Source: Selenomonas bovis DSM 23594 (lineage in GTDB: Bacteria; Bacillota; Negativicutes; Selenomonadales; Selenomonadaceae). Taken from it: 64,000 nucleotides of DNA. The stretch is taken from positions 1-64,000 of the forward strand of contig NZ_KB908382.1 in NCBI RefSeq assembly GCF_000381005.1, written 5' to 3'. The position numbers were made by a program, and so were the translations under genes. The notes under the pieces were generated by a model, which saw nothing but the letters and a program-made list of their open reading frames with translations, made no database searches and was not told where the DNA came from. Shown one piece after another: positions 1 through 64,000 of this stretch; position 1 is the stretch's first letter; each line of letters begins with the position of its first letter.

Positions 1-159
1 CCTGTTTCTTGTACTGTTTTTTATGCCATGATTATCGCCAGTGTCAGATGACCGTGATTGAGGTCAAAGAAAACGGGGCTATCCGCACGAAAATGCTTTC
101 GTGAGACAGCCCCTTTCTTGTTGGGCAGATGCTACGCGAGAGGAACCCGCTCGCTATGA

Positions 160-482
160 TCAAAGGTCTGTGATTTCCTTGAATTTTTTCTTCGACATCC
201 CCGCTGTACCCGCAGCATCTTCCAGGCTCAGGAGTTTAGCCCCCACAAGCGACTTCAGGGTTTCCAAGCGTCCTTTTTCATACCGCATTCTTCGCTTCTG
301 CGCAGTTCCATTCAGCAGGGCACATACGCTGCCTTCATTTCCTTGTTTTCTTTCGCCACCTCCACGGCATCGGCAATGGCTTCCGTGAAGTTCTCGTTCG
401 GCGTTTTGCCCTCGATGCAGCCCCGGAAAGACAGCCTTTTGATGTTTTCCGGTCCTGGCTCGCAGCGGCTTGCGCGGTTTCT
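160..482 (-). pseudogene. C-terminal relic of an Rpn-family (PD-(D/E)XK) nuclease, frameshifted
   Basis: Directly after the hypE stop the minus strand reads CIEGKTPNENFTEAIADAVE, then VAKENKEMKAAYVPC and a stop near 313. One frame over, from about 326, reading resumes with LLNGTAQKRRMRYEKGRLET and ends KKKFKEITDL at a TGA (160-162). A run of the type 'eaV..AKeNkEmk..Y' followed by 'R..YEKGR' is the usual C-terminus of Rpn/transposase_31 nucleases. No N-terminus or catalytic core remains, so this is a truncated and frameshifted remnant. The family call comes from pattern recognition, not a search. It lies at the distal end of the hydrogenase operon. Confidence 0.6.
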
Positions 483-1490
483 TCAGCAGATCCGCGGCAC
501 GAGACTCCCGAGCGGGAGGTCAACGATGCGGATGCCGCCGAGGGCGGTGCGCAGGCCGACCTGGCCGGGCGCCTCCTCGGTGGTCTCGCCGATGATACAC
601 GCGTCTTTGCCGTAGGGGTGCGCGCGCATGGCGGCGAGCGCGGCATCGGCCTCCGCCGCGGGGACGAAGGCGATGCATTTGCCCTCGTTCGCGAGGTCGA
701 GCGGGTCGAAGCCGAGCATGTCGCAGATGCCGCGCACGGCTTCGCGGATGGGCAGGGCGTCCTCGTCGACGAGGACGCCGACCTGCGCGGCTGCGGCGAT
801 CTCATTGAGGACGGCCGCGACGCCGCCGCGCGTGGGATCGCGCAGGACGGCGGTATGGGGCGCGGCGGCAAGGACGGCCTGCGTGAGGCCGGCGAGCGGC
901 GCGCAGTCGCTCGTGAGGCTCTCGGGGATCTCGATCCCGTGCCGCCCCGCGAGGATGGCGGCCGCGTGGTCGCCGATGCAGCCGGAGAGCAGTACCTTCA
1001 TGCCCGGGCGCACGTTCTGCGGGGCGATGTCGATGCCCGCGATGAGCTCGCCGACGCCCGCCGTGTTGATGAAGATGCCGTCGGCCTTGCCGTGCTCGAC
1101 GACCTTCGTGTCGCCCGTGACGATGGCGACGCCCGCAGCGTCCGCCGTCTCACGCATGGTGCGCACGATGCGCGAGAGATCCTCGACGGGGAATCCCTCC
1201 TCGAGGATGAGGCCGCACGAGAGGTAGCGCGGCACGGCGCCCGTCATCGCGAGGTCGTTGACGGTGCCGCAGACGGCGATCTTCCCGATGTTGCCGCCCG
1301 CGAAGAAGAGCGGACGCACGACGTAGGAGTCCGTCGTGAACGCGAGGCGGCCGCTCGTCGCGAGCTTCGCCCCGTCGTGGAGCACGTCGAGCACGGGATT
1401 GTCAAAGGCGGGCAGGATGACGTCGTGCATGAGCGCAGCGCTCATCTTGCCGCCCGCACCGTGCGCGAGGGTGATTTTCTCATTTGCCAT
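483..1490 (-). CDS. hypE: HypE, carbamoyl-dehydratase of [NiFe]-hydrogenase maturation
   Basis: This 335-residue protein dehydrates the thiocarbamate on its C-terminal cysteine to thiocyanate, providing the CN ligand of the hydrogenase iron, in complex with HypD/HypC and with HypF. It begins MANEKITLAHGAGG, shows the AIR-synthase-like ATP-binding region (GDTKVVEHGKADG) and ends in the diagnostic PRIC, so the catalytic terminal Cys is intact. An SD-like GGGGAGG precedes the ATG. The start overlaps the 3' end of hypD by 11 bases, indicating translational coupling. hypF, the partner carbamoyltransferase, is not in this window. Confidence 0.96.
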   Translation of the reverse strand: MANEKITLAHGAGGKMSAALMHDVILPAFDNPVLDVLHDGAKLATSGRLAFTTDSYVVRPLFFAGGNIGKIAVCGTVNDLAMTGAVPRYLSCGLILEEGFPVEDLSRIVRTMRETADAAGVAIVTGDTKVVEHGKADGIFINTAGVGELIAGIDIAPQNVRPGMKVLLSGCIGDHAAAILAGRHGIEIPESLTSDCAPLAGLTQAVLAAAPHTAVLRDPTRGGVAAVLNEIAAAAQVGVLVDEDALPIREAVRGICDMLGFDPLDLANEGKCIAFVPAAEADAALAAMRAHPYGKDACIIGETTEEAPGQVGLRTALGGIRIVDLPLGSLVPRIC

Positions 1491-2583
1491 AGACGAACCT
1501 CCCCTGTCCGTATTTGTACCAGGCCGCGCAGACGCCCTCGACGGAGACCATGCAGGGGCCGACGGCGTGCGTCGGCATGCAGGCCTTGCCGAAAAGAGGG
1601 CACTCCGGCGGCGTGACGATGCCGCGCAGCACCTCGCCGCAGCGGCAGCCGGGACGCGGGCGCGGCTCCGGAACCTCGAGGGGCAGCACGCGCTCGATGT
1701 CGTAGGCGGCGAAAGCGTCGCGCATGCGCAGCCCCGAGCGCGGGATGATGCCGATGCCGCGCCAGCGCGCGTCCACGGGCTCGTAGACGAGGCGCATGAC
1801 GCGCCGGGCCTCGCAGCTCCCCTCGCGGTGCACGACGCTCTCGTACTCGTTCTCGATACGCGCCTCGCCTGCCGCCGCCTGCTGCGTGAGCCGCGTGAGC
1901 GCGCGCAGAATGGCGAGCGGCGAAAAACCCGCGACGACGCCGGGCAGATGGTAGTCCGCCGCAACGAAGGAGAAGATGTCCGTGCCCGTGACGACGGCGA
2001 CGTGGCCCGGCAGCAAAAAGCCGTCGACGCGCACGGCGGGGTCGTCCATGAGCGCGCGCAGCGCGGGCGGCACGAGCTTCTGCGCGGAGAGCAGGAAGAG
2101 ATTCTTCACGCCCGCGCCCTTGGCCGCGAGCACGAGCGCCGCGGCCGTGGGCGCGGTCGTCTCAAAGCCGACCGCGAGGAAGACGACCTTCTTCTCCGGG
2201 TTCTCCCGCGCGATTGCGAGCGCGTCGAGCGGCGAGTAGACGATGCGGATGTCTGCGCCCTCCGCCTCGGCCTCCGCGAGGCTCGAAGCGGAGCCCGGGA
2301 CCTTGAGCATGTCGCCGAACGTCGCGAGGATGACGTCCTCGCGCGCGGCGTAGGCGATGGCCTTGTCCATGTAGTCGTCCGGCGTCACGCAGACGGGACA
2401 GCCGGGGCCGGAGACGAGCGCGACGCCCGCGGGGAGCATCTGGCGCAGTCCCGCGCGGAAGATGGAGACGGTGTGCGTGCCGCAGACCTCCATGAAGCGC
2501 AGCGGCCGCCCCGCCCGCGCGCTCTGGCGCTCGATCTCCGCGAGCAGCTCCTGTGCCGCCGCCCGCTCCTCTGCGCGCGTCAC
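1480..2583 (-). CDS. hypD: HypD, Fe-S scaffold for Fe(CN)2CO assembly
   Basis: HypD (367 residues) holds the iron on which the CN and CO ligands are assembled with HypC and HypE. Family cysteines are visible: CGTHTVSIFRAG near the N-terminus, GPGCPVCVT, and the C-terminal set from CRCGEVLRG through CPLFGKACMP to GPCMVS. The start is taken as GTG at 2581-2583 (VTRAEERAAAQELL), which overlaps the hypC stop in a GTGA arrangement and gives the normal family length. The same frame stays open about 100 codons upstream across hypC, but that part is not HypD-like. Confidence 0.94.
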   Translation of the reverse strand: MTRAEERAAAQELLAEIERQSARAGRPLRFMEVCGTHTVSIFRAGLRQMLPAGVALVSGPGCPVCVTPDDYMDKAIAYAAREDVILATFGDMLKVPGSASSLAEAEAEGADIRIVYSPLDALAIARENPEKKVVFLAVGFETTAPTAAALVLAAKGAGVKNLFLLSAQKLVPPALRALMDDPAVRVDGFLLPGHVAVVTGTDIFSFVAADYHLPGVVAGFSPLAILRALTRLTQQAAAGEARIENEYESVVHREGSCEARRVMRLVYEPVDARWRGIGIIPRSGLRMRDAFAAYDIERVLPLEVPEPRPRPGCRCGEVLRGIVTPPECPLFGKACMPTHAVGPCMVSVEGVCAAWYKYGQGRFVYGK

Positions 2584-2819
2584 GAGAGCGCCTCCACGGT
2601 GCGCGGCGCGCCGTGCATCTCCGCGAGCAGCGCGTTCGTCTCCTCGGCCTCGCGCTCGTCGACGATCTGCATCGCGAAGCCCGCGTGCACGAGCACGTAG
2701 TCGCCGCATTTCGCCTCGGGCAGCAGCATGAGCGAGATGTCTTTCGTCACGCCGCCGAGCTCGACCTTCGCGAGCGCGTCCTTGATTGCTATGATTTTGG
2801 CAGGTACTGCCAGACACAT
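2580..2819 (-). CDS. hypC: HypC, hydrogenase maturation chaperone
   Basis: HypC (79 residues) carries the iron-ligand unit with HypD and delivers it to the hydrogenase large-subunit precursor. The canonical start MCLAVPAKI is present; Cys2, exposed after Met removal, is the essential residue. An upstream in-frame ATG at 2846 would add nine residues and bury Cys2, so 2819 is chosen. It is coupled to hypD through overlapping stop and start codons. Confidence 0.94.
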   Translation of the reverse strand: MCLAVPAKIIAIKDALAKVELGGVTKDISLMLLPEAKCGDYVLVHAGFAMQIVDEREAEETNALLAEMHGAPRTVEALS

Positions 2820-2889
2820 ATCCGATTCCTCCTGATGTATGGTCAAGCGACCGGGAAAGTCCTCCTTTCGCAGGCTTTCCCGGCATTTC

Positions 2890-3453
2890 CTATCCTTCCC
2901 TTTCCCGCGCGGCCGCCTCGGCGACGGCCGTGTAGTCGACGCTGCCGCCGCGCTTCTCCGCGGGCGCGATGCCCCAGGCGGCGAGCTCCGCGAGCGCGCG
3001 CCGCGCCATCTCCGGCACGAGCGCGCGCATCTCTTCGGAGAGCTCGACGCCCGCCTCGACGTCGTAGGGCTGCGCGCCGATGACGACGACCTCGGGAATC
3101 TTCTTCCCCGTCACGGCGAGGAGCGCGAGCACGTCCTGGATGCCGACCTCATGCGCCGAGATCTTGTCCTGGAAATGCTCCATGACCGCGTCGTCCTCGA
3201 AGCGGAAAAGCGTGCCCGGCGCCGCGTGGCCGTTGATGGAGTCGATGACGAGCAGCCGCCGCGTGCCGGTCACGAACTGCGTGAGCTCGATGCCGAGCGT
3301 GCCGCCGTCGACGATCTGCACACTCTCAGGGAAATCGTAGTGCGCCGCGAGATATTCCGCGACGCGCACGCCGAAGCCCTCATCGCGCAAGATGACGTTG
3401 CCGACGCCGAGGACGGTCGTCTCGGCGGCGAAGAGTCCGCTCTCATCTGCCAT
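2890..3453 (-). CDS. hyaD: [NiFe]-hydrogenase maturation endopeptidase
   Basis: HyaD/HybD/HupD-family nickel-dependent protease (187 residues from MADESG; an alternative ATG is three codons earlier). It removes the C-terminal peptide of the large subunit after nickel insertion. Visible signatures are VLGVGNVILRDEGFGVRV at the N-terminus with the metal-binding Glu/Asp of the family, VIDSINGH and HEVGIQDVLAL with the conserved His. It overlaps the 3' end of hypB. Its substrate is presumably the large subunit at 5601-7520. Confidence 0.93.
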   Translation of the reverse strand: MADESGLFAAETTVLGVGNVILRDEGFGVRVAEYLAAHYDFPESVQIVDGGTLGIELTQFVTGTRRLLVIDSINGHAAPGTLFRFEDDAVMEHFQDKISAHEVGIQDVLALLAVTGKKIPEVVVIGAQPYDVEAGVELSEEMRALVPEMARRALAELAAWGIAPAEKRGGSVDYTAVAEAAAREREG

Positions 3454-4126
3454 CGCGCGCACCTCCGCAGGCTGCCTTCTTCGCGGCGACGCCGCGGCGC
3501 AACCAGTCGCACCAGGCGTCTACGCCCTCGCCCGTCGTGCAGGAGAGCTCGGCGATCTCGATGCCCGGATGGAGCATGGAGATGTCGCCGCGCGCGCTCT
3601 TGATATCGAAATTGCAGTAGGGCGCGAGGTCGATCTTGTTGATGAGGGCGATCTCGCTCTCCTTGAACATGAGCGGATATTTCATCGGCTTGTCATCGCC
3701 CTCCGTCACGGAGAGCACGACGGCGCGCGCGTCCTCGCCGAGCGCGAACTCCGCGGGACAGACGAGGTTGCCGACGTTCTCGACGACGAGCAGGTCGAGC
3801 GCTGCGAGGTCCATCTCCCGCACGGTCTTCTGCACCATGTTCGCATCGAGGTGGCAGCCGCCCGCCGTGTTGATCTGTATGACGGGCACGCCGTGGCGGT
3901 CGATGCGCTCCGCGTCCTTGCTCGTGAAAAGGTCGCCCTCGATGACCGCCATCGAGAGCTCGCCCCGCATCCGCTCCATCGTCTTTTCGAGCACGGATGT
4001 CTTGCCCGCGCCCGGCGAGCCCATGAAATTGACGACGAAAACGCCCTTCGCCTGGAACAGCGCGCGGTTCTCCGCCGCGTAGCGGTCGTTCTCGCCGAGG
4101 ATGTTCTTGATGACCTTGATTTCCAA
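3443..4126 (-). CDS. hypB: HypB, GTPase for nickel insertion
   Basis: HypB (227 residues) is a SIMIBI GTPase that with HypA loads nickel into the hydrogenase. The P-loop GSPGAGKTS, the metal-site region NTAGGCHLDANM (Cys and His at the dimer interface), VVENVGNLVCP and the NKID guanine motif are all present. The N-terminus (MEIKVIKNILGEND) lacks the CxxCGC high-affinity nickel motif known from E. coli HypB. A very similar motif opens the small protein encoded two genes upstream. Two bases separate it from hypA. Confidence 0.96.
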   Translation of the reverse strand: MEIKVIKNILGENDRYAAENRALFQAKGVFVVNFMGSPGAGKTSVLEKTMERMRGELSMAVIEGDLFTSKDAERIDRHGVPVIQINTAGGCHLDANMVQKTVREMDLAALDLLVVENVGNLVCPAEFALGEDARAVVLSVTEGDDKPMKYPLMFKESEIALINKIDLAPYCNFDIKSARGDISMLHPGIEIAELSCTTGEGVDAWCDWLRRGVAAKKAACGGARDGR

Positions 4127-4128
4127 GT

Positions 4129-4470
4129 CTAATCAACCTCCAGATATTCTACCTGCATCTCGCGTCCCGAGATGGTCTTGAGCACGCCGTCCTTGCACTC
4201 GGGACACCAGAAATCGTAGTGCTCGATGTGGAACTCCTTGCCGCATTTCGTGCAGCGGCCGATGAGCGGCACGTGGCGAATCTTGAGCGCGGCGCCCTCC
4301 GCGGGCGTGCCCTGCGTGAGGACGCGCCAGGAGAACTCGAGCGACTCCTGCTCGACGCCCGCCATCTCGCCGATGAGGAGCCCGACCTCGCGCACTTTCG
4401 TCGCGTGGTTCGCCTCCGCGTAGTCGCGAACGATGCCGAGGATGCCCTCTGCGATCGACATTTCGTGCAT
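4129..4470 (-). CDS. hypA: HypA, nickel metallochaperone
   Basis: HypA (113 residues) binds nickel at its N-terminus (MHEMS, ligand His2) and zinc in a two-CxxC site, seen here as RCTKCGKEFHIEHYDFWCPECK. It docks HypB and the large subunit. Length and motifs are standard. The gene follows a GC-rich hairpin in the mRNA (about 4490-4530) that separates it from the HMA-like gene. Confidence 0.96.
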   Translation of the reverse strand: MHEMSIAEGILGIVRDYAEANHATKVREVGLLIGEMAGVEQESLEFSWRVLTQGTPAEGAALKIRHVPLIGRCTKCGKEFHIEHYDFWCPECKDGVLKTISGREMQVEYLEVD

Positions 4471-4489
4471 TTCCTGCCTCCCTGTGATG

Positions 4490-4535
4490 TATGGAAAAGA
4501 GGCCGCGCAGCCATTGCGCAGCCTCCGCTTCCATC
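4490..4535 (-). terminator. hairpin between the HMA-like gene and hypA
   Basis: On the minus strand GAGGCTGCGCA can pair with TGCGCGGCCTC, followed by TTTT. It lies inside the operon, so it may attenuate hyp expression or protect the upstream hydrogenase mRNA rather than fully terminate. Pairing was judged by eye. Confidence 0.4.
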
Positions 4536-4539
4536 GCTT

Positions 4540-4782
4540 TTAGAGCGCCGCCTCCAGGCCGCGCGCCGCAAAGACGCTCAGGATATCCGTGAGCTTCGTC
4601 TTTTTCGGACTGTAATCGACGGTCGTCTCGCCGTCGTGCGCGTGGATGTGGACGAACAGCACGCCCGGCAGGCCGAAGAGCGCGCGCTCGACCTCCTTCG
4701 CGCTCTCGTCCGTATAGCCGGTGACTGTGAACTGCAGGCGCGTGTTGCCGTTCGTCTCACCGCAGCCGCATTCCTTACACAT
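4540..4782 (-). CDS. small HMA-like protein with N-terminal CxxCGCG motif
   Basis: An 80-residue protein that begins MCKECGCGETNG and continues with a ferredoxin-like HMA fold (RLQFTVTGYTDESAKEVERAL...GVLFVHIHAHDGETTVDYSP). The usual CxxC metal loop of HMA domains is replaced by GYTDESA, so the only cysteines are in the N-terminal motif. That motif matches the high-affinity nickel site opening E. coli-type HypB, which is missing from HypB here. The start is fixed by a strong SD-like GAGGAGGG. A nickel-delivery role is inferred from motif and context; no experimentally characterised homolog is known to me. Confidence 0.8.
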   Translation of the reverse strand: MCKECGCGETNGNTRLQFTVTGYTDESAKEVERALFGLPGVLFVHIHAHDGETTVDYSPKKTKLTDILSVFAARGLEAAL

Positions 4783-4865
4783 GGAAAGCCCTCCTCTCGT
4801 TTCCTGCACAGACGCCCGCTTTGCAGGCACCGTGCATCATCTTGCAGTCAATGTCTCTCGCGATC

Positions 4866-5585
4866 TCATGGCTTTTCCGCGTCGGGATCGACGTCGCCGG
4901 CATCCGCCGGGTAGTGCACGAGGAACTTGCTGCCCGAGAACATGCTCGAGACCTCGGACTCGCCCTCCATGAACTCCGAGCGGATGACCATGTAGAGATG
5001 GCCGATGGCGAAGAGGATGATGCCCCAGGCGACGTAGTGGTGCACGAGGTGCGTCACCATCTCGTTGCCGCAGACGACGTTCACCCAGGCGAACGCGCGT
5101 GCGACGTAGCTCTCAGGCTCCGTCATGTAGTACATCGCGAAGCCCGTGCAGATCTCGACGGCGACGAGGCCGTAGAGCATAAGGTACGACATGCGCGCGA
5201 GCGGGTTCCTGAGGAACGACTGGTGGTTCGGCTGCACGAGCATGTAGTGCTTGATGACGTCGACCGTCTGCGCGTAGAAATAGCCTTTCCAGAACCGCGG
5301 GAACAGCCGGTCGCCGCGGTTGATGATGAAGCCGTAGATGCGCAGCACGAACGAGGCGCAGAAGACGAACGCCGCGACGAAATGGATGTCGCGCACGAGG
5401 TCGATGTACGTCGTCGAGTACGCCGGCTCGAGGTTCATCGACTGCAACGGCGTCGCGATGATGATGCCCGTGCCGAAGAGCACGAGGATCATCGCGACCA
5501 TGATCCAGTGGAAGATGCGCAGGAAGGGGCTGAAGAGATAGAACTCCTTGCGCCGGACTTCCTTCATCTGATGAATTTCTGCCAT
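4866..5585 (-). CDS. hyaC: Ni/Fe-hydrogenase cytochrome b subunit
   Basis: A 239-residue integral membrane diheme cytochrome b (HyaC/HupC family) that takes electrons from the hydrogenase small subunit to the quinone pool. About four hydrophobic segments are seen (near residues 27-47, 68-88, 135-155, 185-205), with candidate heme ligands in RIFHWIM, DIHFVAA and LVHHYVAWG. It starts 16 bases after the large-subunit stop. This makes the complex a membrane-bound uptake hydrogenase rather than a soluble or energy-converting one. Confidence 0.92.
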   Translation of the reverse strand: MAEIHQMKEVRRKEFYLFSPFLRIFHWIMVAMILVLFGTGIIIATPLQSMNLEPAYSTTYIDLVRDIHFVAAFVFCASFVLRIYGFIINRGDRLFPRFWKGYFYAQTVDVIKHYMLVQPNHQSFLRNPLARMSYLMLYGLVAVEICTGFAMYYMTEPESYVARAFAWVNVVCGNEMVTHLVHHYVAWGIILFAIGHLYMVIRSEFMEGESEVSSMFSGSKFLVHYPADAGDVDPDAEKP

Positions 5586-5600
5586 GAGACAGCTCCTTTC

Positions 5601-7520
5601 TCACTTGCGCGGCTCGACATGCGTGCCGGAGGTGGGATCCGTCGTCACGATGCTGATCTTTTCGCCTTTGGCGTTGAACATGTGCGTCGCGCATGCCATG
5701 CAGGGGTCGAAGGAGCGGATGACCTTGACGATCTCGAGCGGCTTGTCAGGGATGGCGACATGCGTGTCCATCATCGCGCGCTCGTAGGCGCCGTGGCCCG
5801 CCTTGTCGTCGCGCGGGCAGGCGTTCCAGGTCGTCGGCACGACGCACTGGTAGTTATCGACCTTGTCGTCCTTGATCGTGACCCAGTGCGCGAGGCCGCC
5901 GCGCGGCGCCTCGTAGAGGCCGACGCCCTTGCATTTCTGCGGCCAGGTGTCCGGGTTCCAGTGCTCGTTGTTGACGACCTCGGTATCGCCGGACTTGACG
6001 TTCGCGATGAGCTTGTCGAAGAAGAATTTATTGATCTCGGCGTTGAGCTGGCAGTCGAGGCCGCGCGCGGCCGTGCGGCCGACCATCGTCGGCAGCCAGA
6101 CCTCAGGCGCGAGGCCGAGCACCTTCGAGACGGCGTCGATCTGGTCGAGCATCATCTGCTCCGCCCAGGTCGGCGCAGTGAGCAGGCCCTGCTGCGCCTT
6201 CGTGTAGATGATGATGTAGCGCGCGAGCGGGCCGACCTCGCAGAGCTTGCCGCGCCATTTCGGCGTCTTGAGCCAGGAGTATTTGCCCTGCTCGTTGAGC
6301 TCCTTCCACTCGGTCGCCGTGCCGACCTTCGGGCCCGTGTACTGCGCGTTCGTCACGCCAGACCACGGATGGAGATCCGCGTCCTGCTGCTCGTCAGGAT
6401 ACGTGTACCAGGAGTGCTCGACACCCTCGGTGAAGACCGCGGGGTCTGTGATATCCTCCGCTGCAATCTCCGTGAATTTCGCGCTCTTCGCGCCGCCCTT
6501 GAAGTTCTCGACGACGCCGTTGCAGCGCACGAGCAGATTGTTGAAGAAATCGCCGTTCGTCGTACCCTTGTTCGGCTCGAGCGGATAGGAGCCGTAGGCG
6601 AGGACGCGCTCGTCCGCGAGCCCGCCGCCGTCGACGCGGCCCGCCTTGACGTAGGCCGTGCCGATGGCGAGCAGATCCGGCAGATAGTAGTTGTTGACGA
6701 GCGTGCGGCCCATGTTGATCGCGCGGTCGACGATGGAGAGACGCGCCGCGTTCACGGGCGCGTTGCCGTCCGTCATGGAGATGGAGCACGGCATGCCGCC
6801 GACGACATAGTGCGGATGCGGGTTCTTGCCGCCGAAGATGACGTGCGGCGTCACGAGCTCACGCTGCTTGTCGAGCATCTCGAGGTAGTGCGCGACCGCC
6901 ATGAGATGCACCTCAGGCGGCAGCAGCTTGTAGTCGGGATGATCCCACCAGTTCGCGGCGAAGATGCCGAGCTGGCCGCTCTCGACGATGGCCTTGACCT
7001 TGCCCTGGATCTCGGCGAAATACTGCGGCGTCGCCGCGGGGAAGTCGTGCTCGTAGGCCTCTGTCACGCTCGCGTTCGGCGTGCGGAACGGGAGCTTGTA
7101 GGTATTGAGCACCGTGTTCTGGAGGTTCGCCGTCGCGATGGTATCCGCGGCGAGCGCCTCGACGGGGCTCACCCAGTCGAGCGCGTGAAGGTGATAGAAA
7201 TGGACGAGATGATCCTGCACCGTCAGCGTCGCCGCCATGATGTTGCGAATATAGTTCGCGTTCTTCGGGATGCGGATCTGCAGCGCGTCCTCCACGGCGC
7301 GCACCGAGGCGAGCGCGTGCGCCGTCGTGCAGACGCCGCAGATGCGCTGGATGTACGCCCAGGCATCGCGCGGATCGCGGTTGTGCATGACGAGCTCGAG
7401 GCCGCGCCAGGCCGTGCCGGAGGAGACGGCGTCCGTGACCTTGCCGCTCTCGTCCACCGTGACCTCTGCGCGCAGATGGCCTTCGATTCTCGTGATCGGA
7501 TCTACTACTACATGTTTCAT
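5601..7520 (-). CDS. hyaB: [NiFe]-hydrogenase large subunit (group 1, membrane-bound uptake type)
   Basis: A catalytic subunit of 639 residues that oxidises H2 at the Ni-Fe(CN)2CO site. The N-terminal L1 motif RICGVC and the C-terminal L2 motif DPCMACATH supply the four nickel cysteines. The 26 residues after the L2 His (MFNAKGEKIS...) should be the peptide removed by the maturation protease, longer than the roughly 15 residues typical of the family. It lies 19 bases after the small subunit, and the full Hyp set follows. Subgroup placement is inferred from the subunit set, not from a tree. Confidence 0.95.
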   Translation of the reverse strand: MKHVVVDPITRIEGHLRAEVTVDESGKVTDAVSSGTAWRGLELVMHNRDPRDAWAYIQRICGVCTTAHALASVRAVEDALQIRIPKNANYIRNIMAATLTVQDHLVHFYHLHALDWVSPVEALAADTIATANLQNTVLNTYKLPFRTPNASVTEAYEHDFPAATPQYFAEIQGKVKAIVESGQLGIFAANWWDHPDYKLLPPEVHLMAVAHYLEMLDKQRELVTPHVIFGGKNPHPHYVVGGMPCSISMTDGNAPVNAARLSIVDRAINMGRTLVNNYYLPDLLAIGTAYVKAGRVDGGGLADERVLAYGSYPLEPNKGTTNGDFFNNLLVRCNGVVENFKGGAKSAKFTEIAAEDITDPAVFTEGVEHSWYTYPDEQQDADLHPWSGVTNAQYTGPKVGTATEWKELNEQGKYSWLKTPKWRGKLCEVGPLARYIIIYTKAQQGLLTAPTWAEQMMLDQIDAVSKVLGLAPEVWLPTMVGRTAARGLDCQLNAEINKFFFDKLIANVKSGDTEVVNNEHWNPDTWPQKCKGVGLYEAPRGGLAHWVTIKDDKVDNYQCVVPTTWNACPRDDKAGHGAYERAMMDTHVAIPDKPLEIVKVIRSFDPCMACATHMFNAKGEKISIVTTDPTSGTHVEPRK

Positions 7521-7539
7521 TTATCTTCCACCTGCTCCC

Positions 7540-8640
7540 TTATGCCTTGTCCTGCTCATCCTTCGCGCGCTGCGCCGCCTCGGCCTGATCGCGCTTGTGC
7601 TTCTGCATGATCGAGCCTGCCGCGTGCGCCGCGACGCCTGCCGTCGCGAGCGCGCCGACCGCGAGGCCGATCTTGTCCGCGTTGCCGAGCTTGCCGTAGC
7701 CGGGCAGGCGCTTCGTAAACGGCTCATCGTCCCAGAAATTCGCGTTGCTGCAGCCGATGCAGGGCGCGCCCGACTGGATCGGGTAGCTCATGCCCTGGAA
7801 CCAGCGCATATTGCCGCAGGAGTTGTACGTCTCCGGGCCGCGGCAGCCGAGCTTGTAGAGGCACCAGCCAGCCTTTGCACCCGCGTCGTCGAAGTTCTCC
7901 GCGAACATGCCAGCGTCGAAGAACGGGCGGCGGTAGCAGGTATCGTGGATGCGGTTGCCGTAGAACTGCTTCGGACGGCCCTCGCCGTCGAGCGGCGGCA
8001 GCGTGCCGAAGAGCGCGAGATGCATGATGACGCCCGTCATGACCTCGGGGATCGGCGGGCAGCCCGGCACATTCACGACCGGCGTGTTGCCGACGAACGG
8101 GTTGATGCCCGCCGAGCCCGTCGGGTTCGGCTTCGCGCTCTGGATGCCGCCCGAGACCGCGCAGGTGCCGTAGGCGATGATGGCCATCGCGCCCGCCGCG
8201 GCCTCCTGCAGCGTGCGCACGAACGGACGGCCGCCCGACATGCAGTAGACGCCGTTGTCACCCGTGCAGACAGCGCCCTCGACCGCGAGGATATACTGCC
8301 CCTTGTACTTCTTCATGATTTCCTCGAGATGCTGCTCGAACGGCTCGCCGGACGCGGCGCTGAGCAGATGGTCGTACTCAAGATCAATCTGCGACAGCAC
8401 GACATCGCTCGCGAGCGGCGCACCCGAGCGGATGAACGACTCATCGCAGCCCGTGCACTCGTGGCCGTGAATCCAGACGACCACCGGCAGCGGCTTCGTC
8501 TCCGCCGCCTCGACGACCTCCGACAGCTTGTCCGTCGAAAGCCCCATGAGCGTCGTGAGCGCCACGCAGCCCTTGAGGAAGCTACGCCGGCTCATGCCCT
8601 TTCTCAGATAGCGCTCCCACATACTCTCCCGTTTTTCCAC
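7540..8640 (-). CDS. hyaA: [NiFe]-hydrogenase small subunit, Tat-exported
   Basis: A 366-residue iron-sulfur subunit carrying electrons from the NiFe site to cytochrome b. A twin-arginine signal (MSRRSFLKG) is followed by a hydrophobic stretch, then GHECTGCDESF (proximal cluster) and distal/medial cluster cysteines (DTCYRRP, GWCLYKLGC, YNSCGN, PCIGCSNANFWD). A hydrophobic C-terminal helix (IGLAVGALATAGVAAHAAG) anchors it on the outer face of the membrane. The start is taken as GTG at 8638-8640, six bases after SD GGAGGT; the frame is open further upstream without an SD. Confidence 0.92.
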   Translation of the reverse strand: MEKRESMWERYLRKGMSRRSFLKGCVALTTLMGLSTDKLSEVVEAAETKPLPVVVWIHGHECTGCDESFIRSGAPLASDVVLSQIDLEYDHLLSAASGEPFEQHLEEIMKKYKGQYILAVEGAVCTGDNGVYCMSGGRPFVRTLQEAAAGAMAIIAYGTCAVSGGIQSAKPNPTGSAGINPFVGNTPVVNVPGCPPIPEVMTGVIMHLALFGTLPPLDGEGRPKQFYGNRIHDTCYRRPFFDAGMFAENFDDAGAKAGWCLYKLGCRGPETYNSCGNMRWFQGMSYPIQSGAPCIGCSNANFWDDEPFTKRLPGYGKLGNADKIGLAVGALATAGVAAHAAGSIMQKHKRDQAEAAQRAKDEQDKA

Positions 8641-8965
8641 GTTGTTACCTCCCCTTCTGTGCGCCGCCTTCCGGCGCACAAAGAATTCCCCTCTTACCGA
8701 AATCCTTTGATACTAAATCTATTATACGCTGTTGCGGCGATAAATTCCATTATCTTACATATATAGATAGATAAATTTCATTAATGAGCACGACGTCTTT
8801 CCTCCTCTTGTCCCGCGATTTCCTTCCACGCCCCCTGCGCAGTGCACAAAATCTCCGCCCTCCTCCCCGTCGCGCTGCCCAAAGAACGCCCGCCGCCAAA
8901 AGGGAACAGTTCCATGTGGCTGTGGTGCCGCTGGAATTTTTTGCTGGAATTTTTTCAAAAAGGGC
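8641..8965. other. hydrogenase operon leader and intergenic region
   Basis: The minus-strand leader holds a GC-rich hairpin (8659-8681, TGTGCGCC/GGCGCACA) just upstream of the SD, and a TATAAT -10 candidate at 8721-8726 without a good -35. The stretch around 8755-8790 is AT-rich (TATATAGATAGATAAATTT). No FNR-like palindrome was recognised. The rest up to the tRNA promoter shows no credible gene. Confidence 0.45.
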
Positions 8966-8994
8966 TTGCATCTTTTCTGCAATCGCGTTATACT
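8966..8994 (+). promoter_or_regulatory. sigma-A promoter of tRNA-Ala
   Basis: TTGCAT and TATACT are separated by exactly 17 bases, 13 bases upstream of the tRNA 5' end. Confidence 0.75.
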
Positions 8995-9007
8995 ATTGAT
9001 TGTTCAC

Positions 9008-9083
9008 GGGGACGTAGCTCAGTTGGGAGAGCGTTCGGTTCGCATCCGAGAGGTCGAGGGTTCAAGCCCCTTCGTCTCCACCA
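9008..9083 (+). tRNA. tRNA-Ala (anticodon CGC)
   Basis: A full cloverleaf can be drawn: acceptor GGGGACG/CGTCTCC, D arm GCTC/GAGC, anticodon stem TTCGG/CCGAG with loop TTCGCAT (CGC, reading GCG), T arm with TTCAAGC, and an encoded CCA. It stands alone with its own promoter and terminator. Confidence 0.93.
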
Positions 9084-9091
9084 TGAATATC

Positions 9092-9119
9092 AAGCCAGGC
9101 CGCAGGGCCTGGCTTTTTT
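9092..9119 (+). terminator. terminator of tRNA-Ala
   Basis: AAGCCAGGCC pairs with GGGCCTGGCTT around a short loop, followed by a T tract. Confidence 0.85.
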
Positions 9120-9188
9120 GGTGCAGTGATATCACACCCCGCCGCGTTTTACGCCGCAGACACACCGCGCCCCTCCGCAAAAAAAGAG

Positions 9189-9214
9189 CCCGTTTCCTCA
9201 GCTGAGGAAACGGG
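9189..9214 (-). terminator. terminator of the GH4 gene
   Basis: A perfect palindrome (CCCGTTTCCTCAG/CTGAGGAAACGGG), with a T-rich tract following on the minus strand and TTTT on the plus strand, so possibly bidirectional. Confidence 0.8.
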
Positions 9215-9262
9215 TTTTGAGTTTGGGGGTTCTATATGAAGTGAAAATTGAAAGAGGCGAGA

Positions 9263-10738
<1,476 letters not shown>

Positions 10739-10880
10739 TCACTTTGCCCGCACGGCGGCACAAAGTACATTTTATGAAATTCAGTTCACAAGAGAAGCTA
10801 AACCTCACACAATCAATCAAAATCTCACATCAAACATCTCAATGCCGGGCAGCGTGCGACGCGCAGCGCGCGGCCGCCTC

Positions 10881-11582
10881 TCAGCGGCGGCGCCAGAGGT
10901 CAAAGAGCGCGACCATGTTCTTGCAGCGCAGGCATTCCATCGCCGTCATCATGCGGTCGTCGTCCGAACCGCCGGGAATAGGCACCGAGATATGCGCGCC
11001 GCCGTAGCTCTCGCCGATGGTGCGCAGCGCCTGCAGCGTGCGGGCGTTCACAGGCTGGTCGAACTGCTCGACGATGCCGCCCTCGCGGGGCTCCGTCGCG
11101 ACGGACTCCTCCGCGCGGATCTGGAACACCGTCGAGGAGCCCGTCTGCACATCGACGCCGACGAAGCCGATGGACTGTTGCCCGAGATGGCGCACGGAGA
11201 GGTAGAGGATGGCCTGGTCGCCCTTCTTGACGAGGTAGGGCACGATGTAGATGCCGTCCTGCGTCGGCGGATCGTAGCTGTAGAGCGTGCGGCCGTTGCC
11301 GATGTCCTTCACGCGCATATCCGCCGTGAGCCCCTCGGCCGTGCCATCCTTGCCCTGCGCCGCCGTCGCGTCCGCGCTCTGCGCGGGCTTCGCCTTTTTC
11401 TCGCGCTGGACGCGCGCCTCCTGGGCCTCCTGCCGCGCCGCCTGCTTCGCCGCCTGCCGCTGCTGCACGATGGCGAGCGTCGCCTGATAATGGCGCGCGG
11501 CAAAATGCCCCGCCGCCCCCGCCGTCCCGAGGACGACGGCGGCGAGCAGGCCGTATTTCAGGATGGATAGCTTCTTGCCCAT
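10881..11582 (-). CDS. membrane-anchored protein of unknown function
   Basis: A 233-residue protein with one N-terminal membrane segment (about residues 8-26, LKYGLLAAVVLGTAGAAG). A Gln/Ala/Arg/Lys-rich, probably coiled or extended linker follows (35-75: QQRQAAKQAARQEAQ...), then a folded C-terminal half from about residue 90 (GRTLYSYDPPTQDGIYIVPYLVKKGDQ...). The C-terminus carries ECLRCKNM. The topology suggests an extracytoplasmic domain. No family was recognised. It is a single gene between terminators. Confidence 0.75.
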   Translation of the reverse strand: MGKKLSILKYGLLAAVVLGTAGAAGHFAARHYQATLAIVQQRQAAKQAARQEAQEARVQREKKAKPAQSADATAAQGKDGTAEGLTADMRVKDIGNGRTLYSYDPPTQDGIYIVPYLVKKGDQAILYLSVRHLGQQSIGFVGVDVQTGSSTVFQIRAEESVATEPREGGIVEQFDQPVNARTLQALRTIGESYGGAHISVPIPGGSDDDRMMTAMECLRCKNMVALFDLWRRR

Positions 11583-11837
11583 GCCGCGCTCCTTTCCGCA
11601 GCCCGGTCGTTGCCGGCGCGTTTTCGTATCTCTCTGTTTATTATACGCGATGCCGCGGGCATTTTCCTTGTTTCCGTGAAATTTTCTGTTCCTTGCACCA
11701 GGATACGGAACAAGAATCCTGCCGGAAGGCGGTCAAAAAAGCTGAAATCTATGATATAATGAATATGATTTCATCCGATAAATGAAAGCTTGCAGGCGGC
11801 GTGCGCGCAGCCTGATGGAAAGGAGTCATACGACAAT

Positions 11838-12200
11838 ATGGAAACGAAATACGATGTCACGATCACGGCCATCGGCGGCCTCGCCCGCACGTTCCTCGAG
11901 AACAACAAGAGCGTCATCCTGCTCGACGAGGGCATCCGCCCGAACCTCTCCGATATGGTGGTCGAGCACTCCGGCGGCCTGCTCGCAGGCGAGATCAAGA
12001 AGGGCGACAAGCTCCGCGTCGGATCCTCGGAGTACACGGTCATGAGCGTCGGCAGCGATGTCAACAACAATATCAAGGAGGAGGGCCACTGCACCCTCGT
12101 CTTCAACGCCGAGGGCTCGATGCCCGGACAGGTCATCCTCAAGGGCAAAGGCCAGCCGGTGCTCGCAAACGGCATCCATATCACGTTCTACAAGAAATAA
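11838..12200 (+). CDS. PTS glucitol/sorbitol-type IIA component (SrlB/GutA family), orphan
   Basis: A 120-residue protein matching the IIA-Gut fold: METKYDVTITAIGGLAR, then VVEHSGGLLAGEIKKGD, with a His at the place of the phosphorylated His of E. coli SrlB, and the family pattern YTVMSVGSDVNNNIKEEGHCTL. It would accept phosphate from HPr and pass it to a IIBC for glucitol. No srlA/E permease or dehydrogenase is nearby, so partner and substrate are unknown, and a regulatory role is possible. SD AAAGGAG precedes the ATG; an upstream in-frame ATG (11790) lacks one. Confidence 0.82.
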   Translation: METKYDVTITAIGGLARTFLENNKSVILLDEGIRPNLSDMVVEHSGGLLAGEIKKGDKLRVGSSEYTVMSVGSDVNNNIKEEGHCTLVFNAEGSMPGQVILKGKGQPVLANGIHITFYKK

Positions 12201-12217
12201 CTGCGCCTCGCGCACCC

Positions 12218-12321
12218 GAAAAGGGCTGCTGCACGAAGCGATTCCCCTGCCATATCCGGCGACGACTATTTTCAAGCACTGGATACGGCGGAGGAATCCT
12301 TGCGTGCGGCAGCCCTTTTTC
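12218..12321. repeat. large imperfect inverted repeat
   Basis: Two arms of about 39 bases pair with few mismatches around a loop of about 25. The outer part reads AAAAGGGCTGC / GCAGCCCTTTTT and the inner part GATTCC / GGAATC. It ends in a T tract on the plus strand, so it can terminate the IIA transcript. Its arm length is well beyond an ordinary terminator and suggests a MITE-like origin. Confidence 0.75.
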
Positions 12322-12423
12322 GCTTGCCGTGCACCGCTGGCGCCCATCGCTTCTGCGGCCATCGCCGCGGGCAGCAGCGCAGTCATTGCGGCGCGGGTGC
12401 CGCCGTACCTCGCGACGCGCCCA

Positions 12424-14406
12424 TCAGGGCGAGAAGTTCACGATGACGCGCGTGCCCTGCTCGACGAGCGTATTGGCGGGGACGCTCTGGCCCGTGGCCT
12501 GGCCGGAGCCGCGGCTCTCGAACTGGAGGCCCGCCTGCGCCGCTCTGGCCGCAGCCGCGCGGATGGAGAGCCCGGAGAAGTCCGGCATGACGATCATGCC
12601 CGTCGGCACCTCGCCTTCGTAGCCGACCGCGGGCGCGGGCCGCGGCTTCTGCCGCTCCTTTTTCTCCATATCGGCGAAGGGATCGGTCGACGGCTCGACC
12701 TTGAGGTAGCGCAGGAGCTGCGCGAAGATGCGCTGCGCGACCGGCGCCGCGATCTGGCCGCCGTAGAAGTTCCCCGTGCCGGGATCATCGATGAGCACGA
12801 GCACGACGACCTGCGGGTCCTCGACGGGCGCGAAGCCGCAGAACGAGGCGATGTAGCGCCCCTCCATATAGCCCGTGCCGTCGGGGCGGATCTTCTGCGC
12901 GGTGCCCGTCTTGCCCGCGATGCGGTAGCCTTTGACGGCCGCTTTCTTGCCGCCGCCGGAGGCGACGACTTGCTCGAGGAGGCCGACGAGCGTCTTGTCC
13001 GTCGCGGACTCGAGCGCGCGGCCGACCTCCTCGCGCTGCGTCTCCATGTAGGTGGAGCCGTCCGCGTTCTTGATGGACTTCACGATATGCGGCTTCAGCA
13101 CGACGCCGTCGTTTGCGATGGCGGCCATCGCGCGCACGAGCTGCAGCGGCGTCACGGCGATGCTCTGGCCGATGGCCGTCGTCGCGATGTCGGAGGCGCG
13201 CATGTCCTTCGGGTCGAAGAGGATGCCGCACTCCTCGCCGGGCAGGCCGATGCCCGTCGGCTCGCCGAATCCGAAGAGCTTCGCGTATTTCATGAGGTTC
13301 TCCGCGCCGAGGCGCAGGCCGACCTGCGCGAAGCCCGTGTTGAGCGACTGCTTCACGACGTCCGTGAACGTCACCGTGCCGAAGCTCGCGCCGTTCCAGT
13401 TCTGGATGCGGCGCCCAGAGACCATGACGTAGCCCGGGTCGACGAAGACCTGGTTCGGCGAGACGACCCTTTCCTGCAGCGCGGCGCCCGCCACGACGGA
13501 CTTGAAGGTCGAGCCCGGCTCGTAGATGAACGAGACGGCGCGGTTCTTCCAGGTCTCCGCCGGGTAGTCCGCGTAGCGGTTGGGGTTGTAGCTCGGCCGC
13601 GAGGCCATCGCGAGCACGTCGCCCGTCTTCGGGTCCATGACGACGCAGGTCACGCCCTGCGGGTTGTTCTCCGCCATCGCGCGGTCGAGTTCCTGCTCGA
13701 CGATGAACTGCATGGAGCTGTCGAGCGTGAGCTCGATGGTCTTGCAGCGGCTGCCCCGGTAGGGATGGCGCTTGAAGATGGAGTCGAGGATGGGCCGCTC
13801 GCGGCTGTCCGTGTAGAGGAAGTCCTCCGTGACCTCGCCCTTGATGAGGCTGTCGCAGGCCTGCTCGATGCCGTCGAGGCCTTTGTCCTCCGCGCCGACG
13901 AAGCCGACGACGTTGGCGGCGAGCGCGTCGCTCGGATAGTAGCGCTTCGCCTCGTCGATGAAGCCGAGGCAATCCGTATACTCCTCCTTGCGCATCCAGG
14001 CACGCACCGCCTCGTACTCGTCCTGCGTGAGGAAATGCTTGAGCCAGACGAAGCCGCCGCCCTTCTCTACGGCGGCCTCGACGTCCTCCGGCGTCTTGCC
14101 GATGAGCGGCGCGAGCCCTGCGGCGAGCGCCGCCGTGTCCTTTTTCTGCGCCTGGCTCGGATCGATGAAGAGCGATTTCGTCATGATGCTCACGGCGAGC
14201 TCGCGGCCGTTGCGGTCGAGGATGGGGCCGCGCGGCGACTGCGTGCGGAACTCCTGCCCCACCTGCGCGCGCATGCGCGCTGCGAGCTTGTCGCCCTCGA
14301 CGAGCTGCAGCCAGGCGTAGCGCAGGACAACGATGACCATGGCCGCGAGCATCACATAGAGCGCCACCCTGATGCCGCGCCGGATGTCTTTTCTCTCGTT
14401 CTGCAA
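12424..14406 (-). CDS. penicillin-binding protein 2-like transpeptidase with PASTA domain (FtsI/SpoVD type)
   Basis: A class B PBP of 660 residues with one N-terminal membrane segment (about 14-30), a dimerisation domain (from RGPILDRNGRELA) and a transpeptidase domain with the three active-site motifs: STFK in EPGSTFKSVV, SLN in KQSLNTGF and KTGT in AGKTGTAQK. A single C-terminal PASTA domain (from about 600, MPDFSGLSIRAAA) ends the protein. It cross-links septal or spore peptidoglycan; the single-PASTA layout is like SpoVD. No mraY/mur genes are adjacent, so it stands outside the dcw cluster. Confidence 0.92.
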   Translation of the reverse strand: MQNERKDIRRGIRVALYVMLAAMVIVVLRYAWLQLVEGDKLAARMRAQVGQEFRTQSPRGPILDRNGRELAVSIMTKSLFIDPSQAQKKDTAALAAGLAPLIGKTPEDVEAAVEKGGGFVWLKHFLTQDEYEAVRAWMRKEEYTDCLGFIDEAKRYYPSDALAANVVGFVGAEDKGLDGIEQACDSLIKGEVTEDFLYTDSRERPILDSIFKRHPYRGSRCKTIELTLDSSMQFIVEQELDRAMAENNPQGVTCVVMDPKTGDVLAMASRPSYNPNRYADYPAETWKNRAVSFIYEPGSTFKSVVAGAALQERVVSPNQVFVDPGYVMVSGRRIQNWNGASFGTVTFTDVVKQSLNTGFAQVGLRLGAENLMKYAKLFGFGEPTGIGLPGEECGILFDPKDMRASDIATTAIGQSIAVTPLQLVRAMAAIANDGVVLKPHIVKSIKNADGSTYMETQREEVGRALESATDKTLVGLLEQVVASGGGKKAAVKGYRIAGKTGTAQKIRPDGTGYMEGRYIASFCGFAPVEDPQVVVLVLIDDPGTGNFYGGQIAAPVAQRIFAQLLRYLKVEPSTDPFADMEKKERQKPRPAPAVGYEGEVPTGMIVMPDFSGLSIRAAAARAAQAGLQFESRGSGQATGQSVPANTLVEQGTRVIVNFSP

Positions 14407-14427
14407 AGAGGAAACTCCCTTCCTGAT

Positions 14428-14470
14428 GGAACCACTGATTCATTCAGCACTTCATTTCATCAGCGGTTCC
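14428..14470. repeat. GGAACCACTGAT inverted repeat, copy 1
   Basis: GGAACCACTGAT and ATCAGCGGTTCC pair with one mismatch around a loop of about 19 bases, just upstream of the PBP gene. The same arms recur at 53335-53363, and related single arms (AGGAATCACTGATT type) at about 59825 and 59890. Confidence 0.65.
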
Positions 14471-14563
14471 TGATAAAAATTGCAGGTACATTATAGCATA
14501 GTTTCGCGCAAGGAAGCACGGAGGAAATGCGTTGCCCCGGCATTTCTCAGCAGTTTCTCCGTC

Positions 14564-14598
14564 AAAAAAGGCGCCGCCCCGCCGGGCAGCGCCTTTTA
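14564..14598 (-). terminator. terminator of the suf operon
   Basis: On the minus strand AAAAGGCGCTGCC pairs with GGCGGCGCCTTTTTT, directly after sufU. Confidence 0.85.
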
Positions 14599-14608
14599 TG
14601 GCGGTTCC

Positions 14609-15040
14609 TTACTTCTCGTCCTTGAGCGCCTCGTCGAGCGTATGCCAGGCGAGCACGGCGCATTTGACGCGGGCGGGCATGTGGCTGACGCCCTTGAGCG
14701 CGAGGGCCTCGTCGAGGTCCTCCAGCTCCGCCTCATCCGTGATCTCGCCCTTGATCATGCCGATGAATTTCTGCGCGAGCGCGCGCGCCTCCTCGACGCG
14801 CTTACCGCGGATGAGATCGACCATCATGTCGGTCGAGGCCTGGCTGATGGCGCAGCCGACGCCCGTGAACGCGGCATCCTCGACAACGCCGTCCTTGAGC
14901 TTCAGCTGGAGCGTGATCTCGTCGCCGCAGCTCGGGTTGTGTCCCTTGAGGGAGCAGGTCGCTCCGGGGAGCGCGTGGCGGTGCTCCGGATTGCGGCTGT
15001 GCTCGCTCACGAGCTCCGTGTAGATGTCTTCAAGCCCCAT
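14609..15040 (-). CDS. sufU: SufU, sulfur-transfer protein for Fe-S cluster assembly
   Basis: A 143-residue NifU-N/IscU-like protein of the Firmicutes SUF system that takes persulfide sulfur from SufS. The three zinc-binding cysteines are visible (HNPSCGDE, FTGVGCAIS, ARVKCAVLAW). The region around GKRVEEARALAQKF corresponds to the SufU-specific insertion. The start MGLEDIYTELV overlaps the sufS 3' end by 11 bases. It is the last gene of the operon. Confidence 0.94.
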   Translation of the reverse strand: MGLEDIYTELVSEHSRNPEHRHALPGATCSLKGHNPSCGDEITLQLKLKDGVVEDAAFTGVGCAISQASTDMMVDLIRGKRVEEARALAQKFIGMIKGEITDEAELEDLDEALALKGVSHMPARVKCAVLAWHTLDEALKDEK

Positions 15041-16271
15041 AACCGAGCACCCCCCTGACTTTCTTGAGCGCGGCGATCCAGCGGTCGACGTCCTCTCGCG
15101 TGTTGTAGAGGTAGAAGCTCGCGCGGCAGCTCGCGTTGAGGCCGAGGTACCGGTGGAGCGGCTGGGCGCAGTGATGGCCCGCGCGCACGGCGACGCCCGT
15201 GCTGTCGAGGATGGTCGCAACGTCGTGCGGATGGACGTCCTTGACATTGAAGGCGATGATGCCCGTCTTGTTGCCGCGCTTGGTATCGCAGCCGTAGAGC
15301 TCGATGAAGGGAAGCTCCCGAAGCTGCGGCAGCGCGTAGTCGACGAGGTCTTTCTCGATGGCCTCGATGCGGTCGAAGCCGATGCCCTCGAGGTAGTCGA
15401 TGGCGGCCGTGAGGCCCGCCGCGCCGCCGACGTTCTGCGTGCCGGCCTCGAACTTCGCGGGCAGCTCGGCGTACGTCGTCTGCTGCTCCTCGACGTACTC
15501 GATCATGTCGCCGCCCATGAGGAACGGCGGCATGGCGTCGAGCAGGTCGTATTTGCCGTAGAGCACGCCGATGCCCATCGGCGAGAGCATCTTGTGCCCG
15601 GAGAAGGCGAAGAAGTCCGCGTCGATCTCCTGCACGTCGACCTTCTGGTGCGCGACGCTCTGCGAGCCGTCGACGACGCAGACCGCGCCGACGCTGTGGG
15701 CCTTGGCGGCGATCTTCTTCACGTCGTTCTTGAGGCCGAGGACGTTCGAGACCTGCGTGCAGGCGACGAGCTTCGTGCGCTCCGTGATCTTCGTCTCGAT
15801 GTCCTCGTCGCTGAGGTTGCCGTCTGGCTCGAGGTAGATGTACTTGAGCGCCGCGCCCGTCGCGTGCGCGACGTGCTGCCACGGCACGAGGTTGCTGTGG
15901 TGCTCGGCGATGGTGATGACGATCTCATCGCCCTGCTTGAGGTTCGTAAGGCCGTAGCTGTAGGCGATGAGGTTGAGCGCCTCGGTCGCGTTCTTCGTGA
16001 AGATGATCTCCTCGGGGCGCTTCGCGCCGATGAACGCCGCCGTGCGCTTGCGCGCGCTTTCGTAGATCTCCGTCGCTTCGACGGAGAGCGCGTAGGCGCC
16101 GCGGTGCGGGTTCGCGTTGCAGCCGCCGTAGTAGCCGCAGATGGCCTTGATGACCTGCTCCGGCTTCTGCGTCGTCGCGCCGTTGTCGAGGTAGGCGATG
16201 GGGCGTCCGTTCATCTCCGTGTGGAGGAGCGGAAAGTCTTTGAGGAATTCCTGTGCGTCAGCCATTGGCAA
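15030..16271 (-). CDS. sufS: SufS, cysteine desulfurase
   Basis: A 413-residue PLP enzyme releasing sulfur from cysteine to SufU. The PLP lysine lies in FAFSGHKML, the stacking His in TIAEHHSNL and the catalytic Cys in LNASCRASFYLYNT; RAGHHCAQP is also family-typical. The start could be MPMADAQ (16271) or MADAQ two codons later; either overlaps the sufD stop. Confidence 0.95.
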   Translation of the reverse strand: MPMADAQEFLKDFPLLHTEMNGRPIAYLDNGATTQKPEQVIKAICGYYGGCNANPHRGAYALSVEATEIYESARKRTAAFIGAKRPEEIIFTKNATEALNLIAYSYGLTNLKQGDEIVITIAEHHSNLVPWQHVAHATGAALKYIYLEPDGNLSDEDIETKITERTKLVACTQVSNVLGLKNDVKKIAAKAHSVGAVCVVDGSQSVAHQKVDVQEIDADFFAFSGHKMLSPMGIGVLYGKYDLLDAMPPFLMGGDMIEYVEEQQTTYAELPAKFEAGTQNVGGAAGLTAAIDYLEGIGFDRIEAIEKDLVDYALPQLRELPFIELYGCDTKRGNKTGIIAFNVKDVHPHDVATILDSTGVAVRAGHHCAQPLHRYLGLNASCRASFYLYNTREDVDRWIAALKKVRGVLGYGA

Positions 16272-17097
16272 GCAGCCTCCTTGTCAGATATGCCTCGATC
16301 TCCTCGCGGTATTTCGCCTCGGGGATGCGGTCGAGGACGGGATGGAACGCGGCTTCGACGACGAGGCGGCGCGCCTCGGCGAGGTCGAGCCCGCGGCTCA
16401 TGAGGTAGAAGAGCTTCTCCTCGTCCATCTTGCCGACGGCGACGGCGTGATGGCCGTCCACGTCGTCCTCGTGCGAGAGCATGATGGGGACGCTGCGGTT
16501 CCTGACGCCGTCAGAGAGGAGCATGACCTCCTCGTTCTCGCGGCCGACGGAACCCTTCGCGCCCTCGATGAAGTCGAGCGTGCCGCGGAAGTTCTTGACG
16601 CTCTTGCCGAGCAGCGCGCCGCGCACCTGCATGTTCGCGTCCGTGCGCTTGCCGGACTGGCGGATGATGTAGTTGAGGTCGAGCTTGCGGTCGCCGTCGC
16701 CGAAATAGAACGACCAGACATCCGCGCGCGCATCGTCGCCCGCGAGGTGCACCGTGAGCTCGGCCGCCGTCTCGCTCGCGCCGGCCTCGACGCCCGTGTA
16801 GGAGAAGAGCCCGCCCTCGTCGACGAGCACCTTGATGCGGCAGGTCACGGGCACGTCCTCCGCCGCGAGCTGCAGGGCCGTGAGATGGAGGCGCGCGCCC
16901 TTGCCGACGTGTGCCTGCACCTCATGGCGGCCGCTCTCGCGCAGCTCCAGCGTGACCTCGTCGTCCGCGCCCGGCTGCGCGACGATCTGGTGGCGGTGCG
17001 GCTCGCCCGCGAGCCCCGCCGGTTCCTTGATATCATTGACTCCCAGCCAGCGCCAGGTGCGCATGGGGATCTGGGAGAAGAGTTCCTGTTCGTTCAT
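16258..17097 (-). CDS. sufD: SufD, Fe-S scaffold component
   Basis: A 279-residue, shorter-than-usual SufD-family protein of the SufBC2D scaffold. The beta-helix core is recognised by VRGALLGKSVKNFRGTLDFIEGAKGSVGRE and SVPIMLSHEDDVDGHHAVAVGKMDEEKLFYLMSRGL, with the conserved His-rich segment. E. coli SufD is above 400 residues; the N-terminal part is reduced here. It lies 12 bases after sufB. Confidence 0.92.
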   Translation of the reverse strand: MNEQELFSQIPMRTWRWLGVNDIKEPAGLAGEPHRHQIVAQPGADDEVTLELRESGRHEVQAHVGKGARLHLTALQLAAEDVPVTCRIKVLVDEGGLFSYTGVEAGASETAAELTVHLAGDDARADVWSFYFGDGDRKLDLNYIIRQSGKRTDANMQVRGALLGKSVKNFRGTLDFIEGAKGSVGRENEEVMLLSDGVRNRSVPIMLSHEDDVDGHHAVAVGKMDEEKLFYLMSRGLDLAEARRLVVEAAFHPVLDRIPEAKYREEIEAYLTRRLLANG

Positions 17098-17109
17098 ATA
17101 TGTTCCTCC

Positions 17110-18516
17110 TCAGCCCATCGTGCCTTCGAGCTCGATGTTGACGAGATTGTTCATCTCTACGGCATACTCGAGCGGCAGCTCCTTCGCGATCGGCTCGACG
17201 AAGCCGCGCACAATCATCGCGCGCGCCTCGTCCTCGTCGATGCCGCGGCTCGTGAGGTAGAAGATTGCCTCGTCGCTGATGCGGCCGATCTTCGCCTCGT
17301 GGCCGACCTCCGCCGCATCGCCCTCGATGTCCATGACGGGCAGCGTATCGCTGCGCGACTCGTTATCGAGCATGAGCGACTCGCAGTTGACGGAGCACTT
17401 CGCGTACGGCGCGTTCTTCGTGACCTTGACGGCGCTGCGGTAGGTCGCCTTGCCGCCCGCCTTGGAGATGGTGCGCGTGTTGATGTTCGCGCTCGTATGC
17501 GGCGCGGCGCAGATGACGCTCGCGCCCGTGTCGAGATCCTGCCCCTTGGAGGCGAACGTGACGCCCGTGAACTCGCAGCGCGCGTTCTCGCCGTGCAGGA
17601 TGGAGCAGGGGTAGAGGCACGAGACGTGCGAGCCGAAGGAGCCCGACACCCACTCGATGATGCCGTCCTTCTCGACGAGCGCGCGCTTCGTGTTGAGGTT
17701 CATCATGTTGCGCGACCAGTTCTCGATGGTCGAGTAGCGCAGGCGCGCGCCCTCCTTGACGTAGAGCTCGACGCAGCCCGCGTGGAGGTTCGTGACGTTG
17801 TATTTCGGCGCGGAGCAGCCCTCGATGAAATGGAGGCTCGCGCCCGACTCGACGATGATGAGCGTGTGCTCGAACTGGCCGGCGCCCGCCGCGTTCAGGC
17901 GGAAATAGCTCTGCAGCGGCATCTTGACATGGACGCCCGCGGGCACGTAGACGAACGAGCCGCCCGACCAGACGGCGCCGTGGAGCGCCGCGAACTTGTG
18001 ATCCTTCGGCGGCACGAGCTTCATGAAGTATTCCTTCACGAGATCCTCATGCTCGCGGATAGCCGTCTCCATGTCCGTGTAGATGACGCCCTGCTTCACC
18101 ATGTCCTCCTGGATGGAGTGGTAGACGACCTCGGAGTCGTACTGCGCGCCGACGCCGCCCAGCGACGTCTTCTCCGCCTCGGGGATGCCGAGGCGGTCGA
18201 ACGTATCCTTGATGTCCTCCGGCACGTCCTTCCAGTTGCCCGTCATCTTCGCGTCCGGCTGCACGTAGGTGACGATCTTGTCCATGTCGAGCTCGCTGAT
18301 GTCAGGTCCCCAGGTCGGCAGGCCGATATGGTTGTAGGTGTCGAGGGATTTGAGCCGGAACTCCGTCATCCAGGCGGGATCGTGCTTGCGGCGCGAGATA
18401 TCGCGGATGATGTCCGGCGTGAGGCCGCTCTCGCTCTTGTAGACGGAGTGGTCCTCGTTGCGGATGTCATAGAGCGTGCGCTCGATGTCCTCGACGAATG
18501 TCTTTTTCTTTGCCAT
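17110..18516 (-). CDS. sufB: SufB, Fe-S scaffold component
   Basis: A 468-residue SufB of normal length, the main cluster-assembly subunit with SufC and SufD. The family start (TLYDIRNEDHSVYKSESGLT) and core features are clear: VPAGVHVKMPLQSYFR, IVESGASLHFIEGCSAP, NCESLMLDNESRSDTLP and the C-terminal SRGIDEDEARAMIVRGF. It starts three bases after the sufC stop, so the pair is tightly coupled. Confidence 0.96.
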   Translation of the reverse strand: MAKKKTFVEDIERTLYDIRNEDHSVYKSESGLTPDIIRDISRRKHDPAWMTEFRLKSLDTYNHIGLPTWGPDISELDMDKIVTYVQPDAKMTGNWKDVPEDIKDTFDRLGIPEAEKTSLGGVGAQYDSEVVYHSIQEDMVKQGVIYTDMETAIREHEDLVKEYFMKLVPPKDHKFAALHGAVWSGGSFVYVPAGVHVKMPLQSYFRLNAAGAGQFEHTLIIVESGASLHFIEGCSAPKYNVTNLHAGCVELYVKEGARLRYSTIENWSRNMMNLNTKRALVEKDGIIEWVSGSFGSHVSCLYPCSILHGENARCEFTGVTFASKGQDLDTGASVICAAPHTSANINTRTISKAGGKATYRSAVKVTKNAPYAKCSVNCESLMLDNESRSDTLPVMDIEGDAAEVGHEAKIGRISDEAIFYLTSRGIDEDEARAMIVRGFVEPIAKELPLEYAVEMNNLVNIELEGTMG

Positions 18517-18519
18517 GGC

Positions 18520-19275
<756 letters not shown>

Positions 19276-19374
19276 GCTGAAACTCTCCTTCTATCTCTGT
19301 GCACCTGATGCTCATCAGCTGCCGGACGCGCGTCCGCGCGAATCCTTATAAAAATACTCGGGATTGATGATTTC

Positions 19375-19403
19375 ATTGTAGGCATTTTCTTTTCCTTTGT
19401 CAA
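19375..19403 (-). promoter_or_regulatory. sigma-A promoter of the suf operon
   Basis: On the minus strand a consensus TTGACA (19398-19403), a 17-base spacer and TACAAT (19375-19380). The leader to sufC is about 100 bases. Just downstream, AATCC and GGATT flank an AT-rich core, a possible but unproven site for an Rrf2-type regulator. Confidence 0.85.
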
Positions 19404-19478
19404 TAGCAGGAATCCGCGCGCGTGTCGCGAACTATATTGTAGATGAAAGTTTCTATTCGAAAGGATGTGGCGTTTTAC

Positions 19479-22355
19479 ATGAGGTATCTGCTCCGCGCGC
19501 TGTGCACGCTCCTCCTTCTCCTCGCCGCAGCGGCGCCCGCCTGCGCCGCTGCGGCGGTCTACCGCGTCGGCTACACGCCGACGCCCGGCTTCTTCACGCG
19601 CACGCAGGACGGCAGCTTCCACGGCTCCGGCTACGCCTACCTCGAGGAGCTCTCGCTCTACGCGGGCTGCCGCTTCGACTACGTCGAGCTGCCGCTCGGC
19701 CAGGAGTTCGACCGCCTGCGCGCCGGGGAGGTGGACGTCCTGGTCGGCGGCTCCGGGATGCCGTTCCCCGACCTCCTCTACAGCCACCACGACATCGCGC
19801 GTCCCGCGCTCGAGCTCTCCCTCTCAGATAACGCGCAGCGCGACCTCGCGGATACGCCGCGCATCGCCTATTTCGCCAAAATCCATACGGAGCAGGCGCT
19901 GCGCGCCTCCCTCGCGCGCTTCTTCCCCAACGTGGATTACACGCTCATCCCCTTCCAGAGCCTCCCCGCGATGGATGATGCCGCGGCGGCGGGCGAGGTC
20001 GACGCCATCACGAACGACGCCTTCCACCCGCATCCGGGCACGCAGCCCGCTGGCCGCCTGCGCCTGCTCGCGAGCCATCTCACCTACGCACCGGGGAACG
20101 CGGCGCTCTGCGCGCAGCTCGACCGCGCCATCGACGAGATGCTCACCGTCACGCCGAATCTGCGTCCCCTGCTCGAACAGCAGACAGGCCGTGACCGCGC
20201 ACCGCTCTTCCTCACGCCGGAGGAAAAGGCGTATCTTGCGGCGCACAATCATTTCACCGCCCTCGCCTCGCCCCAGCAGATGCCCTACTCCTACTTCGAC
20301 GGCGGGCGCCACCGCGGCATCATCCACGACATCATCGCGCAGATCGAGAGCGACCTCGGCATCACATTCGAGGTGCGCGAGACGCCCACGGACACCGTGA
20401 TGCTCGAGCAGCTCGCGAACGGAGAGGCCGACGTTCTGGTCGACTTCTACTTTGACTTCAGCTGGGCGCGCCAGCATGGCGTCTACGTCACAAACCCTTA
20501 CCTCTCTACGGCCTACGTCATCATCCGCCGCCGCGGGCAGGCGCTCCCGGACGCCCCGCGCGTCGCGGCACAGCGCAGCCGCAATGTCACGCGGCAGTAC
20601 CTCGAGCAGATCTACCCCGCCGAGCAGATCTCCTATTTCGACACGGACGCCCAGTGCCTCGCGGCCGTAAACGACGGGCGCGCCGACCTCGCCCTCGTCA
20701 AGTCCGTGAGCGCCAACGCACTGCTCTACAGCGGTCTCTTCTACCGGCTCATGGCGGAAACCAACGTCGTGTTCTCGCACGGCACCTCCCTCGCCGTCAG
20801 CGACCGCCTCGACCCCATCTTCGTGCGCATCCTCAACAAGGAGATCGCGCACCTCGATCCCGTGGCCGTCCAGAGCGCCATCAATGCGGAGACCTTCGCC
20901 GCAAGCGACAAGAGTCCACTCGCCTCCCTGCTCTACCGCTATCCGCAGGAGAGCTTCCTCGTCGTCACCGCGCTGTTCCTGCTGCTGCTCGCGGGCGTCT
21001 TCCTCACGCTCTACGTGCGCCGCAGCCATCTCGCCGCCATCACCCGCCTCGCCTACCATGAGTCTGTGACAGGCCTCTGCAACGAGCGCTGGCTCGAGCA
21101 GGTGCTGCCGGACGCCATCCGCGCGGAGGGCGCAGCCCTCAAAGGCGGACGCCTCTACCTCGCGGGCATCTGCGTGCATCAGCTCGACTACCTGCGCGCG
21201 ACCTTCGCGCTCAACCTCCTCGCCAAGAGCTTCGCCGACATCTCGCGCCGCGCGCATGCGACATTCCCCTGGTTCAAGAACTATGCCATCAGCACCGACC
21301 GCACACGCCTCACCGTCCTCTGCGCGCTCCCTGAGCGCATGACGCCGGAGGCGGCCGCAGCCGCCATCTCAAGCCATTTCTCCTCCGTCCCGCTCGGCGG
21401 CGTCGTGACGCGCGTGCGCTACCACATGAGCTTCCTGCCCATCCATTGGACGGACGCGACCAATCCCTCCCAGCTCCTGGGCGAGAGCCTCGCGAGCCTC
21501 AACTACGCCCGGGAACACAATCTGCCCTTCGTCCTCTTCGACCAGGCCATGCACGACCGGTTCCTCTGGAACAAGCACCTCGACGAGCTCGCGCCCAAGG
21601 CGTTTGACCGGCAGGAATTCGCCGTCTGGTACCAGCCGAAATACGACCTCGCGACGAAAAAGCTCGTCGGCGCGGAGGCGCTCGTGCGCTGGCAGAGCCC
21701 TGAGCTCGGACTGCTCATGCCGGGGCGTTTCATCGACTACTTCGAGCACATCGGCCTCGCCATCCGCCTCGACTACTACATGCTCGGCCACGTCGCACGC
21801 TTCCTCGAGGATCGCCTGCGCCGCCAGCTCCCCGTCGTCCCCATCTCCGTCAACCAGTCGGCGCTCCACCTCAGCGAGGGCGACTACCTGAAGAGGATGA
21901 AGGAAACCGCCGAAGCCTACCGCCTGCCCCGCGGCCTCATCGACCTCGAGCTCACCGAGACCGCCTTCATCGATTTCAAATCCAAGGAAGCGCGCGCAAA
22001 CGCGCGGCAGATCGTCGACGAGCTCAAGGCAGACGGCTACGCGACCTCTATGGACGATTTCTGCACGGGATACAGCTCCATCGCCATGCTCCAGTCGCTC
22101 CCGATGGACACGATGAAAATCGACCGTTCCATCCTCCTCGCTGCGGAGAAAGATCCGCGCGCCACCGCCATCCTCGAAAGCGTCATCCAGCTCGGCCGCA
22201 GCCTCGGCATGCACGTCCTCACCGAGGGCATCGAGACGCCAGAGCAGGAGGCGCTGCTGCGCCGCCTCGGCTGCACCTACGGACAGGGCTATTTCTACGC
22301 AAAACCCATGCCGCAGGAGGACTTCGAGCGCTTCCTCGAGACGCACCTCAACTGA
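19479..22355 (+). CDS. periplasmic-sensing receptor with two SBP3 domains, degenerate GGDEF and EAL (c-di-GMP phosphodiesterase)
   Basis: About 958 residues. A signal peptide (MRYLLRALCTLLLLL...) precedes two tandem solute-binding (SBP_bac_3) domains (about 30-240 and 245-480; YRVGYTPTPGFF and FTALASPQQMPYSY mark their starts), one membrane helix (about 486-507), a GGDEF-like domain without a GGDEF motif, and a C-terminal EAL domain. EAL residues are present: GAEALVRW, PISVNQSALHL, DLELTET, SMDDFCTGYSS (Cys replaces the usual Gly of DDFGTG), MKIDRS and LTEGIET. It is probably an active phosphodiesterase controlled by an external ligand. Translation could also begin at 19443. It stands alone. 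Confidence 0.88.
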   Translation: MRYLLRALCTLLLLLAAAAPACAAAAVYRVGYTPTPGFFTRTQDGSFHGSGYAYLEELSLYAGCRFDYVELPLGQEFDRLRAGEVDVLVGGSGMPFPDLLYSHHDIARPALELSLSDNAQRDLADTPRIAYFAKIHTEQALRASLARFFPNVDYTLIPFQSLPAMDDAAAAGEVDAITNDAFHPHPGTQPAGRLRLLASHLTYAPGNAALCAQLDRAIDEMLTVTPNLRPLLEQQTGRDRAPLFLTPEEKAYLAAHNHFTALASPQQMPYSYFDGGRHRGIIHDIIAQIESDLGITFEVRETPTDTVMLEQLANGEADVLVDFYFDFSWARQHGVYVTNPYLSTAYVIIRRRGQALPDAPRVAAQRSRNVTRQYLEQIYPAEQISYFDTDAQCLAAVNDGRADLALVKSVSANALLYSGLFYRLMAETNVVFSHGTSLAVSDRLDPIFVRILNKEIAHLDPVAVQSAINAETFAASDKSPLASLLYRYPQESFLVVTALFLLLLAGVFLTLYVRRSHLAAITRLAYHESVTGLCNERWLEQVLPDAIRAEGAALKGGRLYLAGICVHQLDYLRATFALNLLAKSFADISRRAHATFPWFKNYAISTDRTRLTVLCALPERMTPEAAAAAISSHFSSVPLGGVVTRVRYHMSFLPIHWTDATNPSQLLGESLASLNYAREHNLPFVLFDQAMHDRFLWNKHLDELAPKAFDRQEFAVWYQPKYDLATKKLVGAEALVRWQSPELGLLMPGRFIDYFEHIGLAIRLDYYMLGHVARFLEDRLRRQLPVVPISVNQSALHLSEGDYLKRMKETAEAYRLPRGLIDLELTETAFIDFKSKEARANARQIVDELKADGYATSMDDFCTGYSSIAMLQSLPMDTMKIDRSILLAAEKDPRATAILESVIQLGRSLGMHVLTEGIETPEQEALLRRLGCTYGQGYFYAKPMPQEDFERFLETHLN

Positions 22356-22445
22356 AAGGGCACGGCCGCACGCCTCCCGGGCAAACGTTCCCCCTCTCGC
22401 CATATTGCAGAAACGGCCATTCTAGCATAAAATAAAAGGGCCATC

Positions 22446-22476
22446 GCGGGACGCGCAGGCGCGTCCCGCTCTTTGT
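22446..22476 (+). terminator. terminator of the EAL receptor gene
   Basis: GCGGGACGCGC pairs with GCGCGTCCCGC around a tiny loop, followed by a T-rich stretch. Confidence 0.7.
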
Positions 22477-22575
22477 TGTTCCGCGCCGTCGGCGGCGGAG
22501 AATGGCCAAGAGATTTTCCACGAGAGCGCGCTGCCTGACGCCGCGCTTTTCAAATGAGACAAGATTGGAGATGCT

Positions 22576-23754
<1,179 letters not shown>

Positions 23755-23938
23755 TCCCCCGGGACGCTGCCTCTCCGACGATCGCACGCAACTGCCATCA
23801 AGCAGTCCGCACGCACCATCGCGCAGCACATCCACGCCGCCCCTTTCATCAGCAAAAGAGCACCGATAAAAACCTCAGTCCCCATCTGCACGCATCTGGG
23901 ACATTTCGTCTTTCAGCATCCCCATAAGGAGGTTCCCC

Positions 23939-24541
23939 ATGACAACACCACTCACCATCCGCATCACCCGCCCGCAGGACGCGCGCGCCCTCGCCGCCAT
24001 CTACCGCCCCTACGTCGAGCAGACCGCCATCTCCTTTGAATGCGAGGCGCCGACCGCCACCGCCATGCTGCGCCGCATGGAAAACGTCCTGACGCGCTAC
24101 CCCTACCTCGTCGCCGAGCGCGGCGGCGACCTCCTCGGCTACGCCTACGCCCACCCCTTCATCGGCCGCGCCGCCTACGACTGGTCAGCGGAAATGACCA
24201 TCTACCTGCGCATGGACGCCCGCCGCGCAGGCATCGGCGGCCAGCTCTACCGCACCCTCGAAGACCTCCTGCGCGACATGGGCGTCCTCAACCTCAACGC
24301 CTGCATCGGCTACCCCCAGACCGACGACGACCCCTACCTCACGACCAACAGCGTCGACTTCCACAAACACCTCGGCTACGAATGGGTCGGCCGCTTCCAC
24401 GACAGCGGCTCGAAATTCGGCCGCTGGTACGACATGGTCTGGATGGAAAAACTCCTCGCCCCGCATCAAACACCGCCCACCCCCATCTGCCCCTTCCCCG
24501 ACCTCCACTCTCCCAAGAAGGATGCTGTGATGGAGGAATGA
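23939..24541 (+). CDS. GNAT-family N-acetyltransferase, phosphinothricin/methionine-sulfoximine type
   Basis: A 200-residue acetyl-CoA-dependent N-acetyltransferase. The core matches the Pat/YncA subfamily: IRITRPQDARALAAIYRPYV, ISFECEAPT, GYAYAHPFIGRAAYDWSAE, then the pyrophosphate-loop region RRAGIGGQLY and GYEWVGRFHDSGSKFGRWYDMVWMEK. It may detoxify glutamate analogues or methionine derivatives; the true substrate cannot be told. SD AAGGAGG is close to the ATG. Repeat cluster A begins just after it. Confidence 0.88.
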   Translation: MTTPLTIRITRPQDARALAAIYRPYVEQTAISFECEAPTATAMLRRMENVLTRYPYLVAERGGDLLGYAYAHPFIGRAAYDWSAEMTIYLRMDARRAGIGGQLYRTLEDLLRDMGVLNLNACIGYPQTDDDPYLTTNSVDFHKHLGYEWVGRFHDSGSKFGRWYDMVWMEKLLAPHQTPPTPICPFPDLHSPKKDAVMEE

Positions 24542-25015
24542 GAAGGGGGCCTCGAGCGACCGAACGCCTCGAACCCCCCGCCTCGAATCCCTGCCTCGCA
24601 TTCTGCCCAGAGCGGCAGGCGTTGGACAGCGAACGCAGCGCGGAGCATATTTGGCTGCACGCACGCCGTGCGACCTTCCTCCCACCACCTTGCAGCCGAG
24701 AGTCTCCGCGCGGAGTGAGTCGACCGACACCTGCCGCTCGTCCGCCTCGAACAACCACCCGCCTCGAACCGAACCCCACCACGCACTCCGCCCAGAGCGG
24801 CAGGCGTTGGACAGCGAACGCAGCGCGGAGCATATTTGGCTGCACGCACGCCGTGCGACCTTCCTCCCACCACCTTGCAGCCGAGAGTCTCCGCGCGGAG
24901 TGAGTCGTCCGACGCCTGCCACTCGCCCGCCTCGAACGCTCGTCCGCCTCGAACAACCACCTGCCTCGAACAAAAACCACACAACTATATTTTCAAAAAG
25001 AAAGGATCCTCCTAA
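24542..25015. repeat. foldback repeat cluster A (two elements plus CCTCGAAC spacers)
   Basis: This intergenic stretch holds element A1 (24610-24739) and element A2 (24795-24924), each 130 bases. A 118-base block is identical in both (24605-24722 and 24790-24907). Outer arms are GAGCGGCAGGCGTTGG with CCGACACCTGCCGCTC (A1) or CCGACGCCTGCCACTC (A2). The inner stem is GCGCGGAG/CTCCGCGC. Six exact CCTCGAAC octamers lie between and around them. Reading frames through it exist on both strands but look like repeat translations, not proteins. Confidence 0.85.
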
Positions 25016-25723
25016 ATGAAAGACCTCCTCGACGTCCACACCCACACCATCGCGAGCGGCCACGCCTACAGCACGCTGCGGGAAATGATCGAAGCCGCGA
25101 AACGCCGCGGCCTCTCCCTCGTCGGCATCTCCGAACACGGCCCGCGCATGGAAGGCTCCTGCCCCGAAATCTATTTCTGCAACTTCAAGGTCATTCGCCG
25201 CGACGCCTACGGCATCGACCTCCGCATGGGCGCGGAGCTCAACATCATCGACTACACCGGCTCCACCGACCTCCCCGCCCAGCGCCTCAGGAACCTCGAC
25301 TACGCCATCGCGAGCCTCCACGACATCTGCATCGACCCGGGCAGCACCGAGGAAAACACCGCCGCCCTCATCGGCGCGATGAAAAACCCGCGCGTAAACA
25401 TCATCGGCCACCCGGACAACCCCTGCTACCCCGTCGACTTCGACGCCCTCGCGCGCGCCGCTAGAGACCACCATGTCCTCCTCGAGCTCAACAACAGCTC
25501 CTACCGCCCCGGCGGCAGCCGCCAGGGCTCATGGGAAAAGGGCAAAGAACTCCTCGCCGCCTGCAAACAATACGGCACCACCGTCATCCTCGGCAGCGAC
25601 GCCCACATCGACCTCGACGTCGGCGCCCACGAGCGGAGCCAGGAACTCCTCGCCGCCTGTGCCTTCCCCGAGGAACTCGTCATCAACCACGACCCCGAGG
25701 CCTTCAAAGCCTGGATCGGCTGA
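25016..25723 (+). CDS. PHP-domain phosphatase (YcdX-like)
   Basis: A 235-residue PHP-family metallo-hydrolase. Metal-binding motifs are in order: DVHTHTIASGHAYST, ISEHGPRM, MGAELNII, SLHDICI, IIGHPDNP and ILGSDAHIDLDVG. Length and motifs match YcdX-type phosphatases, which bind three zinc ions; the natural substrate is unknown. It follows repeat cluster A and may not share a transcript with the acetyltransferase. Confidence 0.88.
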   Translation: MKDLLDVHTHTIASGHAYSTLREMIEAAKRRGLSLVGISEHGPRMEGSCPEIYFCNFKVIRRDAYGIDLRMGAELNIIDYTGSTDLPAQRLRNLDYAIASLHDICIDPGSTEENTAALIGAMKNPRVNIIGHPDNPCYPVDFDALARAARDHHVLLELNNSSYRPGGSRQGSWEKGKELLAACKQYGTTVILGSDAHIDLDVGAHERSQELLAACAFPEELVINHDPEAFKAWIG

Positions 25724-25797
25724 AACGCGCTTCCTTTGCAGGGCTCCTTCGCAGGGCCGCCCCTGCCCCCATTCCCGGCGCACGCCTGCAAAGAAAC

Positions 25798-25836
25798 GCG
25801 GCGCACCGTCCTGCCGGACGGTGCGCCGCGCTTTTT
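25798..25836 (+). terminator. terminator of the PHP gene
   Basis: A perfect 14-base stem (GCGGCGCACCGTCC/GGACGGTGCGCCGC) followed by TTTTT. Confidence 0.85.
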
Positions 25837-25925
25837 CTCTGCCCTGCGGCCGCAAAGCCGCACACGCAGCCCAATTCCCGCGCCACGACGCGCAACCTGC
25901 AGCTAGAAAATCATTTTGACAACGC

Positions 25926-25958
25926 AAAAAAAGCACCGCAATCTCTTGCAGTGCTTTT
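25926..25958 (-). terminator. terminator of tRNA-Gln
   Basis: On the minus strand AAGCACTGCAA pairs with TTGCGGTGCTT, then a run of T, directly downstream of the tRNA. Confidence 0.8.
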
Positions 25959-25967
25959 GCTTTCAAA

Positions 25968-26043
25968 TGGCAGGGGCAGCAGGACTCGAACCTACGCATG
26001 CGGGATTCAGAATCCCGTGCCTTACCAACTTGGCGATGCCCCT
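25968..26043 (-). tRNA. tRNA-Gln (anticodon CTG)
   Basis: Cloverleaf with acceptor AGGGGCA/TGCCCCT, anticodon stem CGGGA/TCCCG and loop TTCTGAA, T loop TTCGAGT and an encoded CCA. Confidence 0.92.
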
Positions 26044-26130
26044 GTGTGACGTTTGCTGTCAACAATGGATATTATAGGGGATATGCGCAGATATGTCAAG
26101 CAGTTTTTTCAGCTATCAGGAATTTTTTTC

Positions 26131-29100
26131 TCAACGCCGCACATGATAGACCGCCGCGTACATCGTCGGCAGCACGAGCAGCGTGAGCACCGTCGCGACG
26201 AAGAGCCCGCTCGCGATCGCGACGGCCATCGGCCCCCAGAAGACGCTCGTCATGAGCGGCAGCATGCCGAGGATCGCGGCGGCCGCCGTCAGCATGATGG
26301 GGCGGAACCGCAGCACCGCCGAGTCGACGACGGCATCCCAGGGCGTCTCCCCTGCCGCGAGATGCTTCTGGATCTGGTCGAGCAGGATGACGGAGTTACG
26401 GATGATCATGCCGAAGAGCGCGAGCACGCCGAGGATCGCGACGAACCCCATCGCCTTGCCGAAGAGCAGCATGCCCCAGGCGACACCGATGAGGCCGAGC
26501 GGCGCTGTGAGCAGCGTCAGCAGCATATCCTTGCCGCTCCTGAGCTGGAGCATGAGCAGCGTCATGATGAGGAAGACCATCGCGGGCAGCGGCACCGCGA
26601 GATGCGCGACCGACTTGTCGCTGTCCTTGAGCGTGCCGGCCGCCTCGATGGCAGCCCCGGGCGGCAGCGCCGCCTGCAGATCCTTCGTCGCCGCGAGCGC
26701 CTTCGCCGTCGCGTCGTTCGCCGTGCCGCTCTTGACGTTCGCCTCGACGAGGATGGACGGGCGCAGATCGTAGCGCTTGATGAGGCCGTCCTCCGCGTCA
26801 TAGGAGAGCTTGGCAATCTGGCCGAGCGGCACATAGCCCGCCTGGCCGAGGTAGATGGGCAGCTCCTTCATCTGCTCGAGGCTCTGCCGGTCCTCCGGCG
26901 CGAGCCGCAGGTCGATGTCGATCGTGCGGTCGCCCGCGTAGAACTGCGCGCCGGCCGCGCCCGTGACCTCGGTGTAGACGGTCTGCGCGACCGCCTGGCT
27001 CGTGACGCCGAGCGCGCGCAGCTTGTCCTGGTCGAGCGCGATGCGCAGCGTCTTCTGCTTGTCACTCCAGTCGAAATGGAGATCCGTGAGGTTCTCATCC
27101 GCCGCGAGGCGCGCGCGCACCTGCTCCGCCAGCGCCTTCGTCTCGTCGACCGTGAGCCCCGTCACGCGCACCATCACGGGGTAGTCGGCGGGCGGCCCCG
27201 TCTGGATGTACTGAAGCCTGCCGCGCACATCGGAGAACTCGTCCGTGAACGCCTCGCGCAGCGCGCCCGCGAGCCGCTCGCGCGCCGCCGTGTCCTTTGT
27301 CACGACGACGAACTGGGCGATGTTGTCCGCGTCCGCCTTCGGATCGACCGTGAGCACGAAGCGCGGCGCGACGCGCCCGACATAGTAGGTGTAGTTGTCG
27401 ATGTCGTCCATGTGCGCCGCGAGGTAGTCGCTCATGCGGTCCGCCGCCGCCTGCGTCGCCGCCATGGACGCGCCCGCCGGCAGCTCGAGGTTCACGAGGA
27501 TCTCCGGGCGCAGCGAGGCGGGGAAGAACTCCTGCTTCACGAAGCGCAGCGCATAGCAGGAGACGAGGAACAGCACCGCCGTCGCCGCGAGCACGATGCG
27601 CCGGTGCGTGAGGAACACGGCGAGCACGCGGCGGAACCACTGGTAGAAGCGGCTCTGATACGGGTCAGGCCTGCCGCTCGCGTCCGTCACGACCTCCGCC
27701 TGGATGAGATACGTGCCGAAAAGCGGCGCGACCATGACGGAGACGAGCCATGAGAGCAGGAGCGCCGTGCCGATGACGGGGAAGAGCGCCTGGCAGAACT
27801 CGCTCGCCATGCCCTTCGCGAACGCGACGGGGATGAAGCCCGCGCAGGTGATGAGCGTGCCCGTGAGCATCGGCTTCGCCGTCGCGCGGAACGCGTGGCA
27901 GGCTGCGTCAAAGCGGCTGTGGCCGAGCTCCAGCTGCACGCTCATCATCTCGACGGCGATGATGGCATCGTCGACGAGCAGGCCGAGCGCGATGATGAGC
28001 GAGCCGAGCGACACCTTGTGCAGGCTGATACCCGCCGCGTACATGACGACGAATGTGCCCGCGAGCACGAGCGGGATGCAGCCCGCGACGACGAGCCCCG
28101 TGCGCAGCCCGAGCGAGAGGAAGCTCACGGCGAGCACGATGACGATGGCCTCGGCGAGCGTCTTGACGAAATCGTGGATGGAGTGGTTCACGACGCTCGG
28201 CTGGTCGGAGACCTGGTGGATTTCAAGGCCGACAGGCAGGTTCTCCTGCGCGGCGGCGATCTCCTTCTTGAGATCCTCGCCGAGCTGCAGGATGTTGCCG
28301 CCGTCCTGCATCGAGACGGCGATGCCGATGGCCGGCGCGCCGTTCAGGAACATCTTCGGCTGCGCAGGATCGACGCTCGTGCGCCGCACCGTCGCGATGT
28401 CGCCGAGACGGAAGCTGCGCCCGTTCGCGCTGACGGGCAGCGCCTTGATGTCGTCGACGTCCTCGAACGTCCCCGTCACGCGCAGGTAGACGCTGTCCGT
28501 CGCCGTCTCGAGCTTGCCCGCGGCCGTCATCTCATTCTGCGCCTTGAGCGCCTGCAGGACGGCCTGCGGGCTGATGCCGAGCCCCTCGAGCTTCGCCGTC
28601 TTCACCTCGACGTAGACCTTTTCCTCCTGCTCGCCGAGCAGCTCCACCTTCTGCACGCTCGGCACCTGCATGAGCAGGCGGCGCGTGTTCTCCGCGGCCT
28701 CGCGCATCTCCTCATAGCTGTAGCCGTCGCCGGTCACTGCGTAGACGGAGCCGTAGACATCGTCGAACCTGTCGTTGTAGAACGGCCCGTAGACGCCTGA
28801 GGGCAGCTCGCGCTTCTCATCCTCGCAGAGGTTGCGCACATCGTGCCAGATCTCGCGGATGGCGGACTTCTCCACATCGTCGGCGAGATCGACATAGATG
28901 ACCGTCTGGCCCGCGCGCGTCTCGCTCTTGATATGATCGAGGCCGCGCGTATCCTGGAGCTTCTTCTCGAGCTTGTCCGTGACCTGCTCCTGCATCTCCT
29001 CCGCCGTCGCGCCGGGCCAGGCCGCCGAGACGACCATCTCGCGGATCGTGAACTGCGGATCCTCCATGCGGCCGAGCTTGTTGTAGCAGAAGATGCCGCC

Positions 29101-29172
29101 GATAGCCGTCACGAGGATGAAATACCAGACGAGCACCTTGTTCTTGAGGGAGACTTCTGTGAGATTTCTCAT
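26131..29172 (-). CDS. RND-family multidrug efflux permease (AcrB-like)
   Basis: A 1013-residue inner-membrane proton-driven exporter with twelve expected membrane segments and two large periplasmic loops. The first segment follows MRNLTEVSLKNKVLVWYFILV. The porter-domain start (FTIREMVVSAAWPGATAEEMQEQVT) and the membrane motif with proton-relay aspartates (LIIALGLLVDDAIIAVEMM) are visible. It overlaps the adaptor gene by four bases. The closest group is the short, hydrophobic-compound RND exporters; the substrate is unknown. Confidence 0.92.
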   Translation of the reverse strand: MRNLTEVSLKNKVLVWYFILVTAIGGIFCYNKLGRMEDPQFTIREMVVSAAWPGATAEEMQEQVTDKLEKKLQDTRGLDHIKSETRAGQTVIYVDLADDVEKSAIREIWHDVRNLCEDEKRELPSGVYGPFYNDRFDDVYGSVYAVTGDGYSYEEMREAAENTRRLLMQVPSVQKVELLGEQEEKVYVEVKTAKLEGLGISPQAVLQALKAQNEMTAAGKLETATDSVYLRVTGTFEDVDDIKALPVSANGRSFRLGDIATVRRTSVDPAQPKMFLNGAPAIGIAVSMQDGGNILQLGEDLKKEIAAAQENLPVGLEIHQVSDQPSVVNHSIHDFVKTLAEAIVIVLAVSFLSLGLRTGLVVAGCIPLVLAGTFVVMYAAGISLHKVSLGSLIIALGLLVDDAIIAVEMMSVQLELGHSRFDAACHAFRATAKPMLTGTLITCAGFIPVAFAKGMASEFCQALFPVIGTALLLSWLVSVMVAPLFGTYLIQAEVVTDASGRPDPYQSRFYQWFRRVLAVFLTHRRIVLAATAVLFLVSCYALRFVKQEFFPASLRPEILVNLELPAGASMAATQAAADRMSDYLAAHMDDIDNYTYYVGRVAPRFVLTVDPKADADNIAQFVVVTKDTAARERLAGALREAFTDEFSDVRGRLQYIQTGPPADYPVMVRVTGLTVDETKALAEQVRARLAADENLTDLHFDWSDKQKTLRIALDQDKLRALGVTSQAVAQTVYTEVTGAAGAQFYAGDRTIDIDLRLAPEDRQSLEQMKELPIYLGQAGYVPLGQIAKLSYDAEDGLIKRYDLRPSILVEANVKSGTANDATAKALAATKDLQAALPPGAAIEAAGTLKDSDKSVAHLAVPLPAMVFLIMTLLMLQLRSGKDMLLTLLTAPLGLIGVAWGMLLFGKAMGFVAILGVLALFGMIIRNSVILLDQIQKHLAAGETPWDAVVDSAVLRFRPIMLTAAAAILGMLPLMTSVFWGPMAVAIASGLFVATVLTLLVLPTMYAAVYHVRR

Positions 29173-30251
29173 CGATCCGCCTCCGTGCGCACGCTCTGCC
29201 CTTCCTCGAGACAGTGTACGCCTGCCGTCACGACGATGGTACCGGCGTCGAGCCCGTCGACGAGCACATCATCCGCATCGAACTGCGTCACGGAAACGGG
29301 CGTGAGATGCACCGTCTCGTCATCGCCGACCACCCAGACCTCCGGCGTATCGCCCGTCTGGTAGATGGCGGCGAGCGGCAGCTTCAGCCCCGCCGGCGCC
29401 GCGGCCTCGCCCGTCACATTGACGCTCGCCGTCATGCCGAGCTCCATGCCCGCGGGCGGCTGCGGCACGGAGACGCGCACGCGGTAGGTGCGCGCGGCGC
29501 TGTCCGCCATCGGCGCGACCTCGCGCACCGTGCCCTCCGTGCTCCCGGGGAGCGCCCAGAAGCTCACCTGGACCGTCTTGCCCACGGGCACATCGGCGAG
29601 CCGGTTCTCCGGCACGTCGATCTCCACCTCGAGCTCGTCCGTCTGCACGAGCGTCATGACCGTCTGCCCGGCCGCGACGACCTGTCCCTCCTCCGCGGAG
29701 ATGGAGGAGATCACGCCAGCGGCGCCCGCCGTGAGGTTCGTATAGCCGAGCGCGTTGTGGCCCTGTGCGGCCTCGGCGAGCGCGTTCTGGTACGCCGCGA
29801 ACGCCGCGTCATAGCTCGTCTGGTACTGATCGAGCACCGCGGCCGGCACGGCCTGCTCTTGATAGAGCTCGCTGTAGCGCGAGAGATTCGCCTGCGCAAG
29901 ACTCAGCTGCGCGCGCGCCGACGCGACGGCCGCATCGCCCTGGTTCGCCTTCTGCACGACATCCTTCGCGTCGATGACCATGAGCACATCGCCCGCCTGC
30001 ACGCGGCTGCCCACATCCACGTTGCGCGCGAGGATCTGCCCGCCGACCTGGAACGCGAGATGCGTCTCATAGCGGCCGCGCACCGTGCCCGCGTACGTAT
30101 CCGCCTGCGCGCCGTCCGCGGCGCCGAGCACCGTCGTCTTCACGAGCGGCGGCCGCTTCGCCGCCTCCTGCTGCGCCCCGCAGCCCGCGAGCAAAAGCAG
30201 CAGGCCGCAGACAAGCAGCAAAGATGTCAGCCTTTTCCCTCTCATGCTCAT
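29169..30251 (-). CDS. RND efflux periplasmic adaptor lipoprotein
   Basis: A 360-residue membrane-fusion protein linking the RND pump to an outer-membrane channel. It has a lipoprotein signal with lipobox LLAGC, a lipoyl half (VGGQILARNVDVGSRVQAGDVLMVIDAKD), an alpha-hairpin (about 90-160), the second lipoyl half (AAGVISSISAEEGQVVAAGQ) and beta-barrel parts. The start overlaps the marR stop. The outer-membrane channel is not adjacent. Confidence 0.92.
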   Translation of the reverse strand: MSMRGKRLTSLLLVCGLLLLLAGCGAQQEAAKRPPLVKTTVLGAADGAQADTYAGTVRGRYETHLAFQVGGQILARNVDVGSRVQAGDVLMVIDAKDVVQKANQGDAAVASARAQLSLAQANLSRYSELYQEQAVPAAVLDQYQTSYDAAFAAYQNALAEAAQGHNALGYTNLTAGAAGVISSISAEEGQVVAAGQTVMTLVQTDELEVEIDVPENRLADVPVGKTVQVSFWALPGSTEGTVREVAPMADSAARTYRVRVSVPQPPAGMELGMTASVNVTGEAAAPAGLKLPLAAIYQTGDTPEVWVVGDDETVHLTPVSVTQFDADDVLVDGLDAGTIVVTAGVHCLEEGQSVRTEADR

Positions 30252-30712
30252 TCTCCCTTCTCCAAACAGCGCGCAACATCATCCGGAATCCTCAGCTCGC
30301 AGGCGCGCTTCGCCGCATCGTGAAAGCCCCGGATCGTCGTCTCGACCTCCGCCTGCTCCATGCCGGCCGCGAGGTAGCGCACCCAGGCGCGGATGATGCC
30401 CTGCAGGTATGCCTTCTGCGTCTGCGCGAACTCCGTCGGATAGATGCGCTTGATGCGCCGGTCGCGGCCGTCCTGCTCGCGGCGCACCATGCCCTTCTGC
30501 TCGAGCGAGGCGAGCGAGCGCGTCACGACCGCCTTGTCGAGGTAAAGCATCGACGCGAGCTCCTCCTGGCTCGCCCCCTCCGCGTCGTAGAGGCGGATCA
30601 TCAGGACATACTCCGAATATGTGAGATGCAGCCGCGCGCAGGCCGCCGTCACGAACGCCTGCGAGCGGCGGTGCAGGATGGTAAAGCAGCGTCCGATACT
30701 GACATAGTCCAT
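30248..30712 (-). CDS. MarR-family repressor of the efflux operon
   Basis: A 154-residue winged-helix regulator: LTYSEYVLMIRLYDAEGASQEELASMLYLDKAVVTRSLASLEQKGMVRREQDGRDRRIKRIYPTE shows the recognition helix and the wing with its DxRxxR motif. It is the first gene of marR-adaptor-RND. A palindrome in its own leader makes autorepression likely. Confidence 0.9.
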   Translation of the reverse strand: MDYVSIGRCFTILHRRSQAFVTAACARLHLTYSEYVLMIRLYDAEGASQEELASMLYLDKAVVTRSLASLEQKGMVRREQDGRDRRIKRIYPTEFAQTQKAYLQGIIRAWVRYLAAGMEQAEVETTIRGFHDAAKRACELRIPDDVARCLEKGE

Positions 30713-30755
30713 AAACTATCTCCTCCCGTACTGAGCCGTGCTCTCTGAAATCGTT

Positions 30756-30776
30756 ATTGTTGACTCAGTCAACAAT
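30756..30776. promoter_or_regulatory. MarR-type operator
   Basis: Perfect 10+1+10 palindrome (ATTGTTGACT, C, AGTCAACAAT), the size and composition typical of MarR sites, between the promoter and the marR start. Confidence 0.75.
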
Positions 30777-30811
30777 TCTTCTCCAAAAAACAGTCCGGCT
30801 CCATACGCCCC

Positions 30812-30840
30812 ATTATAACAACTTGTTCCACAAAGTTCAA
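30812..30840 (-). promoter_or_regulatory. promoter of the marR-efflux operon
   Basis: On the minus strand TTGAAC and TATAAT with exactly 17 bases between. The operator lies about 35 bases downstream of the -10, so a bound repressor would block elongation or early transcription. Confidence 0.8.
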
Positions 30841-30996
30841 TGAGACAGCCGATGACAATTGCCGCAATTCCGAACAAAGCTCCCGCGCGCAGCCGTTGGA
30901 GCACTGCGCGCCCGCGAAATCCCGCGCGGCCTCTCCCTCTCCGCAGGAAACTGCGCACGCATCTATTTCGCGGACATTGTGCATCGCCCTTACAAT

Positions 30997-31023
30997 AAAA
31001 GCGGCCCCGCTTCTGCGGAGCCG
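30997..31023 (-). terminator. terminator of the DedA gene
   Basis: On the minus strand CGGCTCCGC pairs with GCGGGGCCG and is followed by a T-rich stretch. Confidence 0.65.
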
Positions 31024-31053
31024 TAAGGAAGCGATCGGGCAGCGAGCGCGCGC

Positions 31054-31674
31054 TCACTCCGTCACGCGCCGCGCCGCGGCCTTCTGGCGGCGGTGGCGCA
31101 GGTAGAGGCCAGCGATGACGACGGCGCAGACCGCGACGAAGACGATGCTCGCCTCGTGCCCGATGGCGAGCATGACCTGCCAGCTCTTGCCGAGCATCAT
31201 GCCCGCCGCGAGGATCAGCGCCGTCCACGGCAGCGCGCCCGCGAACGTCAGCAGCACGAACTTCTTCTTATCGACATGCGCGAAACCCGCCGGCAGGGAG
31301 ATGAACGTGCGCACGACGGGCAGCATGCGGCTGAAGAAGACCGCCTTGAGCCCGTAGCGGTCGAACCAGTTCTGCGCGATATCGACATGATGCTTCTTGA
31401 TGAAGAAATAGCGGCCGTAGCGATCGACGAACGAACGCCCGCCATAGTGGCCGACGGCATAGGCAAAGAGCGAGCCCGCCATGCCGCCGATCATGCCAGC
31501 CGCGAGCGCGGCCGCATAGCCGAGCTGCCCGTCGAAAATCAGATAGCCTGCAAAGCCTAAAATCAGCTCCGAGGGAATCGGGATGCAGGCGTTCTCCGCC
31601 GCCATGAGCACCGCGATCGCCACATAGCCCCAGGCCGCGATGAATTCCATGAAGTACACCGAAAACTGCTCCAA
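31054..31674 (-). CDS. DedA-family membrane protein
   Basis: A 206-residue membrane protein of the DedA/VTT family, which includes undecaprenyl-phosphate flippases and proteins needed for membrane homeostasis. The family signature is clear: ENACIPIPSELILGFAGYL, then FSRMLPVVRTFISLPAGFAHVDKKKF with conserved arginine and glycine residues. Several hydrophobic helices are present and the C-terminus is basic. Monocistronic. Confidence 0.9.
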   Translation of the reverse strand: MEQFSVYFMEFIAAWGYVAIAVLMAAENACIPIPSELILGFAGYLIFDGQLGYAAALAAGMIGGMAGSLFAYAVGHYGGRSFVDRYGRYFFIKKHHVDIAQNWFDRYGLKAVFFSRMLPVVRTFISLPAGFAHVDKKKFVLLTFAGALPWTALILAAGMMLGKSWQVMLAIGHEASIVFVAVCAVVIAGLYLRHRRQKAAARRVTE

Positions 31675-31844
31675 CGCATTTCATCCTTTCTCGAGAAAAA
31701 AGGCCTCTATTCAAGTTCCATTATAGCAGACTTCCCTGAAAAAAGGCGGCACGGGAAAGAAAAATCCCCGTACCGCCATCAGAGCGCGGCAGAGCCGCGC
31801 CCAGCGTCCGCGGCGTGGGAAACGACGACTCCTGCCCTCACGCC

Positions 31845-32411
31845 TCAGCGCGCGGCGATGAGCTGCGCGAGCCCCGCCGCGCCGAAGGCGAGGAAGATGA
31901 CGCCGGAGAGCAGGCGCATGCGGCGCGGCGCGAGGAATCGCTTGAGACAGGAGCCAGCGACGAGGCCGAGCCCATCGGCCAGCACCATCGCGAGCACCGC
32001 GCCCGCGAGCACGGGCAGCCATGCCTGCCACTGCGCCGCGAGCGTCATCGCCGCGAACTGCGTCTTGTCCCCCATCTCGCCGACGAAGAACGAGGTCGCC
32101 ACCGTGAGCACGGGGCCATAGCATGAGTCCGCCACCGTCTCCTCCGCCTCGTCGCCGCCGCGCAGCGTCCAATAGCCGAAATAGAGGAAGAGCAGCGAGG
32201 CGATGAGCGTCATGCGCTCCGGCGAGAGCAGCTCGCCGACGAAGCTGCCGACGCCGACCGCGAGCGCGTGCACGGCGAAGATGCCGAGCGTCATGCCCGC
32301 GAGCACCTGCCGCCAGCGGTACTTCGCGGCGAACGCCATGACGATGAGCTGTGTCTTGTCCCCGAGCTCCGCGAGAAAGATCATGACGAACGTCGCCAAA
32401 AATGCATCCAT
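31845..32411 (-). CDS. GDT1/TMEM165-family (UPF0016) cation exporter, probably Mn2+
   Basis: A 188-residue membrane protein with the two copies of the family motif ExGDKT: FLAELGDKTQLIVMAFAAKY near the start and FVGEMGDKTQFAAMTLAA in the middle. Bacterial members export manganese (and may move calcium). Six or seven hydrophobic segments are expected. The start MDAFLATF follows SD GGGAGG. No yybP-ykoY riboswitch was recognised in the leader. Confidence 0.9.
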   Translation of the reverse strand: MDAFLATFVMIFLAELGDKTQLIVMAFAAKYRWRQVLAGMTLGIFAVHALAVGVGSFVGELLSPERMTLIASLLFLYFGYWTLRGGDEAEETVADSCYGPVLTVATSFFVGEMGDKTQFAAMTLAAQWQAWLPVLAGAVLAMVLADGLGLVAGSCLKRFLAPRRMRLLSGVIFLAFGAAGLAQLIAAR

Positions 32412-32545
32412 ATCTATCCTCCCTGACTGGCAGATCCCCTGCAGGAAGCGGCGCCGCGGCAGCGAGGCGGCGTTCCACCGCCTGTCCCGCACACGGCGCA
32501 ACGCGCCGCGCCGGACGCAGAGAGCCGCCTCCTCCGCAATGCGTA

Positions 32546-32571
32546 CGAAAAAAGCCCGCCGAAGCGGACTC
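32546..32571 (-). terminator. terminator of the tRNA-Glu-Asp-Phe operon
   Basis: On the minus strand GTCCGCTTCGGCGGGC followed by TTTTTT. Confidence 0.75.
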
Positions 32572-32582
32572 TCATAAACAAA

Positions 32583-32658
32583 TGGTGCCTCAGAGCGGAA
32601 TCGAACCACTGACACGGGGATTTTCAGTCCCCTGCTCTACCGACTGAGCTACCGAGGC
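32583..32658 (-). tRNA. tRNA-Phe (anticodon GAA)
   Basis: Full cloverleaf with anticodon stem GGGGA/TCCCC and loop CTGAAAA, T loop TTCGATT, encoded CCA. Third gene of a three-tRNA transcript. Confidence 0.93.
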
Positions 32659-32662
32659 AAGC

Positions 32663-32739
32663 TGGCGACCCGAATGGGACTTGAACCCATGACCTCCGCC
32701 GTGACAGGGCGGCATTCTAACCAACTAAACTACCGGGCC
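32663..32739 (-). tRNA. tRNA-Asp (anticodon GTC)
   Basis: Acceptor GGCCCGG, anticodon stem CCGCC/GGCGG with loop CTGTCAC, T loop TTCAAGT, encoded CCA. Confidence 0.93.
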
Positions 32740-32743
32740 ATCC

Positions 32744-32818
32744 TGGTGACGCGTATGGGATTCGAACCCATGAAGCCGCCGTGAAAGGGCGGTGTCTTAA
32801 CCACTTGACCAACGCGCC
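32744..32818 (-). tRNA. tRNA-Glu (anticodon TTC)
   Basis: Acceptor GGCGCGT/ACGCGTC, anticodon stem CCGCC/GGCGG with loop CTTTCAC, T loop TTCGAAT, encoded CCA. First gene after the promoter. Confidence 0.93.
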
Positions 32819-32853
32819 GGGCGTATCAGCAACGCTGATACTCACAGGAAAGA

Positions 32854-32882
32854 ATTATACTAGACAAGGTCTGGCTTGTCAA
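32854..32882 (-). promoter_or_regulatory. promoter of the tRNA operon
   Basis: On the minus strand consensus TTGACA and TATAAT separated by 17 bases; the -35 touches the terminator tail of the upstream gene. Confidence 0.85.
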
Positions 32883-32918
32883 TAAAAATATTCCCGCATC
32901 CTGCCTGGATGCGGGAAT
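32883..32918 (-). terminator. terminator of the 218-residue unknown gene
   Basis: On the minus strand ATTCCCGCATCC pairs with GGATGCGGGAAT and is followed by ATTTTTATT. Confidence 0.75.
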
Positions 32919-32938
32919 AGCCTCTGCCGCGCGGCAGA

Positions 32939-33595
32939 TCATTCCTCGAGCAGCTTCACGATGCCGGGCTGGACGATCGTCCACTGTCCGTCGGTAGCCG
33001 TGAAGATGGCCGGCAGCTTTGCTTGGATACGGGCGGCATCCTTGCCTGCATAATCCGAGGCAAACGTCTCCTTCATGCCGGACTTTTCGTGCAGGTTTTT
33101 CGTATAGCCCTTGAGCGGATTCGGCACCACGGCGTAGCGCACGTCCTCCTTGCCCATCGGCCACGCCCAGAAATTGCTCTTGCCGGCCTGGCCGACCTCG
33201 ACGAACTTCGGCGCGGGCTTGCCGTCATCCTGCTTGGCCGTGGGATCGAGGCAGATGAGCCCCTTGAGGCTGCGCAGCGCGAAGAACCGGTCACAGGCCT
33301 CCTGCCCCTGCTGCGGGCCGTCGAGGCTCGCGGCGAGCAGATTGTAGTCCGCGAGGAAATCATCCCAGGGGTTCGCGGGCGCTTTCTTCGCGGGTGCCTG
33401 CCGCGGCGGCTGCGTCATCTCCGTGAGCTTTTTCTCGAAGTCCGCCACGCGCGCCTCGAGGATCTTCACCTTTTCCTGCAGCTCCGGCACCGCCGCGGCC
33501 CGGCTGCGCACGGCGCGCACGCCGACGAGCGCGAGCGCCGCCGCCACGAGCGCGAGCAGCGCCGCGACAAATGACAAGACAATCACAAAATTCAT
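32939..33595 (-). CDS. membrane-anchored coiled-coil protein of unknown function
   Basis: A 218-residue protein with an N-terminal membrane segment (about 3-26), a coiled coil (about 35-62, PELQEKVKILEARVADFEKKL), a Pro/Ala-rich linker (62-75) and a C-terminal domain beginning NPWDDFLADYNLL. The C-terminal part includes KSNFWAWPMGKEDVRYAVVPNPLKGYT. No family was recognised. It lies 41 bases after upp and may be the last gene of the rpiB-glyA-upp transcript. Confidence 0.75.
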   Translation of the reverse strand: MNFVIVLSFVAALLALVAAALALVGVRAVRSRAAAVPELQEKVKILEARVADFEKKLTEMTQPPRQAPAKKAPANPWDDFLADYNLLAASLDGPQQGQEACDRFFALRSLKGLICLDPTAKQDDGKPAPKFVEVGQAGKSNFWAWPMGKEDVRYAVVPNPLKGYTKNLHEKSGMKETFASDYAGKDAARIQAKLPAIFTATDGQWTIVQPGIVKLLEE

Positions 33596-33636
33596 GAAGA
33601 AACACTCCTTCCGCCATGTCCTGCGGGAACCATCTG

Positions 33637-34278
33637 TCAGAGCGTGCCGAAGATGCGGTCGCCCGCGTCGCCGAGGCCGGGGACGATGTAGCCCTTCTCA
33701 TTGAGATGGTCGTCGACGGCGGCGACGTAGATGGGCACGTCCGGGTGCTCCTCGTTCACGAGGCGGATGCCCTCAGGCGCCGCGACGAGACACATGAGCG
33801 TAATGGACTTCGCGCCCTTTTCCTTGAGCAGCGTGAGCGCCGCCGACGAGCTGCCGCCCGTCGCGAGCATCGGATCGACGACGATGAGCATGCGCTCGGC
33901 GACATCGCTCGGCAGCTTGCAGTAGTACTCGACGGGCTTGAGCGTCTCAGGATCGCGGTAGAGGCCGACATGGCCGACGCGCGCCGCGGGGATCATGTTG
34001 ACGACGCCGCCGAGCATGCCGAGGCCCGCGCGCAGGATCGGCACGACGCCGACCTTCTTGCCCGCGAGCATCTTGCCCTTGCACTTCGCGACCGGCGTCT
34101 CGATCTCGACGTCCTTGAGCGGGAAATTGCGCGTGATCTCGTACGCCATGAGCATGGAGATCTCCTCGAGGAGCTCGCGGAAATCCTTCGTGCCCGTCGT
34201 CTTCTGGCGCATGAGCGTGAGCTTGTGCTGGATGAGCGGGTGGTCGATGAGATGTACGTTTAATTTTTCTTCTGCCAT
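33637..34278 (-). CDS. upp: uracil phosphoribosyltransferase
   Basis: A 213-residue enzyme making UMP from uracil and PRPP in pyrimidine salvage. The PRPP-binding loop [16 protein letters not shown] and the C-terminal uracil-binding [17 protein letters not shown] are diagnostic. It starts four bases after the glyA stop, so the two are cotranscribed. Confidence 0.96.
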
Positions 34279-34282
34279 GATT

Positions 34283-35533
34283 TCAGTCCTCGTAGAGCGG
34301 ATATTTCTCGCAAAGCGCGGCGACGCGGCGCTTGGCCTCGTCCTTCTTCGCCGCGTCCTCCGGATGGTCGAGCACGAGCGCGATGATGTCGGCGACCTCC
34401 TTCATATCGGCCTCCTTGAAGCCGCGCGTCGTGAGCGCGGGGGAGCCGAGGCGGATGCCGCTCGTGACGAACGGGGAGAGCGGCTCGAAGGGGATCGTGT
34501 TCTTGTTCACCGTGATGTTGACCTCGTCGAGGAGATTCTGCGCCTCCTTGCCCGTGAGGTGCTTGCTCGTGAGATCGACGAGCATGAGGTGGTTGTCCGT
34601 GCCGCCCGTGACGATACGGAACCCGTCCTTCGTGAGCTCGTCCGCGAGCACGGCGGCGTTCTTTACGACCTGCTTCGCGTATTCCTTGAACGAGGGCTGG
34701 AGCGCCTCGCCGAGCGCGACGGCCTTCGCCGCGATGACGTGCATGAGCGGGCCGCCCTGGATGCCGGGGAAGATGGCCTTGTTGAACTGCTTGCCGAACT
34801 CGGCGTCCTTGCAGAGGATCATGCCGCCGCGCGGGCCGCGCAGCGTCTTGTGCGTCGTCGTCGTCACGACGTCGGCGTACGGCACCGGGCTCGGATGAAG
34901 GCCGGCGGCAACGAGGCCGGCGATGTGCGCGATGTCGACCATGAGATACGCGCCGACGCCGTGCGCGATCTTCGCCATGCGCTCGAAGTCGATGACGCGC
35001 GCGTAGGCCGAGGCACCCGCGACGATGAGCTTCGGCTGGCAGTCCTTTGCGATGCGCTCGAGCTCGTCGTAGTCGATGCGCTCATCCTCCTTGCGCACGC
35101 CGTAGGGAACGATGTGGAAATACTTGCCGCTCATATTGACGGGCGAACCGTGCGTGAGATGGCCGCCGTCCGTGAGGTTCATGCCCATGACGGTGTCGCC
35201 GGGCTGGAGCAGCGCGAAAAAGACCGCCATGTTCGCCTGCGCGCCGGAGTGCGGCTGGACGTTCGCGTAGGCCGCGCCGAAGAGCTTCTTCGCGCGGTCG
35301 ATGGCGAGCTGCTCGACGACGTCGACGAACTCGCAGCCGCCGTAATAGCGCTTGCCGGGATAGCCCTCGGCATACTTGTTCGTGAGCACGCTGCCCTGCG
35401 CCTCGAGCACTGCCTTGGAGACAATGTTCTCCGAGGCGATGAGCTCGAGCTTCGTGCGCTGGCGATTCAGCTCCTTGTCGATGGCCTCCGCCACAGCGGG
35501 ATCAGCGGTTTTCAGGTTTTCCATAAGGCTCAT
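34283..35533 (-). CDS. glyA: serine hydroxymethyltransferase
   Basis: A 416-residue PLP enzyme interconverting serine and glycine with transfer of the one-carbon unit to tetrahydrofolate. Visible motifs: [34 protein letters not shown], the PLP lysine segment [17 protein letters not shown] and the C-terminal [19 protein letters not shown]. The start [12 protein letters not shown] follows SD GGGGAGG; an earlier ATG at 35557 overlaps the rpiB stop. Confidence 0.96.
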
Positions 35534-35553
35534 GTCAGATCGTCCTCCCCTAG

Positions 35554-35997
35554 TCATTCCTTTTCCAGTGCCATGATCTTGTTCACGCGGCGCTCGTGGC
35601 GGCCGCCGTCGAAGCCGGTCTCCACCCAGGCGCGCACGATCTCGCCCGCAGGGCCGAATCCGAGCACGCGCCCGCCCATCGCGAGCACATTCGCGTCGTT
35701 GTGATGGCGCGACATCTTCGCGGAATAGACATCATTGCAGAGCGCGCAGCGGATGCCCTTGATCTTGTTGCAGGCAATCGAGATGCCGATGCCCGTGCCG
35801 CAGAGCGCGATGCCGCGGTCGGACTTGCCGCTCGCGACATCCGCGCAGACCTTCGCAGCGATATCCGGGTAGTCGACGGCGTCCGTGCCGAACGTGCCGA
35901 CATCCGTCACCTCGATATCGCCGTACTCCTTGAGCACCATCTTGACCTCTTCCTTCAGCGCGACAGCGCCGTGGTCGCTGCCAATCGTGATTCGCAT
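35554..35997 (-). CDS. rpiB: ribose-5-phosphate isomerase B
   Basis: A 147-residue RpiB/LacA-family isomerase of the pentose phosphate pathway. The start [27 protein letters not shown], the catalytic-Cys segment [17 protein letters not shown] and [16 protein letters not shown] are typical. The frame is open 20 codons upstream but the SD AAAGGTGG fixes this start. It leads the rpiB-glyA-upp operon. Confidence 0.95.
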
Positions 35998-36263
35998 GCG
36001 TTCATTCCACCTTTCCAAGCCTCTGCTGCGAGAGCTGCACGCACCATGTCCGAACATCTGACGCGCGTACGTGTAGTCTGCTATTTATTTTAGCATACTT
36101 AGACGCAAAAAAATACCGCTTCTTCGCGAAATCCGCCGCATCGCCCCGGCGCGTCATGCGACACACCGGCATCCATACGGGATAGACGCGGCGCGCCTCT
36201 CCAACATCTTTCCTGCCGACTGCGCAGCGCCTGGCAGCCTGTGCGCCTGCGGCATCGCATGCG
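35998..36263. other. intergenic region upstream of rpiB
   Basis: An AT-rich patch near 36090-36115 with TAAAAT preceded by TATGC on the minus strand may be an extended -10 for the rpiB operon. The remaining GC-rich DNA shows no credible gene. Confidence 0.35.
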
Positions 36264-36299
36264 AAAGACCCGGACATCCGTGCGGATGTCCGGGTCTTT
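36264..36299 (-). terminator. terminator of the purB-purA transcript
   Basis: AAAGACCCGGACATCCG and its exact complement form a 17-base stem around a three-base loop. Confidence 0.85.
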
Positions 36300-36328
36300 G
36301 TCCATCCCTGGGACCAGGGAATCACAGA

Positions 36329-37615
36329 TCAGAAGATGTCGTCAGCGATGACGATCGTCTCGTCGCGGTTCGGGCCGACGGAGACGATGCCGAGCGCGAT
36401 GCCCGTGACCTCGGCCATGCGCTCGAGGTACTTCTTCGCTTTCTCCGGCAGGTCTTCATACTTGCGGACCTTCGTGATGTCCGTCTTCCAGCCCTCGAAC
36501 GTCTCGTAGACCGGCTCGACCTCCGCGAGCACCTTGAGGCTCGCGGGGATCTCGTTGAGGAGCTTGCCCTGGTACTTGTAGCCCGTGCACATCTTGATCT
36601 CGTCGAAGCTGTCGAGGATGTCGAGGCGCGTGACGGCCATGTAGTCGATGCCGGAGATCAGCCCCGCGTAGCGCACGATGCAGGCGTCGAGCCAGCCCGT
36701 GCGGCGCGGACGGCCCGTGACGACGCCGTACTCGTGGCCTTCCTCGCGGATCTTGTCGCCGATGGCGTTGAGCTGCTCCGTCGGGAACGGTCCCTCGCCG
36801 ACGCGCGTGCAGTACGCCTTGACAATGCCGACGACCTTGTCGATCTTCTTCGGCGCGACGCCCGCGCCGACGGCGACGCCGCCGGAGATGGGGTGCGAGG
36901 CCGTGACATAGGGATACGTGCCGTAGTCGATGTCGAGCATCGTCGCCTGCGCGCCCTCGAAGAGAATCTTGCGGCCCTGCGCGATTTCCTCGTTGAGCAG
37001 CGCGATCGTGTCGCAGACATACGGGCGCAGGCGGTCGGCGTAGCCGCTGTACTCCGCGAGCATCGCGTCGTAGTCGAGCGGCTCGTGGTCGTATAGGAGC
37101 TTGAGCTCCCTGTTCTTGATGGCGAGGTTTTCCTTCAGACGGCGTGCGAATTCCTCTTTATCGATGAAGTCGCAGACGCGGATGCCGATGCGGTTGTCGC
37201 GGTCCATGTAGCAGGGGCCGATGCCGCGGTGCGTCGTGCCGACCTTGTTCTTGCCGCGCGCCTCGTCGCCGATGCCGTCCATGAGGCAGTGATACGGGAG
37301 CACGACATGCGCGCGGTTGCTGATGCGGATGCCGGAGAGGTCGATGCCGCGCGCCGCGAGCGAGTCCATCTCCTCGAGCATGACCTTCGGGTCGAAAGCG
37401 ACACCGTTGCCGACGATGCAGTGCGAGCCCTTGAACAGGATGCCCGACGGCATGAGGCGCAGCTTGTATGCTTCATCATTGACGACGACGGTATGGCCGG
37501 CGTTGCTGCCGCCCTGGTAGCGCACGACCGTCTCGGCCTGCTGGGCGAGATAGTCGACAATCTTGCCCTTTCCCTCGTCGCCCCATTGCGTACCGGTTAC
37601 TACTACTGTTGACAT
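36329..37615 (-). CDS. purA: adenylosuccinate synthetase
   Basis: A 428-residue enzyme joining IMP and aspartate with GTP, the first committed step to AMP. The N-terminal GTQWGDEGKGKIVDYLA loop, QGGSNAGHTVV, TTHRGIGPCY, FEGAQATMLDIDYGTYPYVT and TGRPRRTGWLD are all present. It follows purB by 86 bases and probably shares its transcript. Confidence 0.97.
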   Translation of the reverse strand: MSTVVVTGTQWGDEGKGKIVDYLAQQAETVVRYQGGSNAGHTVVVNDEAYKLRLMPSGILFKGSHCIVGNGVAFDPKVMLEEMDSLAARGIDLSGIRISNRAHVVLPYHCLMDGIGDEARGKNKVGTTHRGIGPCYMDRDNRIGIRVCDFIDKEEFARRLKENLAIKNRELKLLYDHEPLDYDAMLAEYSGYADRLRPYVCDTIALLNEEIAQGRKILFEGAQATMLDIDYGTYPYVTASHPISGGVAVGAGVAPKKIDKVVGIVKAYCTRVGEGPFPTEQLNAIGDKIREEGHEYGVVTGRPRRTGWLDACIVRYAGLISGIDYMAVTRLDILDSFDEIKMCTGYKYQGKLLNEIPASLKVLAEVEPVYETFEGWKTDITKVRKYEDLPEKAKKYLERMAEVTGIALGIVSVGPNRDETIVIADDIF

Positions 37616-37701
37616 AGGCGTGATTCTCCTTTTGGCGGCGCGGTGGCGCCGCTTCCTTTACTGTCAGGCCGCTCCTCCCGCCGCGCGGGCGGGCGCAGTG
37701 C

Positions 37702-38994
37702 TCAGAGCCCGAAGCGGGCGAAAATCATATCGACGTTGCGCAGGAAATACTTGTAATCGAAGCAATCGTCGATCTCTTCCTTCGTGAGGTACTTCGTGAT
37801 GTCCGGGTCGCTCTCGACGCTCGTGCGGAAATCCTGGCCCTCCATCCAGCGCTTCATCGCGTTGCGCTGCACCCACTTGTAGGCATCCTCGCGCAGCACG
37901 CCCTTGTCGACGACGGCGAGCAGGATGCGCTGGCTGTAGATGAGGCCGCCCGTGCGGTTCATATCGTGCAGCATCTTCTCCGGATAGACGAGCAGCTTGT
38001 CGATGATGTCCGTGAGCTTCGCCGTGCAGTAGTCGAGGTTGATGGAGGAATCCGGCAGGATGACGCGCTCCACCGAGCTGTGGGAGATGTCGCGCTCATG
38101 CCAGAGCGTGATGTCCTCGAGCGCCGCGACGGCGTTGCCGCGGTTGAGGCGCGCCATGCCGCTGATGCGCTCGCAGTTGATGGGGTTGCGCTTGTGCGGC
38201 ATCGCAGACGAGCCCTTCTGTCCCGGGGAGAAATACTCCTCCGCCTCGCGGATATCCGTGCGCTGGAGGTTGCGCACCTCTGTCGCGATCTTCTCGAGCG
38301 TCGAGGAGCAGATGGCGATCGTCGTCACGAACTCCGCGTGGCGGTCGCGCTGGATGACCTGTGTCGCGAGGCGCACCGGCGTGAGGCCGAGCTTCTCGCC
38401 GACCATCTGCTCGATCTTCGGATCGATGTTGGAATACGTGCCGACCGCGCCCGAGAGCTTGCAGACGGAGACGATCTTCTTCGCGTGCTCGACGCGCTCG
38501 ATGTCGCGCTCGATCTCCGCGCTCCAGAGCAGGAGCTTGAGGCCGAACGTCATCGGCTCCGCGTGGATGCCATGCGTGCGACCGATGCACGGTGTATGCT
38601 TGAACTCCACGGCGCGGCGGCGCAGCACCTCGTGGAACGCCCGGAGATCCTTGAGGATGATGTCGCAGGCATCGCGCATCATCATGCAGTAAGCCGTGTC
38701 CTTCACGTCAGAGGACGTCAGTCCTTTGTGGATGTACTTGGAGTCATCACCGACATGCTCCGCGACATTCGTCAGGAACGCGATGATGTCATGATGCGTT
38801 ACAGACTCGATCTCATGGATGCGGTCCACCTCGAACGCCGCTTTCGCGCGGATGTTCTTGGCCGCCTCCTTCGGGATCTCGCCGAGCTCCGCCATGGCGT
38901 CGCAGGCAGCCATCTCGACATTCAGGATCTGCTGCCACTCGTTCTCGATGGACCAGAGATGGCCCATCTCCGGCCTGGTGTAACGTTCAATCAT
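37702..38994 (-). CDS. purB: adenylosuccinate lyase
   Basis: A 430-residue lyase acting twice in purine synthesis (SAICAR to AICAR and adenylosuccinate to AMP). The fumarase-superfamily signature GSSAMPHKRNPINCE is clear, together with TSSDVKDTAY and GRTHGIHAEPMTFG containing the catalytic His. Length is normal. Confidence 0.97.
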   Translation of the reverse strand: MIERYTRPEMGHLWSIENEWQQILNVEMAACDAMAELGEIPKEAAKNIRAKAAFEVDRIHEIESVTHHDIIAFLTNVAEHVGDDSKYIHKGLTSSDVKDTAYCMMMRDACDIILKDLRAFHEVLRRRAVEFKHTPCIGRTHGIHAEPMTFGLKLLLWSAEIERDIERVEHAKKIVSVCKLSGAVGTYSNIDPKIEQMVGEKLGLTPVRLATQVIQRDRHAEFVTTIAICSSTLEKIATEVRNLQRTDIREAEEYFSPGQKGSSAMPHKRNPINCERISGMARLNRGNAVAALEDITLWHERDISHSSVERVILPDSSINLDYCTAKLTDIIDKLLVYPEKMLHDMNRTGGLIYSQRILLAVVDKGVLREDAYKWVQRNAMKRWMEGQDFRTSVESDPDITKYLTKEEIDDCFDYKYFLRNVDMIFARFGL

Positions 38995-39045
38995 CTAGTG
39001 TTTCCTCCTTAAAGCCCCGCGGCGCGCGCCGCCGAAGCACAAACA

Positions 39046-39090
39046 CAAAAAAGGAACTCAGACGGAGCTTCCGCCGAGCCTGGAGATTCC
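39046..39090 (-). promoter_or_regulatory. hairpin with T-run in the purB leader (putative attenuator)
   Basis: On the minus strand GGAATCTCCAGGC folds imperfectly onto CGTCTGAGTTCC and is followed by TTTTTT, still about 50 bases before the purB start. It sits downstream of the promoter, so it could attenuate transcription. No known purine riboswitch core was recognised. Confidence 0.45.
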
Positions 39091-39106
39091 CTTATATCCC
39101 TCGCTT

Positions 39107-39135
39107 ATCATATCATCTCAGGAAAGAGGTGTCAA
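39107..39135 (-). promoter_or_regulatory. promoter of purB
   Basis: On the minus strand TTGACA and TATGAT with a 17-base spacer. Confidence 0.85.
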
Positions 39136-39346
39136 TAAAGGCCGCGGCAACAAAACAAACTGCCGCCACCCGCGTACGGCAGGGGGCGCACGCAGCGTGA
39201 AAATCCGCCGCTTTTTAATAAAAACACACGGAAACCCGGCATATAATGGAAAGGATTCATCACCAAAGCCACGCCGCCTCCTGCCTACCAAGCGCGCAGG
39301 GAGCCGCCGCCAGCGGCGGCGTGCCGCAAAGAAAGAAGGTCTCTCC

Positions 39347-40288
39347 ATGCTCCGCATCCTCTTCGTCCTCACGGACCTCGTCGCGCCGCTCGCCTGCGGC
39401 TATTTCCTCAAGCAGCATCACCTGCTCTCGCAGCGCGTCAACGACTGCCTCATCCGCTTCAACATCATCATCGTCAACACCCTGCTCGCGCTGCTCGCCT
39501 TCTGGGTGCTGCCACTCGACCGCAGCCTCCTCATCGCCCCGCTCTTCGGCTGCTTCCTCGTCCTCTTCCCCGGCCTCATCGGCTACGAGCTCTTCGCGCG
39601 CCGCCTCAAAAGCCCCCTCGACCGCGGCGCCTACATGGGCAGCGCCCTCCTCGCGAACCTCGGCACCTTAGGCGGCGTCTGCGCCTTCATCCTCTACAAC
39701 GAGCAAGGCTTCGCCTACGCCCAGCTCGTCGCAACCATCCAGAACTTCCTCCTCTGCATCGTCGTCTTCCCCATCGCCCAATACTACCATATGAAAGCCA
39801 CCGGCAGCCTCCGGCAGACCAGCCGCCTCAGGAGCCTGCGCGACATGTTCCTCAGCCCGAACCAGCTCTGCGTCCTCGGCATGGCCGCGGGCCTCACCCT
39901 CAACGCCCTCGGCATCGAACGCCCCGCGCCCCTCGGCACACTCTTCCAAAGCCTCGTCCACATCGGCGCCTGGTCCGCCATGCTCCCCGTCGGCTTCTTC
40001 ATCGACCTCCGCACCACGCGGCGCTACCTCCCACACATCCACAGCCTCACCGCCCTGCGCTTCCTCATCACCCCCGCCGCCACCCTCCTCCTCGCCACGC
40101 TCCTCCCCCTCGACCCGATCCTTCGCAACACCATCATCATCCTCTCCTTCGCCCCCACCGCCATCAACGCCGTCCTCTCCGCCCGCCTCTACCGCCTCAA
40201 CGTCAACCTCCCCGCCGCCAGCTTCCTCGTCACCACCGCCGCCTTCCTCCTCATCATCTTCCCCATCCTCTTCTTCCTGCTGCGGTAA
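39347..40288 (+). CDS. AEC-family (auxin efflux carrier-like) transporter
   Basis: A 313-residue membrane protein with about ten hydrophobic segments and the AEC/Mem_trans pattern: an early LVAPLACGYFLKQHHLLS, a mid ANLGTLGGVCAFILYNEQGFAYAQL, a basic central loop and the C-terminal FAPTAINAVLSARLYRLN. Such proteins export malate or other organic acids; the substrate is unknown. The start MLRILFVL follows SD AGAAGG. Repeat cluster B begins about 100 bases after its stop. Confidence 0.85.
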   Translation: MLRILFVLTDLVAPLACGYFLKQHHLLSQRVNDCLIRFNIIIVNTLLALLAFWVLPLDRSLLIAPLFGCFLVLFPGLIGYELFARRLKSPLDRGAYMGSALLANLGTLGGVCAFILYNEQGFAYAQLVATIQNFLLCIVVFPIAQYYHMKATGSLRQTSRLRSLRDMFLSPNQLCVLGMAAGLTLNALGIERPAPLGTLFQSLVHIGAWSAMLPVGFFIDLRTTRRYLPHIHSLTALRFLITPAATLLLATLLPLDPILRNTIIILSFAPTAINAVLSARLYRLNVNLPAASFLVTTAAFLLIIFPILFFLLR

Positions 40289-41118
40289 GCCGCCGCCCCA
40301 TTTCCTCCTCTCCTCCTCAGTCGCACGGGCTGCCACCTCTGGATCACCTGACTGCCTCGAACCACCTCCTACGACCTTCGTCCAGGGCGGCTGGTGTCAG
40401 ACAGCGAGCGCAGCGCGGAGCAAGTCGGCTGACACCAGCCGTCCGCCTGCCTCGAACTCCAGCCCGCCTCGAACGCTCCCCACCTCGCGCCCCATCAGCA
40501 GCCGACGGGCGGCGGACAGCGAGCGCAGCGGTTCGCCTATTCGGAAGCACGACAAGCCTCCATCATATCCTCTGTCTTTATTGCTGACGAGAGCGAACCG
40601 CGGAGCGAGTCGGCCGCCGCCCGGCAGCTGCCTACCTCGAACCCTAGCCCGCCTCGAACGCTCCCCACCTCGCGCCCCATCAGCAGCCGACGGGCGACGG
40701 ACAGCGAGCGCAGCGGTTCGCCTATTCGGAAGCACGACAAGTCTCCATCATATCCTCTGTCTATATTGCTGACGAGAGCGAACCGCGGAGCGAGTCGGCC
40801 GCCGCCCGTCGGCTGCCTGCCTCGAACCCCAGCCCGCCTCGAACGCCCCTACCCCGCGCCCCATCGGCCGCCGCCCGTCGGCTGCCCGCCTCGACCCCCT
40901 GCCCGCCTCTAACCATTTCCTCTGCGACCTGCGATCAGGACGGCTGGTGTCAGACAGCGAGCGCAGCGCGGAGCCTATTCGGAGGCACGACAAGCCCCCA
41001 TCACATCCTCATCCTTTATCGCCGACGAGAGCGCAGCACGGAGCGAGTCGGCTGACACCAGCCGTCCGTCTGCCTCGAACCCCAGCCCGCCACGAATCAT
41101 CCCCCCCACTCACCAACG
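40289..41118. repeat. foldback repeat cluster B (four elements plus CCTCGAAC spacers)
   Basis: Elements: B1 40385-40444 (60 bases, short form), B2 40498-40631, B3 40683-40816, B4 40938-41067. Arms are GGCGGCTGGTGTCAG/CTGACACCAGCCGTC (B1, B4) and GCAGCCGACGGGCGGCGG/CCGCCGCCCGGCAGCTGC-type (B2, B3). Inner stems in B2 and B3 are GCGGTTCGC/GCGAACCGC. B1 lacks the inner loop. An isolated right arm lies at 40866-40885. Eight exact CCTCGAAC copies are spaced among them. All elements point the same way. Confidence 0.85.
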
Positions 41119-41182
41119 CAAAAAAACGAGCCGACCGCCCGCACATCTCCGTGTGCAGCCGTCCGGCTCGCTTTTTTTGCGC
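41119..41182 (-). terminator. bidirectional terminator between repeat cluster B and nadC
   Basis: An imperfect stem (GAGCCGACCG.../...CCGTCCGGCTC) is flanked by an A run on the left and a T run on the right, suiting both directions. Confidence 0.65.
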
Positions 41183-41203
41183 CCGCAAGCGCCCTATTTC
41201 GCT

Positions 41204-42046
41204 CTATTTGATTCTCCCGATATCCATGCTGATATCGAGCGCCTTCACACTATGCGTGAGCGCGCCGACCGAGATGACATCCACCCCGGCGGCGGCCGCC
41301 GCCGCGAGCGTCGTCTCATCGATGCCGCCCGACGCCTCGACCACCGCGCGGTGATCGATGATCTCGACCGCCTCGCGCATCATCTCCGGCGCCATATTAT
41401 CCAGCATGATGACATCCGCGCCGCCCGCGAGCGCCTCACGCACCCCCGCGAGATCCTCCACCTCGATCTCGATCTTCGTCATATGGCTCGCATACGCCCG
41501 CGCCCGCGCGAGCGCCTCGCGGATGCCGCCCGCCACCTGGATATGATTATCCTTGATGAGCATCGCATCGTAGAGCCCCAGCCTGTGATTGCTGCCGCCG
41601 CCCACGCGCACCGCATACTTATCGAGCAGCCGCAGCCCCGGCGTCGTCTTCCGCGTATCGACCAGCCGCGCCCCATACGGCGCCGCAATCGCCGCGAGCC
41701 GCGCCGTCCGCGTCGCGACCCCCGACATATGCTGGAGCAGATTCAGCGCGAGCCGCTCGCCCGTCAGCACAGCGCGCGCCGTGCCATGCACCTCCGCGAT
41801 CACCGACCCCGGCGCGAGCTTCGCCCCATCCTCAAGCTTCGCCGTAAAGGAAATCCCCGGCTCCAGGAGCTCGAACACCCGGCGCGCCGCAAACACACCC
41901 GCGAGCACGCCCGTATCCTTCGCGTGCACGATGCCCGTCGCCTCCATCTCCGGCCCCACGATGGCATTCGTCGTGAGATCGCCGCTGCCGACATCCTCCT
42001 CAAGCCATGACCGCAAGCGCTCGTCCAGACCAAACATCATTTCCAT
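41204..42046 (-). CDS. nadC: quinolinate phosphoribosyltransferase (decarboxylating)
   Basis: A 280-residue enzyme turning quinolinate and PRPP into nicotinate mononucleotide. EDVGSGDLTTNAI, LALNLLQHMSGVATRTA, DTRKTTPGLR and the C-terminal VEASGGIDETTLAAAAAAGVDVISVGALTHS are diagnostic. Its start overlaps the nadB 3' end by 47 bases. Confidence 0.96.
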   Translation of the reverse strand: MEMMFGLDERLRSWLEEDVGSGDLTTNAIVGPEMEATGIVHAKDTGVLAGVFAARRVFELLEPGISFTAKLEDGAKLAPGSVIAEVHGTARAVLTGERLALNLLQHMSGVATRTARLAAIAAPYGARLVDTRKTTPGLRLLDKYAVRVGGGSNHRLGLYDAMLIKDNHIQVAGGIREALARARAYASHMTKIEIEVEDLAGVREALAGGADVIMLDNMAPEMMREAVEIIDHRAVVEASGGIDETTLAAAAAAGVDVISVGALTHSVKALDISMDIGRIK

Positions 42047-43688
42047 CGCTCATATCTCCCTTTTCCTCATCGAGCGCCACCTGCTCATCCTTCACATCGA
42101 GCACATGATGGCGCCACTTCTCACTCTTCTCCGGATAATCCATGCGGTAATGCGCCCCGCGGCTCTCCCTGCGGCGCAGCGCCGCCCGCGCGATCAGGAG
42201 ATCCGCAGCGAGCCGCCCGCGCAGATCGAGCTCCTCCGCCGACTCCGCCGCATACCCCTCGCGCAGCGACGACAGCCGCGAAAGCTCCTGGATCGCCTTC
42301 AGGATGCCCGGCGCATACCGGCGGATGCCCAGATACTGCGTCATCAGCACCTGCGTCTCCCGGTTCAGCCGCGCCGTATCCGAAAACGCCGCCTCGCGCA
42401 GCCCGTGCTCCTCGAAAAACAGCTCCGCGCAGAACGCCGCCCGCGGCGCAGCCTGCGTCTCAGCGCACGTCGCAGCCGCCACAATATCCTCCGCCGCGCG
42501 CCGGCCGAACACCAGCCCTTCGAGCAGCGAATTGCTCGCGAGCCGGTTCGCGCCCTGCAGCCCCGTGCACGCCGCCTCCCCGCAGGCATACAGCCCCGCG
42601 AGATTCGTGCGCCCGTGCGCATCCGTATGCACGCCGCCCATCATATAATGCGCCGCCGGCGCGATCGGGATGAAATCCCGCTCGATATCCACACCATACT
42701 GGCGGCACGTCTCCGCGATCATCGGGAACTTCTGCGCCGCATCGCCGATCCCCGTCGCGTCGAGGAACACGTGATCCATGCCGCTCTCCTGCATCTCCTT
42801 GAAAATGCAGCGCGCCACCACATCGCGCGGCGCGAGCTCCGCCATCGGATGATACTTCGGCATGAACCGCTCGCCCTTGCCGTTCCTCAGCACCGCGCCC
42901 GCGCCGCGCACCGCCTCCGAAATCAGGAAATTCGGGCACCCCTCGAGCGCGAGCGCCGTCGGATGGAACTGCACGAACTCCATATCCATCACCTCGGCGC
43001 CCGCGCGCCAGGCCATCGCGAGCCCGCTGCCCGTCGCGCCCTCAGGATTCGTCGTCTTGCTGAAAAGCCGCCCCGTGCCGCCCGTCGCGAGCACCGTGGC
43101 CCGCGCGCGCAGCACCACCTTCTTTCCATCAAGCAGCGCGGTCGCGCCATAGACGCGCCCCTCATGCACGAGCAGATCCACCACATAACAATGCTCGAGC
43201 GGCCGCACGCGCACCTCCTGCGCTACCATCGCGTTGAGCGCGCGCGCCACCTCCGCGCCCGTCGCATCGCCATGCGCATGAACGATGCGGTGGCGGCAGT
43301 GACACCCCTCGCGCCCGAGTGCGAGCCGCCCATCCGCCGTGCGGTCGAACTCCGCCCCGTGCGCCGCGAGCAACCGGATATCCTCCGGCCCCTCCGTCAC
43401 GACCAGCTTGGCGATATCCCGATCCGTCAGCCCGGCGCCCGCCACCAGCGTATCCTCCAGATGCAGCGCAGGATTATCATCGCTGCCGAACGACGCCGCG
43501 ATGCCGCCCTGCGCCTTGTTCGTATTGCTGTCAAACAGCGTATCGCGCACCGCGAGCAGCACAGACTTCCCCGCCCGCGCCAGATGCCAGGCCGCCGTCA
43601 GCCCCGCCACACCAGAGCCGATCACCAGCGCATCCGCCTCGTACCGCGGCAGGCTGCGCGTATCGAAATTCATCAAATACCGTTGCAT
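42000..43688 (-). CDS. nadB: L-aspartate oxidase
   Basis: A 562-residue FAD enzyme oxidising aspartate to iminoaspartate for NAD synthesis. The FAD-binding start ALVIGSGVAGLTAAWHLA, SNTNKAQGGIAASFG, the substrate-site segments HRIVHAHGDATG and EFVQFHPTAL, and ACGEAACTGLQGANRLASNSLLE are clear. In anaerobes fumarate probably serves as electron acceptor. The C-terminal tail after GAHYRMDYPE overlaps nadC, longer than needed for the family. Confidence 0.95.
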   Translation of the reverse strand: MQRYLMNFDTRSLPRYEADALVIGSGVAGLTAAWHLARAGKSVLLAVRDTLFDSNTNKAQGGIAASFGSDDNPALHLEDTLVAGAGLTDRDIAKLVVTEGPEDIRLLAAHGAEFDRTADGRLALGREGCHCRHRIVHAHGDATGAEVARALNAMVAQEVRVRPLEHCYVVDLLVHEGRVYGATALLDGKKVVLRARATVLATGGTGRLFSKTTNPEGATGSGLAMAWRAGAEVMDMEFVQFHPTALALEGCPNFLISEAVRGAGAVLRNGKGERFMPKYHPMAELAPRDVVARCIFKEMQESGMDHVFLDATGIGDAAQKFPMIAETCRQYGVDIERDFIPIAPAAHYMMGGVHTDAHGRTNLAGLYACGEAACTGLQGANRLASNSLLEGLVFGRRAAEDIVAAATCAETQAAPRAAFCAELFFEEHGLREAAFSDTARLNRETQVLMTQYLGIRRYAPGILKAIQELSRLSSLREGYAAESAEELDLRGRLAADLLIARAALRRRESRGAHYRMDYPEKSEKWRHHVLDVKDEQVALDEEKGDMSDGNDVWSGRALAVMA

Positions 43689-44282
43689 CGATTCCAGCTT
43701 CTTTCCTCATATATCACATAGAACCATTCATATTCACATTTATATTGATATCCAACCCCAAGGCGGCGGACCGCACCGCCTCGAACCATCCGGCCTCGAA
43801 CCGACCAGCCTCGAACAGTCCCCACCTCGAACCATCCAGCCACTCCGTACGCCCAGGCAGCGGGTGTCGGACAGCGAACGCAGCAGTTTGCCTATTCGGA
43901 GGCCCGACCGTCCTTAGGCATTCCTCTGTCCCCTTTGCCGACGAGAGCAAACCGCGGAGTGAGTCGGCCGACACCCGCTGCCGTCACCGACTCGAACACC
44001 ATCCAGTCTCGAACCGTCTCCAGCCTCGAACAGTCCCCACCTCGAACCATCCAGCCACTCCGTACGCCCAGGCAGCGGGTGCCGGACAGCGAACGCAGCG
44101 GTTTGCCTATTTGGAGGCCCGACCTCCCTCAGGCATTCCTCTGTCCCCTTTGCCGACGAGAGCAAACCGCGGAGTGAGTCGGCCGACACCCGCTGCCGTC
44201 ACCGACTCGAACACCATCCAGTCTCGAACAACCCCCGCCTCGAACTACCAAATGCCTCGAACCGCTCCCGCCGCCACAACAC
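43689..44282. repeat. foldback repeat cluster C inside the nadA-nadB interval
   Basis: Elements C1 43856-43982 and C2 44071-44197 (127 bases each, 215 bases apart) have perfect or near-perfect outer arms GGCAGCGGGTGTCGG/CCGACACCCGCTGCC. The inner stem is GCGGTTTGC/GCAAACCGC (one mismatch in C1). Eight CCTCGAAC octamers surround them. The cluster separates nadA from nadB, genes that are usually adjacent. Confidence 0.85.
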
Positions 44283-45200
44283 TCACTTCTTCACCGGCGC
44301 AATCTCCAGCATCCTCGTGAGCGCCGTCACCGCCTTTTCCCGGATCTCCTCCGGCACCACGACGCGCGGCGTGAGCGTCTTGAGCGCGTCGCGCACCTTT
44401 TCGAGCGTCGTCTTCTTCATATTCACGCAGAGCAGATGACGCGACGCGAGATGAAACTTTTTCTCCGGGCAGCGCTCCGCAAGCTCATAGAGCACCCCCT
44501 CCTCCGTCGCGATGATGAAATCCTCCGCCTCGCTCTCCATCGCGTACTTCACGATGCCCGTCGTGCTGCCGACATAGTCGGCGAGCGCGCGCACCGGCGG
44601 CCGGCACTCGGGATGCATCAGCACCGGCGCGCCCGGATACGCCGCGCGCGCCGCCTCGATATCCGCCTCCGTCAGCCCCATATGCGTCGGACAGCCGCCG
44701 TGCCAGCAGATCATCTGCCGCCCCGTCTGCGCCTCCGCGAACGAGCCGAGATTCCCATCCGGCAGGAACACGATCTCCCGATCCTCGGGGATCGACGCCA
44801 CCACCGCCGCCGCGTTCGACGACGTGCAGCAGATATCCGCCATCGCCTTCACCGCCGCCGGCGTATTCACATACGCCACGAACACCGCATCGGGATGCGC
44901 CGCGCGTGCGCGCCGCACCTCATCCGTCAGCGTATCCGTGAACATCCGGCACGTCGCGTCCGCCGCCGGCAGCAGCGTCACCTTCTCCGGCGAAAGGATA
45001 TTCGCCGTCTCCGCCATGAACCGCACCCCGCAGAACACGATCACCTCGGCATCCGTCCGCGCCGCCTGCCGCGACAAGCCGAACGAATCCCCCGTGAAAT
45101 CCGCAATCTCCTGGATCTCCTCCGGCTGATAAAGATGCGCCAGAATCACCGCTTTCCGCTCCCGCTTCAGACGCTCGATTTCCTCTATGATATCTTCCAT
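44283..45200 (-). CDS. nadA: quinolinate synthase
   Basis: A 305-residue [4Fe-4S] enzyme condensing iminoaspartate with dihydroxyacetone phosphate. The three cluster cysteines are in VIVFCGVRFMAETA, DICCTSSNAAAV and LMHPECRPP (one near each conserved position); AHLYQPEEIQEIADFTGDS is the typical start. The start MEDIIEEIERL follows SD GGGGAG; the next ATG upstream, at 45218, would add six residues. Confidence 0.95.
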   Translation of the reverse strand: MEDIIEEIERLKRERKAVILAHLYQPEEIQEIADFTGDSFGLSRQAARTDAEVIVFCGVRFMAETANILSPEKVTLLPAADATCRMFTDTLTDEVRRARAAHPDAVFVAYVNTPAAVKAMADICCTSSNAAAVVASIPEDREIVFLPDGNLGSFAEAQTGRQMICWHGGCPTHMGLTEADIEAARAAYPGAPVLMHPECRPPVRALADYVGSTTGIVKYAMESEAEDFIIATEEGVLYELAERCPEKKFHLASRHLLCVNMKKTTLEKVRDALKTLTPRVVVPEEIREKAVTALTRMLEIAPVKK

Positions 45201-45248
45201 ACGATTCTCCCCTGCCATACACCGCCCAGACAAGACGCGGCCGCGCCG

Positions 45249-45264
45249 AGCTGTCAAGACAGCT
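45249..45264. promoter_or_regulatory. operator candidate for NAD-synthesis regulation
   Basis: A perfect inverted repeat AGCTGTC-AA-GACAGCT lies just downstream of the nadA promoter. The TGTCTTGACA core on the minus strand resembles what I recall of NiaR (YrxA) sites in Firmicutes; niaR itself is not in the window. Confidence 0.55.
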
Positions 45265-45276
45265 GATAATACCCAT

Positions 45277-45305
45277 AGTATACGACCAGCCAGAGAAAAA
45301 CGCAA
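45277..45305 (-). promoter_or_regulatory. promoter of nadA
   Basis: On the minus strand TTGCGT, 17 bases, TATACT; the inverted repeat overlaps the expected transcription start. Confidence 0.65.
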
Positions 45306-45425
45306 CCAAAATGCACAATGCGCCCACGCCGCCCGCAAGCCCCTGCCGCCTCTTCCCGAAGCCGCGAGCCCTCCGCCTCTTGCCCCGCGCCGCGCCCGGC
45401 AAACCATCCCGGCAGCAAAAGCACG

Positions 45426-45470
45426 CAAAAAGGCGGCCCGCTGACGCAAGATTGTCAGCAAGCCGCCTTT
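45426..45470 (-). terminator. terminator of ptsHI
   Basis: On the minus strand AAAGGCGGCTTGCTGAC pairs with GTCAGCGGGCCGCCTTT and is followed by TT. Confidence 0.8.
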
Positions 45471-45554
45471 CTCAGAAAGATCTGCGCTTCCTTGAGTTTT
45501 CCAACCGGCACACACGCATCACCACAGCGGCGCGTGCGCCTGTCCCGTGAGAAC

Positions 45555-47270
45555 TCAGAGCACCTTATGCAGATACTCGCGGATCTCGTCGCCGTCCTCG
45601 AGCTTCATGACGTCGGCGAGGACTTCCTTCGCCTTGACCGAGGAAGTCTTGCGCAGCATCTCCTTGACGCGCGGGATGCTCGGCGCGCTCATAGAGAGCT
45701 CGTGGATGCCCATGCCCATGAGCAGCACAGCCGCGTAGGGATCGGATGCCATCTCGCCGCACATGCCGGCCCAGATGCCGTTGTCGCGCGCGCTCTGGAT
45801 CGTGCGCTGGATGAGGCGCAGCACCGACGGGTTGAAATGATTGTAGAGATACGAGATGTTCGCGTTGCCGCGGTCGCAGGCGAGCGTGTACTGCACGAGA
45901 TCGTTCGTGCCGATGGAGAAAAAGTCCACATACTTCGCGAGCACCGGCGTCATGACGGCCGCCGACGGCGTCTCGACCATGATGCCGACCTGCACATCGT
46001 CGCTGTAACTCTTGCCCTCGTGGACGAGCTCGGCCTTGGCGTCCTCGATGCGCGCCTTGACCTCCTTGAACTCGTTGACGTTGATGATCATCGGGATCAT
46101 GATGGCAACCTTGCCGTAGACGCCCGCGCGCAGGATGGCCTTGAGCTGCGGCAGGAAGAGATCCTTGCGCTGCAGGCTGATGCGCACGGCGCGGTAGCCG
46201 AGGAACGGGTTGTCCTCATGCGGGATGTTGAGGTACGGCAGCGGCTTGTCGCCGCCGATGTCCATCGTGCGGATCACGCAGAGCTTGCCCTTGCACTTCT
46301 CGACGGCTTCCTTGTACGCCTTGAACTGGTCCTCCTCCGTCGGGATCTCCTGACGGCCCATGAACACGAACTCCGAGCGGAACAGGCCGACGCCCTCCGC
46401 GCCGTAGTTCATCGCGTTGTCGACGTCCATGTGCGTGCCGATGTTCGCCATGAGCTCGACCTTGACGCCGTCCGGCGTCACCGCCGGCAGATCCTTGAGC
46501 GCCGCGTAGTGCGCCGCGAGCTCCTGCTGCTTCTTGATCTTGTCGCTGTAGGCCGCGATCTCATCCGGCGTCGGATTGATGGTGATCTCGCCGCGCTCGC
46601 CGTCGATGATGACGTGGTCGCCGTCCGCGATCTTGTCGATGCGGTTCTCCTTGTTGAGGCCGACGATGGTCGGGATGGCGCGCGCCTTGGCGATGATGAC
46701 GGCATGCGCCGTCGTCGAGCCGGAGCCGAGGAGGACGCCCGCGATCTTCTCCGTCGGCATGCCGGCGATGACCGACGGCTCGATCTCATGGCCGCAGAGG
46801 ATGACCTTCTCATCGCCGATCTCCGGCTCCTTGACGCCGAGGATGAACTTCGCGATGCGCTTGCCGACATCGCGGAGATCGACGGCGCGCGCGGCGAAAT
46901 ACTCGTCGTTCATCTGCTCGAACATCTTCGCCTGCTCCTCAGAGGCGCGCAGCACGCCGCGCGGCGCGTTGCCGAGCTCGTCGATCTTCTGCTCGATGTT
47001 GTCCGCCATCATCGGATCCTGCACCATCATGCGGTGCGCCTCGAGGATAGCCGCCTGCTCCTTTGTCTTCTCGTTCTTCTGCATCTTCTCGATGCCCTCA
47101 CGCAGCTGCTCGGCCACCGCCGTGAGCGCCGCCTTGGCCTTGGACTTCTCCGTCTCCTTGTCCTCGGGCTGATAGCTCACGAGATAGCCGTCGAGGTTCT
47201 GTCCCGCGAGCATGATCTTGCCCATGGCGATACCGGAGATAACGCCTTTGCCACGAATTTTCTCTGCCAT
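45555..47270 (-). CDS. ptsI: PTS enzyme I
   Basis: A 571-residue phosphotransferase that takes phosphate from phosphoenolpyruvate and passes it to HPr. The phospho-His segment is GSTTAHAVIIAKARAIPTIV, the PEP-binding barrel shows GVGLFRSEFVFM and IGTNDLVQYTLACDR, and the catalytic Cys lies in GMCGEMASDP. The start MAEKIRGKGVISG fits the family; the frame is open upstream without similarity. It lies about 110 bases after ptsH. Confidence 0.96.
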   Translation of the reverse strand: MAEKIRGKGVISGIAMGKIMLAGQNLDGYLVSYQPEDKETEKSKAKAALTAVAEQLREGIEKMQKNEKTKEQAAILEAHRMMVQDPMMADNIEQKIDELGNAPRGVLRASEEQAKMFEQMNDEYFAARAVDLRDVGKRIAKFILGVKEPEIGDEKVILCGHEIEPSVIAGMPTEKIAGVLLGSGSTTAHAVIIAKARAIPTIVGLNKENRIDKIADGDHVIIDGERGEITINPTPDEIAAYSDKIKKQQELAAHYAALKDLPAVTPDGVKVELMANIGTHMDVDNAMNYGAEGVGLFRSEFVFMGRQEIPTEEDQFKAYKEAVEKCKGKLCVIRTMDIGGDKPLPYLNIPHEDNPFLGYRAVRISLQRKDLFLPQLKAILRAGVYGKVAIMIPMIINVNEFKEVKARIEDAKAELVHEGKSYSDDVQVGIMVETPSAAVMTPVLAKYVDFFSIGTNDLVQYTLACDRGNANISYLYNHFNPSVLRLIQRTIQSARDNGIWAGMCGEMASDPYAAVLLMGMGIHELSMSAPSIPRVKEMLRKTSSVKAKEVLADVMKLEDGDEIREYLHKVL

Positions 47271-47379
47271 AATTCTTTCCCCCAGCTGTATGTGTATGTG
47301 TCCCCTTGTACATGCGGCAAAAAGGCCCGTCCGCGGAACGCAGGCGGGCCTACGCGGGGCAGCGCCCCACCCTATGCGA

Positions 47380-47646
47380 TTATTCCTCGCCGAACTTGGA
47401 AAGGACGAGATCCTTGAGCGCCTTGACTGCCTCAGCCTCATCCGGGCCGTCCGCGACGATCGTGATATCCGTGCCCTTCACAAGGCCCATGCTCATGATC
47501 ATGAGGATGCTCTTCGCATCGACCGTCTTGCCCTTCGCCTTGATCTGCACCTTGGACTTGAACTTCGTCGCCGTCTGCACGAACACCGAAGCCGGGCGAG
47601 CGTGGATACCAGTCTTGTTCTCGATCGTTACATTTGCTTCCGTCAT
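47380..47646 (-). CDS. ptsH: HPr phosphocarrier protein
   Basis: An 88-residue HPr. His15 (TGIHARPAS) takes phosphate from enzyme I. Ser46 (AKSILMIMSMG) is present, so regulation by HPr kinase and catabolite repression as in Firmicutes is expected. The start MTEANVTIENK is preceded by AAAGAGG. Its promoter region carries sigma-54 signals. Confidence 0.96.
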   Translation of the reverse strand: MTEANVTIENKTGIHARPASVFVQTATKFKSKVQIKAKGKTVDAKSILMIMSMGLVKGTDITIVADGPDEAEAVKALKDLVLSKFGEE

Positions 47647-47752
47647 TTGAAATACCTCTTTCTTAGGAACTTGCGGATCCGCCGCTTCCCGCGGCGATCC
47701 TGAGATAAACAGCGGTGCCTGCTGCACAGCCGATGCATATACCTGATTATAT

Positions 47753-47769
47753 TGCATACAGCGTGCCAA
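47753..47769 (-). promoter_or_regulatory. sigma-54 (-24/-12) promoter of ptsHI
   Basis: The minus strand reads TTGGCACGCTGTATGCA. The consensus is YTGGCACGNNNNTTGCW: every conserved base matches except one T to A, and the GG-to-GC spacing is exact. The expected start is about 95 bases before ptsH. Confidence 0.8.
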
Positions 47770-47886
47770 CTTCCTGCAGGCTGGGAAATTTTTATAATAA
47801 TTCCTGCAAAGCCCAGCAGCAGCGAGCCTTTTCGGAAACATTACCATGAGTTCTTCGGCTTGAAATGTATTTTTGAAAATCGTTTC

Positions 47887-47952
47887 TGGTAAATTTTACC
47901 AACTCGCGCTATTTGCTTGGTAAATTTTACGCAGGTTGGGTAATTTCTACCA
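47887..47952. promoter_or_regulatory. three palindromic upstream activator sites
   Basis: TGGTAAATTTTACCA at 47887-47901, TGGTAAATTTTAC at 47918-47930 (last bases changed) and a looser TGGGTAATTTCTACCA at 47937-47952. They lie about 120-200 bases upstream of the sigma-54 promoter, between it and the activator gene, the usual place for enhancer-binding protein sites. Confidence 0.75.
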
Positions 47953-47998
47953 TACCTCCGTGCCGACAAGCGCGGAGGAAGCAGCACGCCGCCTGCCG

Positions 47999-49684
47999 TC
48001 ACTCGACAAGCCCGTACTTCCTCGCCTTCGCCGCAACGGTCTTGTGCGTGAGCGCGAGCGCGCGCCCCGCGGCGTTGAAGCTGCCGCATTTCTCGAGCGC
48101 GTAAGCGATGATACGCTTCTCATACTCCGGCCACGGCAGCACCGCGCCGCTCGTGAGGCGGCTCTCCTCGACCTCGCGCGCCGCGATTTCGCCTTTGAGA
48201 TACGAGGGCAGCGCACTCGCGGTGATCTCCGTCGCGTCCATGAGCGTGATCACGCGCTCGATGACATTCTCGAGCTCGCGCACGTTGCCGGGCCAGCGGT
48301 AGTGCATGAGCACCTCCATCGCCTCCGGCGTGATGCCGCGCACGGGCTTCTTCTGCTCACCGCTGATCTTGCCGATGAAATGCTCGACGAGCAGCGGGAT
48401 GTCATCGACGCGCTCTCTAAGCGGCGGCAGCAGGATGGGGATGACGTTGAGACGGTAGTAGAGGTCGTCGCGGAACTCCCCTTCCTTCATCATCTGCTCG
48501 AGGTCGCGGTTCGTCGCGGCGATGATGCGCACATCGACATGCACCGTCTCCTCGCCGCCCACGCGGTCGAACTCCTTCTGCTGGAGCACGCGCAGCAGCT
48601 TGACCTGCATGTTCTTGTCCATCTCCGCGATCTCGTCGAGGAAAATCGTGCCGTGGTTCGCGAGCTCGAACTTGCCGAGCTTGCGCTTCACGGCCCCCGT
48701 GAACGCGCCTTTCTCATGGCCGAAGAGCTCGGACTCCAGGAGGGCGGGCGGGATCGCGCCGCAGTTCACGCGGATGAAGGGCCCGCGGCGGCGGGAGCTC
48801 GCGTAGTGGATACCCTCCGCGATGACCTCCTTGCCCGTGCCGCTCTCCCCGCGGATCAGCACCGTCGCGGAGCTCGCCGCCGCCTTCGAGGCGAGCGCGA
48901 GCACGTCGACGACCTTGCCGCTCTTGCCGATGTAGCTACCGAACGCCGAGGCCGTCTTCTTCGTGCGCAGGAGCTCCTGCTCGAGGTACTCGGCGCGCGC
49001 GGACACCTGTGTGAGCCGCTCCATGAGGTTCTGGATCTCCGTGATGTCCTTGATGACCGAGACGACGCCCGCGATCTCGCCGTCGATGAATATGGGATTG
49101 ACATTCGCGACGACCGTCGTGCCGTTCTTCTTGTGGCTGATGACGCCGATGCGCGCGACGCCCGAGCGCAGCACGCCGACGCGGTTGCCGTGCGGCGCAT
49201 GCGTGAAGACGTTCTGCCCGAGCACCATCTCCATCGTCTTGTGGACGATGCGCAGATACGACGGATTCACATAGGTGATGAGGCCGCTCTTGTCCACGAC
49301 ACAGATGCCGTCCTGCACCGCCTCGAGAATCATCTGCAGCCGCTCCTGCATGAGCGCGTTCTCATGCAGCAGCTTGTCCACCTCGTGGAGTTCCTGCGGC
49401 TCATGCATCTCGAGGTCGCCCTCGAGGAACGCGGCCATCTCCTCCGCGGCCCGCTGCTCGTCGCCGCCCTCCGCGGTCACGAACACCGCATCGCCGCGGC
49501 TCGTCTTGAGCGCGATGAGCTTCATGATGCTGCGCATGAGGAACCGCTCGCCGCGCGTGCCGCGCAGGTAGAGCTTCGTATGATACTTTTCGCTGAGCTC
49601 CCGCGCGCGCTGGACGATCATCGCCGCGACGCGCGCATGGATGCCGCTCTCATTCGAGATCACGGCCTCCCGTTCCACCGACAT
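47999..49684 (-). CDS. sigma-54-dependent activator with N-terminal HPr-like domain (HPr-PAS-AAA+-Fis)
   Basis: A 561-residue enhancer-binding protein. Residues 1-85 look like HPr: SNESGIHARVAAMIV keeps the phosphorylatable His (His16), and RSIMKLIAL keeps a Ser where HPr has Ser46. A PAS domain follows (about 110-230: ILEAVQDGICVVDKSGLITYVN). The AAA+ domain (about 250-480) has Walker A RGESGTGKE, the sigma-54 contact loop GAFTGA and Walker B GTIFLDEIAEM. The protein ends in a Fis-type HTH (SFNAAGRALALTHKTVAAKARKYG). It sits directly upstream of ptsH, and the gap carries palindromes and a -24/-12 promoter, so it probably controls ptsHI. Confidence 0.92.
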   Translation of the reverse strand: MSVEREAVISNESGIHARVAAMIVQRARELSEKYHTKLYLRGTRGERFLMRSIMKLIALKTSRGDAVFVTAEGGDEQRAAEEMAAFLEGDLEMHEPQELHEVDKLLHENALMQERLQMILEAVQDGICVVDKSGLITYVNPSYLRIVHKTMEMVLGQNVFTHAPHGNRVGVLRSGVARIGVISHKKNGTTVVANVNPIFIDGEIAGVVSVIKDITEIQNLMERLTQVSARAEYLEQELLRTKKTASAFGSYIGKSGKVVDVLALASKAAASSATVLIRGESGTGKEVIAEGIHYASSRRRGPFIRVNCGAIPPALLESELFGHEKGAFTGAVKRKLGKFELANHGTIFLDEIAEMDKNMQVKLLRVLQQKEFDRVGGEETVHVDVRIIAATNRDLEQMMKEGEFRDDLYYRLNVIPILLPPLRERVDDIPLLVEHFIGKISGEQKKPVRGITPEAMEVLMHYRWPGNVRELENVIERVITLMDATEITASALPSYLKGEIAAREVEESRLTSGAVLPWPEYEKRIIAYALEKCGSFNAAGRALALTHKTVAAKARKYGLVE

Positions 49685-49986
49685 GGCTTCCTACCTTTCT
49701 CTCCGGTTTCCTCTCTATTATACAATAAACGGCGCGAAAATGCGCCCCTTCCCTCTGATTTTTTCGCATCCAATCGAAATCCGCGGATAGCCCCCAGCCT
49801 GTCCTTCTCCTCTGGGGGCGCGCGGGAGGGCAGCGACATCCCGGGGAACGCCGAGTGCAGCGAAAGCGGAAGAGGTTCGGTTCCCCGCGCGAAGGATGTT
49901 TTCGCCCCCCATCGCGCAGCACAGTGATCAGCACCTGCTTCCTCATCGTCACAGATGAGAAAACTCCCGAGAGAACAAGAGAAACT
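49685..49986. other. divergent intergenic region, activator and mqnA
   Basis: On the minus strand a TATAAT near 49720 may serve the activator gene; its -35 is poor. No gene was found in the remaining GC-rich stretch. Confidence 0.35.
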
Positions 49987-50015
49987 TTGCGGATGCGCGG
50001 GCGACCGTGTATAAT
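49987..50015 (+). promoter_or_regulatory. promoter of the mqnA transcript
   Basis: TTGCGG and TATAAT with a 17-base spacer; the leader to mqnA is about 165 bases. Confidence 0.75.
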
Positions 50016-50033
50016 GAAGAGGACAACAAACTA

Positions 50034-50066
50034 CATGCACAAACGTCCACTTTGTGGACATTGTGC
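50034..50066 (+). promoter_or_regulatory. hairpin in the mqnA leader
   Basis: TGCACAA and GTCCAC pair with GTGGAC and TTGTGCA around a three-base loop. The right arm is the start of a 23-base segment also present at about 30971-30994. Confidence 0.55.
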
Positions 50067-50134
50067 ATCGCCCTTACAGTAAATCCAGCCAATCACGCTG
50101 CGCCTGACGGCTTGCGTTCTTGGGGATTTACATA

Positions 50135-50166
50135 GCAAAAAGCCGCAGGAACGGTTGCGGCTTTTT
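50135..50166 (+). terminator. terminator-like hairpin just before mqnA
   Basis: AAAAAGCCGCA pairs with TGCGGCTTTTT (allowing one G-T) and ends about 20 bases before the mqnA start. Within a leader that begins about 50022 it would act as an attenuator. Confidence 0.65.
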
Positions 50167-50187
50167 CAAGCAAGGAGGATTCTGCCT

Positions 50188-51027
50188 ATGCCAGGACCAT
50201 TGCCACGCGTCGGTCACATCGACTTCCTCAACGTGCTGCCGCTCGCCTACGGCTACGCGCACGGCGGCGCGGACGGCCTCGCCATCGAGCGCGGCGTCCC
50301 CGCCGTCCTCAACAGCGACCTCATCGCCGGACGCCTCGATGTGAGCAACGTATCATCCATTCTCTACGCGCGCCACGCGGACAAGCTGCGCATCCTGCGC
50401 GGCCCCTGCGTCTCGACCGACGGCGCCGTCGAGAGCATCCTGCTCCTCTCGAGAAAGCCCATCGAGGAGATCGAGGACGACCGCATCGCGCTGACGGCCA
50501 AGAGCGCGACCTCGCACGCGCTGCTCAAGATCATCCTCAGGAGCGGCTATGGCGCCGTGCCGACCTACAACGTCCAGAGCCTCTCCGTCGAGCACCCCAT
50601 CCCCGAGGACGCGACGGCCGCGCTCTTCATCGGCGACGACGCGCTCTACCTCTATCACCACGCGAGCCCGAGCCTCTACGTCTACGACCTCGGCGCCGAG
50701 TGGAAGAAGCTCACGGGCAAGAAGATGGTCTATGCGCTCTGGGTCGCGAGCCGGCGCTTCGCCGAGCAGGACGCGGCAGCGCTCACCCGTGTCAGCCGCG
50801 CCGTCCGCGAGAGCTTCGCCTACGGCCTCGCACACAAGGACGCCGCCATCCGCTCCGTCCTCGGCGAGAAGCCCTTCACCTACGAGGAGCTCGACCACTA
50901 CCTCGGCGGTGTCATCCACTGGGACCTCACCGAGGAATACCTCGACGGCCTCCGCACCTTCTACGAACTCGCCGCGCGAACCGGCCTCATCGAGAAAGCA
51001 CCGGAGCTCGTCTTCGCGGGGGCGTGA
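50188..51027 (+). CDS. mqnA: MqnA, chorismate dehydratase (futalosine pathway of menaquinone)
   Basis: A 279-residue periplasmic-binding-fold enzyme converting chorismate to 3-enolpyruvylbenzoate. The start RVGHIDFLNVLPLAYGY and DVSNVSSILYARHADKLRIL, the substrate-site run LTAKSATSHALLKIIL and FIGDDAL are typical of MqnA. The ATG at 50188 follows SD AAGGAGG. Other mqn genes are not in the window. Menaquinone would be the acceptor for the hydrogenase cytochrome b. Confidence 0.92.
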   Translation: MPGPLPRVGHIDFLNVLPLAYGYAHGGADGLAIERGVPAVLNSDLIAGRLDVSNVSSILYARHADKLRILRGPCVSTDGAVESILLLSRKPIEEIEDDRIALTAKSATSHALLKIILRSGYGAVPTYNVQSLSVEHPIPEDATAALFIGDDALYLYHHASPSLYVYDLGAEWKKLTGKKMVYALWVASRRFAEQDAAALTRVSRAVRESFAYGLAHKDAAIRSVLGEKPFTYEELDHYLGGVIHWDLTEEYLDGLRTFYELAARTGLIEKAPELVFAGA

Positions 51028-51051
51028 CGCGCGCAGCCTACAAGATACAAG

Positions 51052-51101
51052 AAGGATGCTCCCCTCAGGCAGCAACGCCGCCTGAGGGGAGCATCCTTTT
51101 T
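51052..51101 (+). terminator. terminator of mqnA
   Basis: A 19-base perfect stem (AAGGATGCTCCCCTCAGGC and its complement) followed by a T tract. Confidence 0.9.
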
Positions 51102-51229
51102 CATCACCTTGCACGAGCGGCGCAGCCACTCGCCTGGCGCACGCGGCACGATCTGCCGTACACAGCGCAGCCGCCGCGCGGCACGATCCGCCGTTTCCTG
51201 CGCGCCGCAGCCCCTCCGGGCGCGCTGCC

Positions 51230-52060
51230 TCAGCTCTTGATCCAGCCGAAACGCTCGAAGATCGGCGTATAGCGGATGCGCTCGAGGAACGACTTGTTCG
51301 TATCCTCCGTATGGAACACCGGCACGCGCTCCAGCGCGTAGATATTGCTCGCCTTGTCCACATTGCCGTACTTGATGGTGAACGCCGCCTTGTAGCCGGC
51401 CTCCTTCACGAGCTCCGCGATGTGCAGGTTATAGGTGCCCGTCGGATACGCCATATAGTCGACGCTGTGGCCGAGCTCCTTCTCGATCTTCTTCTTCGAA
51501 TCCACGAGCTCGGTGCGCAGCTCATCATCCGTGAGGTCGGTCATGGACTTATGATCGACCGTATGCGACTGGATGGAGATACCGTTCTCATCCATCTCGC
51601 GCGCCTGGTCCCAGGTCAGGTAGTTCGGATAGACGCCGAGGAAACTCGAGATCACGAAGACCGTCGCCTTGAAATCGTATTTCTTCAGGATCGGATAGGC
51701 GTTCTGGTAGTTGTCCTCATAGCCGTCGTCGAACGTGATGAGCACCGGATTCTCCGGCAGCTCGGCATTGCCTGCGAGGCTGTCGTAGAGCTCATCCGGC
51801 GTAATCGTATGGTAGCCGTTCTCGCTCAGATACTTCATCTGCCGGTCGAAATCCTCCGGCAGCACAGAGAGCGAGATATTCATATTGTCGACCTTGTGGT
51901 AATTGAGCACGAGCACCTTGGTGCCGTTCTCGCTGTCCGCGACCATGCTCGCCGTCATCGGCTTCGGGCTCGCGAGCAGGAAAGGGATCGCGAGCAGCAG
52001 CACGAGCAGCAGCAATCGCAGCCGCCAGCGCGGACGTCCCTCGGAGCGAAAAGATATCAC
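51230..52060 (-). CDS. membrane-anchored polysaccharide deacetylase
   Basis: A 276-residue NodB-domain (CE4) hydrolase. An N-terminal signal anchor (about 12-30) is followed by LVLNYHKVD, the metal-binding TFDDGYEDNYQNAYPIL and the His pair in SHTVDHKSM. It removes acetyl groups from a cell-surface polysaccharide or peptidoglycan outside the membrane. The YHKV type of start is common in PgaB/YadE-like members. It lies 20 bases after the Lgt-like gene. Confidence 0.9.
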   Translation of the reverse strand: MISFRSEGRPRWRLRLLLLVLLLAIPFLLASPKPMTASMVADSENGTKVLVLNYHKVDNMNISLSVLPEDFDRQMKYLSENGYHTITPDELYDSLAGNAELPENPVLITFDDGYEDNYQNAYPILKKYDFKATVFVISSFLGVYPNYLTWDQAREMDENGISIQSHTVDHKSMTDLTDDELRTELVDSKKKIEKELGHSVDYMAYPTGTYNLHIAELVKEAGYKAAFTIKYGNVDKASNIYALERVPVFHTEDTNKSFLERIRYTPIFERFGWIKS

Positions 52061-52080
52061 GAAGACTCCTCCTTACGGAA

Positions 52081-52905
52081 TCACGAAAACAGACTCTGGC
52101 GCGTGCGGCTCCGCACGACGAAGAGCGCGATGGCAGCGAGCAGCGTCCCGCCGGAGAGCAGCCGCCCCAACGGCAGCACGCTCCCAGGATCCGAGCTCAG
52201 GTAGAAAAAACCGCAGCCGAGCCGCACCGCTGCCGCGAGCCCCAGCCCCAGCAGGAAGAGGCAGCCGGGCCGCAGGCGGTGCAGGAACCGCCCGTCGACG
52301 AACGCCGCCAGCGCGACGAGCAAGAACACCGCCAGCTGCAGCCCCGCCTGATAGAGCGCGATGGGAAAGAAATAGAGCATATCCTGGAAGCCCATCGGCC
52401 GGTACCGATACTCGACATACTCCGCGAGCGTGTGGTCGTTCGGCAGGTCCGGCGGGAACGGCGAGCCCATCGTGAGCTGCATCCCGAAAATCCCCAGCTC
52501 GTGCACCGCGACCGCCACGAGGAACGCCGGCACGAGCAGATCCAGCCAGTGCCAGGCGCTCACGCCCTGGACCAGGCTGTAGGCCACGACCGCCAGCAGG
52601 AAGCCCAGCATCCCGCCGTAGAACGACAGCCCGCCCTGCCAGATGCAGAGCACCGTGAGCAGATGGCTCGCATAATCAGCGAAATGATGCAGCACGAAGC
52701 CCAGCCGGCCGCAGACGAGCGCCGCCGGCAGCCCCAAGAGCAAGAGATCGAGCAGCGTCCCCGTCCGCTCGCCGTGCAGGCGCACATTCATCCAGGCGAC
52801 AGCCGCGCCGACCAGCACCGCCGCGAGAACCACCAAGCCGTACGTATAGATGGGCAGCCCGAAGACCGTCCCCACAATCAGGCCCAAAGAAACCACTCCT
52901 GTCAA
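52081..52905 (-). CDS. Lgt-like membrane protein (divergent prolipoprotein diacylglyceryl transferase)
   Basis: A 274-residue membrane protein with about seven hydrophobic segments and the Lgt layout. The GLPIYTYGLVV start, the CGRLGFVLHH segment and WQGGLSFYGGMLG correspond to Lgt regions. Key catalytic residues differ: SFYGG in place of SFHGG, and the region where Lgt has GRxGNFxN reads ELGIFGMQLTMGSPF. It may therefore be an inactive or altered paralog, with a true lgt elsewhere. It probably shares a transcript with the deacetylase. Confidence 0.7.
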   Translation of the reverse strand: MTGVVSLGLIVGTVFGLPIYTYGLVVLAAVLVGAAVAWMNVRLHGERTGTLLDLLLLGLPAALVCGRLGFVLHHFADYASHLLTVLCIWQGGLSFYGGMLGFLLAVVAYSLVQGVSAWHWLDLLVPAFLVAVAVHELGIFGMQLTMGSPFPPDLPNDHTLAEYVEYRYRPMGFQDMLYFFPIALYQAGLQLAVFLLVALAAFVDGRFLHRLRPGCLFLLGLGLAAAVRLGCGFFYLSSDPGSVLPLGRLLSGGTLLAAIALFVVRSRTRQSLFS

Positions 52906-53025
52906 GCATTTATATCTTCCTTATTTTAGCGCGAAGCAAAGGAAAATTCCAGTCCTCCGCGCACATCTGCAAGAATTCTCTTTTTTGTAACAACGGATAA
53001 TGAAATGCACGGGAAACTATGCTAT

Positions 53026-53031
53026 AATGCG
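53026..53031 (+). promoter_or_regulatory. extended -10 of the DUF1858 gene
   Basis: TATGCTATAAT lies about 100 bases before the start; the -35 is poor. Confidence 0.45.
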
Positions 53032-53130
53032 AAACAGATGGCAGGAATACCCCATGAGGGTTTTCTGCCGCAGGGTGTCCCTGGGATACCCGGAAATGTT
53101 TCGCCAACAATCTTGTCAGGAGGTTTTAAC

Positions 53131-53334
53131 ATGGCAATTACAAAAGATATGAGCATCCTCGAAGTCGTCCAGAAATATCCGGACACGGCAGAAGTCTTCA
53201 TGAGCGCCGGCATGGGCTGCCTCGGCTGCGCAGCTGCGCACTTCGAGAACATCGAGCAGGGCGCACTCGCGCACGGCATCGACGTCGACGCCCTCATCCA
53301 GGGCCTCAACGACTGCGTCGGCGCCGCGGAGTAA
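53131..53334 (+). CDS. DUF1858 / hybrid-cluster-associated redox disulfide protein
   Basis: A 67-residue protein matching the DUF1858 domain: MAITKDMSILEVVQKYPDTAEVFMSAGMGCLGCAAAHFENIEQGA, with the CxxC of the family, followed by GIDVDALIQGLN. The family is linked to redox or metal chemistry and its exact role is unknown. SD AGGAGG is ideal. Confidence 0.88.
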   Translation: MAITKDMSILEVVQKYPDTAEVFMSAGMGCLGCAAAHFENIEQGALAHGIDVDALIQGLNDCVGAAE

Positions 53335-53363
53335 AGGAACCACTGATTTAATCAGCGGTTCCT
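53335..53363. repeat. GGAACCACTGAT inverted repeat, copy 2
   Basis: AGGAACCACTGAT and ATCAGCGGTTCCT pair around a two- or three-base loop directly after the DUF1858 stop; the arms are the same as at 14428-14470. Confidence 0.7.
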
Positions 53364-53376
53364 AAAGCGCGCACGA

Positions 53377-53421
53377 AAAGAGGCGGGACGGCTGTCATTC
53401 GCAACCATCCCGCCTCTTTTT
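53377..53421 (+). terminator. terminator after DUF1858
   Basis: AAAAGAGGCGGGA pairs with TCCCGCCTCTTTT followed by T, around a 14-18 base loop. Confidence 0.8.
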
Positions 53422-53459
53422 GCATGCGCACCATATAAAACCGCGCGGCAAATAAATAT

Positions 53460-53500
53460 GAGAGGCCGCTGCCTGAGCTTCGCTCCGGCAGCGGCCTCTC
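53460..53500 (-). terminator. hairpin after the AT-rich-island gene
   Basis: A 14-base stem (GAGAGGCCGCTGCC and its complement) followed on the minus strand by ATATTTATTT. Confidence 0.55.
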
Positions 53501-53611
53501 CTCGTCAGGAACGGTCCTTATCTATTGCCTGCATTCGTGCGGTGGGAAGGGCGTATCTCCACATATCTCGTGACCAGCTTCCGCTGCCGCCCTCCTGCAT
53601 GGCATTTCACA

Positions 53612-53842
53612 TCATGCAACTCCCTCGTTCACTTTATCAACAACACGGCAATCGAGCCACTCTGCTACTGCCTGCTGATCTGAAGATTTTGCGGTCTTCC
53701 GATCACGGCCGACCCTGTCATCTGCAGCGGCAAAGCTTGCAAAATCTGCATGTCCCATGAGCCTTGCTGCCTTGGTGAACTGCTTCGTGCGAACAGGTAC
53801 TTCTACCTCTTCCATCCACTGGGAATAAACTCTGACTTTCAT
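53612..53842 (-). CDS. small protein of unknown function
   Basis: A 76-residue protein (MKVRVYSQWMEEVEVPVRTKQ, then FTKAARLMGHADFASFAAADD). The SD GAGGAGA is about 7-10 bases before this ATG; an ATG 11 codons earlier is possible. A consensus promoter on the same strand lies about 230 bases upstream in an AT-rich patch unlike its GC-rich neighbours, suggesting horizontal arrival. No family was recognised; antitoxin-like or phage-derived are possibilities only. Confidence 0.5.
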   Translation of the reverse strand: MKVRVYSQWMEEVEVPVRTKQFTKAARLMGHADFASFAAADDRVGRDRKTAKSSDQQAVAEWLDCRVVDKVNEGVA

Positions 53843-54189
53843 GATGATATTCTCCTCACATTCTTGCTTGGCCATCCGGAATGACCCTCCTCAGTCTCCC
53901 GTTCTGCCAACCGTACGGACATTCATCTGATGTCCATTTCCTTTGCAAGTATTATCGGAAATCATCACCAAAAAATCAAGTGCATGATGCAGAAATCTTA
54001 TTACGACTTTTGGACTACGATTCTCATCTTTTCACAAACTGTCTCGTTTTTCTCTTTTCCTTATCTCTGGCTTTATTATATTCCATCTTCTGTACTTTGT
54101 CAACGGTTTTAGATTATTTTTTATTGTATCCTGTATTCACGCATGCGTTTCTCATTTCTTTCCTCTTGATTTACCAAGAGCAGCGCCGT
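53843..54189. other. AT-rich intergenic island
   Basis: From about 53900 to 54180 the base composition is clearly AT-rich against GC-rich flanks. It contains the promoter at 54075-54103 and no credible long gene. The plus-strand frame from 53881 runs through this DNA into the antisense of the PHP gene and is rejected. Confidence 0.6.
54075..54103 (-). promoter_or_regulatory. consensus sigma-A promoter in the AT-rich island
   Basis: On the minus strand TTGACA, 17 bases, TATAAT, a perfect consensus pair, reading toward the 76-residue gene with a leader of about 225 bases. Confidence 0.8.
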
Positions 54190-55041
54190 TCAGCCGAGCG
54201 GCACCTCCGTGCGCTTGCGCTGCTCGAAGTGCAGGAGGTGCGTGTAGCCGAAGTCCCGTGCGTAAGCGACGGCCTCGTCGTTGTACGCGCCGCAGTCCTC
54301 CGGCTTGTGCGCGTCGGACGAGGTGATGATGGGCAGGCCGCAGCGCGCGGCCACGCGCATGAAGTCGGGGTACGGGGAGATCTCCTCGATCGGATAGCGG
54401 TAGTACGTGCCCGTATTGACGTCGACGGCCATGTGCGCCTTCGCCATCGCGCGCGCGACGCGCTCGAGGTACGGCGTCACGTCGAAGTCCGGCAGATAGC
54501 GGAACAGCCGGATGTTGAACGGGTGACCGAGCACGTCGTAGAGACCGCTCGCCGCGAGCTTCTCCACCTCCTCGGCGTACCAGTCATAGATCTCCTCGAG
54601 CGGATGGCGGTCCCACTCCGCCTTGATCTCCGCGGAGTCGTACGCCCAGCCGCGCAGGAAATGCACTGAGCCGATGACGTAATCGAACGGATAGTCCCGC
54701 AGGATATCGCGCACCTTGTCCTGCTCCTCGAAGTTGCAGACCTCGATGCCCGTCTTGACCGAGGGATGGCGCCTGCGGAGCTTCTCCATGAAGCGGAAAT
54801 AGTCGTCGAGCGTATACTTGAACTTGTTCGACTTCAGCCATTTCTTCTGGAACGTGCCGATGAAGCTGTCGTCGAGGATGAGGTCGTGGTAGTAAAGCGC
54901 CTCGAACTCCGGGAACGTGTGGCTGTGCTCGCTGATGCCGATCTCATCAAGCCCGCGCCGCTTCGCCGCCTCGAAAAATCCCTCCGCCCACGCTTCATCG
55001 TAGGAGCCTTTCTCAAAATGCATGTGGTAATCGAGTTTCAT
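54190..55041 (-). CDS. PHP-domain phosphatase, histidinol-phosphatase (HisJ/HisK) type
   Basis: A 283-residue PHP-family enzyme. Metal ligands appear in order: DYHMHFEKGS, GISEHSHT, GIEVCN, VIGSVHFL, VLGHPFNIR and ITSSDAHKPED. The length and the SVHFL segment resemble HisK histidinol-phosphate phosphatases, but no his genes are nearby, so another phosphate ester is possible. The start MKLDYHMH follows SD AGGAGGAAG. Confidence 0.85.
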   Translation of the reverse strand: MKLDYHMHFEKGSYDEAWAEGFFEAAKRRGLDEIGISEHSHTFPEFEALYYHDLILDDSFIGTFQKKWLKSNKFKYTLDDYFRFMEKLRRRHPSVKTGIEVCNFEEQDKVRDILRDYPFDYVIGSVHFLRGWAYDSAEIKAEWDRHPLEEIYDWYAEEVEKLAASGLYDVLGHPFNIRLFRYLPDFDVTPYLERVARAMAKAHMAVDVNTGTYYRYPIEEISPYPDFMRVAARCGLPIITSSDAHKPEDCGAYNDEAVAYARDFGYTHLLHFEQRKRTEVPLG

Positions 55042-55262
55042 CTCGCTCTTCCTCCTCTTTCTCCCGACCGCCTGCAGCCGCCGGGGCATTGCGCCAGCGA
55101 ATCCGTGCGCCGCTCCCGCCTCTCGCCCTCGGCAAAGCGCAGCTTCCGCTGCGGCCGCGGCGCATCTCCCAAGAGCGCAGCGCAGCCACACAGATCCGGG
55201 GCATCTCATTTCATCAGCAAATCCTACGAGAAAAGCCGGCGGACACATGTCCCCGGCTCGTC

Positions 55263-56069
55263 TCATATAAGTCCCTTCGCCATGAGCTGACGGATGCCGA
55301 GGAGCACGCCGCCCTCCTCGTTGCTCGCCGTCTCATAGCGCGCCGCCGCCTTGACGGCGGGATGCGCGTTGGCCATCGCGAAACTATAGCCCACAGCGCC
55401 GAGCATCTCGCGGTCGTTGAGATAGTCGCCGAACGCCGCGCACTCCTCCGGCCGGACGCCGAAGTGCTTCTGCATCGCACGCACGGCGATGCCCTTGTTC
55501 GCGCCGGGCGCCATGATGTCGAGCCAGTAGTCGCTCGAGAGCACGACCTGCTGCGCGGTGCGCCATTTCTCGACGAGCGGCTCGATGCGCTCCTTGGAAT
55601 GCGCCGTCACGTCGAAAAAAGACACCTTGACGCACGTATCCTCCACCGCAGCGAACGATGGCACCCAGGCCGCGTGCGTATAGTATTTCCGCAGCTCGGC
55701 GACATTCTCCTCGCTGCGCTGCGCCGCGAGCGCATAGGCGTCCCGCAGGCCGCAGAACACGCAGAAAATGCCGGGATCCGCGGCGTACACCTCCTCGAGG
55801 ATCGCATGCGCCGCTGCCTGCTCCATCGGCCATGTGAAAAGCGTCTCGCCCCGGTAGACGACATTCGTGCCGTTCTCCGCGAGGAAGAGGAACTCGTCCT
55901 CGTAGCGCGGGAAACTCTCGGCGAGCGAGAAATACTGCCGCCCGCTCGCGGGAGCAAAGCGCACGCCGCGCGCGGCAAGCTCCGCCGCGAGCGCGTCGAA
56001 GCCCTCCGGCACCTGTCCCCTGCCGTCGAGCAGCGTGCCGTCCATATCGGAAAAAATCATCTTGATCAT
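55263..56069 (-). CDS. Cof-type HAD-IIB family phosphatase
   Basis: A 268-residue HAD hydrolase. Motif I is FSDMDGTLLD, motif II ASGRQ, motif III the Lys in NKGIAVRAM, and motif IV FGDYLNDREML. The C2B cap lies between. Such enzymes dephosphorylate sugar phosphates or related metabolites; the substrate cannot be told. The start MIKMIFSD follows SD AGAGGAG. Confidence 0.9.
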   Translation of the reverse strand: MIKMIFSDMDGTLLDGRGQVPEGFDALAAELAARGVRFAPASGRQYFSLAESFPRYEDEFLFLAENGTNVVYRGETLFTWPMEQAAAHAILEEVYAADPGIFCVFCGLRDAYALAAQRSEENVAELRKYYTHAAWVPSFAAVEDTCVKVSFFDVTAHSKERIEPLVEKWRTAQQVVLSSDYWLDIMAPGANKGIAVRAMQKHFGVRPEECAAFGDYLNDREMLGAVGYSFAMANAHPAVKAAARYETASNEEGGVLLGIRQLMAKGLI

Positions 56070-56277
56070 ACGTTCTCCTCTGTCTGTGCCTGCGGCTCGC
56101 GCCGCCCATATCACGTCACGCCTCATTATAACACGCGCCGCGCTCCGGAAAAAGGCGATCTTGCATAGACGATCGAGACACTGGCAACTGCATAGCCTAC
56201 GATTTTTACATCTCCAGACACCTCGTGCCCACAGCCGTCTTCCCTATCACCGATAAACCTTTGTATCCCTTGTCTTT

Positions 56278-56297
56278 TGATAGCATTCATGCTATCA
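56278..56297. promoter_or_regulatory. operator of the toxin-antitoxin operon
   Basis: A perfect 9+2+9 palindrome (TGATAGCAT, TC, ATGCTATCA) overlaps the candidate promoter (TTGTCT ... TATCAT), as in autoregulated TA operons. Confidence 0.75.
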
Positions 56298-56322
56298 TCG
56301 AAGCAGGAATACGAAGGAGAGC

Positions 56323-56694
56323 ATGATGTATAAGATTGAGTTTTATGAGAATCAACATGGCAAATCAGATGTCTGGGACTTCTTGGAAAGCCTGCGGGTG
56401 AAAAGTGAAACCAGCAAAGATGCCCGTATCCAGTACCACCAGATTCTCTTCTACATCGACCTACTCGCCCGGAACGGCACCAATCTGCCGACCAACATCA
56501 CGAAACATCTCGAAGAAAACATCTGGGAACTGCGCCCTGGAAACAACCGCGTCTTCTATTTCTACTATGATGAGCATCAGTATGTACTACTCCATCATTT
56601 CCGCAAAAAATCTCAGAAAACGCCCAAACGGGAAATCGCTCGCGCCAAGGCGGAACGCGACGATTACATCCGTCAGAAGGAGGAAGAGCCATGA
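56323..56694 (+). CDS. RelE/HigB-like toxin (phage-derived Gp49-like family)
   Basis: A 123-residue protein of the Gp49/HigB group: MYKIEFYENQHGKSDVWDFLESLR, then ITKHLEENIWELRPGNNRVFYFYYDEHQYVLLHHFRKKSQKTPKREIARAKAERDDY. The RPGNNRVFYF ... LLHHFRKKSQKTP pattern with basic residues is typical of ribosome-dependent mRNA interferases. It overlaps the antitoxin gene by four bases. Confidence 0.88.
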   Translation: MMYKIEFYENQHGKSDVWDFLESLRVKSETSKDARIQYHQILFYIDLLARNGTNLPTNITKHLEENIWELRPGNNRVFYFYYDEHQYVLLHHFRKKSQKTPKREIARAKAERDDYIRQKEEEP

Positions 56695-56969
56695 GAACTT
56701 GGGAAGACTATAAAAATCATGTAAAGGCCGTCAGCAAAGAAGAGCGCCGCAATATGGAAGAAATCGAAGAAGTGAGCACGATCGTTTCTTCCATGATCCG
56801 GCGGAGACAGGAACTGGGCATCAGCCAACGCGCCCTCGCGAAGCGGTGCGGCATCCCTCAGTCCTCGGTCGTCCGTATCGAAACGCTGCAGACAACGCCG
56901 AAGCTCGATACCCTCGTCAAGCTCATGCAGGCCCTCGACCTGAAGCTTCAGGTTGCCGCAGCCGGCTGA
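56691..56969 (+). CDS. HTH-XRE antitoxin (HigA-like)
   Basis: A 92-residue protein with a C-terminal XRE helix-turn-helix (about 38-90: RRRQELGISQRALAKRCGIPQSSVVRIETLQTTPKLDTLVKLMQAL). It follows the toxin with ATGA overlap, the toxin-first order of HigBA-type systems. It probably binds the palindrome at 56278-56297. Confidence 0.9.
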   Translation: MRTWEDYKNHVKAVSKEERRNMEEIEEVSTIVSSMIRRRQELGISQRALAKRCGIPQSSVVRIETLQTTPKLDTLVKLMQALDLKLQVAAAG

Positions 56970-56986
56970 CGAATATCAATCACCAA

Positions 56987-57040
56987 AAAAACGATGCTGC
57001 ACCAACGTGAAATCTCACGCGTGTGCAGCATCGTTTTTAT
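56987..57040. terminator. bidirectional terminator between the TA pair and the ECF transporter
   Basis: AAAACGATGCTGCAC pairs with GTGCAGCATCGTTTT; A run on the left, T run on the right. Confidence 0.8.
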
Positions 57041-57080
57041 ATGAAGGATATGCGGCCGTCGCAAGATAGCCCGCATCCCC

Positions 57081-57752
57081 TCACCGCTCCACGCGCACCT
57101 CGCGCGCAGGCGTGAACCGCCAGCGCGCGTCGGCGAGCGCGTCGGCGAGCGCCGTATCATGCGTCGAGAAGAGCACCGTCTTGCCCGCCCGCTTGAGCGC
57201 GCGCAGGAAGTCCGTGAGCCACGCGGCCCCGGCCTCATCGAGCGCCGCGAGTGGCTCGTCGAGCGTCCAGACCGCGGGATTCATCGTGAGGACGGCGGCG
57301 ATGGCCGTCCGCTTCTGCTCGCCGCCAGAGAGCGTATAGGGGGCGCGCGCCGCGAGGTGCTCGATGCCACAGAGCGCGAGCGCATCCTCGACGCGCTGCC
57401 GCACCTCAGCCGCGGAGAGTCCCATCTGCTCCGGCCCGAACGCGAGCTCCTCCCAGACGCTCGCCGAGAAGAGCTGCACGGCGGGATTCTGCCAGACATA
57501 GCCCACGCGCTGGTGGAACCATTTCGCATAGCGATGCTCCCGCATGCGCCGCGCCGTGATCTCCGTGCCCTCGAAGCAGTAGCGCCCGACCTCCGGGAAG
57601 ATCAGCCCGTTCATGAGGCGCAGGAGCGTCGACTTGCCCGCGCCGTTCGGCCCGAGGAGCGCGACCGTCTCCCCGTTCGCCGCCGCGGCGGTCACATGGC
57701 GGAGCGCGGGCACGCCGTCATAGGCATAGCAGACATCCGTAAGCTCGATCAT
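57081..57752 (-). CDS. ECF-type ATP-binding protein for cobalt/nickel uptake (CbiO/NikO)
   Basis: A 223-residue ABC ATPase. Walker A is GPNGAGKST, Q loop VGYVWQNPAVQLF (typical of ECF ATPases), signature TLSGGEQKR, Walker B VWTLDEP and switch His FSTHD. It is shorter than many CbiO proteins at the C-terminus. It overlaps the end of the cbiQ gene by four bases. Confidence 0.92.
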   Translation of the reverse strand: MIELTDVCYAYDGVPALRHVTAAAANGETVALLGPNGAGKSTLLRLMNGLIFPEVGRYCFEGTEITARRMREHRYAKWFHQRVGYVWQNPAVQLFSASVWEELAFGPEQMGLSAAEVRQRVEDALALCGIEHLAARAPYTLSGGEQKRTAIAAVLTMNPAVWTLDEPLAALDEAGAAWLTDFLRALKRAGKTVLFSTHDTALADALADARWRFTPAREVRVER

Positions 57753-58567
57753 CCAAACACCCCCCAGCGCGCGAGCGCACCCTCCAGCCAGAGAAACAGC
57801 AAGACATCAAAAGCAGCGGCGAGCAGCGGCAGCAGCACGCCCGCCGCGCCGCCCCCCGCCGCCGCGCGGGCGCGCGGATACTCCCCCGTGAAGCCGCGGC
57901 AGACCATCGCCTCATACGTCGCCTCCGAGAGGCGCTGCGCGCGCAGGAAAAGCGTGCCGAGCACGGCGCCCGCCGCGCGCTGCTTCCTGCGGTTGCGCCC
58001 CACGGAGCGCAGCTTGAGCGCCGTGAGCAGCGCCCCCGCCTCCTCGCCGAGCAGGAAGATGGCCCGCAGCGTCGTATCGAGCAGGAAGATCACCGTCTGC
58101 GGCACGCGCAGCGACGCGAGCGCCCCCGTGAGCGCGTGCCAGGGCACCGTCTCCCCCACGAGCAGCACCGCCCCCAGCGTCAGAAACGACTTGACGGGCA
58201 GGAGCAGCGCGCGCCCAGCGCCCCAAAAGACCGCCGGCGCCGCGAGCAGCAGCGAAAAGACCGCCGCCGCGAGCGCCGCGCCGAGCACGCGCCGGAGGCA
58301 GCGCCCGTCGCAAAACATCAGCGCCGCGAGCAGCAGTGCGAGCTGGCAGCCGAGGAACGGCAGCCCCGCCGCGAGCGCTGTGAGGAGCACCCAGCAGAAA
58401 AGCAGCGCCAAAAGCCCCTGCGGCGACCAACTGAGCGCGCGCGCACCGCTGAGCCGCAGCGCCGCGAGCGCCTGCATCACACGCAAAAAAGACCGGGACA
58501 AGAACGCGTCCCGATCTCGCGTCGGCCGATATGCCTCATCTTTGCAGGCCCAGGCCGGAAGTTCCAT
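57749..58567 (-). CDS. ECF transporter transmembrane component (CbiQ/NikQ)
   Basis: A 272-residue membrane T-component coupling the ATPase to the substrate-binding subunit. Hydrophobic segments and the cytoplasmic coupling helices with an Ala-Arg-Gly-like motif (TALKLRSVGRNRRKQR and YEAMVCRGFTGEYP) are visible. The start MELPAWACKD with SD GAGGCGG is preferred within a much longer open frame. Confidence 0.88.
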   Translation of the reverse strand: MELPAWACKDEAYRPTRDRDAFLSRSFLRVMQALAALRLSGARALSWSPQGLLALLFCWVLLTALAAGLPFLGCQLALLLAALMFCDGRCLRRVLGAALAAAVFSLLLAAPAVFWGAGRALLLPVKSFLTLGAVLLVGETVPWHALTGALASLRVPQTVIFLLDTTLRAIFLLGEEAGALLTALKLRSVGRNRRKQRAAGAVLGTLFLRAQRLSEATYEAMVCRGFTGEYPRARAAAGGGAAGVLLPLLAAAFDVLLFLWLEGALARWGVFG

Positions 58568-58581
58568 GAAAACCGCCTCTT

Positions 58582-59589
58582 TCAGCACCCCGCGGACGGC
58601 GCGCCATAATCCGTATGCGGCCGCCGCAGCGTCGCTACGAGCTTGAAGAAAATCACGAGCAGCGCCGTGCCGATCACGGCGGAAAGGATATAGCCGAGCG
58701 CCTCGGGCATGCCAGCGACCGCATAGTCCGGCAGCAGCGCGGGGAGCTCGAAGCCCTGCGCCATGCCCGCCGGCGTATAGCCGAGCGGCGCGCCGAGCTC
58801 CGCCGTCTCCCGAAGCTCCTCCGCGTCCCACTCGCCCCAGGCCGTGCCCGCGGCGAGCAGGCCGAGCGGCGTCGCCGCGATGAGCAGCGCGAGCAGGCCG
58901 TAGACCGCGCGCGGCGCACGGGCGCGCGCGCCGGACGCGAGCTCCGGCGCCGCCTTTTTCAGATAGGCGAGCACCGCCGTCGTGAACACGACCTCCGCGA
59001 AGCCGAACAGCGTCAGATGACCGACCATCATCGCGGGGATGGAAACGGAGAGCGGATACGGGCAGTAGAGCGCCTGCCCCGCCGCGTCGTGGAAGAGCAG
59101 CGGCTGGACGCCGAACTCGATGGCCGCGAGCAGCGCCGCGAGGTTGATGCCCGCGTAGGCGCCCGCGCCCGCCGCCACGAGCGCATGCTCCGGCAGCACG
59201 CGGCGCACCGCGCGCGCGACTGCCCAGCCCGCGAACGGCAGCGCGAACGCCATGTTGAAGCAGTTCGCGCCGAACGCGAGGATGCCGCCATCCCCGAAAA
59301 AGAGCGCCTGCACGAAGAGCGCCGTGCTCACCGCGAGGCACGCGCCCCACGGGCCGAAGAGCAGCGCGAGCAACACGCCGCCCACGGCGTGCCCCGTCGT
59401 GCCGCCCGGCAGCGGCAGATTGAACATCATCGCTAGAAAAGAGAACGCCGCGCCGATGCCGAGCAGCGGCAGCCGCTCCCGCGGGATCTCCTTTTTCACC
59501 TTGCTCACCGCGATGAGCCAGACGGGCAGCATCGCCGCCCCCATCACCGCGCACGTCTGCGGACTCAGATAGTTCTCTGGAATATGCAA
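58582..59589 (-). CDS. ECF substrate-binding component for Ni/Co (CbiM/NikM), with fused CbiN/NikN-like C-terminus
   Basis: A 335-residue membrane protein with the N-terminus MHIPENYLSPQTC when translation starts at TTG (59587-59589), eight bases after a GGAGGA SD. In this family the Met amino group, His2 and a later His are metal ligands, so the TTG start is needed for function. GGTTGHAVGG supplies the other His. From about residue 220 a CbiN/NikN-like part follows (TPLGLLAAGTAW ... two membrane segments), so M and N are fused. Nickel is more likely than cobalt given hydrogenase and LarE in the window. Confidence 0.88.
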   Translation of the reverse strand: MHIPENYLSPQTCAVMGAAMLPVWLIAVSKVKKEIPRERLPLLGIGAAFSFLAMMFNLPLPGGTTGHAVGGVLLALLFGPWGACLAVSTALFVQALFFGDGGILAFGANCFNMAFALPFAGWAVARAVRRVLPEHALVAAGAGAYAGINLAALLAAIEFGVQPLLFHDAAGQALYCPYPLSVSIPAMMVGHLTLFGFAEVVFTTAVLAYLKKAAPELASGARARAPRAVYGLLALLIAATPLGLLAAGTAWGEWDAEELRETAELGAPLGYTPAGMAQGFELPALLPDYAVAGMPEALGYILSAVIGTALLVIFFKLVATLRRPHTDYGAPSAGC

Positions 59590-60155
59590 TGGCTCTCCTC
59601 CTCTGCCGCCCGGCTGACCGCAGCGGGACGGGACACGCAGGGAAATGCTGATGAGCGTCAAGCGCAGCGGCGGCGGAAAGGATGTTCCCGGCAGGATCTC
59701 CCGCCGTGCCACCCCTCTTCCACCGCTGCGCGGTCCCCCTCCCGGGGCTGCCACTGGCAGCCCGCGCCTAGAGCGCCCCCTGAGGAGAAGGTATGTTCTC
59801 ACCCACTCAACCGTAAGTGGAAAAATCTTTGCATGAATCAGTGATTCCTAAACCGTTCGACGGCATGGGCAAAGAAAGAATACATCGCCCAATGAATCAG
59901 CGATTCCTTTGGAAACCGCAACGCCGCATTTCCCTGCGAAAGACATAATAACTTCTTTTTCATCTTAACGCAGGAAACGCCCCAACGGAAGCCCCCAAGG
60001 GGGATGACGCCGCCAAAAATCCGCCTTGGCCGCTCAGCGCCGCGGACGCGGCAGCCTCCCGCGATACCGCTGACGCGGGCAGCGCGCCCCTCGTCAGCGC
60101 GGCGCGATGCGCCGGCAGGGCATCTTTCGCGCGGCCCAGGCGGCGGCGCGCCCCC
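59590..60155. other. long leader and intergenic region upstream of the ECF operon
   Basis: GC-rich DNA on the gene-proximal side includes GGCGGGAGATCCTGCC (minus strand, about 59690-59708), which resembles a B12-box but without a recognisable AdoCbl core. At about 59825-59845 and 59889-59909 there are two copies of an AATCAGYGATTCCT sequence related to the GGAACCACTGAT repeats. No gene was found. Confidence 0.4.
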
Positions 60156-60443
60156 TCACTCCCGCAGCAGCTGCCGCCGCGCGTAGAGATCCGTCGCCGT
60201 GTCGAGCATCTCCTTCCACGAGCCGAACCGCGTCGCGCGCCGCACATACGCGTCCATCTCCTCCTCCGGCAGCGCCTCGAACTCCGCCTGTGAGCGCACG
60301 CGGAAACGCCCGCCCGCGAGGAACCGCTCGAACGAGCGGCAATGCGTGAACCGCCGCATGAACGAACGGTCGAAAAGCTCCGAAAAATCCACCGCCTGCG
60401 GCAACCTGCCCGGCAGCTGGTAATACCCTGTGATCTTCACCAT
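60156..60443 (-). CDS. small conserved-looking protein of unknown function
   Basis: A 95-residue acidic/basic protein (MVKITGYYQLPGRLPQAVDFSELF ... RCRSFERF-like, EFEALPEEEMDAYVRRATRFGSW). Good SD GGAGGAC precedes the ATG. No domain was recognised. It is divergent from the MFS gene. Confidence 0.6.
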   Translation of the reverse strand: MVKITGYYQLPGRLPQAVDFSELFDRSFMRRFTHCRSFERFLAGGRFRVRSQAEFEALPEEEMDAYVRRATRFGSWKEMLDTATDLYARRQLLRE

Positions 60444-60677
60444 GTCAGTCCTCCAAGCAACAAAAACTTCCTTCTTCTGCTACTATGATACCATGCGCCA
60501 AACAGAAAATCATCTCGCGCCTGCCGCGAGAAGAAACGTCCGGTACGGTGAAACGTCTGGTACCGGCGTTTTGTATGGCTCGCTTCATCCCTGTGCGAAA
60601 GGGAATGGCAAAAAGTGGCTGCCTATGCTACAATAGGCGTGTTTACCATATTTACGAAAGGGGAGGATGGTTGTGTG

Positions 60678-61829
60678 ATGCAAGAATATGAAAGGCCTGG
60701 TCTGGCGGAACAACATGCGACGCGGGCAATCTTTTTTGTCGGAGGATTTGGTGCTGCTTCCTGGGCGCCTTTGGTGCCGCTGTTAAAGGCGCGGCTCGGC
60801 ATCGCGGAGGATGTGCTCGGCATGCTGCTCTTGTGCATCGGCATTGGCTCTCTGTTGACGATGCCGCTCTCGGGCGCGGCGGCGGTGCGGCTCGGCTGCC
60901 GCAAGGTGTTGACGGCAGCAGGGCTCGTCTATGGAGCACTGCTGCTCGCGCTCTCCACGGTGTCCTCATTCCACCTGGCAGTACCGCTGCTGCTGATCTT
61001 CGGCGCGACGATGGGCTGCATCGACGTCGTCGTCAACATCCAGGCCGTCATTGTCGAGAAGGCGGCGGGGCGACGCCTCATGAGCGGCATGCACGCGCTC
61101 TGGAGTGTCGGCGGCTTTGCTGGCGCGGGGCTCTTCGGCATCTGGGTCGGCACGTTCTCGCTGACGCCTCTCGTCTCGACGGGGATTGCGGCTGCCATCA
61201 TGGTGCTCGTGACGCTCGCGGCCTCGCGCCATCTGCTGCCGTACGGCGGTGATGCTGGCGGCAAGCTGCTCGCCCTGCCGAAAGGCATCGTGACCTTCGT
61301 CGGCATCATCGCCTGCATCGCCTTTCTCGTCGAGGGCGCTATCATGGACTGGGGCGGTGTCTTCCTCACGACGGTTCGTCACTTTGACATGGCGCTGGCG
61401 GGCACAGGTTTCACTGTCTTTTCGGCGGCCATGCTGACCATGCGCCTGCTCGGCGACTGGACGGTGCAGAAGCTCGGACAGGAGCGCGTCGTCATCGGCG
61501 GCAGCCTGCTCGCCGTCGCGGGCTTCCTGCTCATCATCTTTGCGCCGACAGTCCTCCTGCTCTACCTCGGCTTTTTCTGCATCGGTGTCGGCTGCGCCAA
61601 TGTCGTGCCCGTCTTCTTCTCGCTGCTCGGCAAACAGCATGTCATGCCCATCAGCCTCGCTGTGCCAGCCGTCAGCACGCTCGGCTATCTCGGCATTCTC
61701 ATGGGGCCTGCCACCATCGGCTTCATCGCCCATCAGACGAGCCTTTACGCCGCTTTCACGCTGCTCGCCGTGCTCGTCCTGCTGCAGGCTGCCATCGCGG
61801 CCTACGTCTACCACCATATCATGGAGTAA
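60678..61829 (+). CDS. MFS transporter (sugar/multidrug type)
   Basis: A 383-residue membrane protein with about eleven to twelve hydrophobic segments and two six-helix halves. It resembles the YbjJ/FucP-like branch: FFVGGFGAASWAPLVPLLKARLGI, MHALWSVGGFAGAGLFG and VEGAIMDWGGVFL. The substrate is unknown. The ATG is preceded by GGGGAGG at a long spacing. Confidence 0.85.
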   Translation: MQEYERPGLAEQHATRAIFFVGGFGAASWAPLVPLLKARLGIAEDVLGMLLLCIGIGSLLTMPLSGAAAVRLGCRKVLTAAGLVYGALLLALSTVSSFHLAVPLLLIFGATMGCIDVVVNIQAVIVEKAAGRRLMSGMHALWSVGGFAGAGLFGIWVGTFSLTPLVSTGIAAAIMVLVTLAASRHLLPYGGDAGGKLLALPKGIVTFVGIIACIAFLVEGAIMDWGGVFLTTVRHFDMALAGTGFTVFSAAMLTMRLLGDWTVQKLGQERVVIGGSLLAVAGFLLIIFAPTVLLLYLGFFCIGVGCANVVPVFFSLLGKQHVMPISLAVPAVSTLGYLGILMGPATIGFIAHQTSLYAAFTLLAVLVLLQAAIAAYVYHHIME

Positions 61830-61851
61830 ACGACTTCTTCTCGGAAAATCG

Positions 61852-61886
61852 CACGAAAAAAGCGCTCGTATGAGCGCTTTTTTCGT
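61852..61886. terminator. bidirectional terminator
   Basis: GAAAAAAGCGCTC pairs with GAGCGCTTTTTTC; it serves the MFS gene and the convergent flavin reductase gene. Confidence 0.85.
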
Positions 61887-61893
61887 GTCATTC

Positions 61894-62550
61894 TCACAAG
61901 TTCTGTGCATCCAGAATCAAGTTCTTGCCCAAATCATATGCTTGTTCTGCGACTTCGGCATGGTGCTTCTCATGATATGCGCGCTTTTCCTCTTCGGAGA
62001 AAATCGAGGATTCGTACTTGCTGTAATCCTTGAACTGCAGTGTGTTGCAATCGTAGAACAGATAGGGCTTTGCTCCGAGGATATTGGCTGCCGCCATTTC
62101 GTAAGCGGCCAGGCTGTCCTTCAGGTGGAATGCGTCTGCCTGTTCCTCCGTCGCATTCATCGTGTAGAGGAATGCAGAGGGGATGGTCTTCCCGAGTACC
62201 GAAGGGATTTCCTTGCTGTAGATGTACTGCGAGAAGAAGAAACGCTCCAAGAACGCCTGCATGCCCGAGGTCAGGTTCATGAAGTAGATCGGTGATCCGA
62301 ACAGCAGGGCATCTGCCTGCTTGGCGCGCTCCAGCACAGCTGTGAGATCGTCCTTGACGATGCAGACACCGTGCTCCTTGTCCTTGCGCTTGCAGTAAAA
62401 GCAGCTCAGACATCCCTTGTACTTCAGCGGGTAGAGGTCGATATACTCCGTCTCTGCTCCGAGCGAAGCGGCCCCTTCCAATGCCTTGTGCAGCAGTCGC
62501 GCCGTGTTCTCCGCACGGCGCGGGCTTCCGTTGATTGCCATGATTTTCAT
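61894..62550 (-). CDS. iron-sulfur flavoprotein / NAD(P)H-dependent FMN reductase family protein
   Basis: A 218-residue flavodoxin-like protein. FMN-binding start MKIMAINGSPRRAENTARLLHKAL, then CLSCFYCKRKDKEHGVC, a four-cysteine cluster motif as in Isf-type proteins, and ALLFGSPIYFMNLTSGMQAFLERF. It moves electrons between a reduced carrier and an unknown acceptor. The start is well placed. Confidence 0.88.
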   Translation of the reverse strand: MKIMAINGSPRRAENTARLLHKALEGAASLGAETEYIDLYPLKYKGCLSCFYCKRKDKEHGVCIVKDDLTAVLERAKQADALLFGSPIYFMNLTSGMQAFLERFFFSQYIYSKEIPSVLGKTIPSAFLYTMNATEEQADAFHLKDSLAAYEMAAANILGAKPYLFYDCNTLQFKDYSKYESSIFSEEEKRAYHEKHHAEVAEQAYDLGKNLILDAQNL

Positions 62551-62671
62551 AAATATTCCTCCTCATACGCGCATCCTGGCGGATGCCATATCATCACGCC
62601 AACGTTCTGCGCGTCATGCCGCTCCTTCGCATGCAGGTTCCTCGCCCTGCACCGCGGAACCTGCCCGCCCG
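62551..62671. other. intergenic region upstream of the flavin reductase
   Basis: GC-rich with an SD for the reductase; no promoter or gene could be recognised. Confidence 0.3.
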
Positions 62672-63511
62672 TCAGCCGTCCTGCCGCTCCTCGTGCGCGA
62701 GCCCCTCGTTCATGCTGCCCGAGCGGAAGCCGCGCAGATCGAGCGAGACATAGGCAAAGCCGAGCGCCGCCAGCGCCTCCTGCACGCGATCCACGAGCCC
62801 CTCCGTGAAGAGCCGCGCGATATCCTCCGGCAGCAGCTCGATGCGCGCGAGCCGTCCGCCCTCATGCACGCGCACGCGCAGCTGGCGGAACCCCAGCCCC
62901 AGCAGGAACTCCTCCGCGCGGTTCACGCGCGAAAGCCCCTCGCGCGTGAGCTGCTCCCCGTAGGCGAAGCGCGACGCAAGGCACGCCATCGACGGCTTGT
63001 CCCAGGTCGCGAGACCGAGCGCGCGAGAGAGCGCGCGGATATCCGCTTTATGAAAGCCCGCCGCGTGGAGCGGACTCTTGATATCGAGCTCCGCGAGCGC
63101 GCGCCGCCCCGGCCGGTAGTCGCCGTCATCGTCGAGATTCGAGCCGTCGACGACCGCGCGCAGGCCGCGCTCTGCCGCGAGCTCCTTGAGCCGCGTGAAG
63201 AGCGCATGCTTGCAGAGATAGCAGCGATCCGCAGGATTCGCCGCAACGCCCGGCACCGCGAGCGTATCGAACGGCACGACGACATGCGCGATGCCGCGCT
63301 GCGCACAGAACGCCGCCGCCTCCTCCACCTCGCGCTGCGGCACGAACGGCGACGCCGCCGTAAACGCCACCGCCCGCGCCCCGAGCGCCTCCTGCGCCGC
63401 CGCGAGCAAGAGCGTCGAGTCCACACCGCCGGAAAACGCCACCGCCACCGAGCCGCAAGATACCAGCTCCGCCGCGAGCCGCGCGCGCTTTTCCTCCAGA
63501 TCCTGTTCCAT
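62672..63511 (-). CDS. larE: LarE, sacrificial sulfur transferase for the nickel-pincer cofactor
   Basis: A 279-residue PP-loop ATPase. The SGGVDSTLLL loop, ADRCYLCKHALFTRL, and the region DKPSMACLASRFAYGEQLT with the sacrificial Cys are family markers. LarE sulfurates the pyridinium precursor in the cofactor of lactate racemase LarA. LarB/LarC are not adjacent. With hyp genes and the ECF importer this adds a nickel-linked function. Confidence 0.9.
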   Translation of the reverse strand: MEQDLEEKRARLAAELVSCGSVAVAFSGGVDSTLLLAAAQEALGARAVAFTAASPFVPQREVEEAAAFCAQRGIAHVVVPFDTLAVPGVAANPADRCYLCKHALFTRLKELAAERGLRAVVDGSNLDDDGDYRPGRRALAELDIKSPLHAAGFHKADIRALSRALGLATWDKPSMACLASRFAYGEQLTREGLSRVNRAEEFLLGLGFRQLRVRVHEGGRLARIELLPEDIARLFTEGLVDRVQEALAALGFAYVSLDLRGFRSGSMNEGLAHEERQDG

Positions 63512-63550
63512 GATGTCTCCTCCTGTCCAGCAGTCTCCTCTATTATACGC

Positions 63551-63598
63551 GATAAGACAGCAGCAAGGAAGCGATTCTTCCTTGCTGCTGTCTTATCC
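63551..63598. repeat. 48-base inverted repeat upstream of larE
   Basis: A 20-base arm (GATAAGACAGCAGCAAGGAA) and its exact complement around an eight-base loop. It sits between ung and larE, next to a TATAAT at 63541-63546 on the minus strand; no T run follows on either side. Confidence 0.75.
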
Positions 63599-63661
63599 GA
63601 AGCGTTTCATACGCTTAAATCAAGCGGCAGGTCTGAGAAAACGGCGCCTGCATCCCGCACC

Positions 63662-64000
63662 TCAGACATCCGGCAGCTGCCAGTCGATGGGCGTCTCGCC
63701 GCAGCTCTCGAGGAACTGGTTCACACGGGAGAACGGCCGACTGCCGAAAAAGCCGCGGCTCGCGGAGAGCGGGCTCGGGTGCGGCGACTCGACGATGTAG
63801 TGGCGCGGATTCGTGATCATCGCCTTCTTGCGCCGCGCGGGCGACCCCCAGAGGATGAACGCCATCGGTTTCTCACGCTCGTTGAGCAGCTCGATGATGC
63901 GGTCCGTGAAGATCTCCCAGCCCTGCCCGTGATGGGAGTTCGCCTGATGCTCGCGCACCGTGAGCACCGTGTTGAGGAGCAGCACGCCCTGATCCGCCCA
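63662..64000 (-). CDS. ung: uracil-DNA glycosylase (C-terminal part, runs off the window)
   Basis: The last 112 residues of family-1 UNG, which removes uracil from DNA. The frame continues past the window edge ([16 protein letters not shown]). [15 protein letters not shown] and the [16 protein letters not shown] segment are typical. The N-terminal half, with the catalytic Asp, is missing because of the window edge. Confidence 0.93.

Follow-up and report, generated by a model that had tools for sequence, protein, structure and literature searches.

The [NiFe]-hydrogenase operon of Selenomonas bovis DSM 23594 encodes an 80-residue protein that is a real and conserved, and apparently undescribed, component of such operons. 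We read it as a CopZ-like chaperone, recruited for the maturation of [NiFe] hydrogenases, and as the probable nickel donor to HypA/HypB. This reading has a probability of about one half; in it, we infer which metal is bound, which way it is transferred and to which partner. That the protein supplies some metal to the hydrogenase is probable. The observations behind the reading are sequence features, predicted fold, conservation, operon placement, and co-occurrence with HypB and [NiFe] hydrogenases. The question concerned is the supply of nickel where HypB has only the weak site of its G-domain. With a separate protein of 80 residues that carries an E. coli-type site, the nickel route to HypB/HypA becomes testable in trans. 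Selenomonadaceae are common H2-active bacteria of the gut and rumen. Among open-licence PMC papers, neither an HMA-fold nickel metallochaperone of the hydrogenase pathway nor an HMA-like protein in hyp operons was found.

The hydrogenase operon and its small protein

The window, the whole stretch of DNA that was analysed, comprises 64,000 nucleotides of contig NZ_KB908382.1. The operon lies on its minus strand in the order small subunit, large subunit, cytochrome b, small protein, HypA, HypB, protease, HypC, HypD, and HypE (Table 1). The name of the last gene is the one we take it to have, and HypE matches were left out of the locus readings. The interval between the protease and HypC (2820-2890) is too short for HypF. 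It measures ~2.2-2.4 kb in several relatives (e.g. L034, L036, and L042), which corresponds to the size of HypF. The sole Rfam match in positions 1-12000 of the window is a tRNA gene (9008-9080, plus strand) situated upstream of this operon; no nickel riboswitch was found there at threshold.

Table 1. Features of the hydrogenase operon, with positions in the window.
Feature	Position	Strand	Match or remark
[NiFe]-hydrogenase small subunit	7540..8679	-	PF14720 + PF01058; start codon unsettled
[NiFe]-hydrogenase large subunit	5601..7520	-	PF00374, E 1.5e-180
Cytochrome b subunit of the hydrogenase, next gene upstream of the small protein	4866..5585	-	PF01292
Small protein, 80 aa: MCKECGCG tail, HMA-like domain without CxxC loop, VHIHAH on strand 2	4540..4782	-	
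MCKECGC coding stretch (Cys2, Cys5, Cys7)	4762..4782	-	positions of the E. coli HypB nickel site
VHIHAH coding stretch, residues 44-49	4636..4653	-	part of the small protein gene
HypA, MHE start, two CxxC pairs	4129..4470	-	PF01155, 119.8 bits; TIGR00100 above cut-off
HypB without N-terminal metal region; TTG start; G-domain CHxnC	3443..4126	-	TIGR00073, 271 bits
Hydrogenase maturation protease, HycI family	2890..3462	-	PF01750
HypC	2580..2819	-	PF01455
HypD	1480..2580	-	PF01924; start codon unsettled
HypE (presumed name), AIR synthase-like domains	483..1490	-	PF00586 + PF02769

The small protein reads MCKECGCGETNG... and, as a preliminary description made from the DNA letters had stated, it starts with MCKECGCG and is encoded two genes upstream of HypB. 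An AGGAGG sequence is located 7 nt 5′ of the ATG, which makes the M1-C2 start very likely, and a Shine-Dalgarno sequence precedes the ATG in 49 of the 55 loop-less relatives. The VHxH strand is present in 52 of these 55 aligned rows. Within the 52 VHxH-type rows, M1, C2, and C5 are conserved throughout (52/52) and G6 and C7 in all except one (51/52). His49, which was not a selection criterion, is found in 47/52, while the conservation of His45 and His47 is circular, as the rows were chosen by VHxH. The MCKECGC DNA pattern has a single exact match in its own genome among the matches listed, and a plasmid search gave 0 matches.

Variants of the protein deviate in both regions. The three loop-less relatives that are devoid of the VHxH strand (L183, L184, and L186 from G228, G225, and G219) read MCKDCGCPAHGSSQVKFF and ISIN where VHIH is expected. 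In two others (L033:3499-3765 and L049, from G009 and G038), a His-rich tail similar to the His-rich N-termini of HypBs follows the motif (MCATCGCGNHDHHHDHD).

Predicted fold and sister HMA proteins

Family models touch the small protein below their thresholds: Pfam HMA matches with E 7e-4 and 20.4 bits against a gathering score of 24.8, and the NCBIfam CopZ models stay under their cut-off. The AlphaFold2 model, built with 66 aligned relatives as input, reaches a mean pLDDT of 87.9 and a pTM of 0.74 and is confident except at residues 1-4. It takes on a beta-alpha-beta-beta-alpha-beta arrangement (strands 14-21, 41-46, 52-57, and 77-79; helices 25-36 and 64-72) that superposes on CopZ (2qif_A) with a Z of 13.0 and an rmsd of 1.3 over 68 residues. 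Among solved structures, the model is closest to copper chaperones and copper-ATPase domains, and the VIA/Foldseek match lists would also accommodate other folds. A profile from the hydrogenase-type form alone (15 rows) arrives at the same structure group with weaker matches. At the position of the GMxCxxC loop of its relatives, the protein reads GYTDES and is free of cysteines. The HMA fold without a CxxC loop, proposed earlier from the letters alone, is borne out as a predicted fold. Being two positions apart on one strand (i and i+2), His45 and His47 should point to the same face of it. The protein is CopZ-like by fold, lacks the CxxC that characterizes CopZ, and is HypB-like in its tail only. 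An assignment as SlyD (FKBP-type) was rejected, as the model is HMA-like and no FKBP match is among those listed for Pfam and NCBIfam.

The MCxxCGC start is shared by sister HMA proteins in which the GMxCxxC loop is intact, and these sisters carry acidic residues at the His45/His47 positions of the hydrogenase form. Such CopZ-like proteins, with GMxCxxC plus an N-terminal MCxxCGC, occur in several families (L195-L209), and no curated family was found for this make-up. In the ~5 kb read around the sisters, none of the searched hydrogenase/hyp genes was found, and the tail is therefore not necessarily a sign of nickel. M-C-N-C-C-G-C starts, which differ from that of the small protein, recur in a further family of the class (G182, G222, G240, G243, and G267).

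The alignment holds 66 of 73 representatives; the window copy stands in for L001, while L141, L144, L194:5421-5750, L200, L202, L204, and L207 were left out. In the resulting tree (66 rows, 80 columns), a branch (100/99) keeps the CxxC-bearing rows together on one side, and the VHxH rows need 2 changes on a topology with many open forks, which is compatible with one origin of VHxH as well as with more than one.

Distribution and gene neighbourhood

Homologs of the small protein are present in 126 of the 151 genomes of the family Selenomonadaceae and in 29 of its 30 genera, which makes it more than a chance reading frame. HypB is above cut-off in 126/151 genomes as well. Both occur together in 122 genomes, the small protein occurs alone in 4 (G001, G045, G051, and G092) and HypB alone in 4 (G105, G116, G119, and G130), and 21 have neither. 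These counts favor a nickel donor, as does the [NiFe] large subunit that is present in 4/4 of the small-protein-only genomes, three of which are merely 79-85% complete. The large subunit is absent from 4/4 tested genomes with neither gene (G004, G021, G047, and G063). [FeFe] hydrogenase group A is found in 16/16 tested genomes of the latter kind and is absent from 2/9 tested carriers of the small protein (G012 and G040), and hence the link of the small protein is to [NiFe]/Hyp.

The co-absence stems mostly from one genus, g22, which accounts for 16 of the 21 genomes with neither gene and therefore points to few independent losses. Outside g22, a co-loss is seen in G004 (99% complete): G033 of the same genus still has the two genes. 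The clearest exception, which together with the weight of g22 speaks against a nickel donor, is G119 (100% complete): it has a hydrogenase and HypB, and its small gene is only a remnant. This remnant, MCKECGCGHRERTIHIHS... (L210, 5272-5709), continues in the reading frame of HypA, whose own Shine-Dalgarno sequence and MHE start are retained.

Across the class, the small-protein family is matched in 120/250 genomes and HypB in 156/250; the weaker matches, read in part, are mostly CxxC-bearing proteins among those read. Outside the family, the VHxH form as read is present in 13/99 HypB-positive genomes and in 1/89 without HypB (G215). Most of the motif-free HypBs outside the family thus seem to do their work in its absence, which speaks against a nickel donor. 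In the phylum sample, matches at E <= 1e-5 occur in 27/249 genomes and are strong only in the seven genomes of the same family.

Neighbors were counted for 128 distinct sequences, CxxC-bearing ones included; some of the loci have short flanks of 1.5 to 4 kb, and for these "no neighbor" means none inside the flanks. The arrangement cytochrome b, small protein, HypA is found in 54/128 and occurs outside the family as well (G151, G154, G161, and G189). Cytochrome b lies upstream in 61/128 and HypA downstream in 55/128, while 58/128 have a searched gene on neither side. The small protein is also found outside the operon: G076 has the order SSU-LSU-cytb-HypA-HypB with the small protein encoded elsewhere in the genome, and in G012, G006, and G150 it lies apart from hypB. 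All four genomes have hyp genes elsewhere, and the retention of the small gene in them argues for the nickel donor. One relative (L178) is placed tail-to-tail (convergent) with the nickel-cofactor gene larC (TIGR00299, NF052512), which points in the same direction.

Genome G215 has no HypB at E <= 1e-40, yet [NiFe] large subunits are present. Here, a loop-less VHIH relative (L180, region 5383-8894) is located right behind an apparent [FeFe]-hydrogenase operon that contains an SDR gene, TIGR02512, a C-terminal piece, and a cytochrome b-like gene. Another relative (L181) lies near the arsenite methyltransferase gene arsM. Both placements count against nickel donation.

The slightly steadier neighborhood of cytochrome b compared to HypA also weighs against a nickel donor and suits a protein that serves the membrane-bound hydrogenase itself (its cytochrome b, its assembly or its export) rather than the delivery of nickel. 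Such a service would fit the loci L038 (G040) and L134, which retain the cytochrome b neighbor without HypA downstream, and the [FeFe] operon of G215 with its cytochrome b. The gene is, however, found away from the structural genes in L039, L041, L043, L044, L046, and L048. Moreover, the SSU-LSU-cytb operons of G203, G191, and G199 (L234, L236, and L242) continue directly with the protease and have no small protein. As the HMA fold and the cysteine tail point to metal handling, we consider a cytochrome b service unlikely.

A metal other than nickel is a further alternative, in which the protein would bind a soft metal such as Cu(I) or Zn(II) and guard the hydrogenase, or the proteins that mature it, against mismetallation. 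The copper proteins among the nearest structures, the copper-type CxxC loop retained by sisters with the same tail, and the G215 relative near arsM are consistent with it. The hydrogenase-linked form has no such loop, however, and its presence within the family tracks [NiFe]/Hyp, which leaves this guarding role doubtful.

HypB, the nickel route, and comparison with known systems

The window HypB starts at a TTG that is separated from the upstream stop by two sense codons, so that an N-terminal CxxCGC is not possible; its absence had been noted correctly in the preliminary description. The G-domain CHxnC, described in PMC3262836 as the invariant HypB site, is present (C91-H92...C123, numbering of P0002). 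With a GTPase, CHxnC, and no N-terminal metal region, this HypB corresponds to type 1, the form described in PMC10134865 as devoid of the N-terminal region.

A CxxC that lies upstream of the start or among residues 1-20 is found in 0 of 146 HypB frames (79 distinct N-terminal cores) from the fetched loci, a few of them broken or cut by contig ends, whether the small protein is present or not. None of 17 further HypB ORFs, some incomplete or not true HypB, has a CxxCGC start. The M-C-x-x-C-G-C DNA pattern occurs in at least 122/250 genomes of the class and 30/249 of the phylum sample, with far fewer matches for a backward control pattern in the class among the matches listed. Judged by eye among the matches listed for class and phylum sample, no ATG-MCxxCGC site lies inside HypB. 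The anti-correlation between a HypB motif and the small protein that had been proposed as a check therefore has nothing to act on, HypB being motif-free throughout.

It is very improbable that HypB was split and its nickel motif moved onto the small carrier, as had been suggested: the identical MCxxCGC at the equal N-terminal position and the contact of the E. coli-type prefix model NF053667 with residues 1-49 (E 0.16) are set against a score of 13.3 bits versus a cut-off of 30, 0/150 class genomes with that prefix (E. coli control positive), the 0/146 HypB frames, and sisters that bear the motif away from hyp genes. Homology of the tail to the HypB prefix was rejected on the same score and the same 0/150. 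The small protein looks like something added to the system within part of the class, and not like a fragment of HypB. The free-standing nickel carrier of the preliminary description survives as a working idea, owing to the conserved Cys2/Cys5/Cys7, the cytb-hypA placement, and the co-occurrence with HypB and [NiFe], and is stripped of its split origin.

In the recruited nickel chaperone that we favor, a soluble HMA/CopZ-like metallochaperone would have entered [NiFe]-hydrogenase maturation in Negativicutes. It would have lost the HMA metal loop, kept the Cys2-Cys5-Cys7 tail (or had it in common with its sisters), and gained the VHIHxH strand. The tail would hold Ni(II) by three thiolates and the N-terminal amine, possibly with the help of the histidines, and the nickel would be passed to HypB and HypA, which lack a site of this type, the window-type HypB having its G-domain site only. 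The specific form of a dedicated HMA-fold nickel donor, in which Cys2/Cys5/Cys7 act in trans to HypB and VHIHxH serves as an additional site or as a path for the transfer, is put forward tentatively and at somewhat less than even odds.

Among known systems, E. coli HypB is matched by the tail. Its nickel ligands are Cys2, Cys5, Cys7, and the N-terminal amine according to a review (PMC7055735), which regards CXXCGC as a peculiarity of E. coli HypB and its role as still to be elucidated. The small protein has the same three cysteines at the same positions behind Met1 and is likewise hyp-linked, and this match together with the metallochaperone fold supports the nickel donor. In contrast to E. 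coli HypB, it is a separate HMA-fold protein without a GTPase and remains under the NF053667 cut-off. It shares predicted fold and size with HMA chaperones of the CopZ/Atx1 type (PF00403) and differs from them by the missing CxxC loop, the N-terminal cysteine tail, the VHIHxH strand, and the [NiFe] linkage. The MCxxCGC-CopZ-like proteins (Veillonella-type and other Negativicutes) are equal to it in N-terminal tail and domain length; unlike it, they keep GMxCxxC and have acidic residues at the His45/His47 positions.

SlyD is proposed to act as a nickel reservoir that supplies HypB in E. coli, according to the same review (PMC7055735), and would resemble the small protein in its proposed job as a separate nickel giver. 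SlyD, however, belongs to the FKBP-type isomerases, which is another fold, and carries its metal tail at the other end, the C-terminus. The N-terminal extension of CzcP (4u9r) is an HMA-like metal domain as well (Z 9.6; profile E 5e-4) and, unlike the small protein, is part of a cation-efflux ATPase.
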